From: Gautieria morchelliformis
Taxonomy: Eukaryota > Basidiomycota > Agaricomycetes > Gomphales > Gomphaceae
Direction: 5' to 3'
Length of the DNA stretch: 64,000 nt
Assembly: GCA_015179125.1 (NCBI GenBank)
Contig: WHVA01000434.1
Location: 1-64,000 of the forward strand
Part shown: positions 1-64,000 of the stretch, piece by piece
Numbering within the stretch: the first letter of the stretch is position 1
Layout of the letters: the number at the start of each line of letters is the position of its first letter
The notes under the pieces: model-generated
Told to the model about the DNA's origin: nothing
The model's input: only the letters and a program-made list of their open reading frames with translations
Databases searched by the model: none
Program-made: the position numbers and the translations under genes

Positions 1-915
1 AAGCATGAGCCCTACGGCAGAGAGGTCCTAATCCGGACTACCATCTCTTGAAAATTATTAATTGTGTGATAGGAGGATGTTCACATTGACAACAATGTAC
101 ATTCTTCTAGGATATATTAGATATCTTTTAAAATATCAACCCTAACCAAATTCATAATCCATCATTTTGAGCAACTTGTATATTGTGGATATCCTAAATT
201 TTTTTGAATGTTCTGATATTTTAAAAATATGGTTGTATGTGCTAAAGTGTGGTGTGTATTGAGATAACAGAGCAATTTCAGATAGGATTTGGATGACTAT
301 ATATTAAAAGTATATATGAAGCTTGTTACATGTATGATGATAGAATGTAGAGGCAAGTATGGACCATATGAGTACATGTTTGAACTATATATGAAACATG
401 TTAGATGTACAATCACAGAATATAGAAGCAAGTATGGACAATACCTGTACTATATTATTATATATGGGTGAGAGATCTGATTAGAAGGTATGTTTAAAAT
501 AATATGCATGTATAGTACAAAGATATGTAACTATTGATGTTTAGACAATGGGGTATACACCCTTTCCTGGGGGAGCAGCAGACTGTGTGAAAGAACTTTG
601 GGGCTAGGATTAAGCATGCCTTACAGATGCTGGCAACTGCCTCAATTGTGATATATTTTATGAAATATAGTTGAGCTAAGTTATATATACATATATATGA
701 CATTTATAAACATCCCCCATAGGTTAAAGAGCAATAAATAATGTGTGTCCAAAGCATGTTCGAAAGTGACCGCGATGAATCATGTCTGCCTACGAAAGAG
801 ACCATGTGGTAAAGCAAACAATAGTAGTTCGAGTCAGGCCGCAGATACGAGGCAGGGATGGGCTAACGGGGTGGGCTTAGGAGTGGGTGTCGGTGTGTGT
901 CTGTGCGGTGCGGGC
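1..915. other. AT-rich stretch, no gene seen
   Basis: Low-complexity AT-rich sequence with short in-frame runs only. No splice-compatible coding segment, domain motif or terminal repeat was recognised. A short Gly/Trp-rich open frame at 745-1026 lies partly over the LINE remnant and has no recognisable content. Confidence 0.5.
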
Positions 916-1925
916 TTATGGGCAAGCAGATGGGGTGCGACATGGGGTGGGCCGCTTAGAGCGCAGTGGGGCAGCAGTAGGTGGGCTACCATGCAGAACC
1001 TGTGTGAGATTGCGTGTCAGTGCTGAATGGGGGGATGGATGAGTCCTGTTAGAGCTAGCTGGCACGATGTGAGGTGGTATGGAATGGAGGGGGGAAGATG
1101 CAGGGGGGGAGGGATGGGCTATGCGGGTGGGGGGCGAGGATGGAAGCGACCAGTGGCGTTTACATAATCTAACAAGTATTCTATGCAGGTAGGATCGGAG
1201 CGGGTGCGAGGGTGGCAGGGTGATCATGCATAGTGCTGCATTGTAGGTATGCTTGTCTAGTGCTAGCTGTAATGGTAATAGGTCAGCATGTACATTGAGC
1301 AGATCGGTGGGTGTTGAGCGGAGCGCTCCTGTGAGGTACTGAGATGGCATTCTCTGTACTCTTGCTAACTTCGTCTTGAAGCCCACCATTCCCTGTGCCT
1401 TCTTGCCAGTGTTGCCCTTGCAGACTGGCATGTACCACACGTCGGCTGTGTAAAACATCTTGGGGATCACTATGAGGTGGAGGTGCCTCATGTTATGATA
1501 TGACATGCTGCTGGTTGGCTTGGCTAATCGTCGGAACTGTAAGACCCAATCTGTTCCCTTGGCCGTGGCATATGCTGCTTGTTCTCTGAACCATAACTCA
1601 TGGTCAAGTATTACACCGAGCAGTTTGTGAGACTCCGTTGGGGCTATGAGTCTTCCCGCTAGATCGAGGGGTTGTCCTTGCATGAGCCGTGTCTTCGCCT
1701 TGTGCCCTGGGTTCTTTACCCTTTTCCTAGTAAAGTCTATTAGCTTCATCTGGTCAAGGTCAAACTTTGAATTGTGATCCTGGGACCAGTCGTTTGCCCC
1801 CCCATTCCTCATCATCATTTGTTTTAACCTGCTGTGTGTCTGCTTGAGGTCTTGCCCGCGGCCAAATAGGTTATGTCGTCAATGAACGCAGGTGCCAGTT
1901 CCCCTTTGCTCTGCCTGGCCAGTTG
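916..1925 (-). pseudogene. LINE (non-LTR) reverse transcriptase fragment
   Basis: This is the C-terminal part of a non-LTR retrotransposon polymerase. Seen in sequence: reading the minus strand, the catalytic box AFIDDITYLAAGK (FIDD replaces YADD) lies at about 1872-1886. The frame then shifts by one base near 1850 and continues as the open stretch 1818-916. That stretch carries the thumb and post-RT region typical of mushroom LINE proteins (KLLGVILDHELWF, VWYMPVCKG). The N-terminal endonuclease and the first RT blocks are absent, so the copy is 5' truncated, as is usual for LINEs. The last 100 residues are Ser/Pro-rich and may be read-through into non-coding DNA. The piece abuts the 3' LTR of gypsy A. 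Confidence 0.75.
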
Positions 1926-1929
1926 AAAA

Positions 1930-2138
1930 GATGTCGATCTTAGGACCTTGTATCACAAGGGCACAACAAAACTTGACCAATGAGTGGTATTCTGAATGCT
2001 ACGTAGTGACAGGTAAGAGTAAGATGCAATGGGAACCGCTGACCAGTTCCCACGCATAAACTATACAGTGGGTCCCTAAGGGGCCCACTGGGATTATGTA
2101 ATAACTAGTATACATGTATGGTATCTAGGTTATTTACA
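1930..2138 (-). repeat. 3' LTR of gypsy element A (truncated)
   Basis: On the minus strand the sequence after the polypurine tract begins TGTAAATAACC, a canonical LTR 5' end. The outer end is not defined because homology to the LINE remnant starts near 1925. No second copy is present in the window to fix its length. Confidence 0.5.
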
Positions 2139-2150
2139 CCCTCCCCCTCT
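2139..2150 (-). other. polypurine tract of gypsy element A
   Basis: On the minus strand this reads AGAGGGGGAGGG and lies directly before a TG-starting LTR end. That is the expected position of the plus-strand priming site of an LTR retrotransposon. It shows that the two ORFs at 2189-4153 lie inside the element, between pol and the 3' LTR. Confidence 0.65.
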
Positions 2151-2188
2151 ATAGACAACTATAGGGGACCAACTACGACTCATAGAGG

Positions 2189-4153
2189 TCATCCATAATG
2201 GAGTCCTCTAATGGAGATGATGTCATCGTCATCGTATGGGGCCGGTGGAGCACGAGACTCCTCTGGGGGCACCTCCGTATCTGTGCTGGTGGTTGGGTGA
2301 GGCTGTTCTGCCTCACCACTAGTGGTGGTTTCTGCTTGGGTGATGGGGCCTGCATCCTCGTGGAGCATGACCTTGACCGCTGGATCCTCAGCCTGGGGGG
2401 GTGGCCGGAGGCGGGCCAGCTCCTGATCGAGCTGGGCATGGGTGAGCGGTCGTGGTACTGCGGCCCTCACGTGGCTGGTCTCGAGGACCTTTTGTTGGCC
2501 CTCCCGAGCGGTGGCACTATATGCCACGCCGGTGAGGCTGCGTTGAACATAGTGTTCAATGCGCGTTGCTCGCTCGCGAGTGACCCCAGCGTAGCGGGCC
2601 AACCATCGCGCGATCTTGGCGAGCGGGATGTCGGGGCCAGCTCGGCCCCCCACGGGGTATGGGCCCATGATGGAGAGCCACAGGCGGGTGCTCTGCGGTG
2701 TCAGGCATTCCCTGGCATCGATGAAGCTCGACCATTGGTCGGTCGAGCCGAACAAGTCGAGAAGTCTTGACTTGAGAGGTGATGCGACCCCTTTAACATG
2801 GGGCGCAAGGGCCTTCAACCACATCCAGACATCCATGTCATCTAGGTTGAAGGTTCCATCCACGTTATCGCGGATGGCAGACGGGATTCCTTCGGGGTTG
2901 TGTATCCAACCCCTTAGGATGGCGGCGATGTCGTGTGGGGTACCGCCCGCTATCACGAGACAATCCCCTTTGGGATTGCAAGCGTGTTGTTTGCGCTCGA
3001 TGCGTTTGAACATGGGGATCATCTCGTGTGTGCACAGGAGTTGCGGCGTTTCTTTCGCCCACACTAGGAGCTCGACGAAGCGTGGGTCGTCGAGCAGGCA
3101 GACGTCGTACCATTGAGTACAATGCTGCTGGGCCTTCCCTACTGGTTGTGGTAGGAGGCCCATCTCGGAGATCGGTGGGTCTCCTAGGGGTATGACCATC
3201 CCCTCCCCCGGCTAGGGAGGATGAACTGTCCCCGCCGGTGGAGGCAGGACCACGTGAGGCCCGATGTACTGGGCTTCGACCTGTGCTACCTGCCGTTGTA
3301 GAGCGGGGTCATTGATCGTGTGCAACGGTGACGCCGCCAGGTATGCGCCGATCGTGCTTTCCCTTGCAATGGCTAACCCATTGATGGTGTTGGGGGTGCC
3401 ATGCAACTTCTTGTGCTTCTTCTTCAGCTGCTCTGCCAGCCGCTGTGCCCTCCCCGGGTCGTACGTCTTCCAGACGGAGGAGTCGGACTCCCATCCGTCT
3501 GGGACGCCGTACGTGGCGTCGGAAGGTGCACTCTGCCCCTCTGTCATCATCGTCGTTGGGGTCAGCGCTGATAATCGGGACGCGAGTCCTGATGTTGCGC
3601 GCGCTGGCAAGGGTGCCGTCATGTGAGGTGATGATGGCCCGGCCACTGGGTCCGTGGCGGGGTCATGGCGCGGCCTTTTTGAGGCTGCATGGGCAAATGT
3701 GAGCTGGAGCTGGGCTGCGCTCAGCTGCTGCTCCAGTTCTTTTATTTTGGCACACTTGGCTTCGAGCGCGTTGTCGCGGTCTTCAACCATGGGTTCCAAG
3801 TCCTTGACCTCCTTCTTGAGGTCATGGATGTCCCGGAGGGGCTCCTCCCACGCGTCACGTGCGATGCCTCTCGGGAGCCATCCCCAGGCCACATCGATGG
3901 TGTCGCCGATGTCTTCATCCTGCAATTTGACCTTGCGGGTGCCTGTCGCGGCCCTTAGGTGCGTGGCGTAGTCCGCGCATGTGGCACAATCGTCGGGGTG
4001 GACAATGCCCAGAGCATCTTCCCATCCTACGATCATCCAGTGCTCTTGGTCAACTGGAGCTCGTAGGATGTCTGCAGCCCCCTGTCTCGGGGCTGTTGCG
4101 CGCGTCGTGGATGTTGACGGCTCAACGTCCATCCCATCTTTGGGGGGCATCAT
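2189..4153 (-). pseudogene. Extra 3' ORF of gypsy element A, split by one in-frame TAG
   Basis: Two open frames, 4153-3212 (313 residues) and 3199-2189 (336 residues), are in the same phase and separated only by a TAG at 3214-3212 and four codons, so they would join into one protein of about 650 residues. The first half has a CATC cysteine pair near residue 57 and a coiled-coil segment (LKKEVKDLEPMVEDRD and following, about residues 112-150). It ends Pro-rich. The second half is largely helical with an acidic, Pro/Thr-rich tail. No enzyme motif was recognised. Position: downstream of the chromodomain end of pol and just upstream of the polypurine tract and 3' LTR, where env-like or extra ORFs occur in some Ty3/gypsy elements. 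The TAG may be a simple nonsense mutation or a read-through stop. The ORF could also be a captured host gene. Confidence 0.45.
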
Positions 4154-4273
4154 CTTCGTTGGTAGATGATGGTGGTTACTTCCAAGAAGCGATGTGCCCT
4201 TGGAAAGATCCGAGGCGAAAATTTAACCGCGCCGTGGCCAGCACGTCACATGATATGCACATGATAGACATGT

Positions 4274-5480
4274 CTAGCGGCGTCTGGGGAGGTCGCATGG
4301 CTTGCTCACCCCCCGAAGCTCTAGATAGCTATCTAGGGCTTCAAGGTCCTTGCAGGACGACATGGGTTCCCATGTCATGTCGCCTAGGGTCCAGCGGACC
4401 TGGAACTCCAGGTCCATCGAGTTTATCCATCGATGTGCGATAATCTCATGGACGAGCCACTCCTCGTCATCATTTGCTCCAAAGTCATAAAATGACTTGG
4501 CCTCACAACGAGGGAATAATTCATCATTGTTAGCCTCGTATCGTCGTACGAGGCTTGAATGATAGACTGGTGAACTACGACAGCTTTTCAGCTCGTCGGG
4601 AAGTTCAAGGGTGACCGTCGAGGCGTTGTTGTGAGCCTCGACGATGCGGTATGGTCCAATGTACCGCGGGACTAGTTTTCTGGCTCTTCCTTTTGGCAGA
4701 GTTAGGTTCTGGGTCGAGAGGTGGATGCGGTCATTGGCCGCATACCTGTCGCTCGCCATACGTTTCTTGTTTGCATGAAACATTTGCATCACTCGATGCT
4801 CTATGATTGCATCATGTGCCACCATCAGGTTCCATCTTGCATGATGTGTGAACCGGGCTACCCCTTTGAACGGGGTGTCCACGGCTACGTCCCTATGGTA
4901 CGCTTCTCGTAAGACCTTGGACAAGTCTACGCCCTGCTCGACGATCCGGCGCAGGGGAACGCCGTCATTTCCTGCGGCAATGACTCTGACATCATCATTG
5001 TCGTCGTCGCGTGATGCGGCAATGCTCGCGGGCTTTTGTGAGCCCTCATTTAATGCGGCGGATTCTGTTATTCTCACCTCTGTATTCTCAGTGAGGCGTT
5101 TAGACCATCTTGTCGCCGCTGCTCGCAGCTCGATCTATCGGTCGGTGGGCAATAACTCACCATCCGGGTCTAAACGGGCGTCTGCATTCACGAAGATGTG
5201 ATCTGGGTGATTGTCACCACTCGTGTCGCTCTTGTAGTAGCGCGACAGGCAGTCCGCTGCCTTGTTCTCTACACCATAAACATGGATGGTGTTGAAGTTG
5301 AACCGTGGGAGAAACTCCCACCATCTGACCTGGCGGTCAGACAAGCTCTTCTGGGTCTCGAAGTATTCGAGCCCTTTGTGGTCTGTGATGAAGGTGAACC
5401 TCCGTCCCAGCAGCTTGTCCTCCCATTTCATGAGAGCCTCGAGCACCGCGATTGTCTCATGCTCGTGAGTCCGGTAGAGG
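4274..5480 (-). pseudogene. Ty3/gypsy element A pol remnant: RNase H plus chromodomain, integrase core deleted
   Basis: The minus strand reads from the RNase H domain (YRTHEHETIAVLEALMKWED, TDHKGLEYF, NKAADCLSRYY) straight through a single in-frame TAG at 5137-5135 into a C-terminal segment. That segment has the GPYRIVEAH and VYHSSLVRRY motifs of the integrase C-terminal region and a chromodomain (EEWLVHEIIAHRW, FQVRWTLGDMTWEP). Compared with gypsy copy B at 20.7-21.3 kb, the integrase zinc-binding region and the DDE core are missing. The text jumps from an AYHRD equivalent near 4893 to the end of the core, so this is an internal deletion. Protease and RT are also lost. The 5' break at about 5480 abuts the alpha-kinase remnant. 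The chromodomain identifies a chromovirus-type gypsy element. Confidence 0.85.
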
Positions 5481-5485
5481 TTCAT

Positions 5486-5991
5486 TACAGACAGGCCAAA
5501 GTGGTGAAACTGGGTTCAGAGCAGCAGTGGATGCATTTGCACACCATGTAGTTGTTGATAGCATGCATTCAGTGTTCCTATGTGACCTTCAAGGTAAGTA
5601 TAGCACATGAAGGTCTCTTAGAAGACTAAATTATGGTCTAACTAGGGTTCATAACCAACAATGAATTCATTCTATTTGATCCTCAAGCCCGCATGTTCGT
5701 GTTCACCATCTATGTCAATTACTATGTCACGCTGAACATTTGTCTCCAGAACTGCAGACACAACTACAAAGACCACATTATATGATCTATCACCTGCTGA
5801 TGCACTCCAAAAGTTTCTCAGAGAGCATGTCTGTAATTCCTTCTGTAAGGGTCTACAGCTGCCATCTACCAATCCGACACAATACACACCTAAAAGTATA
5901 TTACCCAATAAACCGTGTAATGGCCCATTGAGACATGGTATGTTAGAATTGTATCAGTGGTGTATATCCTACTCACATCCAGTTGGGCCTT
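5486..5991 (+). pseudogene. Alpha-kinase C-terminal remnant (second copy of the kinase transposon)
   Basis: Three exon-like pieces match the C-terminus of the alpha-kinase at 49.7-52.2 kb in order. The first (to about 5595) reads VDAFAHHVVVDS then FLCDLQG. After an intron of about 50 nt (GTAAGT to CTAG) comes GFITNNEFILFDPQ. A second intron leads to LQKFLREHVCNSFCKGLQL, ending at a stop near 5991. The DLQG, LFDPQ and H-x-C-x3-C motifs are those of alpha-type protein kinases; the His/Cys set forms their structural zinc site. The first intron sits at the same place and phase as in the intact copy. The N-terminal two thirds are gone, cut by gypsy A at about 5485. This copy cannot be active. Confidence 0.8.
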
Positions 5992-6124
5992 AGGATGGGA
6001 TTAGCATACATTTTACCATTCAGTACATCCCTCTAGCATCTTAAAAATTATTTAGAAAAAAAAAAAAAAAGCATTCATAATTGTAATCTGTGGGTGCCTG
6101 TTATGATTATTACTGAACACAGCA

Positions 6125-6450
6125 GCACAATCATGGATACATTAGGTGAAGCATGGCTTGGAATACTAGCCATATGTTCTCCATCGTCAGTTGGGTATTC
6201 AAGGCACTAAAGGTGCCCTGAGCATGGGCTGCATACTCCAGATCTACAAAGCGAATGAGGGCATCACCTCTGAGCTCATTCTTGAGCCTTCAAATGATAG
6301 CTACATCAACAGGCTGCAAGCAGTTGAGACCCCCATACTCTTCCTGGGAGGGCTGGGTAATCCCGTGGGCCTAAGGTGAAAGGCCCTCATGCTCCAACAA
6401 GTCTATCTTTCTCCCAATCCTGTACCTTCCACATCAAAGACACTAAGGGG
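6125..6450 (-). pseudogene. rve-like integrase/transposase C-terminal remnant (second copy)
   Basis: On the minus strand this region reads EEYGGLNCLQPVD, then after an in-frame stop LRGDALIRFVDLEYAAHAQ and LTMENIWLVFQAML. These match the intact integrase end at 52.4-52.6 kb (LLQPVN, GGDDLIRFVSVEYAVHAQ, MFNVWTIFQAML). A weak GLSP segment just upstream corresponds to its SGVSPN motif. The remnant is convergent with the alpha-kinase tail at 5486-5991, exactly as in the complete transposon, with a short spacer holding a poly-A run at about 6056-6071. The catalytic core is missing and stops are present. Confidence 0.75.
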
Positions 6451-6683
6451 GCAGGCTGAACAACTGTAAGGGCAACAATGAGGGCACCATCACATAAGTC
6501 CACAATCACTTCTCTAGTGACCGAATCCATGACTTTCCACCCTGAAGCATTCCTATGGCAATAAGGGCAAGCAAAGCTGCAGGAAAGCTCCTTTTGATGC
6601 ATGTACAATATGCCAGAAGTTCAATTACTATGATAGCAGGAGATGGAATATCCATGTGTCAATGAGTACTTGCCCTGGGAAAC

Positions 6684-9600
6684 TTATGGGGCCTCTCTGC
6701 ACTGCATCCATGAAGTGCCATGCTCAAACCGGCTCAGATCAAGCTCTGTGGACCCCTTCCTGATGACAGCAGTATCCACCGGCCAGCACAAACCTAACTG
6801 AGACCAGGGGGTACCCAAAATAAAAGTTCTGAGGGCGAGTTGAGTATCCAGCCATTTTCTAGCGGTGAGTCGTGTAGAAACCCAGGCCCTGTAGCTGTAC
6901 AAAGGATATTAGGAGATGTCGTCATGTTCCGACAAATAAAGATAACAGCTACTGACTAGCCCGACCTGCGAATGGTGCTGAAATGGCCGCCCCGGTGTTT
7001 GCATTCCACACACGGATCGTCTTGTCGTCAGACCCGGAGACGATGTGCTTGCCGTCATGCGAGAACGCCACCGACGTGACACAGTCAGTGTGGCCTTCGA
7101 ATGGTGCTGAAATGGCCTCCCCGGTGTCGCATTCCACACACGGATCGTCTTGTCATCCGACCCGGAGACGATGCGCTTGCCATCGTGCGAGAACGCCACC
7201 GACGTGACCCTGTCGGTGTGGCCTTCGAATGGTGCTGAAAGGGCCTCCCCGGTGTCTGCATTCCACATACGGATCGTCTCGTCATTAGACCCGGAGACGA
7301 TGCACTTGCCGTCGTTCGAGAACGCCACCGACCTGATGCCCTCGGTGTGGCCTTCTAATGGTGCTGAAATGGCCTCCCCGGTGTCTGCATTCCACACACG
7401 GATCGTGTTATCATCAGACCCGGACACGATGCGCTTGCCGTCGTGCGAGAACGCAACCGACGTGACGTAGTCGGTGTGGCCTTCGAATGGTGCTGAAATA
7501 GCCTGTCCGGTGTCTGCATTCCACACAAGGATCGTGTTGTCGTCAGACCCGGAGACGATCCGCTTGCCGTCGTGCGAGAATGCTACCGATGAGACACCGT
7601 GGTTGTGGCCTACCAAGACGTTTTCAATAGCTGGCCACACCTTTGCTTTCCCTGTCTCTATGCGGAGTAGTCTTGGAAAGTCTGGGAGGTACGCCTGTGA
7701 CACTATGGAACTTTCAGGTGCAAGCGGGAGTGCCGACACAGAGATGAGGAGTGCTCTCCGAGATTACGCTCCAGAAAGTAGCAACAAACTTGCGGGTATC
7801 CCATACGAATGCTGCAGTGTCATTATCCTGAGGTTCATCAGACTCACGTCGGAGCTCATAACAACTCAGGCACTCACCTGACTCCAGTCCATTATTGCCG
7901 AGAACGCTGCTGAAGCATCGGGTACCTGCTTGATCAGACTCAAAACTTCCAGCCAGTAGAGTAGCTTAGTCTCGAAGAACTCCTTGACCTTCGCACTTAT
8001 GCCCGGCGTGAAGGTGGTGGCGCGAACATGGTCCGCCCAAAAACGACAAGAGTAGGACAGTTGTGAGGATATATACCTCTTGGTCCGTGTCTCCAAGTCC
8101 ACAACATCGCTGCGCAGATGCGAAGTTTCAAGCTGACAAATGTTGAAACAAACTCATCCTTCATCACGCGCAAGCATGACAGCGCAAGGCCGACTTGGTG
8201 TAAAGATGTATCGATGTAGTATGCTTTACTCGAGTTCCGATCTGTTATGAAGTCACGAAAAGACGTGTGCAGCAGAGTGATTGTGCGAGAATCGTGAGAA
8301 GGAAGGCTCCGCAGAGCACCCATAGGTCCAACGATATGCTGAACTTCGGTACCCGAGTTGCCTTCCTTGTACAATTTCTGCAGGGCAGACATCGAGAGCG
8401 GTTCTCTGGCAGTCAGAATGCAGCCCATAACCAAGCAAAAACGTTCCTCGACCTTGTCCGTCAAGCCATCGCCATCCCCGAATATCTGCTTGAGGATACC
8501 GAGATACAGATTGTCCATCCCACGGAACTTCTCGTCTAACAGTTCCTCCAGTTGCTCAACAGTATCCCGACCACCCATCCCATCTTCTTTGACAAATAGA
8601 CAAGCCGTGGACGCCCATTGAAAGTGACCTTCAGATTGCTCGGCTAATAATTGACACCAGCCATCGTTGGGCCATTTGCACTCGAGGTCCGTAATAGTTC
8701 ATCTTTCACAAAGCGGGCAACGGCATCGGCAGCTCGGGTCAATATCCTTTAGGGACCTGGAAAGCATGTGCTTCTTCCTAAGAAGGGCGTCCAGTATGTC
8801 TTTTTCGGCACGTGAAGTGATAAGAAAGCGGAGATTAGACGGCAGTTTTGCTGCTTCACCGCTGAGGACAGACAAGAGACCCTTGCGAGATTCCTCGTCT
8901 CCGCTCTCATCCAATGCATCAATAACGATCACCGTCGGTCCAACGGTGGTTAGCCCCAGGGCGGGTTCTAGAATGAACCAGTTGAACTGCACACGAGGCT
9001 CGGATGTGGTCCGAAGGTCTCGCTTCTCCCGAACCACTTTCAATAACGATGCTCTGCGTGCTCGATCCACATCGGCTAGATCACGAGCAATTGTGCTGAA
9101 CACATATTTTGGGGAGTGTTCTGCCTGAAGAGCGTGGTCAAAACAATACGACGATCCGAGACGTTTGAGCCTGTCAAATCCTCGAGCAACCTCGTGCGCA
9201 ATCGCAGATTTGCCGGCACCCGCAATATCGCTCAAGAAAAATATCCCGGGGGTGTCGTCGCTATCCTGGTTGGCCCAATTGGAAATCTCTTCAATAACTT
9301 TCTCGCGAGTACCCGGCAAACAGCCCTTTCCAGGATTTCAACCAGCTCCCTTTGTGTATAGCATGTCATCAAGCAGAACTTCCTCGGCTGGTTGCAAGGG
9401 GTTTTAGGCTCGGGAAAGGCCCAAAGTCAGAGAACTCACAGAAGTCGCTGATGGTATCCAGTACACGTAGTACAGTGTTTTCGGTATGAATGATGGCATG
9501 TTCCTGTAACGCCGACCTGAGATTCTTGAACGTTTCCCGGTATTGGTCGACCTTGCTGTCGACATGCGACACTAGATGTTTCGCGCCTCTTTTCCCTGAA

Positions 9601-10170
9601 CAAAGATCGTCAGCTATGTCCACTTGACAGTGATTCAACATACAGAAACCTTTTCTTTTGCGTAGGCGCGGACAAAGTAACTGCACTCTAACGTCTGTTG
9701 CGCCAAGGCTAAGATAATCGGCTTCTGCGATTCAATCTTCTTCAACGGCTCTGCCAAGTGGACGAATGCATTTGTGTCTCCAATGAGTTCCGCCAGCGCA
9801 TTGATGATATTGTCCCGGTCCCTCTGAGCAATGATCGCCTAGGCCAGACGTCAGATATGTCAACTCAGCCCGTGCATGGGATAAATCTACCTTTGGCACA
9901 CTAGACAAGATAGGCCATGCCATTTTTGCGTAAGGATGGACCTAGAATCAAGCAAACCGTGTACATGAGATGAACTGGGAGACCGCCGGCGTTTGAACCA
10001 TACCTCGGACATCCCATCCACGATCTCGGTAAACAGCCTGATCCTGTCCAGGAGTGGATCCCAAGCCATCCTTGTCGGGATGACCGTATTATCAGCGGCT
10101 GTACGTTGCCGTCACCGTCTCCCATCAGACGACCCTCCGAATCTCCTTCTTCCCCCGCGCGGGCGTGGGG
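6684..10170 (-). pseudogene. NACHT-WD40 NLR-like gene, left copy (C2 domain deleted, frameshifted)
   Basis: Fungal NLR-like (STAND) receptor gene, probably a self/non-self or defence sensor by family analogy. Exons on the minus strand give an N-terminal helical part (DPLLDRIRLFTEIVDG, then AELIGDT and LAQQTLECSYF) and a linker. The NACHT domain follows, with Walker A DIAGAGKSAIAHEV (about 9200) and Walker B VIVIDALDESG (about 8930), then a winged-helix-like region. Five WD40 repeats (7.65-6.95 kb) of 43 residues have nearly identical text ([17 protein letters not shown]). The C-terminal module, LLFWVPP and then CWPVDTAVI, ends near 6684. An apparent frame change at the AAAA run near 9410 is explained by a 53-nt GTGAGT-CAG intron. 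Real lesions: loss of the C2-domain exons at about 10,090, and small deletions near 8735, 8145, 7755, 7125 and 6800. It is a pseudogene in its present form. Confidence 0.85.
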
Positions 10171-10174
10171 TCTA

Positions 10175-11199
10175 GTATGGTGGTACAGGATGGGGACAAA
10201 GACGGACTTGCTGGAGCGTGAGCGCCTTTGACCTTAGATGAGCTAGCTATACGGGGACATCATGGAGGAGAGTTCTGTAACGACAGTCTGGCCTCAGTAT
10301 GTTGGCTTCGCAGTTATTGAACAGCTAATCCCGGTTGCGTTTTCCAGCCCTATTTGCTTGACTCCCTGATTAGGTGCACCGTGTCCCTGTCTTCTACGCA
10401 ATCTAGCTGTTCGTATATAGACTATGTTCATTCGGGTCGATTGTCGATTCCTGACCAGCAGTTTCGCAAAATTGATTGTTTCGATTAGAGTCGCGCAATT
10501 CCGGTGTATGTGCCAAGGCAAGCTACAGTTTGTACGCTGCGCTCTTCGTTCTCGAGGACTGCATAGTACATGTGTAGTGGCGATGACGAAAAAAAAATTC
10601 CGAATGTACTCCGGAGTCATGAAGAGCGATAATTTATATACAGACGTACCCCCGCAGACAGCAATTGCATGCAATTTGTATACGACACATCCTCGACGGA
10701 GAATGAATGGGGGAACAAGTTAGGCAGGAGTGATGAGGTGTGGCGAAAATAATAGCACATAAACGTCTCCACGAAATGCGCATACGAAAGGGGTTGCACC
10801 GTACAGCAAGTGGGGACCGGAGCTATGACTGCCGCACGCAACGACGGAAGCAACAGAAAAGGCAATCAATGGAAGCATCCAGCGCCAAACTCCGATTGGC
10901 AACAAAAGCACGACAGCGGTAAGTTGCCAAGATCACCGAAGCCAGGAACCCGAAGTCCGGAACCCGAAGTCAGGAACCCGAAATTGAAGTAACGCATTAG
11001 CAACGCTCGACACGTGGCGCCACGCGCACAATTCATCTCTCAAGCGCCGGGTGGGTCACGTGGGAGAAACCGTCGTCAGCCGTAGCAGAGCCTCGGATAC
11101 GCAGAGCAGACAGAACAAGGGCCAGGACAACGCGGTATGAGTCTGCTTCTTCATAGCGCATCCGTGCCCTCCATTGACACAACACTGCCCACGCCCATC
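10175..11199 (-). other. Upstream region of the left NLR copy with a short tandem repeat
   Basis: No conserved coding frame was recognised. The segment is shared with the right arm (55.5-56.6 kb) in inverted orientation and probably holds the promoter of the NLR gene. At about 10,937-10,985 a 14-bp unit (GGAACCCGAAGTCA) is repeated three to four times; the right arm has a longer array of the same unit. The sequence ends at the AACTA target site of copia A. Confidence 0.5.
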
Positions 11200-11204
11200 A
11201 ACTA

Positions 11205-11441
11205 TATAGGTCGAAGTAGAATAATAGTCCGGGGTTTTGACCGTAGATTCGATGCTCTATAACAGTTCAGATCGCTGACTTAAATACATAAACACTGTTC
11301 TAATTATAGTTGAATCCTTTTGTCTTTGCAAAGTACAAAGCGCGCTTTGTACTTTGCTGCGCTCCTTGTTCTCCTATATCCTTTGTCCTTGCATGCGTCA
11401 TCGGGTTGCGTAAGTGTGCCGAAGTGCCGCTATATCCAACA
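11205..11441 (-). repeat. 3' LTR of copia A
   Basis: Nearly identical to 13329-13571. It lies next to the polypurine tract at 11442-11451. Its outer edge is fixed by the AACTA duplication. Confidence 0.9.
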
Positions 11442-13258
11442 CTCCCCCTCACTTCGGCGAACCCTAACTTCCCTTTCGTCCGCTGGGTTTTCCTTCGACC
11501 TGACATGTTTAGCGAATCCTCGTTAGAGGGCGCTTTCTCGCGGACAAAGTAGTAGTTAGCCAGATTGTCGGATTGAATAGGTGCCGGCTGGGAATCAAAC
11601 CGGGGATCTTGAAGCGTCTGTTTGAGCCAGGTGAATTGGGCAATCTCGGTAAGATGAATATAGTCGTTTTTGGTAAACAACGGGATGGTGCGCTGTCCCT
11701 TTGAGATCCAAGCAATAAAACCTCCGGGCATAGCGGCGTATCCGCGGGTCGTCAAAATGATTTTCCCGCTGGGGTTGGGCAGCTGGAACTGTTCCCATGT
11801 CTTGATTTCCCGGTATTGATTTATTTCAGTCCCCATTTCCTTTTCCCAAATAGGTGTATCTAGCTGATTCATCGGTGTCCGCGGTTTCTGGTGCCAGCGC
11901 TTCGGTCTCTGTGGCCGTGTGTGTACCTGAATCGGCCACCATATCTGCAGCCGCTGCGTTTGTTTCCGCTCCCCCTGGATGTTGCTCGTGTTTCACATAT
12001 TCCTCCCCCTCGAGCACAGCCGTCTCCTTGTTGTTTCCTGTCCTCCGACATGTTGCCCGATACATACGCCCGACCTTTGTACCTGTTCCAAAAATAGTTC
12101 CACATTTCGATTTGAATGTAACACCTGATGATGTAAACATAGCCGTGTGTCCGATATCGGTGAGGCGCCCTATACTAATGAGGTTGTTGGGTGCCTCGGG
12201 CGCATATTTTACGTCGCTGAGCTCGATGGTAAATGTGTCGGTCCCGAGTTTGAATTCCAAGGGGATCGTTCCTCGTCCTTGGGTCTTAAGTGAAGTGCCA
12301 GGGCTGATGCCGTCAACGACGGAGGTCTCTTCAATAAATGTTGAGAAATTGTGTCGGTCATGGGCGATGTGCGTGGTTGCGGCTGAGTCGGCAAGCCAGT
12401 CTGATGCCGAAATAGAGATGAGAGCCGTATAATCTGCCATGAACGCAAAATCCTTTTCTTCGGCTTGCTTAGCAGTGTCGTTGTTTTCCTTGTACCACTG
12501 TACCACATTGGCGCTTGCCCTTCTTTCCCTCCGCCCTTTGCCCAACAGTTTTTTACGTAGTGCCCTAGTTTTCCACAGTTATGGCACTTTCCCTTCGTGG
12601 CTCCTGAGTCATCACGTGACTGAGTCCGAAGAACCATCTGTCGGCCCGATCCTGCGTGTCAGGCCCGATCTTCGTCCAGGATCCTGGCTATCAGGACATC
12701 TGACGATATTGCAACACCGCCGGCGTTGACCGCGGTGATAAACGAGGACCAAGATTCCGACAATGAGGTAAGTAGCGTACTTGAAAAATCGGCATCTGTA
12801 ATCAATTGACCACGGGCATTCAGTTCCTGTCCGAGACCTCGAAGCTTTCGAACGTGTTCCTCCATGTTGGCGCCGTCCTCGGCAAAGGTACGAAAGAAGT
12901 CGCGGCGAAGATTGACGATGCCGACAGCTCCTTTAGACTCAAATATGCCCTGTAGCCTAGTCCAGATAGGATTGCTTGTCATAGATTGATCAATATAAAC
13001 CAGGTGCTCATCAGATATACGCAAGCAAATTTCCTTCCTTGCCTTCTTGTCCTTTTTCTTCCATTCAGCGATCGCCTGTCTCTCTGCCGCTGTTATTCTC
13101 CTCGGATCAGCCGGTTCCGGTTCTGCCTCGGTGCCGCTGGTGACCTCCCAAAGTTCTTGGTCATCCAAGATCCATTCAAGGCGGCGGCGCCATGCGGCAT
13201 AGTTGTCCCCATTCAGTGGGTCAACTCTGTATGTATTAATTGTGCTGGCAAGAGACAT
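11442..13258 (-). pseudogene. Copia A gag-pol remnant
   Basis: Reading the minus strand, the gag (UBN2-type) frame starts MSLASTINTYRVDPLNGDNY at 13258 and runs to 12659. A frameshift leads into the zinc knuckle CHNCGKLGHYVKNC (about 12,580). The aspartic protease follows, with DSAATTHIAHDR and the usual NNLISIGRLTDIG block (12.4-12.1 kb). The text then jumps at about 11,860 to the first residues of the reverse transcriptase (WEKEMGTEINQYREIKTWE) and soon after to the RNase H end (GGFIAWISKGQRTIPL, PAPIQSDNLA). Integrase and the RT catalytic blocks are deleted. Frameshifts make it non-coding as a polyprotein. Confidence 0.85.
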
Positions 13259-13328
13259 TGTTGGTCGATTTGTTACTGATGTAGAAGTTCGATATAATAG
13301 ATATTAGTTACGGCCGGGGCCCATAACC

Positions 13329-13571
13329 TATAGGTCAAAGTAGAATAATAGTCCGGGGTTTTGACCATAGATTCGATGCTCTATAACAGTTCAGATCGCT
13401 GATTTAAATACATAAACACTGTTCTAATTATAGTTGAATCCTTTTGTCTTTGCAAAGTACAAAGCGCGCTTTGTACTTTGCTGCGCTCCTTCTCCTTGTT
13501 CTCCTATATCCTTTGTCCTTGCACACGTCATCGGGTTGCGTAAGTGTGCCGAAGTGTCACTATATCCAACA
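13329..13571 (-). repeat. 5' LTR of copia A
   Basis: Partner of 11205-11441. It begins TGTTGGATATAG on the minus strand at 13571. The primer-binding-like site GGTTATGGGCCCC lies just inside at about 13316-13328. Confidence 0.9.
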
Positions 13572-13576
13572 AACTA

Positions 13577-14242
13577 CATGCTGCGCGGCACGCACACAGA
13601 CAGGGTGCCGCCGTGCTGGCGCGCAGGTGCGGGGGGTAGAAGGCTGACACAAAGGCAAGCGGATTGGAAGAACAGCCTCAATGTAATGCAAAGGCGGGTG
13701 GGTGCACATGTCACGCATGGTTAAAGTGATAACAGAAAAAAAAAAACAGCGCAGAGAAGGCAACCTACACAACAGTCGTTCAAGCGGTGCCTCACCAACC
13801 ACCCTGAGCTGAAGGTATGCAGGCATCTCCAAGGCCACAAACAGCAAGCCCCAAATGAACCGACACGCAACGACAAAGAATGAAGCCGCTCCCTTGCATA
13901 TGCTGTCAGGGAGCCACGAGAATCCACGGGTAAGAAATAGTCCACCATTCCACTTGCGATGGCCTTTCCAAGAAAGACAAGGGTGAAATGCAGCAAGAGC
14001 GGCGCACGAGACACGCCGGGCCAGCTGTGTCATGTAATACAGGAGCGACAGCGGCTGAATAAGCTCGTCGCTCAGCAAATCCACCCACAGCAACCACACC
14101 CCGCAGGGTCTACAAAAATGCTTTCCCCAGGCACCCATGTGGATACCACTCTCCCCCATCCATACAAGACAAAGGCAGAGAGGTCTGAGACAGAGACAGA
14201 GACAGAGACGCAGAACCATCCATGACGGGTGCGTGGCACGCC
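13577..14242 (-). other. Arm-shared segment, open but unassigned
   Basis: This part of the inverted duplication matches 54.9-55.5 kb. On the minus strand it carries a long open frame with a conserved stretch (LSDELIQPLSLL, MTQLARRVSCAALAAFHPC) that is also open in the right arm. The other two frames are nearly as open, and the two arms differ by indels, so coding is unproven. No known family was recognised. Confidence 0.35.
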
Positions 14243-14368
14243 TCGAACAAATACCAACTCGAACAAATACCAACTCGAACAAATACCAACTCGAACAAAT
14301 ACCAACTCGAACAAATACCAACTCGAACAAATACCAACTCGAACAAATACCAACTCGAACAAATACCA
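14243..14368. repeat. 16-bp minisatellite, about eight units
   Basis: The unit TCGAACAAATACCAAC is repeated head to tail almost without change. The corresponding place in the right arm (about 54,885) has no array, so the expansion is specific to this arm. Because 16 is not a multiple of three, an ORF across it reads a 16-residue periodic peptide in every frame; the long minus-strand frame here is an artefact of that. Confidence 0.95.
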
Positions 14369-14373
14369 TCCTA

Positions 14374-14605
14374 TGTTGGAATTATAACAAGCTGGTTACG
14401 CGTTGTTTCCGCTTATGTAATCAAAGGCTTGCATGCCCTTTGTTCTCACTTTTTCTTATTGTTCTACCTTCCTTTTTGTTCCTAAAACATTTATAAGTCT
14501 TTACACTCCATGTATGTAACCATCCATTTGCCCCAACGAGCTCACAGGACAAACGCCCAATATACACTCTTGCATCGTCTTACTCACGTCTCTCTTATTT
14601 TAACA
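14374..14605. mobile_element. Solo LTR with 5-bp duplication TCCTA
   Basis: A 232-bp insertion begins TGTTGGAATTATAAC and ends TTATTTTAACA. It is flanked by TCCTA at 14369-14373 and 14606-14610. The right arm shows the uninterrupted site near 54,875. The TG...CA ends and 5-bp duplication are diagnostic of an LTR left by LTR-LTR recombination. Confidence 0.9.
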
Positions 14606-14610
14606 TCCTA

Positions 14611-14918
14611 AACCTGACGGGCTCATCGAGTCTCGCGTTTCTAGAGTGTGCGGGACAAACCGACTAAGGTGGCTACATAAAAGCTGATCGTAGTCCTTCT
14701 CCACCCGAAATCCGGCATCCAATCCAGCGAGCGTCATGATTTCCTCAGGCTCATACAATGGTCCGAATGTCCAGGGATTATCTCTTGACTCAGTTCTGGG
14801 TTCCCCTACTACGAGATCGCGGAGCATAGGTAATGGAGGACGGGATGGTCTGTGTCGTTTGCGCAAACAGCAAGGGGACTATTCCAGATTTATCCCTATC
14901 ACGCATGATCACTCGGTG
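14611..14918 (-). other. Arm-shared ORF-like segment (distal end of left arm)
   Basis: The minus-strand frame contains DNPWTFGPLYEPEEIMTLAG and FVPHTLETRDSMSPSG and is open in both arms (right copy 54,616-54,880). The two copies differ at many amino-acid positions, which argues against strong constraint. The product was not recognised. The inverted duplication ends at about 14,918. Confidence 0.4.
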
Positions 14919-14972
14919 TAGGAGGTGAACGCGTAAGCCAGGGGCAAACCGCGTCACCCCGTGTCAGCCCAT

Positions 14973-15161
14973 TGTGACATCATATGCGCAGTTCTCATTG
15001 TTCCACCTTTTATTGTCTGAAGTGCCTATTGTAGTTTAGATCCCATTGTTCTCCTATACTATAAAGTAGGTAGCTAGAAGCCCTTCTTCCTCAGTACTTT
15101 GCACTCGAGCAACTACTGAGATTACTCGCATAGATAAATATATTTATAACAAAGTCTTACA
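14973..15161 (+). repeat. 5' LTR of copia element B
   Basis: The sequence begins TGTGACATCATATG and ends GTCTTACA. It is followed at once by a primer-binding-like GGTTATTGGGCCCC and 60 bp later by the gag ATG. It contains a TATA-like CTATAAAGTA. No 3' partner is present in the window. Confidence 0.6.
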
Positions 15162-15221
15162 GGTTATTGGGCCCCGCATATATCCCACTACTAGCTCGTT
15201 CCGCGCTGCTCCTGCTCTGCA

Positions 15222-17330
15222 ATGTCCACTACGACCCTCACCACAACAGACCTTCTCCCTTCCTCTGTCCCAAAGCTCCTAGCTAATGGCCTGAACTGGA
15301 TTGCCTTTTCGATGCGCTTCCAGGACGCTGTCGAAGCAAAAGGGTTATGGGGCCATTTCGACAGCACCACAACCCAGCCAATCGTCAGCACTCCACCTAC
15401 AACCGACGAGCAGGAAGCCCTTACTAAATGGGTCAAGGACAATCGAACAGCAAAGGCCCTTCTTACTCACCGAATTCCCAACTCCACTCTCATATGTGTA
15501 CATGGCAAGCCATCGCTAAAAGACTGTTGGGACCTCATAGTAACGGAGTTCTCGTCGAAGGGTGCGTTTGCGCAGGCTGACTTGCGTTCTCAATTCATGG
15601 AGACGAAGTGCCCGGACAGAGGAAATGTCCGTGAATTCCTTGACGGTCTATGTGTCAAAAAGGAGGAATTAGCAACTTTTGGAGTCGACATTGAAGAGAA
15701 AGATTACCGCTCTACCATAATAAAATCCCTCCCACCTCACCTCTCTGCTTTCGCATCAAACCTACTGGCAGGCGCAAAGCTATACAGTTCGACCAAGACT
15801 ATCGACCCTGACAAACTCATCATGTTAGTGTCAGAAGAGCATGAGCAACATGCCGCTCACAAGTCTCGTCGCTCTGGGCATGCCAGTGGAAAAGGCGAAG
15901 AAAAGGATGAAGCCATGTTTGTAGCCGGCAATGGGAAAGGAAAAAAATTTGAGCGCAAACCGAAGGGAACTTGCTGGAATTGCGGAGACAAAGGACACTA
16001 TAAGAATAAGTGTCCTAAGCCTGATAAAGCAACAGGTGACAAGAAACACGACTCACCCAAAGGGGCAGGCTCTGCAAATGCTGCCGTGGAATCCGATGAC
16101 GAAGAAGGTGCTGCTTTCTTCGCCAATTACGACTTGGACGATGAGCTACCCCAACTGTTGACGAACTGCGAGTCTGGCTCGGATGAGGTCTGTGCAGGCG
16201 ACTTGTTTTCTGAAGTCGGCGATGACTTAGAAAATGATCGCAAGAGCGAGGAGTTGCCCATAGCTGACAAAAGTGATACCTGTTCACTTGTCAGCGTTGA
16301 CCAGGAGGATGCGCATGCAGTATGCACAGAGGTCAACAGCGTGGCAGAAAACTTACCTCAGACTGAAGTCTATGACTCTGGATGCACAAGACACATAACG
16401 CTATACCGAGACACAGTGACAAGTTATACCCCCATACCACCAAAATCCTTCCGAGCTGCAAACAGAAAGAATTTCAATGCAGTCGGGACGGGTGAGATGA
16501 GAATTGACATACCTAATGGAGCTACGACATCTCAGCTTATTAATCTAACTGAGGTTTTGTACTCACCTGATGTCGGGTATACTCTTGTATCAATCGGACG
16601 GCTCGATGATGCTGGTTTCGCCGTATCATTTGCAGATGGCAAATGTGTCATATGGGATCGAGATGATCAGCTTGTTGGCACGGTCCTAAAAACCAGACAT
16701 GGCCTCTACCGCGTTTCACATGAGCAGGAAATAGCGAACTCAGCTGAGGAAGTGCTTACCCTGGACCAATTCCATCGCCGAATGGGTCATATTTCTCCTG
16801 AAATAGCCAGGAGATTAGTTACAAAGGGCTTTGTAACTGGAGTGAAGCTCAAACCCTTACCGTCAGGCAACCCCTTTTTTGCGAATCCTGCATATACGCA
16901 AAAGCCACATGGAAACCGCTCCCAAAGATCAGGGATGGCACAAAAGCCACCGCGTTTGGACAAGAAGTCCACAGCGATCTATGGGGACCAGCTCCAGTTG
17001 CCACAAAAGCTGGGAAGCATTAATATATCACGTTTACAGATGATAGGACGCGTTTGACTCACCTCTACCTGCTGCGCTCCAAAGACGAGGCATTTAGTGC
17101 CTACAAGGAGTATGAGTCGTAGTGTGACACACAGCTGAAGGCTCGTGTCAAAACGCTCCACTCGGATAGAGGCGGTGAATATCTGGGAAAGGAATTCACA
17201 TTTCATTTGAAGTCAAAAGGAACCACGCAGAAACTTACCGTGCATGACACACCCCAGCTAAATGGCATGGCCAAACGTCGCAACCGCACGATCGTCGAGC
17301 GTGTACGAGCCCTGCTCCATGATCATCTGC
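15222..17330 (+). pseudogene. Copia element B gag-protease-integrase, 3' truncated
   Basis: The 611-codon frame 15222-17057 starts MSTTTLTTTDLLPSS, a UBN2/copia gag. It is followed by the zinc knuckle CWNCGDKGHYKNKC (about residues 251-264) and an acidic linker. The aspartic protease has YDSGCTRHITLYRD and TLVSIGRLDDAG. The pre-integrase motif is DQFHRRMGHISPEIARR. After a frame change near 17,030 the integrase core continues (TRLTHLYLLRSKDEAF, then a TAG, then KTLHSDRGGEYLGKEF and MAKRRNRTIVERVRALL). The element is broken at about 17,330, where a minus-strand gypsy gag piece begins. RT, RNase H and the 3' LTR are absent. A functional product is unlikely beyond gag-protease. Confidence 0.85.
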
Positions 17331-17870
17331 AAGGTAGGGCTCAAAATAATCGAGAGCTGTTCCCTTGAGGAAGGACAAAATGTAGTTCACTTTTGTAGAA
17401 CCATCTCGGAATGCTTGGGGTTTGGTATGGAAATTCAGCGTGCACTGGAGAAGAAATCCTCGGAGCTTTTTTGGGTCCAAGCCATCCAACTGGTCGGGTT
17501 CTCAGAGTTTCGCTTTCGAGTCATTTCGGTCACCACCACCACCAAGCCCATTGTCGGCAAGCCTTTCCAAAGCCATGAGCAGTCGCCCAACCTGTTCCTT
17601 GCCATTTGCCGCTGCATTCGGTTGGGATTAGGTCTTGGGCCTGCTACGTCGGTCGGAATTATGCTTGGAACCGGAATCAGAATCATTGTCACCTCCACCC
17701 CCATTGCCAGGATCACTCAACTTGGGGGGTTCAGCGCTCGGTTCTTCAGGAGCTTGGCTGACACGCCCTCAGCCAGCAGCAATTCCTTGGCACCGGGGTG
17801 TGGGTTGAACTGACGGGGGGTTGGAATACCGGTGAGGGAACGGGGGGTTTTCTGGGACGCTCGAAGCACC
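17331..17870 (-). pseudogene. Ty3/gypsy gag fragment
   Basis: The minus strand reads a gypsy gag: a Pro-rich N-terminal part near 17.85-17.75 kb, then in two frames the core motif DGLDPKKLRGFLLQC, TKVNYILSFLKGTALDYFEP, ending about 17,335. It lies downstream (minus direction) of the LTR at 17979-18431, which fits a 5' LTR followed by gag. It is broken at the junction with copia B, and a frameshift separates the two halves. Confidence 0.7.
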
Positions 17871-17978
17871 TCATGCACACCAAGCTTCGATTGTCAGTGT
17901 TACGTGGCTGCCTTCAGCATGGGTGTAAGATTGGGTAATCGGCATTCTGAACAAAGAGTGTGGAGAGTTCAGATATAC

Positions 17979-18431
17979 TGTTAAGGTTGTGCGTTTGTAC
18001 TGCAGTTTGGCTATACCAAGCCGAACTCGGGTCTCAGGTCAGAGGGCTTGGCTTCAACCTCTTGGGTTGCGCCCACTCTGTGTTCTGCCCTAATTTCGGG
18101 AGTGGTCTCAGCTATAAGCCGAGATGCGGGTTTTGATATCAAGCAGAGGGTCTCAAGTACAATAAGCTAATTGGGTATCTGAACTGAGGAGCTACTGTAC
18201 ATGGACTGGAGGTCTATATAGTAAAGTAGCGTGCAGGGTCGCGAAGAGAACATGATCGGAGCGATGGTCAGGGGAAACAAGGGTCAGGAAAACGGGGAAC
18301 TAACTAGAAAAGGGAATCAGGGGTGATTGGAAGTGTGAAGGTAAACCAGAAGGAAGCCAAGAATAACCCAAGGTTCCCGAACAAGAGCCAAAGCCAAGGC
18401 TTCGGTCCAGATTCAGGAACGGGTCATAACA
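17979..18431 (-). repeat. Gypsy LTR, 453 bp (copy 1)
   Basis: On the + strand the segment begins TGTTAAGG and ends TCATAACA. It is clearly homologous to 43369-43820 over its whole length. The flanking gag fragment suggests it belongs to a minus-strand element, yet the protease of gypsy B begins on the + strand only about 7 bp past its other edge. That is a rearranged junction. Confidence 0.75.
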
Positions 18432-18437
18432 CACTGC

Positions 18438-21335
18438 CTGCTGGATAGTGGGAGCGAAGGGGTACTATTATCCCCTGAATTCACGTGGGCCACCGGGATG
18501 AAAACATTCGCCCTGGAGCAGCCAATAGCACTCCATATGGCCTGCATACGCAGCTGTTCCACTATTAATTATGGAACGAACAGGACCATTAAATTTGGTC
18601 ATGAAATATATGATGAATATTTCGACGTGGTGAACATCGAATATTACGACGTGATCTTAGGGACACCGTTCCTAAGGAGATTTGGCATCACCCAGGACTT
18701 CTCAAGCCCGGGGAAAATCCATAAGGAGAACGAAATAATCCCCACGGGCAATGTATCATTCGACAATCATGAATCGACGAATGAAGGCAAGGGGCCACGG
18801 GCGAGCAGGATCACCCCGGCACCGAAGCCAAACCTGGCTCATTGAAGCCAGCGAGTTCCATAATGCTTCGTCCTCGAGCTCCCCCTACAACTGTAGGGAG
18901 AGGCGCTCTCACCTGACGGTAAAAGTGAGGGAGAAGAAAAGGTGGTCCCGCGCTCCACGGGACCTAATAGACACACACAGTGCCTAATGGCTTCTAAGCC
19001 AACCACCACTGTCACCCTCATGGATGACAACATCCCTTGCCTCCACGAGGAATGGATAGAGAGAATCACTGACCTAGTCAGTGGAATCCCATTAGAACTC
19101 CCGCCGCTGTGGGAGATCAACCATGAGATCAATCTCATCGATCCCAACAAACACATGCGGTATCGACTACTGAAGTGCCCCAAACATTTCCGAGAGGAAC
19201 TGTCCGCAAAGATAGAATGCTACACCACTGCAAAGTGGTGGATCCCGGCAGTTGCACAGCAGGCCGTACCCATGCTGTGCGTGCCAAAGAAGAACCGTAT
19301 GCTATGAACCGTCTTCGATCTGCGCCAGCAGAACGAGACCACTGTGAAGGATGTTATGCCCTTCCCAGATCAGGATATCATCCGCAGTGACATGGGTTGC
19401 TGTCGGTATCGCACGAAACTCGATATGTCCGAAGAATACGAGCAGATCCGGATTCATCCGGATCACATAGCAAAGACTGCCTTTGCCACGATCCTTGGCA
19501 CCCTCAGGAGCCAAGTGATACAGATGGGAGACTGCAATGCCCCATCAACATTCCAACGGCTGATGACAGCCATATTCTGCGACTGCATAGGTTGCTTCAT
19601 CCATGTCTACATGGACAATATATTCATTTTCTCGCTCTCGATACGAGAGCACGAAGAGCACTTCTATATTGTCTTTGACAGACTGAGGAAGAACCACCTT
19701 TTTCTGACCAAGAAAAGGTTGATCTCTATTCCATCCGAATGGAGTGCCTCGGCCACATCATCCATGGCCAAGGTGTACATGCCGATGAGGACAAGATGCA
19801 ACACATTCCCAAGTGGCGAAGGCCGCGGACGTTCAACGACGTCCAGCGTTTCCTCGGGCTAGTACAATACCTCGCACATTACATGCCAGATGTTAGGGCA
19901 TACATGACCCCGTTGTCGGGCTGTGCAACTAACAACCGTCCATTCGAATGGACTCCACTGCTTGACAAATGCTGGCAAAGCGTTAAGGCATTGGCCTGTA
20001 AGGCCCCGATCCTGTGTCCAATCGACACACAGTGCCCAGAGCCAATCTGGGTCATCACTGATGGGTCAAAAGCCGGTGTCAGTGCAGTCTACGGCCAGGG
20101 CCCTGACTGGATAACCTGGCTTCTTGTCAAAGAAATTCAGTGTTGCTCAGCAACACTACCGGACTCATGAGCACGAGACAATCATGGTGCTCGAGGCTCT
20201 TATGAATTGGGAGGATAAACTGCTGGGATGAAGGTTCACCCTCGTCACAGATCACAAAGGGCTCAAATACTTTGTGACCCAGAAGAGCCTATCTGACCGC
20301 CAGGTCAGATGGTGGGAATTTCTATCCCACTTCAACTTCAACACCGTTCACGTTGACAGTGTAGAGAACAAGGTAGCAGACTGCCTGTCACGCTACTACG
20401 AGAGCAACACGAGTGACGACAGTCACCCGGACCACGTCTTCGTAAACACAGACACGCGCTTAGACCTGGAAGGTGAGCTACTGCCCACCAACCGGTATAT
20501 TGAGCTGCAAACAGCAGCGACGAGACGGTCTAACCGCCTCGCAGAGAAGACAGAGGTGTGGATATTGGAATCCGCCGCATTAAACGAGGGCTCACAAAAG
20601 CCCACAAACGGTGCTGCATCACGTGACAACGATGACGATGATGTCTGAGTCATCGCCGCAGGCAACGACGGCACACCTCTGCGCCAGAGCATTGAACAGG
20701 GCATAGACCTGGCCAAGGCCTTGCGAGACGCATACCATAAGGACCCCATGTTCTCAAAGATCATGGAGCATCCGGATGCGCACCCGAGATTAGGTATCCG
20801 GGACGGGCTGATCTGGACAAAGAATCAGCTCAAAAGAGACGTCATTGCCATCCCCCGATCTGTTCTTCAGGGGGGAAGGAGGCTGATCGAAATCATCATC
20901 GATCGAGCACACCAGCTAGTCAGTCACTACGGCCATCTGAAGACATCGAACTACGTTCGAAGGTCATACTGGTGGCCAGGCATAAGCCTGGACATCGAGT
21001 CATTCTGCACATTGTTGCAAAGTGCCAGATGATGAAAACCAGGCCACAATGGCCCAAGTGTTTACTACACAGCCTACCCATTCCAGATAGGCTGTGGCAG
21101 TTGATCAGCATCGACTTCATGGGGCCCCTGCCCAAATCAAATGGCTGTGACTACCTGATGGTAGTCATCGACCGACTAACGTCACACGTCCACCTCGTCC
21201 CAACAATGATGAGCATGTCAGCCAAGGGAGTAGCCTGGCTGTTTTTAAAAGAAATCGTCCGGCGCCATGGAGTCCCAGACTCCATCACCTCGGATAGAGA
21301 CTCGAAGTTCACGCAACTTGGTGTGGTGAATGGAA
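18438..21335 (+). pseudogene. Ty3/gypsy element B pol: protease, RT, RNase H, partial integrase
   Basis: Domains in order: aspartic protease LLDSGSEGVLLSPEF with YDVILGTPFL (18.44-18.72 kb). RT follows, with KYRLLK-like entry and TVFDLRQQNE after a TGA that replaces a Trp codon near 19,306, then KLDMSEEYEQIRIHP. The catalytic box reads YMDNIFIFS at about 19,605-19,630, where YxDD would be expected. Then LGLVQYLAHYMPDV, RNase H (HYRTHEHETIMVLEAL, TDHKGLKYF, VADCLSRYYE), the integrase zinc-binding region and the start of the core (ISIDFMGPLPKSNGCDYLMVVIDRLT, SITSDRDSKF). The element stops near 21,310. At least four stops or frameshifts interrupt it. It retains what gypsy A lost and lacks the chromodomain that A kept. 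Confidence 0.88.
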
Positions 21336-21847
21336 AGATCAGCACAGGTATACATAATGATCTTCCGAGCGAGCAGATCTAGCACTTGGGTGAGAGGTGG
21401 ACGTCGATGTAGACGTGTAGCCCGACACGGAAGAGGGCCACGATGCCACCAAGCATACTCTTACTAGGTGCGGGAAGTCCGGCCCCATAGGTACCCCTAG
21501 CTATAGCACGTATATAGCAAATAATATTCAAAGAGACATGAGACCATTGGCAGGCATATTGGGGGACTAGAGGAAGTGGGGAATGGTGCGGCGGAGGTTG
21601 CGAGTCTGACGCTGAATAGACCAGCGCATAACACTTTGGATTGACCAAAAAAAGATAAATATATTTGCATGCGATGAAATAGACTCACTAAACCCATGCG
21701 ACCATTCAGTTAATCTCAATATTATCTACACCTATCCTCTATTCCTGGCGTAGGACGGGGAGCCACACCGTTAGGAACGAATGCAATCGCTTTGAGGGCC
21801 ATCCGAGCGGAACTGGAGGGTCATCGAGAGACGAATGTCTTACTGCC
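21336..21847. other. No gene seen
   Basis: Sequence between the broken integrase of gypsy B and the next exon-like stretch. No domain, LTR end or splice-supported frame was recognised. Confidence 0.4.
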
Positions 21848-22367
21848 ATGGCGCAGATAATGCAAACAGACAAAGAATTGATAAACTTGGTGTTCTTGAG
21901 GAGCAGGGACAGCCCAATACAGGCCTATGACAAGGTGCTGAACGCTGAATACCCTGACCCCCGACGATGCAGAAGTAATGTTTGGAGACTCACCAGTGGA
22001 AATAGAAGCAAGGAGGGGTGGGGGGTTGGCTGAAACAGAGATCGCGGGGCTGGGGACGACGAGTTGGATGCTGAGGACAAGGCAATGTGGTCAATAGGGC
22101 GCACTGGTCTGATTATATGACTTAGCCATGCGCCACGGTGCCTTGCTGTCAATTTTCCCACTTGCGGCAAGCAAGGATCTGAAACTTCTGCAGCGACCCG
22201 ACATAAAAGAACAGATATTGATCAAATTTCACTATATTGATAATTTCAACAAGGATGAGAAAGATCTCCCAGACGTCTCTGCTGAAGATTTGGAAAACAT
22301 AGAGGAATTGCTGGAGGATGGTGTCAATATGGAGCTGGGGAAGTCGAGTCTTGCGCGCAAGCGGTAA
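21848..22367 (+). other. Unassigned exon-like segments
   Basis: Two open stretches look like protein text but match no family I recognise: TDKELINLVFLRSRDSPIQAY (21,866-21,928) and KEQILIKFHYIDNFNKDEKD followed by LPDVSAEDLENIEELLEDG (22,206-22,320). Between them a block at 21,980-22,110, with a CACCAG acceptor-like site and a frame reading DRGAGDDELDAEDKAMWSI, is repeated at 35,130-35,265. It could be a decayed gene of a dispersed family. Confidence 0.3.
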
Positions 22368-22569
22368 GTACAACGTTGTGGGTGTATGTAAAGCCATGCT
22401 TGTTGCAGACTGTGCTTGCACCTTTCAGAAGGCGAGGATCATGCTGACAAGATGCTTGGTCAACCGCGTAAGTTCCGCGCAGATGATCCACCTTTTCTTG
22501 TCGCTGATCTTCGTTTTCTTGGTGGGCAAGGCGCGTGGATCAGATGAGTCATTGAAGGTTGGAGCTGGT

Positions 22570-23047
22570 TGAGGATGAGGATGACGGTGGTTGTGTTGGA
22601 CCGTGTGGTGAAGTGGAGGCGTCTGTAAGAAGCTTGGTGCATCATTGATACGCGAGCATGTGCTCGATATTGCTTCTGGACCTTCCTGAGATACAGAACC
22701 CAGGCACGGTACTGTATCAAAGAACCAGGCAACCCCACAAAGAACCCACGATGCCAAGCAAACCACAATCGATGAAAGGATCGGGTCGGCAACGGCCGGC
22801 GGGTACAATCGCGCCGCATGGTCACATGCAAATTACCGACAACCTGGGTGACGCCCAAGTTCCCGGTGCTTGGACTGCATCAAAGCGTTCCTATGTGAAA
22901 AACTCAAAAGCGGCGCTTGTAGACGTGTGGGTCCAGCCCCTCACCCTACTTAAGACTGGACGTCTGGACGTGCGTCACAAGGAAGCTAGAGAGATCTTGA
23001 TGTAGAAGAGAATATAGGCGCACTGCAACTTGAAGCTCGAAAATTGA
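22570..23047 (+). repeat. Dispersed repeat, copy 1
   Basis: Closely matches 25,755-25,794 joined to 26,219-26,660, i.e. copy 2 with an insertion removed. The central CGGGTCGGCAACGGCCGGCG block is nearly unchanged. A shorter third copy lies at 48,368-48,463. No coding frame is shared consistently, so it is treated as a non-coding repeat or a promoter-like module. Confidence 0.8.
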
Positions 23048-24050
23048 GTCTTCATTCTGATTGCTGCAGCAAGGCGACCTGTGACTCGTGAGCTAGCATC
23101 GCTTCCTCTCCGCTCTCTGACAGACACCAAATGGGACTGCAATCAACATCCACAGGCATTGCAGGTGTTATCAGCAGAATATCGACTAGTGATAATCATT
23201 GACGATCATTTTGCCTGCCGACCTCGGCTTATCCCACATCAACCACCATGGAATAAGTTTGAGGAAACAACCTAGGGTACTTGGCCATTTGACCCCAAGT
23301 TTTGAACGGTCATCTCCCTTCTGGGGCAATACCACCGGTCGTCGCAATTGGCTCTCTCAAAGCCTGAGGATGGCAGTTGCCTGTGGAGGCGGATTAGAGT
23401 AGCAGTCCATCAGCCTAGCTAGGTCCTTTTAAATGCAGGCACCGTATGTCCTAGAGCCCGTACTATTCCAGGTGTATTGTTTTGCCATCCATGTCCGTAT
23501 GTAACACTTAGTTTATTATGGGTGTGGGTGGATATCTGCTGGGCTGTCGTTCCTGATTATGGCCGCTGTGCTTTGCTTAAAGCATTAACCTCCAGAAAAC
23601 TGCCCACATACTTGGAATTACCTGTGCACCTCAAGCAGTCTTGGGGTCAGTTCAGAATCAGGACGGTTCTGTCTCATTGTCTTTTCTTTTCTTTTCTTTT
23701 CAGGTTAGAGGGGACATCTCTTTAGACGGATCTCGGCTGTATCATGGTCATTTGACTCTCCGAAGTTCACGTAGGTAATCAACAGAATACCTGAGATGAG
23801 GATCGAGCTCGCTTCGGGCTCGAAGCACAGTGGAGCTCAGCCTCGAAGTAGAAAGTACTAAAATATCTGTTTAAATTTATAAATTATAAATGTTTAGCTA
23901 TTTACTTTTAATAATTATACTAAACATATGAGATTCGAACTTGAACCAAGCCGAGTTCGAAACCAATTCCAATTCCAATTCCTACTTCAGCGCCAACCTC
24001 CACTCCAGCTAGATGTCAAGGGGGCACCAAAATGCAGGAACAGAAATACA
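23048..24050. other. No gene seen
   Basis: Contains a short CTTTT array (about 23,680-23,700) and an AT-rich block at 23,860-23,930. No supported coding segment or element termini were found. Confidence 0.4.
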
Positions 24051-24890
24051 TCAATAACCAAAGCAAAGGAAGGCAAGAGAGTAGGATAGATGTGGGGGAT
24101 GAAATGAAGTAACGCACCTCTTAAGGGTCTCCTCCGCGTTAACTGGCCCTCTTCCAAATCCGGCTGCACGTCTGCATCCAGAGCGACACCCGCATCTGTT
24201 AACGTGTCCATAATGAGAGAGTCTCGCGAGTAGCATGCTAGCATGCCAGAAAATATCAATGTCATCCATGTCAAGCGCAGACCGCCTGGACCTAGGTTTC
24301 ATGACAGTCATGACCCCCTTCTTCACGACAGGGTAGGCGTCCACGGTAAGCGCATACCCAAGCATGAACCGCGACAGGACCTGTAGGGCAAAATGCTGCT
24401 CGATCCCCTCAGAAGTTCGTATATACGTACCGTTGGGCGGAGCACATAAACCTGAGGTCAAGCATGCATGACCTGAGCGTGCGTGGGGAGCGCACCTTGA
24501 CACATGACGAGTTAGGAGATCCCGCGGGGCCTGCGCGTGTACGGATGTCGTGAGCAACGCGCTTGGCCTCTGGAAGAGGCTCAAGTCCGCATTTATGAAG
24601 TGGTGCTCTGGGCAGCACCGAGCTTGTTCTCCTGCGAGATTTCCTACAGCCGTGCCAGCAAGGTGTGTGCTGGATAGCAGGACAACAAGGCGGAGGCATA
24701 CATCATACCAAGGCGCAGGATCGTACCTTTCCCATCATTGAGGCCCAAAATACAAACCTCGGCACCAGCCTGTGTAAAGCGACACGCAATGCCCTCCCCA
24801 ATGCCCTGTGTTCCCCCGCGACGACTTCGCGGTCGCCCGGGATAGTTATGGAAGCGATCCTTTCAGAGATGAGGGAGCGTTTCATGAGAT
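24051..24890 (-). pseudogene. Short-chain dehydrogenase/reductase remnant
   Basis: On the minus strand one frame near 24,850-24,740 gives a Rossmann entry (GTQGIGEGIACRFTQAGAEV, the glycine-rich TGxxxGxG equivalent). A GTACGA-CCAG intron-like segment follows. A second frame reads NADLSLFQEAKRVAHDIRTR, another VMCQGALPTH, and the frame at 24.5-24.25 kb reads TSEGIEQHFALQVLSRFMLG and DMDDIDIFWHASML. This order matches fungal NAD(P)-dependent SDR proteins of unknown substrate. At least two frame changes and a stop interrupt it, and the catalytic YxxxK region is not clear. I judge it a pseudogene; sequencing errors could mimic some of this. Confidence 0.55.
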
Positions 24891-25754
24891 GCGGTGTGGA
24901 AATTGAGCCACGGCGAAGCGTTTATAACCATGGTTGCGCGTGCAGCTTGCAGTCACTCGTGCGTACTGAGCGCGCCGATTTGTCGGGCTCTACGCGCGGC
25001 GCGCACCGGCTTGGCGCCCGCGCACAGACCGCTCCCTAAACGCCGAACCCCATGTCGCCCCACAACTCCACGACGTTCTCCCCACATACCGCACTGCCCA
25101 TAGTCCCGGATACGGCGCGCGTGCTGCCATACAAAATTGCTCGACGACGGCGGCGGGGAAGCATTTGACCAAGGTGCGTTGGCGTTGACGAGGTGCCTGC
25201 CGTGCACGAGCTTACTAATGCAGTTCTTTCAGCGTCTTGCATGCTTCTTGCGCGCTTCTTCCGAGGTTCTTTCGCCGCTTCACGCTTATTTCTGCTCGAA
25301 ACTCCAACATTCTGCGCGACTTCGCGGACCACTACGGCTCCCGCTCCTCTGCGCAGGCCACCGCGACGTCGCGAGCTCCCGACGCCCTGCCAATCCCACC
25401 CCGCCCCGAGGTCGCGGCATGACGCGCACCGTGCGGAGCTCGTGCTCCGGCCGGTTGGTGGCGCATTTGCGGAGGCTTGCCATGGGTGACAGGGGTGGCG
25501 CTGGAAGGGGGCGGGTTAAAAACGTATCCTGGCAATGCCTCTATTTACGGACGTGGAAGGATGGAGCTGCTGAGGACAGCTTCGATGAAGGCTTGTAAGT
25601 AGCACGAGCTGGTCAGGGTGACATCGCCAGTGCATTCGACAGTCAGACCTGGACAAGCATGGGAGGAAGTGCCTCCCGGTATGAAACAGAGAAGCAACCT
25701 GGGAAGCGTCGCCGCTCGCATGGATCCCATTCTCCACATTGTGCAGAGAGGCCT
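24891..25754. other. GC-rich segment, no supported gene
   Basis: Long overlapping open frames on both strands are explained by high GC content. None carries a recognisable motif. It could include the promoter of the SDR remnant. Confidence 0.35.
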
Positions 25755-26660
25755 CAGAGGATGACGGTGGTTGTGTTGGACCGTGTGGTGAACTTAGTGT
25801 TTTCCCGGCCCCGCTTGGCCTCAAACGGCTCGGCCTGAGACGGCTCGGGCTTCACAAAACCCAGGCCGGGCTTTTTTTGGCGGCTCAGGCCCGGCTCCGG
25901 CTCGGCTCGGCTTTGGCCCCGGCTCGCTGGAGCATGGCCGCAGGGTGAAAAACACCTTTTTCGTCCCTCATTTGAATATTAAGCGCCTTATCTAATTTTC
26001 CCACGCATGATGCCGGCGCGCTGTGGCCGCCCAGGATGGCTTCACCCATACCATCTAGGCGCTCAAGAGCCGCGGCTTCACGGCTCGGCTCAGGCTTGTC
26101 AAATCCTGAGCCGGGCCTTTTGGGACGGCCTGGAGACGGCTACGGCCCGGCTCGGCTCGGCCTGTAAGGGCTCGGCTCCGGCTTTGCCTCGGCCTAAGCC
26201 GGACCCCGGAAAACACTAGGTGAACTGTAGGCGTCTGTAACTGTAAGAAGCTTGGTGCGTCATTGATACGCGAGCATGTGCTCGATATTGCTTCTGGATC
26301 TACATTCCTGAGATACAGAACCCAGGCACACTACTGTATCAAAGAACCAGGCACCCCCACAAAGCCCACGATGCCAAGCCAACCACGTGGATCAAGGGAT
26401 CGGGTCGGCAACGGCCGGCGGGTACAATCGCGCCGCATGGTCACATGCAAATTACCGACAACCCGGGTGACGCCCAAGGTCCCGGTGCTTGGACTGCATC
26501 AAAGCGTTCGTATGTGAAAAACTGAAAAGCGGCGCTTGTAGACGTGTGTGGGTCCGGCCCCTCACCCTACTTATGGACGTCTGGACGTGCTTCACAAGGA
26601 AGCTAGAGAGATCTTGTTGTAGAAGAGAATATAGGAGCACTTCAACTTGAAGCTAGAAAT
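25755..26660 (+). repeat. Dispersed repeat, copy 2, interrupted by a MITE
   Basis: Homologous to 22,570-23,047. The left 40 bp (to GGTGAACT) are separated from the rest by the 424-bp element at 25795-26218. The right end lies 75 bp before the FunK1 start codon, so in this copy the repeat occupies the kinase promoter region. Confidence 0.8.
25795..26218. mobile_element. hAT-like MITE with 8-bp target duplication
   Basis: The ends are inverted: left TAGTGTTTTCCCGGCCCC, right (reverse complement) TAGTGTTTTCCGGGGTCCGG. A perfect 8-bp duplication GGTGAACT flanks it at 25787-25794 and 26219-26226. The same site is uninterrupted in repeat copy 1. It has no coding capacity; the interior is GC-rich with many GGCTCGG units that can fold back. 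An 8-bp duplication is typical of hAT transposons, and a dead hAT transposase lies at 38-41 kb, though its termini are unknown. Confidence 0.88.
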
Positions 26661-26734
26661 TGAAACGGGTCCGCACGGCGTCGCGTTCTCCCGTTTCTCC
26701 GGCGCTCTATCTCGTCGGTGCCGCTGCTGACATC

Positions 26735-28376
26735 ATGGGTGTTACTTCCTCGTTTCTTCGAGCCGACAAATTTACAGGAATTGCGCCCATTGAGGTCATC
26801 CTCAACTCAGAAGATTATGAACTCGCCCGTGACCGACTCGCAGGGAAGATAAGCGAGATGTTCGCTAGGCAGGCTGATCGGCGGTTTGCGTTTGGTCTGC
26901 TCATGACACAAACCACATGTACGGTATACATGTTCGATCACTCGGGTGCGGTTGCGTCGCAGCCTTTCAACTACCATCAGACACCCATGCATTTCTGCGC
27001 GATAATGTTTCGATTGGGATGTGACAAACGCGACCGCCTCGGATTTGACCAAAGTACCTCCTTTGACGTCGCACGGTGCGAGGTTCTAGTTCGTACTCGG
27101 GAAAATTCTGGAGAAGGTTCAACAAAGGAAACATTTTACAATGTTAGCGAAATCCTTTTCCACTCTGCGACACTTATGGGACGTGGGGTATGCCGGCTTT
27201 CTCGCAAAGTAGGCCATCCAAAATCGCAATTTGTTATGAAGGATGCCTGGGTTTCCTGTGACGAGCTTCCGGGGAGGGAATACGAAGGCGCGCTGCTTCG
27301 TCATGCACAAGCTGCAGGTATTGTACATGGAATAGCCCAGCTCGTGCACTTTGAAGAAGTCAGACTCAGCGACGATCCAAATGACTTTGACACCATCCTG
27401 CGGAACCGCCAGGTCGACAAACCCACAGCGGCGGACAGGAAATTGGAACGTATTCACACTCGGATCGTTTTAGAGACATATGGGAAACCGATTACCAAGT
27501 TCGATACGAGAAAGGGACTATTGCTAGCGTTTCATGATGCCGTGCTCGGTGTGTCCCTTCTCCTGGGCTTGCGTTTACCTTTTCCTTCGTTGCTCATGTT
27601 TTTCGATGCTCATCGCCAACTTCATGAAGTAGCAGGCATTTTACATCGTGACATAAGCGCAGGAAACATACTTATAAACCCCCATGGTCTACAGGGCAAT
27701 CGCAGATTCTTGATTGACTTCGATCACGCCATTCGAGTCGGGGATACCTCCTCGTATTCAACGAAAAAACGGATTGTATGATAATCCCTCTATGCATCTC
27801 TTCCTGACGTTTGACTATTTTACATATCAGGGTACCTGGCCTTTTATGTCCCCCAACGTCCTCGGGGGGGAACAACCTCATGCGTACCTTGACGATCTCG
27901 ACTCATTTTACTTTGTCCTATGCAGGATTCTCATGAAGTATACCGGGCCACATAGCCCGATGAAACCCACAGATTCAGACGAGGCATGGCGATGGGAAAG
28001 AAAAGACGCCCTTCGTTTCAAATGGGCTCACTTCGCAGGAGCGGCGGAGGACATCCGTATGCATTCCTGGTTCGGCTCCTGCTTCCGCGACCTCATCACC
28101 CGTCTGTGGACATTCTTCAGCAGCCGTTTTCTGGATGGTAAGAATATGCCCCCCGCTAGTCCTGGCAAGGATTATGACAAGTTTTTGGGCTATATCAACA
28201 ATGCATCTCGGAGATGGAAGCTGAGGGTTCAGCAACTGAGCATCACTCATCCTCTCTCTCTGGCAAAACTGCACTCCCTACCCTGTTTTCAATTGACACA
28301 TCGAGAAGATGTTCCGGAGATTAGGCGACGGCGCACACGTCACGTCCTCCTGCTCAGGTGGGTAATAAAACGTTGA
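26735..28376 (+). CDS. Fungal-type protein kinase (FunK1 family)
   Basis: Predicted Ser/Thr-like kinase of the basidiomycete FunK1 family; substrate unknown. The first ATG of the frame (MGVTSSFLRADKF) is at 26735. Seen: an N-terminal FunK1 region (FARQADRRFAFGLL, LGFDQSTSFDV), the kinase lobe, the catalytic loop ILHRDISAGNILI (about 27,640), a DFD-type metal site LIDFDHA (about 27,715) in place of DFG, and GTWPFMSPNVL. An intron at 27776-27830 (GTATGA to CAG) joins KRI to GTWPF. A second intron expected at 27549-27608 has a GTGTGT donor but TG instead of AG at its end. It is 60 nt and has no stop, so read-through would add 20 hydrophobic residues before AHRQLHE. The protein is about 528 residues, shorter than many relatives, and the N-terminus may be truncated by the upstream repeat. 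Confidence 0.8.
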
Positions 28377-31300
28377 TCCGCTGTCCATTTCGTCACTCAT
28401 ACATTTATGTAGTCGAAGGTGCTCCTCCTTCATTGATCGATAGTGAAAATTGGATATAGATTAAAGCCGCACAGTATAGCATTATCGTTATCATTAGCCA
28501 GGTTAGATTGTCTTGGTGATTTATCTATCCCTGCCAGTATTCCCCTCATGTCCCAATATGATATGCCACTCTCCATGGCCTGCACCCCCGAGCTTGCGAG
28601 CCATTGCTGCACCTGCTGCGGGAGACGCCAGCAACGCAGCCGCTGTTATTCCCTGCGCCCGCACCCGCACCCTCTCCCCGCCCAGCCGGTGGATACGCAA
28701 AGTTCAGGCTCAGGAGGCAGTGGTCCACTGTCGGTACTGCCGACGTTTGGGAGAGCGGTGCACGGTGGGGTGTGTGTGTGGAGTTGGTGAGAGTGTGGAA
28801 AGGTGGGTGTGTGGTGGGAGAGGGAGCTGATATGGGTGGAGGAGATGCATTGGGAGCGTGTGTGAGATCGAGTGTTGATTTGGGTGCTGGTGGGCTGTGT
28901 GTGGATGCTGGTGTTGTGAGAGAGGAAGCGGTGCTGGTGTGTTGTGTGGTAGGAATGCGACATTCGGCAGGGCTTGTGCAGAGGGTGAGGATAATGTCTG
29001 AGATGACGAGGGCGACCACGCGCGATGTACATGGTATATATCGTGTCTTTGTGGCTCCCAGTGCCCTGTGGCCTAGTATCGACCGTGTAGATCAGGCCCA
29101 GACAAACACGCAGGCACCATGGAACAGACACAGGGTGAAGCCACACGAGCAGAACCTCATGAATCTCAAGCTTGAAGATGACTTCTCGCGACATATTGAT
29201 CGGTCAGTCTCTCTTCTCCTTCTGGTGCTCTGTTCCTTATTTTACTCCAGTGTGAGGAGAAGGATCACCATGGAGTTCCATGACCCAGTTATATAATGCC
29301 CACCAAACGAATACCCTCAATGGTCTTTCCTGGCAGTGACACCACAACAAGATCTCCCTAGACTGGATACCTCCAGATACATCTGACCCACTATACAAGC
29401 ATGAATTTCAGGGCGCACAGCTGGCCCGTCGATGTATATAGAGAACACCGTAAACGCGTGGGAAGTCCCTTTTACGTGCAGCAGGTAAACGCCACTCCCG
29501 AGAGACAATCAGCTGGCGGCACAGCTACAAGCTCACTGTGGTTAACATCGGTTACTCGAGCTGTGCCTGGTACCCAACAACGGGATAGGACACTGCGACA
29601 GAAGAGCAAAGGTGTCGAGAATGGCAGTTAATTGGACGTGCCTGGGCATCTATTATTTTGTCCAATCTTGACAATGAGTTGTTTCCTCCTCTTTTCCTTT
29701 GCTCTGTCAGATATCTCTGCTTTTCAACCCGCTTGTCTGTCATCTACCATTCGGTTGTGTCTATCTTTGGCATTGTATGTTTGTTGTGTACTTGTTACGT
29801 ATCAAAAATCCTTGAGATTGGAACTAGAAAGGACAACGGCTTCAACATATATGTTGCGCCCCTGATGAACTATCGTCCTAAGTATTTTGGATTTGACTTC
29901 CGGATGATGGAGAAGGCGGAAGTTGGGAAGAGAGTGCTGAGGGTTGGAGGTTGGAGGTTGGAGATTGGAGGTTGCAAGAGGCGGAAGACAGAGGATCGAA
30001 GGCAGAGAGAGAGACAGAGCTTGCAAGACTTGCTGTACTAAGAACAGGAGATAGTGCAAAGGGATTCACGTATCGAAGTCGATTATCTGATTGCAGGAAC
30101 GGAGACATACATGTGGGGGTTTTATACAAAGAGCTGAGACAACAAGTAATAGTGTAGTACTAAGCAAATTCCAGAGGGAGCAGGAATCAGATAGATATAT
30201 GGGGTAAGTGTCTATTGTGGAACAAGGGGATGACAAGGGGGTGCAGTGTAGAGTAAGAACAATGGCAAAGAACAAAGGTGTGTAAGTACAATGGGCATTG
30301 GAACAAACGGAAATACGGAAATGGTATCTTGCTGTGTTCAGGGTCGAGTATGGAGGCCGGTGAGTAGAGGCGACCAGGGGTACTGAAGAACAAGGTTGTG
30401 GGTTGCGGAGGTTGCGGAATAGAGTCAGAGGTACTACGGAGGTGTTCCTGAGGTGGCGGAGATGGTTGAGTGGAACGCTCATAACAGTACTAGACTAGGA
30501 AGTGTTTTTTTTTTTTTTTATAATCCAATTTTATGTCTTTTGGGGCAAGGCCCTATGTAAGACAATTTCTACAAAGCCCCCATCAACAAGCTTGCTCTGT
30601 CTGCCCTTTCTACCTCTATCTCCACTTGTACTCTGTGGGCGAGGCCCTGAGCTTGTCCATTCCTAGGTTGGCGATGTAGATAAAAGTTCTTCAGCAGGTT
30701 GGACTGGGGACAGGGGAAGTAGATCTTGATGTTGTTCTTGAATATCCCTGCAGATGAGATAGATGCTTGGAATGTGACTCGATGGAACCATACGATGTAG
30801 GTGTAGTGTACAAATGCCTCGGTAGACTGTGACACTGAAGCTGGAGCAGCAGTGAGTACTACAAGGAGCTTTAGACTGGGAAGAGCACAGAAATGGACAG
30901 GGACAACTGTTTGATTGTTCAACATACAGGAGTGGCTACTTTATACTGACCAGAGCATCGCTAGCTAGTAGATATTCAGCTCGGTGTAGCGTACAAAGGG
31001 ATGCATATGAATGATCAGTCAATTGGAATTTGCGGGGATGGATCTCCAGGGTTATGCCCAGAGTGGAGTCGAGTTGTGTGGCTGTCTTACCTAAATGTAT
31101 ATGTATATACTATGGATCAGGTGGAGTGCATGGAGATGGAGTGAGAGGATAGAGCTGGGTCATGGGATAAGTATCAGTCGATGATGGGAGATGTGAGAGA
31201 TTGCGCAGGGTGCATGTATATGCTTGGATCAGTCCTGGGCAGTCGGTGCATCTTGGGTTCCACAACAGGTGAGAGTTTCGTTCTTTGCACATCGTGCTGC

Positions 31301-31399
31301 ATGTCATTTCACTCCTTTACCTTTTATGATTAAATATCAGATTAATGCTTTGATAAAGAGTTCCTATTGCTTAGCGGCTGCGACTGCTATATCTGCCCC
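28377..31399. other. No recognisable gene
   Basis: Includes a GT/GC-biased stretch (28.6-29.0 kb) that creates long frames on both strands, a short GGAGGTTG-type tandem repeat at about 29,940-29,980, and a poly-T run at about 30,506. Open stretches at 29.0-29.3 and 29.6-29.9 kb have no family match that I can see. A decayed gene cannot be excluded. Confidence 0.35.
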
Positions 31400-31690
31400 T
31401 TCGCTATGTGCTGACTAAGCTCTCCGAGGCGCGTCCAGTACTGATGGATGGTGGTCATGTGATCACGTCAACGAAGAAATGGTCTCGATATAGAGGATGG
31501 CTGTCTCAAAAGGCTTTGATTTTGAGATAGTTTAGAGTAGACAATAATAATAGACTCTCAATGAAGAATTGGAGACTATCGAGATTTAAGTAGCTATCAA
31601 ACAAGACTACAGTGACTTCAGGGGGTGAAACAGTGAATTCTGGATGATTGGTTCATACATATGTGGTAGCTACTTTTACTATTGTCAAGA
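31400..31690 (-). repeat. Repeat shared with the insertion in the right WD40 gene
   Basis: The reverse complement matches 63,322-63,628, including a GATTCACTGTTTCACC / CTGAAGT block and a GAGAGCTTAGTCAGC-like block. The second copy lies inside the 934-bp insertion at 62786-63719. The termini of that element are not seen here, so this may be a truncated copy. Confidence 0.7.
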
Positions 31691-33814
31691 TTGGTTTTTA
31701 GGCGTTAATATCGTGTATTAGTGAACACAGTGAATGCCCAAATAGCTTGTGTGAATAAGTATGCCATTCGACGAATAGGTGAACCAATAAATGTTCACAA
31801 GATAGAGGGCTGCCCGAGCGGAGCTCACCCTATCTACAGTCGTAGCGAAATAGCCCATGGCACTTGACAACCTTGTTAGTATTGGAAGTGTTATCGAAGA
31901 TGATATGATTAAATCTCTCAGTTGTGAGATAAATCGAGTGGAATTTGAAGTTAGCAAGAATATCTGCACACACAATATATGTGTGTCTTATGATTTATGC
32001 CGATTGAAAGTTCAACTACTGCAGTATGGAGCGAAATGAAATGTGTTTTTCACTACTAGTTTATGGTACATGAAGCTAAGTATTTATCAGTCGCTGATAG
32101 TACTTGGCAGTCAAGAAGTTTGTGGGGCAGTAGCAAAGGGAAGGTGGAATGGGGGGAGCGGCGCATAGCCGTTGATAGGAGCATCGACGGATGTTGTACA
32201 AGTTGAGCTGGGGCATGGAGTATAAAACAGAGAAAGGGAATGGTGATTAGGAATGGATAGGGGGGTGATCTAGCTATGGGCAGGGTTGGCTCGACGTGTC
32301 GCGTCCCTTGACTGGGTCACGTGATCATGGGGTGCGCGCTGTCTGAGTCGGGCTCGGCGTGCTTGGGAGGGGTCTCTGGGGTGTTCTAGACTACAGTAGC
32401 GTATGGTGTGTGTTCCTGTGATATTGGAACGATCGGGGACTGGAATTGGGTTGGATCAGGTGGGCATGTGATAGTTCGGTGATCTCAGGCGTGAGTCGTT
32501 GTAGTGTATATGCGTTTGGGGGGATGTCGATGTGTTGGTTCTAACATGTATTAGTGTTGTTGTGATTGTTATGTCGATGTTGTATTTCCTCAATACTTTC
32601 AACAGACAATGTAACGTACAAGGTGTCACAGAAGGGTTGTCTAAGAAGCAACAATCCCTTCGCCGTCAGCACAGAAAATAGTTTGAAGGCTAAGGTAACG
32701 AAGATGAAGTATGAGAATTCACCAGTGATGCCTAAGTCCTCTTCTGGTCGAAGATAGAAATCTCCAGGAGAAGGCTCAAGACGATGATCACAGCAAGGTC
32801 AAGTTTGCACAAGATGGACGACATATGATAATTGAACTGGGGAATATACATGCGAAATGCAAACTACTTATATCAAATGCTCGTAAGGTATCAGCGAATA
32901 GGAAAGAGGCCGTCACGAGTCAGGGTTGGAAAGGGGTGCACAGTCGTGATACAACATAGATGAAATAAAAATACAATAGAGTGAGAGAAGAGGGAGAACA
33001 TGAAACGACGGAGAGTGAAGGTGGCAAAGGCACCTATGTATGAAATCATGTCTTGGGGCGCACATATACACCGCCCTGCACGGGTTCTTCATCTACTGGG
33101 TTGATCCCACATGACCTACGGGTAGAACCTCCCACGAACGCACCCTGCTCATATGTAATATTGCAGCGGCGGGGTCAAGTGGCAGTAGCTTTAGAGTGGT
33201 AATAGTGGAATAAGAATTGAGATTTAGGATTAGAAATTCTGATGTTGAGAATGAGGAGGATACGAAAATAATCCAGTGCAGCTGTAAACTCGAAGCTTGC
33301 TGAGGAAAAAGATCGTAAAATCGCTGTTTTATTCTAGTGTAAAGTCCAAGTATTTAAGCAGTGTAGGATAGGAGGAAATAGTCATGTGTGAGTGTAATAA
33401 TCATGTGAAATATGATGCTACTTAGTGGATAGGAGCATAATGATGTCAATAGTGATGCAACAGCTCCTATGTGGCTAATCTCTTCATAAATGATGGAGAT
33501 GATGCAATAAATGATGTTAGACCAGTGGAATGACGACTCAACTCGATAATAGGCATGAAAATGAACTCTTAACTCAATGGTACGCATGTCTGCCCCTCAA
33601 CTCGATGTTTGACTCATGATACGCATGTATGCGCCTCGACTCGACTTGGAATGATGGGAAAATAAGGTGAGTGATAAGAGAAATGAGAAGTGAGATTGTC
33701 CTGATTGAAACTGTCCTTCCTCCTCCAATAACAATATGAACACCAAAAGGGGGTTGGATCGAGAAGCTGATGGAGCTACTAACGAGCCATCATGCCGGGT
33801 AGGGATGTCGCTCG
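31691..33814. other. AT-rich intergenic, no gene seen
   Basis: No frame with recognisable protein text, no LTR ends and no tandem array of note. Short repeated phrases such as CTCAACTCGAT occur at 33.53-33.65 kb. Confidence 0.4.
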
Positions 33815-34260
33815 TGATTTGATGGTGTGCCTGCTGGCGAATGATGCGAGCAGCGAATGTCTGTTCGGCGAAATGCGAGGAAGGGCGAACGCAGATGACA
33901 TAGGGGAGGAGTGGTCGATGTGGAGGGCGAAGCCGAGCGAACACGGGAGAGGAGTGGCGAAAGGGGAAATGGGGATAACAAGGTGCAGGAAATACACAAG
34001 TCATGACAATCCGATCATAGGAACACCATCGAAAGAGGGTTGAGCAGAGGAGGTGATAGGCCCAGCGATGACTGCCAAGTCAGTCCAAAGACGTCAATTG
34101 TGCTTTGACGGTGTGGCTATGGTAAATGGTGCGAACAGCGAAGATCGGTTGCCGATCACGGCAAGGGCGATCGGAACGAACACGGAGGTGGAGTGAGAAA
34201 TGGGAGAACAGACCATCTGAGTATGTGAAATAAATGGGTCATGACAACTATAATAGTGAT
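33815..34260. repeat. Diverged tandem duplication, two units of about 200 bp
   Basis: The segment near 33,820-34,010 (TTGATGGTGTG, GATGCGAGCAGCGAA, GTCATGACAA) recurs in the same order at 34,108-34,255 (TTTGACGGTGTG, GGTGCGAACAGCGAA, GTCATGACAA), with many substitutions. No coding role was seen. Confidence 0.6.
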
Positions 34261-36117
34261 AACTACCAGTGTTCAGGATAATGAGCAAATGGGTCGAAAA
34301 ACTATGTGTAACTAAAGGGGTGACTATTTGTAGTCATGAAAAAGATGGGGATAATGGAAGGGGTGTTAGGCTTTGGAATAGAGTCTTGTACCTACTATAC
34401 AAAGCCCCTGCCTACATGATGTCAAGATAGTAATCAGCTGGTCGTGTCATGGAGCGCAATAGAAAATGGAAATTTAAGTTTCTCTTGTGTAGTATCAATG
34501 CTACTCTTGCTGATGGGGCCGCTGTCTCTGTGCCTCTTCTATGGGGCAGCTGATCGAGCATACATGCTTGTAATGGTATTCTGTCGTCATTCCGCAATGT
34601 CCGATGCTCCTGCACAGTCTATACTCCTCTGTGGCATTTGGTGCCCGCACCTCCTTGGTGCCTGTGGCCTGGTGCCTGTCAACGTCATGGCCGATGCCAT
34701 CTGTCAATAGGTGCGCTGTCTCTGATTGGCCACACGTGGCCGATGTCTTCATTCCTGTATCTTATCTGATCTACAGATAAGTGTCATGTGCCATCTGCGC
34801 GTGTTAAGGCTGAACACGAGTCAACCTGTGGATCACCCGGACTCGGATCCATGGGTTTTCCTGCCCCGGCAACCCATACTTGGATCCATGCGGGTATTGG
34901 CCACGGGTAGATCCCAACCCGTGGATCTGACCCGCGGGTTTTTTCCACGGCCATGAAATTTATTGCTGGATTTAGTTTTTCTCTGTTCGCCCGATGGCAC
35001 CTCACAAAAAGGCATGCTTGTATGGACAAATACTATGTATATTTTGGCGAGTACCAATTATAAACAAAGCTCACTTCTGTGTCTCTTAAAGATGACACGA
35101 TCCCTTCTTCTAACCAGTCTAGAAGGCATCCATGACCAAGACTCACCAGCAGAAATGGAACCGTGGGGGTTGGGAGATCGCGGCGCTGAGTATGACGAGT
35201 TTGATGCTGATGATCAAGGAATGTGGTCAATACGGCGCCCCTGGACCCAATATGTGACTTAGCCAGCCATGAACCCAAACAACAGGTGTCTTGGCTAGTT
35301 TTTCCAAAGCTTGGTGCATTGTTGTTGTGAATGTGTTCAACACCTGTTCGAATGTGTTTCTGGATCCTGCGTATAGCAATTGACATTGAGCTCATCTCCA
35401 CCTGTTGAGAAGTACTTGGATGGAAAGTTTGGAGGGACTGCCGTAAAGAGTGAAGCGGTTAAATTGACCACTTTGGGATCGGGGGAGTGAAGCTGCCCAG
35501 CGGGCGGTTCTAGACGTATGTGAGTTAGGTTTGGCCAACTGAGTCACGCAGACCCAACGTACCGTTGGCGAACTGTGACCATGGTGTGGCGTCATTGCAT
35601 GCTACTAGATCAGGGTGAGAGTGCGCGATAACCGCCGTATGACATGGAGTGTCGATTTCCTGGTGACATCTGGATTTGTAAATCTCATGAAAGTAATATG
35701 TAACGACATTCTTTACATCAGTGGCGGAGTAAACTGATGCTGCGGTGTATGCACCAGCTTGCAACAGTTCCGGGCTTTGATTCACATGACATCAGCGACA
35801 ACAATTAATTATATCCCTAATTCAGTGCACAATTGGTTAACCTCCAGAGGAAAGCTCTGGCTGTCGACAATCAGCCAGTGGAAAGTATTGATCTAGTTTT
35901 CATTTACGCATCAATGTTTGATGAACAAGCATTTTGGCAGATGTACTTACTTTGACCCAGCTCAAGGCATCCAAAGTGCTCAGGATGTTACTGACAGGGA
36001 AACTAACGGAAATATATTAGTGATTGCTTGGTTATTCTGTGCAGTTCCTACAAGTTTCGAGCGGTATTGAGCATGAAAGTGCGATAAGGATAGGCTGGAG
36101 CGTCTGTGATGTTTCAT
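34261..36117. other. No gene seen; includes one repeat block
   Basis: A palindrome-rich, GGATCC/GGGT-rich block at about 34,830-34,965 resembles GC-rich MITE interiors, but its ends are unclear. The block 35,130-35,265 is homologous to 21,980-22,110 and shares the reading frame GDRGAEYDEFDADDQGMWSI. AAGCTTGGTGCAT at 35,305 resembles the start of the dispersed repeat. Confidence 0.45.
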
Positions 36118-36345
36118 GACGCTGGTCCCCAGATGGGCCACCAGCCCGCACAGGGCTGCAAGTTGCGCACCGGCATCCCACCCGACGCTGGTGCGGCCCC
36201 ATCATGGCCACCAGCGCCGTGCAGACTGCAAGCTGCGCGCCGGCGTCCCACCCGACGCTGTTACGGCCCCAGATTGGCCACCAGCATCGTGCGGGATGGA
36301 AGCTACGCACCTGTGTCCCACCCGACGCTGGTGTGGCATCGAGCT
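36118..36345. repeat. Tandem repeat of about 70 bp, three units plus a partial
   Basis: Units begin GACGCTGGT and end CCCACCC; lengths are 66, 70 and 70 bp, then about 20 bp of a fourth. The period is not a multiple of three and no coding function is evident. Confidence 0.9.
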
Positions 36346-36917
36346 GCGAGCCGCATCCCCACTTGGTGTTTTGAATTTTCTCCCTGCACCAGCAGCAGAA
36401 GAGCGGCGAGAGGTGAGCAACGTCCCCGTAGACTCATCATGGCCGAGAGCGGTCACGTGCCCGCATCATGGGATATAGTGTTGCCAAGGTTCGGTTTTGG
36501 GTTCAAGCCGAGCCAAACCATTAATAAGCTACGCCGAGCTATATCCAAGTGAAGCCGAACCAATACTAATGGTCTGGTTCGGCTTCCAGCCGGCTTCGAA
36601 CTGCCAGCCGGAGCCCGAGTCATGTGACTTCATCATGCAACCGGTATTGCTGCAGACTTTGGCCCTCTCTTCTGTGAGTTTTGCCTGGCACGTCGAACAT
36701 GCTCCTGGAGATGGAGACATTGGTGTCGAAGTCCTTGCCATCTCCATATGCTCTGGACTGCGCTGTTGTCCTTTCCTGGCATGCGGTAGCATGCCACTGG
36801 GACAGCGACTTGGAGAAGGCCTGCGTCAAGATCAGGACTGGACAAGCCTATCAAGGGATCCTAGTGGGTCGTCTTTTTCTCGTCGACTTCACCTACAACC
36901 ATCATTAATGTGCTAAA

Positions 36918-37735
36918 GTGTCAGGAAATCCAGGAGATACCGACGTACTCCATAACCCTAGCGATGGCGACCCTATGGACATTGACGATTTGATTTCAAA
37001 CGATAGCAAAAGTCCACTGCCCACCGGCGGAGATAGACCGATTGACCATTGCCATGTTGAAAACAATGCAATGATCATTTCAGAGGATCGTCATAGCGAC
37101 ACCACTGCGTTGCTGCCATCTCTGGACCTTGCTGACAGGATCAGAGGATATCGACTTCTTGAACTTATCAGTGAGCAAGCTAGCAGTGGGCTTGGTAAGT
37201 CACCCAAGTCTACAACCATCAAATGGCAGAAAAATATAACAAGTTGCAGTCAACAAGGTAATCATCTCTCAAGAACCATTAAGTCGTTTCATCAACTAGG
37301 TATCTCCTGGCGCATACATGTCATTGACCCACGTCAGCTTTACCACATTGGATCAATTCCTCATCAAACCTATTGGTATATATGGTAGCAAATCTGAGAT
37401 TGTGCACTTGCTCCTGGAAATCGAAGCCGTAGACAAAGACACGTATGTATTGATATACTGTTGGAATTTCCAAAATTGTGACTTGCGTGCTCTTCAGGGC
37501 CTCTCTTCTCCTGATGCCGCGCACAGAGCACTCTATTGAGATTGCGGATCCCACCTGGACAGGAGCAAGGTTTAGAATAGACATCAATAGCATTAATAGG
37601 GTTGAGCGGAATCAGGTTTCAAAGCAGCGAAGGCTCAGAGTGATCTCAACTGAAGTCCCATGGTACTCCGTCACAGGCAGGCTCGCTGCAGAGGCGTGGC
37701 AGCATCTCGCGAAAAGGAGAGCCCCTGCACTATGA
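36918..37735 (+). CDS. Hypothetical multi-exon protein (partial model)
   Basis: Three splice-compatible segments form a continuous frame. The first (to 37194) is acidic and reads DGDPMDIDDLISNDSKSPLP and LADRIRGYRLLELISEQASS. After GTAAGT-GCAG (37195-37249) comes VNKVIISQEPLSRFINLVSP and FLIKPIGIYGSKSEIVHLLL. After GTATGT-TCAG (37443-37497) comes ASLLLMPRTEHSIEIADPTW and RFRIDINSINRVERNQVSKQ, ending in a stop at 37733-37735. Clean introns and absence of stops suggest a real gene. I do not recognise the family. The start is uncertain: the first in-frame ATG lies further inside, and an upstream exon may exist near 36.7-36.9 kb. Confidence 0.5.
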
Positions 37736-38030
37736 CGCTGCCATGCTGTACGTGCTCATCTATCCCACTGGTCTCTCAATTCGACGCTCTGCTCTAGATT
37801 CCACAGCCCTACAGAGTCTGGGCGGACTGGGACTATCGCTCCGCATCAGCTCTGCCTTCAGAGGCATGCGGCCACACCTGAGTGTGGTGTGCTCTGCACT
37901 GCTCAGCCTCCCATCTCTGTTTTCAGATCTCAAGGTGGAGACGAGAGGAAAGCAACGTGGGCTGTTTTTTATTTCGCATATTATGTTATTAATACCCCAC
38001 AAAATTAAGTATTTTGCGTTGTTTTCTACC

Positions 38031-41000
38031 CTACACATCAAATCCAGATGACAAGCTATCATCGCTGTCCTGTTCGCTACTAGTTTCCGCCACTGGGTTC
38101 TGAAGCCTCTGATTTTTCACACGGCTGCTGAGTGTCTGCGCCCTTCCATCCTCGCAGTCATTTTCTAACTCTAGATCCTTTTCATCACACTTCCAGCCAG
38201 CGGTGAAGTCCAGTCGTGCTTTCCTAAGCAGGAATTTCAGCATCTGAAGCTTTTCCATAAGGTCTGGGCTGATTTGGTTTCTGCGACGTGTATCTGTCTC
38301 AGCACTGGAGGAGAAGGCTCTCTCCTATGGCATGGAGGATGCCTGCGCTGGGAGGTAAGCGAGTGACAGGAGAAAGAGGGTGGAGTAGTGGTCTTCGTGA
38401 TGCTGATAATAGTGTTAGTTTGCTTGTAGCACACAATACTAAGTGCTTACATCCCACCAACTGACAAGGTCAAGGGAATAGATATCAGGCCAGTTTGGTG
38501 CGTGGCAATATGAGTTGAACTCCTCATTGACCGAGGGTGTGTGCTGGGGCCGACCAGTGGTATGATGCAGAGCGCCTTTGCCAAACAAAATATGAAATGC
38601 ATTCATGGATGGTGAATGGTGCTTCAGTGCACTATGCGATGGTTGGGCATCAAGGTGATTCTCACGATACTGTCTAAGCTAATAATATAGTGCAGTTAAC
38701 GAGTAGTTCGTGATTCCAAATAGTCATTTTTGTTACCTCTTCCTTTATCACGCGTTTGGCATATACTACATGGTGTTCTGGCCAATTTTCTTCAAGCCAT
38801 CAGAAATGAAGGGCTGGATGAAGAACTGAGGCAGGTTAGCCGAACAACATTACACAAAAGCAAGAACGAGAGATTACCTATGCAAATGATGGAAGACTTT
38901 GAAAAGCGAGTGTCGTTGTACTGACTGCATAGCTTGTCAATGCCAGCTTGAAGCATTGGTCTCAGATGTGATTTTGCAGGTTGCTCACACATACGTGACC
39001 AAGCACTCAGAAGGGAATCTAATGCTGGGACAACGCAGGCAAGCACAGGGGTCGACTCCGAGCACATTACAGACTGTAGCGCATGTGCAGGCTGATATCA
39101 TGAAATCATTGAATACTGTTGTTTCGACAGAGAATAGTGTACATACCTCCAGTATCTCCTTGATGCTTTCCAGTACTTCCCACTCACGTGGCCTAAGTCT
39201 ACTCTTGAAAAGCTTGTTGATGATGCCAGGGTTAAGATATACTTGGATCGGCTTGAGAGTGTACATGAGTATTTGCTAGTAAATTAATTAGTCACTTACG
39301 GCTTGAAGGAATAAAAACCGTTCCAACATAATGTACGTTGAACCCCAGCGAAGTGGACTGTCACGGAGTAGAGCTAAGACTGGAAGACTATACTTACGCC
39401 CATCTTTGTCCTCCCACTGAGACCGTATCATATTCAATGACCTCTTTAAATTCTTCACGACATAACTGCGATGCCCTCACATTGTTGATAATATTGCACG
39501 CAATTGCCATGGGGTCTCGCTGAAGTGCGTCCGCCATGGTTTGTGTATCGGGATTCTCAGGTTCCCTCTCAAGGGACTCAAACTCATTAGTAGTGTTCTG
39601 TAGCGCAACTTCATTAGTACACCCATGAAGCATCGCTGTAACTGAAGTATGAAGTCGGTGGGGGAAACATCTAAGCCGGCAATCAGGATGTAAGTAAAAT
39701 AACTAGATAAAATTACATACACAATGTGCCGCTCTTCGCTCTCAAAGTCAATAAATCAGGTCCTCAGGATAACCTCGAAGTCTTGTACCATTGCTGCCAT
39801 ATTTGAGGCACCATCGTTGTAATAAACCCAATATAGTGTGATAATAGATTGTCACTGGCTTTAGCCATCTCCATCAAAACATACCTTGTCAGTGATTCAT
39901 GCACGATCAGTAACAAAAACGAGCCCCTTCACAAGATCCTGACAGAAGTGGTGGCCTGGCATTGGTAAAAATCCTACGAGTGCTGTATACATCTCCAGCG
40001 GTCCTTGTATAGTTTTTGAAGTAGGACATATCGACCATCGTAGGTAATGAGCAGTTACTGCAATATACGCACGCATAGACTTATCGTCCCACCCATCCGT
40101 TGTAAGTGAAATTTTCCCAGCCGCATACTAAGCCCATATGAGAATATGGATATCAGTAATATGTGGGGGCACACCTGTAATTCTTCCTTGAGTTCTTCAA
40201 ATTGAGTCTCCCATGCCCGCACTATTAATGACTGGATCATTGTACGATGCGGGATATCTTTGTCAGAAAGGGTTTCCCGAAGCAGAAGCAGCATATGTTG
40301 AAATTAGGGGCATTCGACGACATAAATGACAATTAAGACATAACCATCTGGTTTGAATGATTCTTACCTGATCATCAGCAACAATCCAATTTACAAGGGC
40401 AGTCTTGAACCGAGCCATAGTAAAGAGTGGACGTGGTGTAGTTACGGGTTCCGATTCATGGTAGTTACTCGTCAGAGATTTGATCTTGATTGCCCATCCG
40501 TTTTGCTTACATACTTCGACGTACTCGTGTATATGGTATTCTTCGATGTGGTCCCAAAGAACACCTGTTGTTGTCTTTAGAGAATATTCAAATGGGTTTC
40601 TGATAATGAAATATGTCATCAGTCTCATGCCAACTACATTATGCATTCACATACTTGCAATAAGCACAAGTAGTTCCGGTTGCACCCCTCTTGAAGAAGT
40701 GCCACACATCGTTGGCTGTTCGGGAACATGGTGGTCAGAGACATGCGCGAGGACGTCCGAATGGAGATTGTGAAATAGCAGCTGTATGTGGACGTTGGGG
40801 TGTTGCGGCCGGTTGTGGTGTTGCAGGATCATAGATAGATGCCGTGTCTTCCCTAGGAGAAGGTGGCTGATTTTCCGGCAATGCTGTTAGATCATGTGAT
40901 ACTATTAAACACATGTTGCTATTACTATAGCCAGAGAGACAGAAGAAACGTACCTTCAGCAATATGACCAGGATCATCTTCGAAAAAAGCCCCAATATAT

Positions 41001-41300
41001 GAGCCTCTCGCTCATCTTTGTTGCAGGCCAAACGATCTTGACGTCATTTCTCATGAGCCTTCTTAGCACATGCCTTCGAGGCTGCCGTTGGTGGGCCTGG
41101 TTCCATATTTCCAACATCTGCGGCAGGAGTGGCCAGAATTTTCTTTGCTCTGGAGAGACGAACCCTAGTACCCTGCCTAGTTCGGGGTTGATGCATCTCA
41201 CCTTCTACCTCACGCTCTTGTCCTTTGTGACGCTTGACCCATTCGGTTACCTAACCCTTGAGCAAATCTTGCACCTCGACCTCCTCGAGTGCCTCCTGGA
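38031..41300 (-). pseudogene. hAT-superfamily transposase, decayed
   Basis: Minus-strand pieces in order: a BED-like zinc finger region (DVWHFFKRGATGTTCAYC near 40,700, then VLWDHIEEYHIHEY) and a helical linker (FTMARFKTALVNWIVADDQ). The catalytic region follows, with GKISLTTDGWDDKSMRAYIA (about 40,090), VTDRA followed by TGA, and YYNDGASNMAAMVQDFEV (about 39,800), then HTSVTAMLHG (about 39,630). REWEVLESIKEILEVCTLFS is at about 39,180. The C-terminal hATC dimerisation motif ERAFSSSAETDTRRRNQI is at about 38,310, preceded by TAG. Short introns separate several pieces. At least two nonsense codons make it inactive. Terminal repeats were not located. Confidence 0.85.
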
Positions 41301-42439
41301 TTAAATATGCATAAGTGAACTGCAGATGTACGAAGGGACAATGGCAGACATGTACCTCTTGAAGCTGTCCCACCCCGTCGTTCCCCAGTGGGTCGCCTCT
41401 CTCCAGCCTGGTCGCCGGTTCTCTTCTCTTGTTTGGTGCCGTCCGTGCGGTCTGCCCACGCGCTCCCACCGCCCAATGGGGGGTGATTAGGTAATTCAGC
41501 TGAGCGACTTGGAAGTTGATGGAATGGAAATAGCTACTCATGCAATCAGAGATGGGTGGGGGTCTGCTCACACAGGGTGGATGGTGGGAATGGAACTTTG
41601 GTCCATGCAGCAAGTTGTAGATGTGCAAGCATCTGAGCATTGATTATGGTATAAGGGTGCACACTGTAACTCAACTATTCACCAATGGATCAAGCATGGA
41701 TGAAGCAGTGTCAATGATGGAATGGTGTGTGGTTGCTGCCACAAGGGACATGGGTGAACTGGGAGCTTGCTCTGTGGGTGGTGCACACGTAACTTGTTCA
41801 AGAAGCACTGTTAGCAGTGATGCAATGGGTACCTGTGGGAGTTATACATGCTTCACAGGTGTTAGCGTTGTCTGGTGGTGAACGCTGGCGATCACTGGTG
41901 ATCACTGCTGGCCACCTCTGTCTAGCAGCAATTGATGCTGGGGGGCCATGCTGATTGATGGTGACCACAGCTGAGCTGTACCTCACGGGCTTGAACACTG
42001 ATGCAGGGCAGACCCATAACATATGGCCAGCAGTAAGTACTGACTGCTGTTGATAAACAGCAGATATCGCTGACAAATGGTACTCATCACCGTTTCCACT
42101 CATCATGCCACCCAGAGTGAAACAACCCACAAGGAAATCTGGCCGTGGCACCCAGGAAACATCAGATGTGTGCTGCAAGGATGACTGCAAAGCATATGGT
42201 GGCAGATGAGATTGGCACCATCCTGAATAGGACAGGAATTATGAGCAGTAGGAATGGATTTAAGTCATCAAAAGTAGGGCTAAGAATCAATTAACTCCTT
42301 CAGTGATTTTTATTGTCACTGAGATATATTAATACAATAGCTAAGAATCAATTAACTACATGATTTTCAGTCAACATGTTAAGAAGAAAATAACTAAATT
42401 ACTTGCCTCCTTCAGTGATTTTCATTGTTGCTGAGGAGG
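41301..42439. other. No gene seen
   Basis: Includes GGTGATCACTGGTGATCACTG-type short repeats near 41,890-41,910 and a direct repeat (CTAAGAATCAATTAACT, CTTCAGTGATTTT) at 42,265-42,435. No supported coding frame. Confidence 0.4.
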
Positions 42440-42749
42440 GTGTGTAAATGTGTTTCAGAAAAAAAAAAAAATTTGGTGCCCATGGCAGAGTGGGCGGCCA
42501 AATGATTTGAGATTCCACATATCAGCAGAGCCGACTGGTCGGAACAGCGCTAGCAAAACCAAGAGTGCCGGCAGTAAAATCAGAAAGTCAAACTGAAATA
42601 AAATGATACAGACGAGGCAGAAAAGTTTCAAAAAATGACTGAAGAATAAGACATAATGGAGGTGCAATGTGAAATAGAATTGGAAAGTAATACGAACAAT
42701 TGAATATATTCAGCTTGATTTTGGTGCTGGAGCATATATGCACCCAACA
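42440..42749 (-). repeat. 3' LTR of copia element C (approximate)
   Basis: On the minus strand a polypurine tract (AGCTTGAGGGGCG, 42750-42762) is followed by TGTTGGGTGCATATATGC, a typical copia LTR start. The far end is a guess at about 42,440 (TTTACACA on the minus strand); there is no partner LTR to confirm it. Confidence 0.5.
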
Positions 42750-42761
42750 CGCCCCTCAAGC

Positions 42762-43366
42762 TTAATATATTCTGAGTTTCTTGTTGAGGACTTTCACTCT
42801 AGGACTAGGAAGCCCTTTAGTGAGAATATCTGCCAACATTTGCTTGGCAGGTAAACGAGCTTTGTTTCTCCATTTTCGATATATCTCGAAGGAAATATAA
42901 TCTAATGTCGAAATGCTTGGTTCTGGTGTGCCATAAGTGATGGCAATAGCTGATTGACTGTCTGAATAAACTTGGATGGGATAGTTCAGCAGTTGGAATA
43001 CTTCAGAAATAAAGTGGTGCATCCATAGAGCATCTTTGTTCACATGAGTCAAGGAAACAAATTCGCCTTCAGTTGATGATAGGGCTACTATGGATTGCTT
43101 TTTGGCAACTCCATGATACTGTCCTTCCATAAATTTGAAACACATAAGCCAAATATGATTGCCTATGATCTTGCGAAGCCCAATCTGCATCTGAATACCC
43201 AACTAAGCTGTCTTGAGTTTTCCTAAGTGTTAGCTTGTAGTCTTTTGTGCCTTTTAAGTATTTAAAGACACATCTGCATTCCAATGTGTTCCACCTGGGT
43301 TTTCAGGAAATTGTGAGAGTAGTGACACTGCAAATGCAATGTCTGGTTGAGTTGCTACAGCTGTCC
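42762..43366 (-). pseudogene. Copia element C, RT end and RNase H
   Basis: The minus strand reads, over two or three frames, a TRHCICSV (frameshifted TQPDIAFAV) RT end, FKYLKGTKDYKLTL, DSLVGYSDADWASQDHRQS, VSWSC, KQSIVALSSTEGEFVSLTHV, VYSDSQSAIAI, KQMLADILTKGLPSPRVKVL and the stop at 42762. These are the canonical C-terminal motifs of Ty1/copia RNase H. It is cut at about 43,366 by the gypsy LTR, so all upstream domains are missing. Multiple frame changes make it dead. Confidence 0.85.
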
Positions 43367-43368
43367 AC

Positions 43369-43820
43369 TGTTAAGACTGTGTGTTGTACTGTAGGTCAGC
43401 TTTACCAAAGCCAAACTCGGATCTCGGAACAGAGGGCTTGGCTTCAACCTTGTGGGTTGCACCCACTCAGTGTTCCACCCTAATTTCGGGAACAGGCTCA
43501 GCTATAAGTCAAGGATCGGAAACGATATCAAGCAGAGGGGTTTAGTGTACGACAAGCTAAGTTGATATCTGAACTGAGGAACTACAATACATGGCTGGGG
43601 GGTTTATATAGTAAGGTAGTATGCAGTGTCAGAGGGATCAATGATCGGAACAACAGACAGGGGAACAAAGGGTCGGGCATATGGGGAACTAACTAGGAAG
43701 GGAAGCCAGGGGTGATGGAAAGGTACAAAGAGAAGCCCAAGGGAAGCCGAGTGAACCCAAGGTTCCCAAGTGAGTACTGAAGCTGAGGCTTCAGGACCAG
43801 ACTCAGGAATGGATCGTAAT
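43369..43820. repeat. Gypsy LTR (copy 2)
   Basis: Homologous along its length to 17979-18431, starting TGTTAAGACTG. The far end reads CGTAATGG where copy 1 has CATAACA, so it is slightly truncated or mutated, and no flanking duplication is visible. It interrupts copia C on its left side. Confidence 0.8.
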
Positions 43821-43953
43821 GGTACCTCCCTATGGCCGAACCCATGAGGCCATAAGCAAGATCCCGGAGATCGCCAGGTCGGGAAGGCTACGTAAGCTTT
43901 GTTTTGTGTTCTGCTTCTTGCCTTCTCCCATCATCATCAGGACTTTGCGAAAC

Positions 43954-45172
43954 ATGTCAGACATGGATGAAATTCCTATCAACGAAATGGACGAGCTTGA
44001 TGCAGAACTTGCACAAGCTGAACGTGAGTCCGATGAGCGCTGGAAAGCCCTGAGGGAGAAATGTTGACTTGCACACGAGCACAAGGAAGCCCTGGAGAAG
44101 AAGTGGTGGGAGGACAAGCAGAAAGCCAAGGAGGCTTGGAAGGAACTGGAAGCGCAGGCTGAGGCTGCAAAAAAAGTTGAGGAGGCACAGAGAGCCGAAG
44201 ATGCACGAAAAGCGTGGGAGGCAAAAACCAAGGAGGACTGCAAGGAGCAGGAATGTATAGCCGAGCGGGAATGAAAAAGGTTGATGGACATCTTGGAAGC
44301 TGAGCAGGTTGGCAAGTGGCAGTGGACCAAAATATCTATATCCCCTCACCCAAGCCCATTGTCATGGACTCGGCAACTGCGCAGGCTTGGATTCTTGCGG
44401 CCAACATTGCCCTCGAAAGGGGTTCAGCTAAGTCAAAACTGAGGTCCTCTGGACCAAAGAAAAGGAAAGTGACCAAGGAGTTGGATAAGGAGGGCAAGGA
44501 TGAAGAGGTGAGTACTCAGGTTGGTTCGGTTTTGGTCTTTTGACTTATATATATATATATGTATATATTGTTGTAGCGCCAGCCATGCAATGCTTGCAGG
44601 CATCGCAACATGAAATGTCTTTGCGGGAAGAAAACCGCGTGCCAGGACTACGTGGACAAAAAGGTTCACTGCAGCTTCCTGGACAGGAAGTGGAAACGGA
44701 AGGATGAGGATGGAACTGAAGGGCCGGGGCCGAAGAAGGTGAAGGTAGCACTTATCAAACCGTTGGGAGCCATACTGTCAGTTGATATAGGTGCTAGGCC
44801 ATCGGGAATGGGATTGAGGGGTTTAAAACCTGACGGACCTTCCGCCTTCCGGCACCAGATCCCCAGTCGATCTATCTCACACTTACATGGTGGAAAGAGT
44901 ATGAAAAATGCATGTTGACCTATGACAATGATGGGAACATTGATAACACCCTGAGAGACATTCCGGGACCGGATCCTGGACCCTGGGTTGTCGGTAATGT
45001 CATATATTCACCGAACATGGAATCTGGGCTGAATTATACAACAGGCAATCTCCCTGAACTCCTCAGACCAGAAAACGTAGGGGAGGCCGAACTTGCGTGG
45101 ATCGAGAAGTATGGGACTGCCATTAACTTAAAATCAAGGCAGCATTTGGGGTGTACGTGTGTCCTTGTGTGA
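43954..45172 (+). pseudogene. Coiled-coil, Cys-rich (zinc-cluster-like) protein pseudogene
   Basis: The frame starts MSDMDEIPINEMDELDAELA about 130 bp after the gypsy LTR. It continues through in-frame stops at about 44,065 and 44,272 as a Lys/Glu/Ala-rich coiled coil (HKEALEKKWWEDKQKAKEAW). After a frame change it reads QAWILAANIALERGS and KKRKVTKELDK, then a GTGAGT-TTGTAG intron (about 44,508-44,575), then a cysteine cluster RQPCNACRHRNMKCLCGKK with HCSFLDRKWKRK. Later open text (44.9-45.2 kb) may be its C-terminus. Such small Cys-cluster proteins are abundant in mushroom genomes and their role is unknown. Position just inside an LTR suggests a retroelement ORF, but this is inference. It is inactive. 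Confidence 0.55.
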
Positions 45173-45290
45173 CTAAGACTGGACCATCCTCTATGAAGAG
45201 GGAATGCGCAGGTCGGTTGACCCAAAGCTTCATCTAGGTCACCATCTTCCGTCACTTTAAGCCTTCTGATCACGATTAGGCAATTCTATA

Positions 45291-45633
45291 TGTTCTCAAT
45301 ACCGCCGGTTACTATTTTGTAGCGGTTATGCGCAGTGTCTAATAGAATGAAGCCTCAGTGAACGGTCAGTTCACTGAGTGTATATAAGTACTCTACCTAA
45401 TAGAATGAAGCCTACACAACAGTAAGTATACTATTGGGATGCATAATGGGATGGGGGCACGTACCTCAGTGAACGGTCAGTTCACTGAGGGGTTAGCGAT
45501 TGTGGAGCGAGTAGATATAGGGCCTCGGTCATACTTGACCGAGGCCAGTAATACTGTTTTACTATACGATGATAAAGCCTTCCCCTAACCTACTTGGCCC
45601 TGCGTTCTCCGCTTACCGACCCTGACTCCAACA
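45291..45633. repeat. Possible solo LTR with internal repeats
   Basis: The segment begins TGTTCTCAATACC and ends TGACTCCAACA and contains a TATATAAG. The phrase AATAGAATGAAGCCT occurs twice, and a 24-bp block (CAGTGAACGGTCAGTTCACTG core, imperfectly self-complementary) occurs twice. No matching 5-bp duplication was found at the proposed ends (CTATA versus TATTT), so the call is tentative. Confidence 0.35.
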
Positions 45634-45639
45634 TATTTC

Positions 45640-47080
45640 CCCAGAGGACAGCAGGCCATTGCTATTTCTTGCTGGTCGGAATAGCAGGTTCCCACGTGTT
45701 ACCGGCGCCAATGTGAAGCGCCCGTCGATGTCTTCAAGCGTAAGTACAGCTGGTCCTGTCTCAGAGGCAACAGGTTTCATGGATCCGTTGCCACGCACAC
45801 AACATGTCCATCAACACAAAGGGGGTCTATCCCGCCTTTCTACATATAAATCACACGTTCACACCTGCAGTTTTTTCGACTTGTCCCCATTCCCAAAGCA
45901 GCATTACCAGATCTCCAAATGCGACACTTGTCCCTCCGATCCATCTTCCCTCCCAACTTTTCAAGCTTCCCTAGACCATCCAATGCCACACATCCCGTTT
46001 CACCAGTTCTCCGTCCAACGCGATCCACTTCCGAACCGTCCCGTACCGAACCGCTCGCAAATGGTTCACCCTTCGTCCCCGCCAACGTGTCCCTCTATGA
46101 CCCTACAATCAGCCATCTTTACTGGCGTTTCACGAACCAAATCCAGCCACTTCCAAGCCCCAAACCTCAAAACGACTACGACAACTCCGCCTGGTGGCAG
46201 CCCCACGAAACATAGTGCCACCCTCCTAATGGTAGCTCCAAAAATCCCTCGCCCAATCATCCGCGGCGGAATAGGCTTCGATTCGACTCGTCACACTCAT
46301 CCCCTGCCGTCTGGCAGTTCCGCACTAACCCCGCACCTTCCGGCGCCGTATTCTCCGTCCGCTTCTCAGCCGACGGGTGGGTCCCAACCAGGCTCGGCGC
46401 AGATACTTATACAACACGGTCACCGGGGGAATCCTGTACACACACGGCATGAACCGGGCGAGAGGTGGAATACAACCCACACCACATCCAATCCAAAACT
46501 GTCCAGTGCCAAAAACAAATACAAAAAACACCAACACAAGGAAACGTGACCCACAAGCCCCTGGGCCCGCGGCAGCCAACAACGCAATATCCAGGCGCGC
46601 GGCCGCGGAGGATAAAGGCGAGGACATACGCAGGTTGTGGCACCTGGGGATGCGAGACATCGAGTGAGGGTGCACGTCTAAAGGTGAGCCGTCAACACCG
46701 TATATACATCGACCATGTCCCTCCGCATATCCATTGACCATGCCTCTCCGCGTCACCGTCCAGTTTATATCGACACTCCCATCAGAAACGGAACCAGCTC
46801 ACACGGCAAGACGCGGGCCGTACGTGGCAGGGTATGACTGGGTGGGTGTGGTTGAGTCGTCGAGTGTGCGGGCCATACCCAGGCTTGGCATCGGGCCGAC
46901 ATGGTCTAGTGCACGGTCCTCCTCTAGGAGGAAGTCTGGCCACGGGGGCGGTGTGCACCGTGCGGGTGCTGCTGGCGCGGAAAGTCGCTCGACAGGGGTG
47001 GAGGCGTGGAGGCGTATCCATGTCACGCTCCTTCTGCAGAGGGAAATGGGGAACAAGGGCAAGCACATGAAAACCACGTG
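45640..47080. repeat. Duplicated segment, copy 1 (inverted partner at 56.6-58.3 kb)
   Basis: Collinear in reverse complement with 58,290-56,620. Shared text includes, on the + strand here, TPTKHSATLLMVAPKIPRPI-type and LPTFQASLDHPMPHIPFHQF-type open stretches. On the minus strand it includes GPAVLTLEDIDGRFTL and SVSDGSVDINWTVTRRGMV. Both strands are fairly open, so I cannot say which codes. It may be a decayed host gene duplicated together with the right arm, or an unrecognised element. Confidence 0.65.
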
Positions 47081-48367
47081 ATTTGCAGGGGACGGGGTGA
47101 CCCTCGTGGTGAAGACATCAAGCGTGTCAAAGATCACGCACACTAAGTACCATTTGAGCACTCGCACCCAGCCCATCACCCCCATGCATCGACCCGCCGT
47201 ATCACCCCTCATTTCGTCGTTCCCCCGATGCAGATACCGCGGCCTCCCAATGACACGCCTAAAATGGTGCCGCGCCAACAGATACAGCATATTCACTTCC
47301 GGTGTCTACAAGTGGACTGTTCAAGTCATACCTTTCGACAATTTTGTAAGTACGGGAACAGTGTCTCGCATGACCTGGTACCATGGTGCCATGGATGACC
47401 GGGTTCCTGAACACCTGATCTCAATCTCTGGTTGGTGATTTATAACTTCATTCTAACTTTCAACTGCATTATACAGCATCGATTGACAGTCCCCTTTAAA
47501 CTGGATACACGGTATGGAGATAGCCACCATTGTCGTTAGCGACCTAGCCATCGTTCGAACGTTGCTTCACAATCATCAATCTTTGCATAAGGGTCAAAAC
47601 CGGAACAGTGTCGCGGTTCCGCCACGAACAACCTCGCCCGAACGACCTGCACGACTGTACCAGCCGAGATGAATATGAGGGGAACCAATGCTCCACTATG
47701 GGCATTGGCATTGGAGATGGCTTGAGGCCGTCTGACGACTTCGTCACAATAAGCCTGCGATGTCCCCAGATGACCTTCTCGTCCGCAATCTCTGCAACGG
47801 CCATATGTTCATTTCTGAAGCTTTTGGGTGGATCATGAAATGAGGTGCGTTCTAGGGCGAGCTTCAGACAAGGGAAAGGCGTTGGAAGGGTGCTGCGTAA
47901 ACGGAGCGCCTGGGCAGCACCCACCGTGCCAAGCGGACCGCGTTGAGCCTGTACATATTCTTAGATCACGAGCTCGGTTTAGAGACCATAACAACGCACC
48001 GGAGTCTCTTGCTCGAGATCAGACAATAGTCTTCGATGGTCAAGCTGGCCGTTGTCGCCACCGGCCTTGGCTGCTAACGCAGCCACTTTACCAATAACCT
48101 TCGCATTGACTTACATTATTTTATCAAATTTCCAGTCGTACTTTTGAAATGATGGGCTCTTTGTGATCACAGGTTTAAAGTTAAGCTTCAAAGGCAAAGA
48201 ACAAGTAGTACGCAGTAATGGGATCGGCGACATCCCGCACGCATACTCGTGGAGATCCAATTGCAAGTAGTCGATTACAAAGAAAATCTTGTTTCTTTGC
48301 TGCCTCTCGTCCAGTTGACATGGTTCTGGGTTAAGAGACCTACTACGAACTTCGTAATGATAGCGTC
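47081..48367. other. No gene recognised
   Basis: An open stretch on the + strand at 47.24-47.44 kb (LKWCRANRYSIFTSGVYKWT) looks exon-like but matches nothing I know. The rest shows no supported frame. Confidence 0.35.
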
Positions 48368-48463
48368 AACTGGGTGACGCCCAGTTCCCGGTCCTTGCGC
48401 CGCGTCGAAGTCGTTTGCTGTGAAAAACTGAAAAGCGGCTTGTGTGGGTCCAGCTCCTCAACT
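48368..48463 (+). repeat. Dispersed repeat, partial copy 3
   Basis: Matches the 3' part of the repeat at 22,840-22,945 and 26,458-26,555 (GGGTGACGCCCA, CCCGGT, GTGAAAAACTGAAAAGCGGC, GTGTGGGTCC). Confidence 0.75.
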
Positions 48464-49013
48464 GGACCGCGGCCATACCATCAGCAACGCACTCGACCAT
48501 CTAATTGATCCGACGCACGTTTGAGCAGCACCGTCGTGCAGGAACCTGTGTCGCTCTTGATTCTTTGCTACTTCTCCATCTTCCCAGGATGTTCCAGCCC
48601 AAACTGGCTTAATCTGGGTGCGGGCTGGGAACAGAAACCAAACGCACATGCGCTGTGCTGTGTCGTCTCAGTTGCAATGCACGTTGTTCCCAAAAATATA
48701 CAGGTTGAGCATTGGGTGTTATCCTGCAGGCAGTCGACGCTATGAGATCCATGTGCTAGCTGTTTTGGGTGCCCCATACCCCGGTCCCCGGATGCTTTTT
48801 TGGCGTCTTGTCATCACTATCCAACGCTTACATAATTCACCGGTGACACCGCCACATGTGATCATGCGCAAGTTAACCGAATCGAGATGACTCAGGGGCA
48901 ATGCGGCACCGCGCGCTGCCGGGATCCGAGAATAGAAACAAAGGCCTGGATTGGAAGATCGGAGCAGGCGCGCGCTTCTCGCGAAGCTTCTGGGCTTCTG
49001 CTTCCTAAGCTGA

Positions 49014-49019
49014 TGCGTG
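49014..49019. other. Left target-site duplication TGCGTG
   Basis: A perfect 6-bp direct repeat of 54135-54140, directly outside the inverted terminal repeat. Confidence 0.9.
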
Positions 49020-49046
49020 TACGGTGCACGAGCGTCCTCAGGTCTA
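49020..49046 (+). repeat. Left terminal inverted repeat
   Basis: 27 bp beginning TACGGTGCACGAGCG and ending GGTCTA. It is the exact reverse complement of 54108-54134. Outside it the two flanks share only the TGCGTG duplication. Confidence 0.95.
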
Positions 49047-49723
49047 AAATTTGAATGACGAGTGATCAAATCACTTTTGTGTACTTCCGAAACTACCGGC
49101 CTGTATTTATTTATAGTTGATGACATGTATCCCTTCGACTAGTCACGTGGCATTTTGAACTCCTTTCATCGACCACCGTGACCGCGCAAAGTCCTACAGC
49201 TCCCACACGGTTACTGAGACATCTGCTTCAGGACGAGGCCTCTCAAGCTTCTGCAGGGCATCAGGGTTAAGTAATAAACCTGCAGCAGCTTGATTAGCAC
49301 CGGCGTCTAGGATGAGCTCGGATTTAGCCCACCATCGTTCGTTCGGCCTGGCCATGCTTGGAAGGCCTCTTCCGCGATTGCTGTACAAGATCAAGCTACA
49401 AAAATATTCTCGGTAAGTAAGGCTGGATGTTACTCCCGAAGTCATCGGCTGATATCCGTTAGTTTCGGACAAAGAGTGCGGCTTTAGTAGCATCGGCGAT
49501 CCTGGTGCGCATGCTTACCAGGAACTACATTGACTCCATTTTTCAGTAGGAAATATCTACTACTGTATTCCAAATGTGAGGGTTATAGTCTGTTGAGATC
49601 GATAGTAAGCTTTTTTTCTCTTGGGCCGTTTCCGTTTTCTCTAATCACCCGAGAACGCAGGCGTCATTTTGATATAAAAACTGTCTGGCTCATCTCATGG
49701 TATCTACAGCCCTGCCATCTGCT
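49047..49723 (-). other. Transposon left subterminal region with a possible small ORF
   Basis: Between the left inverted repeat and the kinase ATG. A minus-strand frame 49493-49194 has protein-like text after an intron-like acceptor region: YREYFCSLILYSNRG, WWAKSELILDAGANQAAAGL and a C-terminal DALQKLERPRPEADV, ending at 49194. I do not recognise it. It could be a third transposon gene or an exon remnant. The segment must also hold the kinase promoter. Confidence 0.35.
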
Positions 49724-52246
49724 ATGACTCGCTGCCTGGGCTGTTCGCAAAACTTCCCTGGCCTTGAGTCTACACAATCCCAGTGCGCAAAGTGCAATAA
49801 GCTGACAGCTGCTGGGTCAGACACCGAAAGAAAAGCTATCGAGGTATGTATTGTTCCGTTAACATATTTTGTGCTGAACGATGCTATACCACAGGCATTT
49901 GCTCAATGTCTAGAATGCGGTGTCGTATATCCATTCCTCAAGGAGAGGCTCTGTGGTGCATGCTGTGATGATGCCAAAACCAGTAAGTGCCGCAATCTTT
50001 AAACAGGCTATATACCTGATAACTCACCAATTCTAAGAGCCGCAAGTTTTCGATGGTTTGTATTGCCGTTATTTCAAGTCTATTTAGTTTTAATGATTGT
50101 TTAGACTCTACGACGGTCAGTGAGTATCTCGCATATAAATCCTCAATACATGAGGCTTCCGCCTCGGAACATCGTCTCAACAAGCTGAAGCGGCCCCTTA
50201 ACGTCAATCTCAAGAAGGCTGGCGAGATTTTGAAGAAGAACGAGGCTTTGAAGAGGTATAATAAGACAGATTCGGTCAGTGTTCGCCTCAGATTTTGGTG
50301 TTATTCGCTTCGAAGAAAACAAGGAAACGGGAAACCACGCCAAGTAAGTGCATGTTGTCTTCCTACGAGAACGAGAAGCATCTTCTAACCCACCAATAGA
50401 TCCAAATTCCAACGGTTGTTCAGAAATTTGAGGCGACGAAGCTTGCGCACACTATGATTAACGAGTTGCTCGTCTATGCAGAAAGCATTTATGACAAGTC
50501 AGGTGGCGTTGATAAGCCGAAGCCGAAGCCGTCTTTTCTTAGGTACGTATACACCTGAAACCTGATCATTTGTACTCTCTGCTTATGGACATGTCTTTAG
50601 AGAGAACGTTGTGTTCGCAGTAGCAAGAACCGTGTCTGATACCTCCTATCTGGATCTTGACACGGCCGAAATGCTTGAATCTACGGAGGCTCTTTATACG
50701 CATCTAGCCACCAATGGGTTGCTCTCTAGTAGGGATTTGAAAGAAAGGACGATAACGATGCAGTTGCGCTTATATCAAGAGGCGTCACAATCAGTAAGTC
50801 TTCGGTCTTTTTTACTAGGTTCGGCAATTGCAACTGTTACCATTAGACAGACAAAGATATGGAAATCATTCGCTCACCGAGCACATCTAGTCATTGTAAT
50901 ATACGCTCAATGGATCTGCGTAAACGTAAAGTTTCTGAAACCACAAATGGTAAGTCGTCCTTGTCAATTGTAAACCGAGCACAAATTTTTTTACTTATTT
51001 ATTACAAGACTCCCCACCCGCAAAGCGATACATTAGTGCCTACCGATCCCGATGTCATAATGCTAATTCATCAACCCCAAAGCTCGTGTACGACAGTTAT
51101 GCTTTCAAGAAGGAATCGTTTGTAGTCACCGCTGAATGCAAGACCATTCACATCGGAGTTGAGGATAGTGAGGTGGAAGCGATCTTAATTCCACAGAATT
51201 GGCAACGGTATATTAATACGGGGAAAAAGGAGGGGGTTTATCTAGGATACAGTTTTGTCAAGTTCGCGTTTACGGTCAGTAACTGCGGCATATCTTTACA
51301 TTCTAACTGACAGTTACCAAACTCAGGGCCACATTGGCGGTAAAGAATATGCAATATTTCAAGATAAAGACATTGGTGGAATAACGGAGAGCACAAATCA
51401 ACGTGACCTTTGCAATGAGCTTCATCTGCTTGCATGGGGGCAATATTTCCTTGATTCCTTTTTTGAGCGAGCAAGAAAGTACGGTGCTAAAAACATTCCA
51501 GGTTTGTTAGGTAATTCTTCAGTGCAAGGTCATGTTCATGACTATGGTCAGATATTAAATGGAATGCAGATGATGCATTCCTCAGGTGCTTGGTTGAGCC
51601 ATTAGCTGAAGTTCCAGCTCATGAGCGGTCTAAACAGAGTTTACTCTTTAGCATGTTCCTAGCCACCCCACTCCTTCCATTTCCAGTCGGACCGGGAGGC
51701 ATGGAACAAAAATTTTCAGGCAATAGTGAGGTTGGTGAAAATACTGACCACGTTGGGATCTGGGTGGATGCGTACACGCACCATACCCTTGTTGATAGTG
51801 AAGGGGAATATCTGTTTGTAGACATTCAAGGTATAGTAAATTACCATGATATTTTAGCATCAATTGATGCTATGACGAGAAGGGTTCAAGTATTCGGACA
51901 AGTGCCTCATACTGTTTGACCCACAGGCCCATACGTATGTCCAACCTCGTTGAACTCGGTGGAATTCATAATGCTAACATGCATTAGCTATGATTATTCT
52001 TCCGGTTTCTGGGACAAAGGACCTCCCGCAATTGTGGCCTTTCTTAAAGAACACAAGTGTAACAAGGTCTGCCGGCAACTAGGGCTTCATAGGGAGATTG
52101 TGCCTCGGAAACAGGTAGATGGCTCAACTACTTCAGCCGACGCGATGCGTGGGAAAAAGGGCAACAATTCCGAACTAGATCCTTTATCAAAACCTGACAC
52201 TGTGCGCAGTGGCAAGTATTTGACGTTAAAGGAGTTGGTGGACTAA
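49724..52246 (+). CDS. Alpha-type protein kinase with N-terminal zinc ribbons (transposon cargo)
   Basis: Predicted atypical Ser/Thr kinase of the alpha-kinase family (relatives: myosin heavy chain kinase, eEF2 kinase). About 12 exons, with introns of about 50 nt, give roughly 660 residues without a stop. Exons 1-2 (49724-49843, 49895-49982) carry two CxxC zinc-ribbon modules (CLGCSQNF, CAKCNK; CLECGVVYPF, CGACCDD). A basic helical region follows (RLNKLKRPLNVNLKKAGEIL). The kinase domain starts near 51,090 (VYDSYAFKKESFVVTAEC) and continues with SFVKFAF, GHIGGKEYAIFQ and NQRDLCNELHLLAWGQYFLD. The hallmark DIQG is at about 51,825, then after a 51-nt intron LILFDPQAHT. The zinc module FLKEHKCNKVC (H-x-C-x3-C) precedes a polar tail ending LKELVD. 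Start chosen as the first ATG giving the zinc ribbon. Targets are unknown. It looks intact. Confidence 0.85.
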
Positions 52247-52381
52247 TACTACTTTGTTAACCCAAGTAGTTTTCTTGGTAGCTTTGTAGATATTTGGGAC
52301 TATTCTAACGATTCTGATTTAATCAGCTTTTTTTTTTCTCTTTTATAACAACACCCATTAATTGTGTAGCTTGATCGGTGC

Positions 52382-53948
52382 CTACATCAGCAGTAGCATG
52401 GCTTGAAAAATGGTCCACACATTGAACATGGTCAGCTTTTGAATACCCAATGAATCATATACTTCCTGAGCATGTACGGCATACTCAACGCTCACAAACC
52501 GAATAAGATCATCACCACCAATTGACACCATTAACTCCCTGACAACACCCTTGTTAACAGGCTGGAGGAGATTCTCAGCGCTATATTCTTTGTGCAATGC
52601 GAAGGCTTCGTTCGGTGATACACCAGAGGGTAGGACCTTGTTCCGATCCTTTCGCACACGATGGTTATTGAAGCGGTCCCGAAGCTCATCTAATTCTTGC
52701 TGGATAAGTTTTGGCCACAGCCATTGTACTAGTTTGCTGACTTTAACATTGAGTAGCGTTAGATTAGAATGCGCCATCCTGCACTTACTATTGCTCTGGG
52801 ATTGAAGAATTATATATACCATTGCCAGCTTCCCAAAAACCTTTAACGTCATCACCCCATTGAAGACGAAGTTGTAGCCAGCCTTGCTCTATCGTTGTGT
52901 TATGAACAAACTTAAGAAACTTGTGTGCAGGTACTTCATTAGTAGAGAGCTCTGGCGAGAAGTATTCCCTATGTTATGTCAGTACAGAGGTTAGATAACA
53001 TGTTTAATCCAATACCGAAGAGCATTTGCCATGCCGAAGACAGTAATAGTTTCCGTACCGCAGTCGGTCGTAGTTTGGATTGGCATCCCTGCCATAGATG
53101 AGAGTGAGCTACGAGTTTAAAGGCTCACTTACCTCCCAACGTCTCAACCAAAGATAAGTACAAGTACGCAATCGCAAGTTTTAAACGGTTGTTTGGGACA
53201 ACCCAAATTCCCAGCCATTTACCTGACCATACATCGCGCAAAGCCCAGACAGGAAATCCAATCTTTGTCAGTTTATCGTGACCATCTCCGCTCCATTCAT
53301 GATGCGGGCCTAAAACTACTAATGCCTGTCGGAAGATTTTTTTCGCTGTTGGCTCTCGAAGCTCAAATCCAACTGGGTCATGTAAACGCATCTCCGATGT
53401 CACATAGTCGCTGATACCAACGGTAAGTGTTTTCCCAGTCAATTATAGATCAGAAAACTACCTACCGAGTCAAATGGATACCATGCTCCCGCGCAATTGC
53501 TTCGACTAATAGCTTTGGGCCTCGCCGGCGGGTTGGGTCTTGTGCCATTTGGTCCAAGACAAGCTGCCGTTTCACTGTGACAGGCAGACTACTAGTAGTT
53601 ATACCACTACTTTTCAGTTCTAAGGCAGACCGTCGACGGTCTACTGTCGCTCTGCTAGATCGGCATGCAATGATAAATCAAGCTAGTATATTAGACAGAT
53701 AACAGCATACCTCATCTTTATACTATGCTCAGCCCAGAGCAGTTTGCTGATCTGCTTGCCGCTTACATGCCCCCTTCGATGATATTCAACCAGGAGCGCG
53801 TTGATTCGCTCATCATCAGGTGCCGCTAAACCACAGTCTTAAGGCGATCTCTATAATTGACAGTAACATAAGACTCACGACAATCCTTATGCTTGTTTCT
53901 CCCCTCGGGATTGCGGCTATAAGGGTTATCTGCAGGAGAATCAGGCAT
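52382..53948 (-). CDS. rve-like DDE integrase/transposase (IS3EU-like)
   Basis: Likely mobilises the 49,020-54,134 unit. Seven exons on the minus strand join cleanly into about 419 residues from ATG 53948 (MPDSPADNPYSRNPEGRN) to TAG at 52384-52382. Introns are GTGAGT-TTAG, GTATGC-CTAG, GTAGGT-TCAG, GTAAGT-GCAG, GTATTG-ATAG and GTAAGT-TCAG. The N-terminal half is basic and helix-turn-helix-like (APDDERINALLVEYHRRGHV, KQISKLLW). The catalytic core has a first Asp in WSGDGHDKL (about residue 163), a second in TTTDCGTE (about 226) and a candidate Glu in NTTIEQGW (about 269), spaced as in rve integrases. The C-terminal half (WLWPKLIQQELDELRDRFNN, SGVSPNEA, DDLIRFVSVEYAVHAQ) is shared with many basidiomycete integrase-core proteins. 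No stop or frameshift was seen. The start lies about 160 bp inside the right inverted repeat. Confidence 0.87.
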
Positions 53949-54107
53949 TGAAAGCCTGAGACAGCGACAAGGACGAAGTAGGGCAGTTGGATGACGTGTC
54001 AGTTGCAAGCGCTTGTGCCACGGGCCTGCCGTCGCGAGTAACTAAGGTACACAATTCAGTATTACTTATGTGAGTATTACATTATCGCAATCTCAGTTCC
54101 GGAAATG

Positions 54108-54134
54108 TAGACCTGAGGACGCTCGTGCACCGTA
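54108..54134 (-). repeat. Right terminal inverted repeat
   Basis: Exact reverse complement of 49020-49046. It ends CACCGTA and is followed directly by TGCGTG. Confidence 0.95.
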
Positions 54135-54140
54135 TGCGTG
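54135..54140. other. Right target-site duplication TGCGTG
   Basis: Identical to 49014-49019. Confidence 0.9.
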
Positions 54141-54566
54141 CCTTGTGGCGCGTGTGCCCCTTGACGTGAATCGAGCCTAAATGGGTATGGCAATATATCT
54201 GATCGCCGATCGATCACTTCGATCACGATCACGATCTGCCATGTCAGGTGGCGTGCGCGCTCTTAATGGCGGTACACGTTGTATGTACGTCACTGGTGCG
54301 GACAGTACCCAGCTCGATGGCACCCCGTTCTAGGCGGAGAGTGGAGGGTCGACAAACGGCAATAATCAGTACCTTTGAGCACTCACAAATCAGTACTCGA
54401 AAATATCATTAAATGAGTACCAAAAATGAGTGCTTTTGAGCACTGAATTTCAGATACTAAAAAAAATGCAAGTATGTGAATAAAAGAAAAACTGATCGCC
54501 CTCTTCACTCCGCTCCAAAATCCCACTCGTATGTCGAAGGACAAGGATTTTGAGTGGCGTGTGAGC
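54141..54566. other. No gene seen
   Basis: Spacer between the transposon and the right arm. It has a GATCACGATCACGATC-type short repeat at about 54,215-54,235 and two AGTACC/AGTACT...GAGCACT phrases near 54,370-54,460. Confidence 0.5.
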
Positions 54567-54615
54567 CGAGTGATCATGCGCGATAGGGATAAATCTGGAA
54601 TAGCCCCCTCACCGT

Positions 54616-54888
54616 TTGCACAAACGACGCAGGCCATCCCGTCCTCCATTACCTAGGCTCCGCGAGGTCGCTGTAGGGGAACCCAGAACTGAGTCAACGG
54701 ATAATCCCTGGACATTCGGACCATTGTATGAGCCTGAGGAAATCATGACGCTCGCTGGATGGGATGCCGGATGTCGGGTGGAGAACAACTACGATCGGCT
54801 TTTATGTAGCCACCTTAGTCGGTTTGTCCCACACACTATAGAAAGGCGAGACTCGATGAGCCCGTCGGGTTTAGGATGGTTTTCAAGT
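54616..54888 (+). other. Arm-shared ORF-like segment (right copy)
   Basis: Open frame with DNPWTFGPLYEPEEIMTLAG and FVPHTIERRDSMSPSG, matching 14,611-14,866. Its relatively many amino-acid differences from the left copy speak against strong selection. Unknown product. Confidence 0.4.
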
Positions 54889-55737
54889 CGTGCCACGCAC
54901 CCGTCATGGATGGTTCTGCGTCTCTGTCTCAGACCTCTTGCCTTTGTCTCGCACGGATGTGAGAGGGTGGTATCCCCGTGGGCGCCTGGGGGATGCATTT
55001 TTGTAGACGCTTCAGGGTGCGGTTGCTGTGGGTGGATTTATTGAGCGACGAGCTTATTCAGCCGCTGTCTCTCCTGGACTACATGACACAGCTGGCCCGG
55101 CGTGTCTCGTGCGCCGCTCTTGCTGCATTTCACCCCTGTCTTTCTTGGCAAGGCCATCGCAAGTGGAATGGTGGAGTATTTCTTGCCCGTGGTTTCTCGT
55201 GGCTCCGTGGCAGCGTATGCTAGGGAGCGGCTTCATTCTTTGTCGTCGCGTGTCGGTTCATTGGGGGTCGCTGTTTGTGGCCTTGGAGATTCCTGCATAC
55301 CTTCAGCTCAGGGCGCTTGGTGAGGCACTGCTTGAACGACCGTTGTGTACGTGGCCTACTCTGCGCTGTTTTTTTTCTGTTGTCACCTTAACCATGTGTG
55401 ACATGGGCTGATCCACACACCTTTGCATTACATTGAAGCCGTTCTTCCAATCCTCTTGCCTTTGTGTCAGCCCTCTACCCCCCGCGCCCGCGCGCCGGCA
55501 CCCTGTCTGTGTACGTGCCGCGCAGCTTGTAGTGGATGGGCGTGGGCAGTGTTGTGTCAATGGAGGGGAAGGAGGCGCTATGAGGAGGCAGACTCATACC
55601 GCGTTGTCCTGGCCCTTGTTCTGTCTGCTCTGCGTATCCGAGGCTCTGCTACGGTTGACGACGGTTTCTCCCACGTGACCCACCCGGCGCTTGAGAGATG
55701 AATTGTGCACGTGGCGCTACGTGTCAAGCATCCTTCG

Positions 55738-55800
55738 GCTTCGGGTTCCTGACTTCGGGTTCCTGACTTCGGGTTCCTGACTTCGGGTTCCTGGCTTCGG
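55738..55800. repeat. 14-bp minisatellite (CTTCGGGTTCCTGA), four to five units
   Basis: Head-to-tail units in the presumed upstream region of the NLR gene. The left arm at 10,937-10,985 has fewer units of the same sequence in inverse orientation. Confidence 0.9.
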
Positions 55801-56619
55801 TGATCTTGGCAACTTACCGTTTTGTTGCCAATCGGAGTTTGGCGCTGGATGCTTCCATTGATTGCCTTTCCTGTTGCTATAGCGCCGGTCCCCACTTGCT
55901 GTACGGCGCAACCCCTTTCGTGTGCGCATTTCGTGGAGCAGTGTGGAGACGTTTATGTGTTTCGCCACACCTCATCACTCCCGCCTAGCTTGTCCCCCAT
56001 TCATTCTCCGTCGAGGATGTGTCATATACAAATTGCGTGCAATTGCTGTCTGCGGGGGTACGTCTGTATATAAATTATCGCTCTTCACGACTCCGGAGTA
56101 CATTCGGAATTTTTGTTTCGTCATCGCCACTACACATGGACTATGCAGTCCTCGATAACGAAGAGCGCAGCGTACAAACTGTAGCTTGCCTTGGCACATA
56201 CACCTGAATTGCTCGACTTCAATCGAAACAATCAATTTTGCGAAAATGCTTGTCAGGAAGCGACCATCGACCCAAATGAGGATAGCCTATATAGAGCTAG
56301 ATTGCTTAGAAGACAGGGACACGGTGCACCTAATCAGGGAGTCAAGCAAATAGGGCTGGACAAAGCAACCGCGATTAGCTGTTCAATAACTGCGAAGCCA
56401 ACGTACTGAGGTGGGACTGTCGGTACGGAAATCTCCTCCATGATGGCCCCGTACAGCTCATCTAATGTCAAAGGCGCTCACGCTCCAGCAAGTCCGTCTT
56501 CGTCCCGATCCTGTACCACCAAAATAGACCCCCCCGCGCGCGCGGACGAAGGAGATTCGGAGGGTCGTCTGTTGGGAGACGGTGACGGCAATGCGCAGCC
56601 GCTCGTAAGGGAGACAAGG

Positions 56620-58290
56620 GGGAGACGGGTGAAAGGGTGCCCTTGCACGGTGCTTATGACTGGAGGCAACACCGGAGACAAAGGAAGGAGCGTGACATGG
56701 ATGCTTGCATGTGCGTGTGACGGGACGGCCACAGCACCACGACACGCCCCCTCCCAAGCGATTTTCCGTTCCAGCAGCACCGTCACGGTGCACACCATCC
56801 CTCCCGCCACGCGAAACCGCCCCTCCCGCCCAACTTCCGACCAGAGGACGGCCGCGTACTCGACCTCGTCGGCCGGATGCCAAGCCAGCGTGTGCCAGCC
56901 TCCCCAAGCATCTGCCTTTGCCCCACATGACCCACACACTCGACGACTCAACTACGCCCCATAGCCCGCCCCGTACGGCCCGCATCTTGTCGTGTGGGGT
57001 GGTTCCGTTTCTGACGGGAGTGTCGATATTAATTGGACAGTGACGCGGATGGGCATGGTCGATGTATATACGAATTTGATGGTTCACCCTTAGACAGTGT
57101 CTCCTGCACCCTTGCTCGATGTCTTGCATCCCCAGGTGCCACAACCTGCGTACGTCCTCGGCCTTGTCCTCGGCGACGAATTCGAGACCGCGCCTGTGGG
57201 TATTGCCTTGTTGGATACGGCGGGCGTGATGGGTCCGGGGGCTTGCGGGGGCTTGTGAGTCGAGTTTCGTTGTGTTGTTGTTTTGTGTGTTTGTTTTTGG
57301 TACATGACTGTTTCGGATTGGAGGTGCCGGGGGTTGTGTTCCACCTCTTGCACGGTTTCATATCGTGCGTGTACAGGATTTCCCCCGGTGACTGTGTGCC
57401 CTGTTGGGACCCACCCGTCGCCGGCGAAGCGGACGGAGAATACGGCGCTGGAAGGTGCGGAGTTAGTGCGGAACTGCCAGACGGACAGGAGACGAGTGTG
57501 ATGAATAGAATCGAAACCTATTCCGCCGCGGATGATTGGGCGAGGGATTTTTGGAGCAACCATTAGGAGGGCGGCACTATGTTTCGCGGTGCTGCCACCA
57601 GAGTTGTCGCGCGTAGTCTTGGGAGGTTTGGGGCTTGTGCTGGGTACGGGGCTTGGTTCGGAAGTGGTTGGATTTAGTTCGTGAAAACTCCCGTAAGGAC
57701 AGCAGCTTGTGAGGTTATAAAGAGACACGTTGGCGGGGAACGAAGGGTAAACCATTTGGGGGCGGTTTGGTACTGGACTCTTCGGAAGTGGATCGCATTG
57801 GACGCTCTAAGGGCTTGACAGGATTTGGAGGAGTCCCTAGGGACTGTAAGGTCGCTGTCCGCTGAGGGAGAACTGGTGAAACGGGACGTGTGGAATTGGA
57901 TGGTCTAGGAAAGCTTGAAAAGTTGGGAGGGAAGATGGATTGGAGGAACAAGTGTCGCATTTGGAGTTAGATCTGGTACTACCAGACGCTGCTCTGGGAA
58001 TGGGAACAAGTGGACAAAACTGCAAGTGTGAACGTGGGATTCATACGTAGAAAGCTTACTTACAAACTGTATGACAGAAGCACCCTTCGAGGGCAAGGTT
58101 TTGAGTTGATGCACATGTTGCGTGCGGCAATGGATCCACGAAACTTGTTGCCTCTGAGACACGGACCAGCTGTACTTACGCTTGAAGACGGCCGAGTACC
58201 TACGGAGACGGAGGCATATTGACGGGCGCTTCACATTGACGCCGGGAACACTTGGGAAAGTTGCCATGTCGATGACAGATCCGATGCCGC
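56620..58290. repeat. Duplicated segment, copy 2 (inverted partner of 45.6-47.1 kb)
   Basis: Inserted between the presumed first NLR exon (GDGDGNAQPL, followed by GTAAGG at about 56,608) and the C2 exons at 58.5 kb. It is collinear in reverse complement with 45,640-47,080. The + strand here corresponds to the minus strand there (SVSDGSVDINWTVTR; GPAVLTLEDGR). Small indels shift frames between the two copies. Nature unknown. Confidence 0.6.
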
Positions 58291-59205
58291 GCCCCGCCTC
58301 TCGTCGTCTTTTTCCGTCTACCACCCACGAACACTGCGCACGATGAACAACGTTGAGGGCACTGTGACAGCACCGTAAGCCCACGATCGCTTCTCTAGAG
58401 CTAGAGCCAAATGTTCACTCCACCCCCGAAGTATTCCTGCAGGAATCAAAGTTGCTGGACACTTTCGTTTGCGCTATCCATTGTATACTGACTCTTGCCG
58501 ATCAACGACAGACCTGAAATGCGATCACCTTCCCAATGTCTCACTGTTCCGCAAGCGTCCTAGTCAGTTCTTCGTGCAACTCGTCGTCGATGAGGACCGC
58601 CCCCAGAAGACTACGTTTCCTGCGAGAGGAAATGCTGCCTCGTGGAATGAGCCATTCTATTTGTGCGTGAATTCCAGCGTTATTGTCTCAATGTGATCTT
58701 AAATCCATCCATAGCTTCAACTTGGCTCGGTCTTCTGTGTTGGAAATTGAAGTATATGGGCATCATACCATCGGACATGATGATTTCATAGGCGGTACGA
58801 AGGAAAACATTGAGTTTCTGCTTGCAGAAGGAGCAACTGGAGGTCAGTCCTTTGCGCTCATCGACGGAATGCATGCGTAATCATCGAACGCAGCAGGCGT
58901 TGCTCGCAAACTGCAAAAATTAGATAAGGCAGGGAACATGCATGATGCTCAGACTGTCCTCAAGTTCACCATTTCGTCTTTTGCGATGTCCGACGAGGCG
59001 CGGAAGGCCCAGTTGAGTGAAGCAGTCAGCGACGTGAAGGTGGTCGATAGTATGAACCCAGCGCCGTCCGGAACTATTGAAGCAGGCAATGCGGTTGATG
59101 GCGTCATTTCCACCACTACTAATACGGTCATCCCGAAAATGACGGCTTGGGATCCACTCCTGGACAGGATCAGGCTGTTTACTGACATCGTGGAGGGGCT
59201 GTCCA

Positions 59206-59820
59206 TGTTATGAATAGGAAGATCAAGCTATACATTCATATTCATCACTAACAAAGTCATAACAACTTCCTGGCACATCCTAGTACATGGATGTGCACGC
59301 ATTTGCTGCTGGCACAGCGCATCATGCGCGCGTGCGCTATCACTCGCGCGCATATCTAACCGGCGACTTCAACCCTGAGCCCGGTTCCAGGGCCGACCGA
59401 GGGATAGATCCGAGATGGAGCGCGGGAGGCGCCCCATTGTTCCTGACGCATATATTAATCTCCATATGATAAGGTACAGCCTTGGCACCGGTGCATGCAT
59501 CGTGCACCGGTGGCACTCATCGCTCCATAACCCCCTATTGTATCTAGTTTAGTATGGGTTCATTCCAAGGAGTTAAATAGCTAGCTACTGTACAATAACA
59601 ACCCAGGCAGTAAATCTCCATGTTTGTGCTCTTGTTCTAGCCCATGAGGCTTATGACTGGATAGGTGGCATATCAGTCGGTGTTTAGTGTCGCTGTCACT
59701 GCACGTGGTGTTCGCGCATACAGCCTTAGTTGTTCTCTCATCTCTATTCTCTCCTTATGTTCTTTATGAACCTCATGAACCGCTCATGCATACGCAACCC
59801 CGCCAAACATACTTTCTACA
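59206..59820. mobile_element. Solo LTR, 615 bp, with 5-bp duplication GTCCA
   Basis: The ends are TGTTATGAATAGG and CATACTTTCTACA. GTCCA flanks at 59201-59205 and 59821-59825. The left arm has the uninterrupted sequence near 10,010. The insertion is at the end of an NLR exon. Confidence 0.9.
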
Positions 59821-62785
59821 GTCCAAGGTATGATTCAAACGCCAGCGGTCTCCCAGTTCATCTCATGTACATGGTTTGCTTGATTCTAGGTCCATCCTTA
59901 CGCAAAGATGGCATGGTCTATCTTGTCTAGTGTGTCAAAGGTAGATCTATCCCATGCACCGGCTGAGTTGACATATCTGACATCTGGCCTAGGCGATAAT
60001 TGCTCAGAGGGACCGGGACAATAGCATCAATGCACTGGCGGAACTCATTGGAGACACATATGTGTTCGTCCACTTGGGAGAGCCATTGAAGAAGATGGAA
60101 TCGCAGAAGCCGAGTATCTTAGCCTTGGTGCAACAGACATTAGAGTGCAGTTACTTTGTCCATGCCTACACAAAAGAAAAAGGTTTCTGTATGTTGAATC
60201 ACTGTCAAGTGGACATAGCTGACGATCTTTGTTCAGGGAAAAGAGGTGCAAAACATCTAGTGTCGCATGTCGACAGCCATGTCGACCATTACCGGGAAAC
60301 GTTCAAGAATCTCAGGTCGGCGTTACAGGGACACGACATCATTCATACCGAAATCACTGTGCTATGTGTTCTGGATGCCATTGGCGACCTCTGTGAGTTT
60401 GCTGACTTTGAGCCTTTCCCGAGCCTAAAACCCCTTGCAACCAGCCGAGGAAGTTCTGCTTGATGACATGCTATACACAAAGGGAGCTGGTTGCAATCCT
60501 GGAAAGGGCTGTTTGCCGGGTACTCGCGAGAAGGTTATTGAAGAGCTTTCCAATTGGGCCAACCAGGATAGCGATGACACCCCCCGGATGTTTTTCTTGA
60601 ACGATATTGCGGGCACCGGCAAATCTGCGATTGCGCATGAGGTCGCTCGACGATTTGACAGGCTCAACCATCTCGGATCGTCATATTCTTTTGACGGCGC
60701 TCTTCAGGCAGAACACTCCCCACAATATGTGTTCAGCACAATTGCTTGTGATCTAGCCGATCTGGATCGAGCACGCAGAGCATCGTTATTGAAAGTGGTT
60801 CAGGAGAAGCGAGACCTTCGGACCACATCCGAGCCTTGTGTGCAGTTCAATTGGTTCATTCTAGAACCCGCCCTGGGGCTAACCACCATTGGACCAACGG
60901 TGATCGTTATTGATGCATTGGATGAGAGCGGAGACAAGGAATCTCGCAAGGGTCTCTTGTCTGTCCTCGGCGGTGAAGCAGCAAAACTGCCATCTAATCT
61001 CCACTTTCTTATCACTTCACGTGCCGAAAAAGACATACTGGACGCCCTTCTTAGGAAGAAGCACGTGCTTTCCAGGTCCCTAAAGGATATTGACCCGAAC
61101 CCTGCCGATGCCGTTGCCCGCTTTGTGAAAGATGAACTAGGTAATATTACAGACCTCGAGTGCAAATGGCCTAACAATGGCTGATGTCAATTATTAGCCG
61201 AGCAATCTGAAGGTCACTTTCAATGGGCGTCCACGGCTTGTCGATTTGTCAAAGGAGATGGGATGGGTGGTTGGGATACTGTTGAGCAACTGGAGGAACT
61301 GTTAGATGAGAAGTTCCGTGGGATGGACAATCTGTATCTCGGTATCCTCAAGCAGATATTCGGGGATAGCGATGGCTTGATGGACAACGTCGAGGAACAT
61401 TTTTGCTTGGTGATGGGCTGCATTCTGACTGCCAGAGAACCGCTCTCGATGTCTGCCCTGCAGAAATTGTACAGGGAAGGCAACTCGGGTACCGAGGTTC
61501 AACATATTGTTGGATGTATGGGTGCTCTGCTTGGCCTTCCTTCTCAAGAATCTGGCACAATCACTCTGCTGCACATGTCTTTTCGTGACTTCTTGACGAC
61601 AGATCGCAACTCGAATAAAGCATACTACATCGATACATCTTTACACCATGTCGGCCTTGCGCTCTCATGCCTGTGCATGATGACGGATGAGCTTTGTTTC
61701 AACATTTGTCAGCTTGAAACTTCGCATCTGTGCAATGACGATGTTGTGGACTTGGAGACACGGACGAAGAGGTATATATCTCCACAACTGTCCTACTCTT
61801 GCCGTTTTTGGGCGGACCATGTTCGCGCCACCACCTTTACGCCGGGTATAAGTGCAAAGGTCAAGGAGTTCTTTGAGACTAAGCTACTCTACTGGCTGGA
61901 AGTTTTGAGTCTGATCAATCAGGTACCCAATGCTTCAGCAGCGCTCTCGGCAATAATGGACTGGAGTCAGGTGAGTGCCTGAGTTGTTATGAGCTCCGAT
62001 GTGAGTCTGATGAACCTCAGGATAGTGACACTGCAGCATTCATACAGGACACCCGCAAGTTTGTTGCTACTTTCTGGAGCGTAATCTCGGAAAGCACTCC
62101 TCATCTCTATGTGTCAGCACTCCCACTTGCACCTGGAAGTTCCATAGTGTCCAGACCTACCTCCCAGACTTTCCAAGACTACTCCGTATAGAGACATGGG
62201 AACTAAAGGTGTGGCCAGCTATTGAAAACGTCTTGGTAGGCCACAACCACGGCGTATCATCGGTAGCATTCTCGCCCAACGGCAAGCGCATCGTCTCCGG
62301 GTCTGATGACAACACGATCCGTGTGTGGAATGCAGACACCGGGGAGGCCATTTGAGCACCATTCGAAGGCCACACCGACTGCGTGACGTCGGTGGCGTTC
62401 TCGCACGACAGCAAGCGCATCATCTCCGGGTCTGATGACAGCACGATCTGTGTGTGGAATGCAGACACCGGGGAGGCCATTTCAGCACCATTCGAAGGCC
62501 GCACCGACGGCATCAGATCGGTGGCGTTCTCACACGACGGCAAGTGCATCGTCTCCGGGTCTAATGACGAGACAATCCGTATGTGGAATGCCAATACCGG
62601 GAAGGCCCTTTCAGCACCATTCGAAGGCCACACCGACTGGGTCAGGTCGGTGGTGTTCTCACACGACGGCAAGCGCATCGTCTCTGGGTCTCGTGACAAC
62701 ATGACCCATGTGTGGAATGCAGACACCGGGGAGGCCATTTCTGCACCATTTGAAGGCCACACCGACTGCCTCACGTCGGTGGTGT

Positions 62786-63719
62786 TAGAATAAATGGATA
62801 GCTATATCAAACACTATTCTAAGGTCTATACAATCGTCTAACTGAGCTAACATCTGGGAGAAATAATCCATGCACCAGTAGCAGTGCCTGCCCTGGAAAG
62901 CAGGCACCTGGGCCCTGGTCAGAAGAAATATTGCTATGGGACTAATAGACCCATACAGGGACATCGGACACAATGGAGATTACAGTACACTGTCCTATCT
63001 ATGTACGTACTGAATAGCTACCTCAGGAGAGAGGTACAGAGATGGCAAATGCCTTGCCAAGGCTGCTGTAGGCACACAGCACAGGACACACATGATTTCT
63101 TTTCTATTCTATTCCCCTGACCAGCTCCACTGATTACAAGCTGTATTACATGTTGAAAGGGGCTTTGTACATTTCTCCAAGGTCCCAGCTTAGATACTTG
63201 TCAGTAGGACAAGTATCCCCATCATTGTTCCTGCTCCACAGCTGTATGCAGCCTGTGGAGCATTTCCACATTATCCTGACCCATTTTGTCACTATCTTGA
63301 ACACTGGTACTCGCTACTGTTTTAGTATAAGTAGCTACCATAAATGTACGAACAAAACATCCAGAATATCATCCAGAAATATCCATGATTCACTGTTTCA
63401 CCTCCTGAAGTAACTGTAGACTTGTTTGATAGCTACAGAGCTTATTTCTTGATAGATTTCTCTAATTATTTGTTGAGAGTCTACTATAACTGGCTACACT
63501 ATACTGTTCCAAAAGCGAAAGCTTCGGACCCCTTTTTCCTCTGTTCTCACCTGTTTCTTCGTCGACTCGGTCACGTGACCTACATCAATCAGTGACGACT
63601 CGCTCCACAGAGCTTAGTCAGCTCACGCATATACTGTGCACAGGGGTGCACGAAGAGTCCCAACTCCCTGAGTCATCAAATATATCATTTCTGATATATC
63701 TAATCTATTATTCCTAAAA
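62786..63719. mobile_element. 934-bp hAT-like element inserted in the WD40 domain
   Basis: The imperfect inverted ends TAGAATAAATGGATAG...TATATCA and (reverse complement) TTTTAGGAATAATAGATTAG...TATATCA are flanked by GGTGGTGT and GGTGGCGT, an 8-bp duplication with one later mismatch. The interrupted WD40 repeat resumes right after it. It has no transposase frame. Its right third is repeated at 31,400-31,690. Confidence 0.7.
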
Positions 63720-64000
63720 GGTGGCGTTCTCGCATGACGGCAAGCACATCGTCTCCGGATCTGACCACAAGATGATCCATGTGTGGAATGCAAACAACGG
63801 GGAGGCCATTTCAGCACCATTCGTAGGTCAGGCTAGTCAGTAGCTGTTATCTTTATTTGTTGGAACATGACGACATCTGCTAATATCCTTTGTACAGCTA
63901 CAGGGCCTGGGTTTCTCCATGACTCATGGCTAGAAAATGGGTGGATACTCAACTTGCCCTCAGAAATTTTATTCTGGGTGCCACCCTGGGCTCAGTTAGG

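What the first reader, a model, noticed from the sequence alone, without database searches (positions are those of the whole stretch)
49020..54134. Intact DNA transposon that carries an alpha-type protein kinase
Seen directly: 27-bp perfect inverted ends, a perfect 6-bp target duplication, and two convergent genes that both splice into stop-free frames, one an rve-like DDE transposase and one a zinc-ribbon alpha-kinase. Known: alpha-kinases (eEF2K/MHCK type) are host signalling enzymes. I know of no described DNA transposon family that carries one, although I cannot search. Inference: the kinase may help the element, for example by acting on host factors or controlling transposition. The integrity of both genes and the perfect ends suggest recent or current activity.
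Basis: partly seen in the sequence, partly recalled or inferred. Interest (0 to 1): 0.95.

Follow-up and report, generated by a model that had tools for sequence, protein, structure and literature searches.

The report
Mushroom jumping gene carrying protein kinase
This is a real, apparently intact cut-and-paste transposon from a fungus that carries its own transposase and an unusual alpha-type protein kinase; a 2025 paper mentions such kinase-bearing elements in passing, and here most alpha-kinase genes found in this fungus turn out to sit beside such a transposase.

Summary
Window 49020-54134 has perfect 27-bp inverted ends (TACGG..CCGTA), a perfect 6-bp duplication, and two convergent, stop-free genes: a 644-aa zinc-ribbon alpha-kinase (12 exons) and a 419-aa DDE transposase (7 exons). 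Three related empty sites carry one uninterrupted TGCGTG, direct evidence of insertion. Four more copies carry both genes, each damaged.

The host is Gautieria morchelliformis. There, 48 of 65 alpha-kinase loci lie within 6 kb of a related transposase (0.5 expected), 42 convergent; in other mushrooms 7 of 21 kinase relatives are neighbours of one. Both genes show purifying selection against one copy (0.35 and 0.36 of neutral); for the kinase it is weaker or absent against two decayed copies.

It is not a new kind. Ends, duplication and opposed alpha-kinase match the IS3EU superfamily, for which Kojima 2025 (PMC12730594) notes this gene pair in TET-carrying families. Added here: a TET-free mushroom family, the genome-wide link, selection on the kinase, a beta-grasp-like domain, and apparent loss of the usual ATP lysine, which leaves catalysis unproven.

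The parts
49014..49019 (.). left target-site duplication TGCGTG
   Evidence: single copy in three related empty sites
49020..49046 (+). left terminal inverted repeat, 27 bp, starts TACGG
49020..54134 (.). complete IS3EU-type element, 5115 bp
49724..52246 (+). alpha-kinase gene, 12 exons (49724-49843, 49895-49982, 50038-50055, 50105-50343, 50400-50542, 50601-50793, 50847-50949, 51009-51274, 51327-51501, 51552-51830, 51883-51934, 51988-52246), 644 aa
   Evidence: PF02816 E 6.3e-16, 59.4 bits against a cut-off of 21.3 (on the earlier 638-aa model without the 18-bp microexon)
49724..49982 (+). first two exons, with two CxxC..CxxC zinc-ribbon-like motifs (Cys 4, 7, 21, 24 and 45, 48, 60, 63)
51552..51934 (+). 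two exons that encode the alpha-kinase catalytic loop: DIQ at the end of 51552-51830, GFKYSDKCLILFDPQAHT in 51883-51934 (D539 and D554 of the protein)
52382..53948 (-). DDE transposase gene, 7 exons (53948-53879, 53825-53711, 53654-53466, 53410-53133, 53088-53016, 52968-52789, 52736-52382), 419 aa; D167/D170, D226, E269
   Evidence: PF24764 below its cut-off (18 of 26 bits); integrase fold of a 92%-identical relative
54108..54134 (-). right terminal inverted repeat, 27 bp
54135..54140 (.). right target-site duplication TGCGTG

Best explanation
The element is a two-gene member of the IS3EU superfamily of DNA transposons in the fungus Gautieria morchelliformis. Shown: it inserted by a mechanism that duplicates 6 bp of target, and its ends are the same as those of other copies. 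Strongly inferred from fold and conserved D, D, E residues: the integrase-like transposase binds the TACGG..CCGTA ends, cuts the element out and joins it to staggered target cuts. Supported by conservation and by the substitution pattern against one other copy: the convergent alpha-kinase-like gene is not accidental cargo but an old second component of this mushroom IS3EU lineage. Inferred, not shown: the protein is targeted by its two N-terminal zinc ribbons and a beta-grasp-like middle domain, and phosphorylates or binds a nuclear target (the transposase, chromatin or a repair factor), which raises transposition or counters silencing. I put about 0.5 on that functional step; the confidence below is for the rest.
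Against: 17 of 65 kinase loci have no related transposase within 6 kb and 19 of 69 transposase loci no kinase, so neither gene is obligatory, or the searches miss divergent partners. 12 of 21 kinase relatives had no partner among the 120 transposases listed of 175. Against C600 the kinase shows no constraint (48 nonsynonymous, 45.7 expected), though that copy is 5'-truncated with stops; against C113 it is weaker (49 against 57.6). Trees of kinase and transposase could not be shown to match: Mantel r 0.58, P 0.0009 with 11 pairs, but r 0.28, P 0.10 after one of two near-identical Gautieria pairs is dropped. The canonical beta-3 lysine seems absent, so catalysis is uncertain. Of 10 copies with both ends, 6 show duplications, of 5 to 7 bp, and 4 none. 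PF24764 stays below its cut-off. No expression data.
Confidence: 0.85

Rival explanations
1. The kinase is a passive passenger, captured from the host and carried along without benefit.
For: 19 of 69 transposase loci lack a detected kinase; all four other copies of the window's family that hold both genes are broken in the kinase, and no constraint is seen against C600.
Against: Kinase and transposase are neighbours in several genera, and the kinase shows purifying selection like the transposase against C365. The same pairing is stated for TET+ IS3EU families of rusts and Tuber (PMC12730594).
Confidence: 0.1
2. The protein has the alpha-kinase fold but is a pseudokinase or ATP-binding scaffold: it regulates the transposase or a host complex by binding, not by phosphorylation.
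For: The strand expected to hold the ATP lysine of MHCK A reads YAI[F/L]Q in most rows; Gln is kept in 21 of 22 rows and no Lys stands at either likely register. In the window kinase, P0001, P0003 and P0006 and in P0128 Pfam matches only the C-terminal part of the domain. One alpha-kinase of the same genome without a detected transposase partner, C415, reads YVAK.
Against: The two catalytic-loop Asp, the Gln of DIQG, the zinc ligands and a Lys at the glycine-rich strand (20 of 22; other alpha-kinases have Arg there, by recall) are kept; a WNK-like move of the lysine is possible (WNK recalled). The register in the N-lobe was not resolved.
Confidence: 0.3
3. The transposase belongs to another rve-type superfamily (Ginger1/2, Polinton/Maverick) and the ends only look like IS3EU.
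For: The fold is shared by all DDE integrases, and no Repbase tree could be run.
Against: TACGG..CCGTA ends, 6-bp duplication and opposed alpha-kinase match IS3EU as described; Ginger has 4-5 bp duplications; Polintons share 6 bp but are far larger (recalled).
Confidence: 0.04
4. Two unrelated neighbouring genes happen to lie between chance inverted repeats.
For: None found.
Against: 0 of 100 shuffles give the repeat; empty sites; other copies with both genes.
Confidence: 0.005

Closest known systems
IS3EU superfamily (Repbase; Kojima 2023 PMC10045372, Kojima 2025 PMC12730594)
   Same: TA..TA termini, TAYGG..CCRTA in the TET+ rust families; 6-bp duplications; IS3/IS481-like DDE transposase; alpha-kinase gene opposed to the transposase.
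   Different: The published statement on the kinase covers TET+ families (rusts and Tuber), with a TET/JBP gene between the two; the element here is a mushroom family with nothing between the two genes. Duplications of 5 and 7 bp also occur. No direct sequence comparison with Repbase was possible.
GingerRoot (described in PMC10045372)
   Same: 6-bp duplications, mostly TA..TA ends; grouped with IS3EU in that paper.
   Different: Described from a clubmoss; no alpha-kinase mentioned in the passages seen.
Styx of Zymoseptoria (PMC10853768)
   Same: Its authors derive it from an IS3EU element that encoded two proteins, one a DDE transposase.
   Different: No alpha-kinase is named in the passages seen.
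Alpha-kinases MHCK A, TRPM7, eEF2K (PF02816)
   Different: Zinc ribbons and a beta-grasp-like domain in front; Gln or a hydrophobic residue where MHCK A has its ATP lysine.
TET/JBP-carrying transposons of fungi (KDZ and others; PMC12730594)
   Same: A DNA transposon that carries an enzyme besides the transposase.
   Different: A dioxygenase proposed to help escape methylation-based silencing, not a kinase.

Membership tests
IS3EU superfamily | TA..TA termini; TAYGG..CCRTA in the TET+ rust families | tested here: met
   TACGG..CCGTA with 27 perfect bp; definition from PMC12730594 and PMC10045372
IS3EU superfamily | target-site duplications, usually 6 bp | tested here: met
   6 bp in the window and L014; 5 bp in L012, L018, L024; 7 bp in L009; none recognised in L010, L011, L013, L015 (the script tested 6 bp, the 5 and 7 are read by eye from its flanks)
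IS3EU superfamily | DDE integrase-type transposase without an N-terminal HHCC motif | tested here: met
   fold; D, D, E columns invariant or nearly so in 42 sequences; residues 1-150 hold a single Cys
IS3EU superfamily | transposase groups with IS3EU references in a tree | not testable with these tools
   Repbase sequences are not held
kinase-bearing fungal IS3EU | alpha-kinase and transposase in opposite orientations inside the ends | tested here: met
   42 of 48 genomic pairs convergent, 5 divergent, 1 in the same direction
TET+ IS3EU | TET/JBP gene between transposase and kinase | tested here: not met
   the two genes end 135 bp apart (52246 and 52382), with no room for a third
alpha-kinase family PF02816 | profile match above the gathering score | tested here: met
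   59.4 bits, cut-off 21.3, C-terminal part of the domain only
alpha-kinase family PF02816 | alpha-kinase fold | tested here: met
   [not shown]
alpha-kinase family PF02816 | catalytic-loop Asp pair (D756 and D766 of MHCK A) and zinc ligands | tested here: met
   window D539, D554, H581, C583, C587
active alpha-kinase | ATP-binding beta-3 lysine (K645 of MHCK A; its role recalled) | tested here: inconclusive
   no Lys at either likely register; N-lobe not alignable by sequence
Ginger1/Ginger2 | 4-5 bp target duplications | tested here: not met
   6 bp with empty sites in the window, although three other copies show 5 bp; definition

The most novel reading that the evidence does not exclude
The alpha-kinase is a second core gene of fungal IS3EU transposons, and most of the alpha-kinase repertoire of mushrooms (and probably the reported rust expansion) is transposon property, not host signalling. 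In the mushroom lineage the kinase has moved its ATP lysine, in the manner of WNK kinases, and is aimed by zinc ribbons and a beta-grasp domain at chromatin or the transposase, as a phosphorylation-based counterpart of the TET/JBP anti-silencing enzymes.
Probability: 0.2. Interest if true: 0.8.

Novelty: new member of a known kind. Interest (0 to 1): 0.5.

Why it matters
Counts of alpha-kinases in fungal genomes are easily read as signs of expanded signalling. PMC4469406 calls the family highly expanded in the rusts (passage), and PMC5295586 has a table row for PF02816 among protein-modification domains (2.34, 3.50E-02; passage). In this mushroom genome 48 of 65 alpha-kinase loci sit beside a related transposase, so such counts may largely measure transposons. 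A compact two-gene element with intact ends and two conserved enzymes also makes a direct question testable: why would a DNA transposon need a protein kinase?

Tried and rejected
Chance repeats: rejected. A splice model of the kinase without the 18-bp microexon and a different sixth intron of the transposase were replaced after comparison with deposited relatives. The family scan, the protein searches and the first dN/dS table (kinase 0.19, transposase 0.24 against C365) used those earlier models. Plain dN/dS was judged unsafe because introns differ less (2.9%) than synonymous sites (about 10%), a sign of CpG mutation; one search replaces it. Co-phylogeny: inconclusive. The right end of the more distant C366/C622 family was not resolved, and no ends were found for C2. 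N-lobe alignment to solved alpha-kinases failed by sequence. A weak hit of the zinc region to a TET-like CXXC chain (4hp1, E 0.76; its identity recalled) was set aside as chance. Rfam: no match in the window at gathering scores. In some searches I entered 115 of the 142 transposase rows; the 27 left out all lie within 300 bp of an entered locus on the same strand. Rows were merged into loci by distance, which can split one locus in two (C727). The transposase hits used for neighbours are the 120 listed of 175, and one search scored only the 7994 candidates that shared most words. Literature: eight searches; the search for alpha-kinase with IS3EU found one paper, PMC12730594.
Full report
Observation. 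The 27-bp arms at 49020-49046 and 54108-54134 are identical, and TGCGTG flanks both sides. The flanks belong to a repeat. Of 46 genomic rows for the joined flanks, 36 run across the insertion point with at least 25 bases on each side (5 of them second pieces of split matches; 2 other rows are the window's own flanks), and the three that I fetched read a single TGCGTG with no element. This is direct evidence of insertion with a 6-bp duplication.

Other copies. An 18-bp end occurs 26 times in the 122-Mb genome. I fetched 17 stretches that cover the 24 sites outside the window. Besides the window, C365, C860, C113 and C600 carry both genes; C365 and C860 have nearly the same flanks and look like duplicates of one locus. 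Each of the four is damaged in at least one gene; the window copy is intact. Shorter elements of about 2.2 and 3.1 kb with the same ends (C125, C145, C162, C781, C240) show no kinase and only a small piece like the transposase N-terminus; the remaining stretches, with one end or with a 5.0-kb insert (C892), show no kinase either. Of 10 copies with both ends, the window included, duplications are 6 bp in 2 (window, L014), 5 bp in 3 (L012, L018, L024), 7 bp in 1 (L009) and not recognised in 4 (L010, L011, L013, L015).

Genome-wide link. Of 46 PF02816 loci, 35 lie within 6 kb of one of 69 transposase loci, 29 of them convergent, against 0.33 expected. Adding loci found with the kinase protein gives 48 of 65, with 42 convergent, 5 divergent and 1 in the same direction; 50 of 69 transposase loci have a kinase. 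The transposase rows range from 33 to 99% identity to the window's, so the pairing spans several families. A second family (C332) has both genes inside TACGG..CCGTA ends with a 5-bp duplication, its kinase probably cut at the 5' end.

Other fungi. A kinase profile found 21 proteins, one of them a member of the profile. Nine share the contig length of a listed transposase relative: six have consecutive locus tags, one shares a 6.1-kb contig, and two (Mycena floridula, Cerioporus) share only a long contig. The other 12 had no partner among the 120 transposases listed of 175. Trees were not shown to match.

Selection. With mutation type and CpG context kept, the kinase of the window against C365 has 30 nonsynonymous changes where 48.0 are expected, the transposase 21 where 32.3 are expected; 0 of 2000 simulations were as low for either. 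Against C113 the kinase is weaker (49 against 57.6, share of simulations as low 0.024) and against the truncated C600 it shows none (48 against 45.7, 0.78), while the transposase stays constrained (8 against 13.1, 0.012; 19 against 26.2, 0.005).

Catalysis. The catalytic-loop Asp pair and the zinc ligands are kept. The strand expected to hold the ATP lysine reads YAI[F/L]Q in most rows, with Gln in 21 of 22, and a Lys stands in the glycine-rich strand in 20 of 22. One alpha-kinase elsewhere in the genome, C415, reads YVAK. The register could not be fixed, so both a relocated lysine and a pseudokinase remain open.

Literature. PMC12730594 (abstract, section 4.1, figure legends and passages seen) gives TAYGG..CCRTA ends and 6-bp duplications for TET+ rust IS3EU, and says that all TET+ IS3EU families hold a TET/JBP gene between opposed transposase and alpha-kinase genes. 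PMC10045372 (passages) describes IS3EU by TA..TA ends and usually 6-bp duplications. The window element fits this group; no tree with its references could be run. Rust alpha-kinase expansion is mentioned in PMC4469406, and PMC5295586 has a table row for the family (passages); that these are transposon genes is my inference.

Verdict. A real, intact IS3EU-type transposon with a conserved alpha-kinase-like gene: a new member of a known but barely described kind. The function of the kinase is open and testable.

Noticed in passing
G000 contigs C194, C270, C235, C559, C654: Five kinase-transposase pairs are divergent instead of convergent, which suggests a second gene arrangement or a second lineage of these elements.
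   Followed up: no
G000 C365 and C860 copies (L013, L015): Both ends of these copies carry the 115 bp of the window's right end, so their inverted repeats are far longer; end conversion is likely.
   Followed up: partly
L024 1079-6086: An element with the same 27-bp ends (one mismatch) and a 5-bp duplication contains what looks by eye like a Harbinger-type transposase frame, perhaps a nested insertion.
   Followed up: no
window 6965-7611 and 62238-62786: Two arrays of a 129-bp repeat, 88 and 84% matching within each, on opposite strands and alike in consensus, in or next to large frames that look by eye like NACHT/WD40 proteins.
   Followed up: no
window 48862-49019 and 54135-54269: The element sits in a repeat family with tens of relatives in the genome; the family was not classified.
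   Followed up: no
L058 (C332:35000-44800): Two mirror-image copies of a related kinase-transposase element lie side by side within about 9 kb.
   Followed up: partly
[not shown]
   Followed up: no
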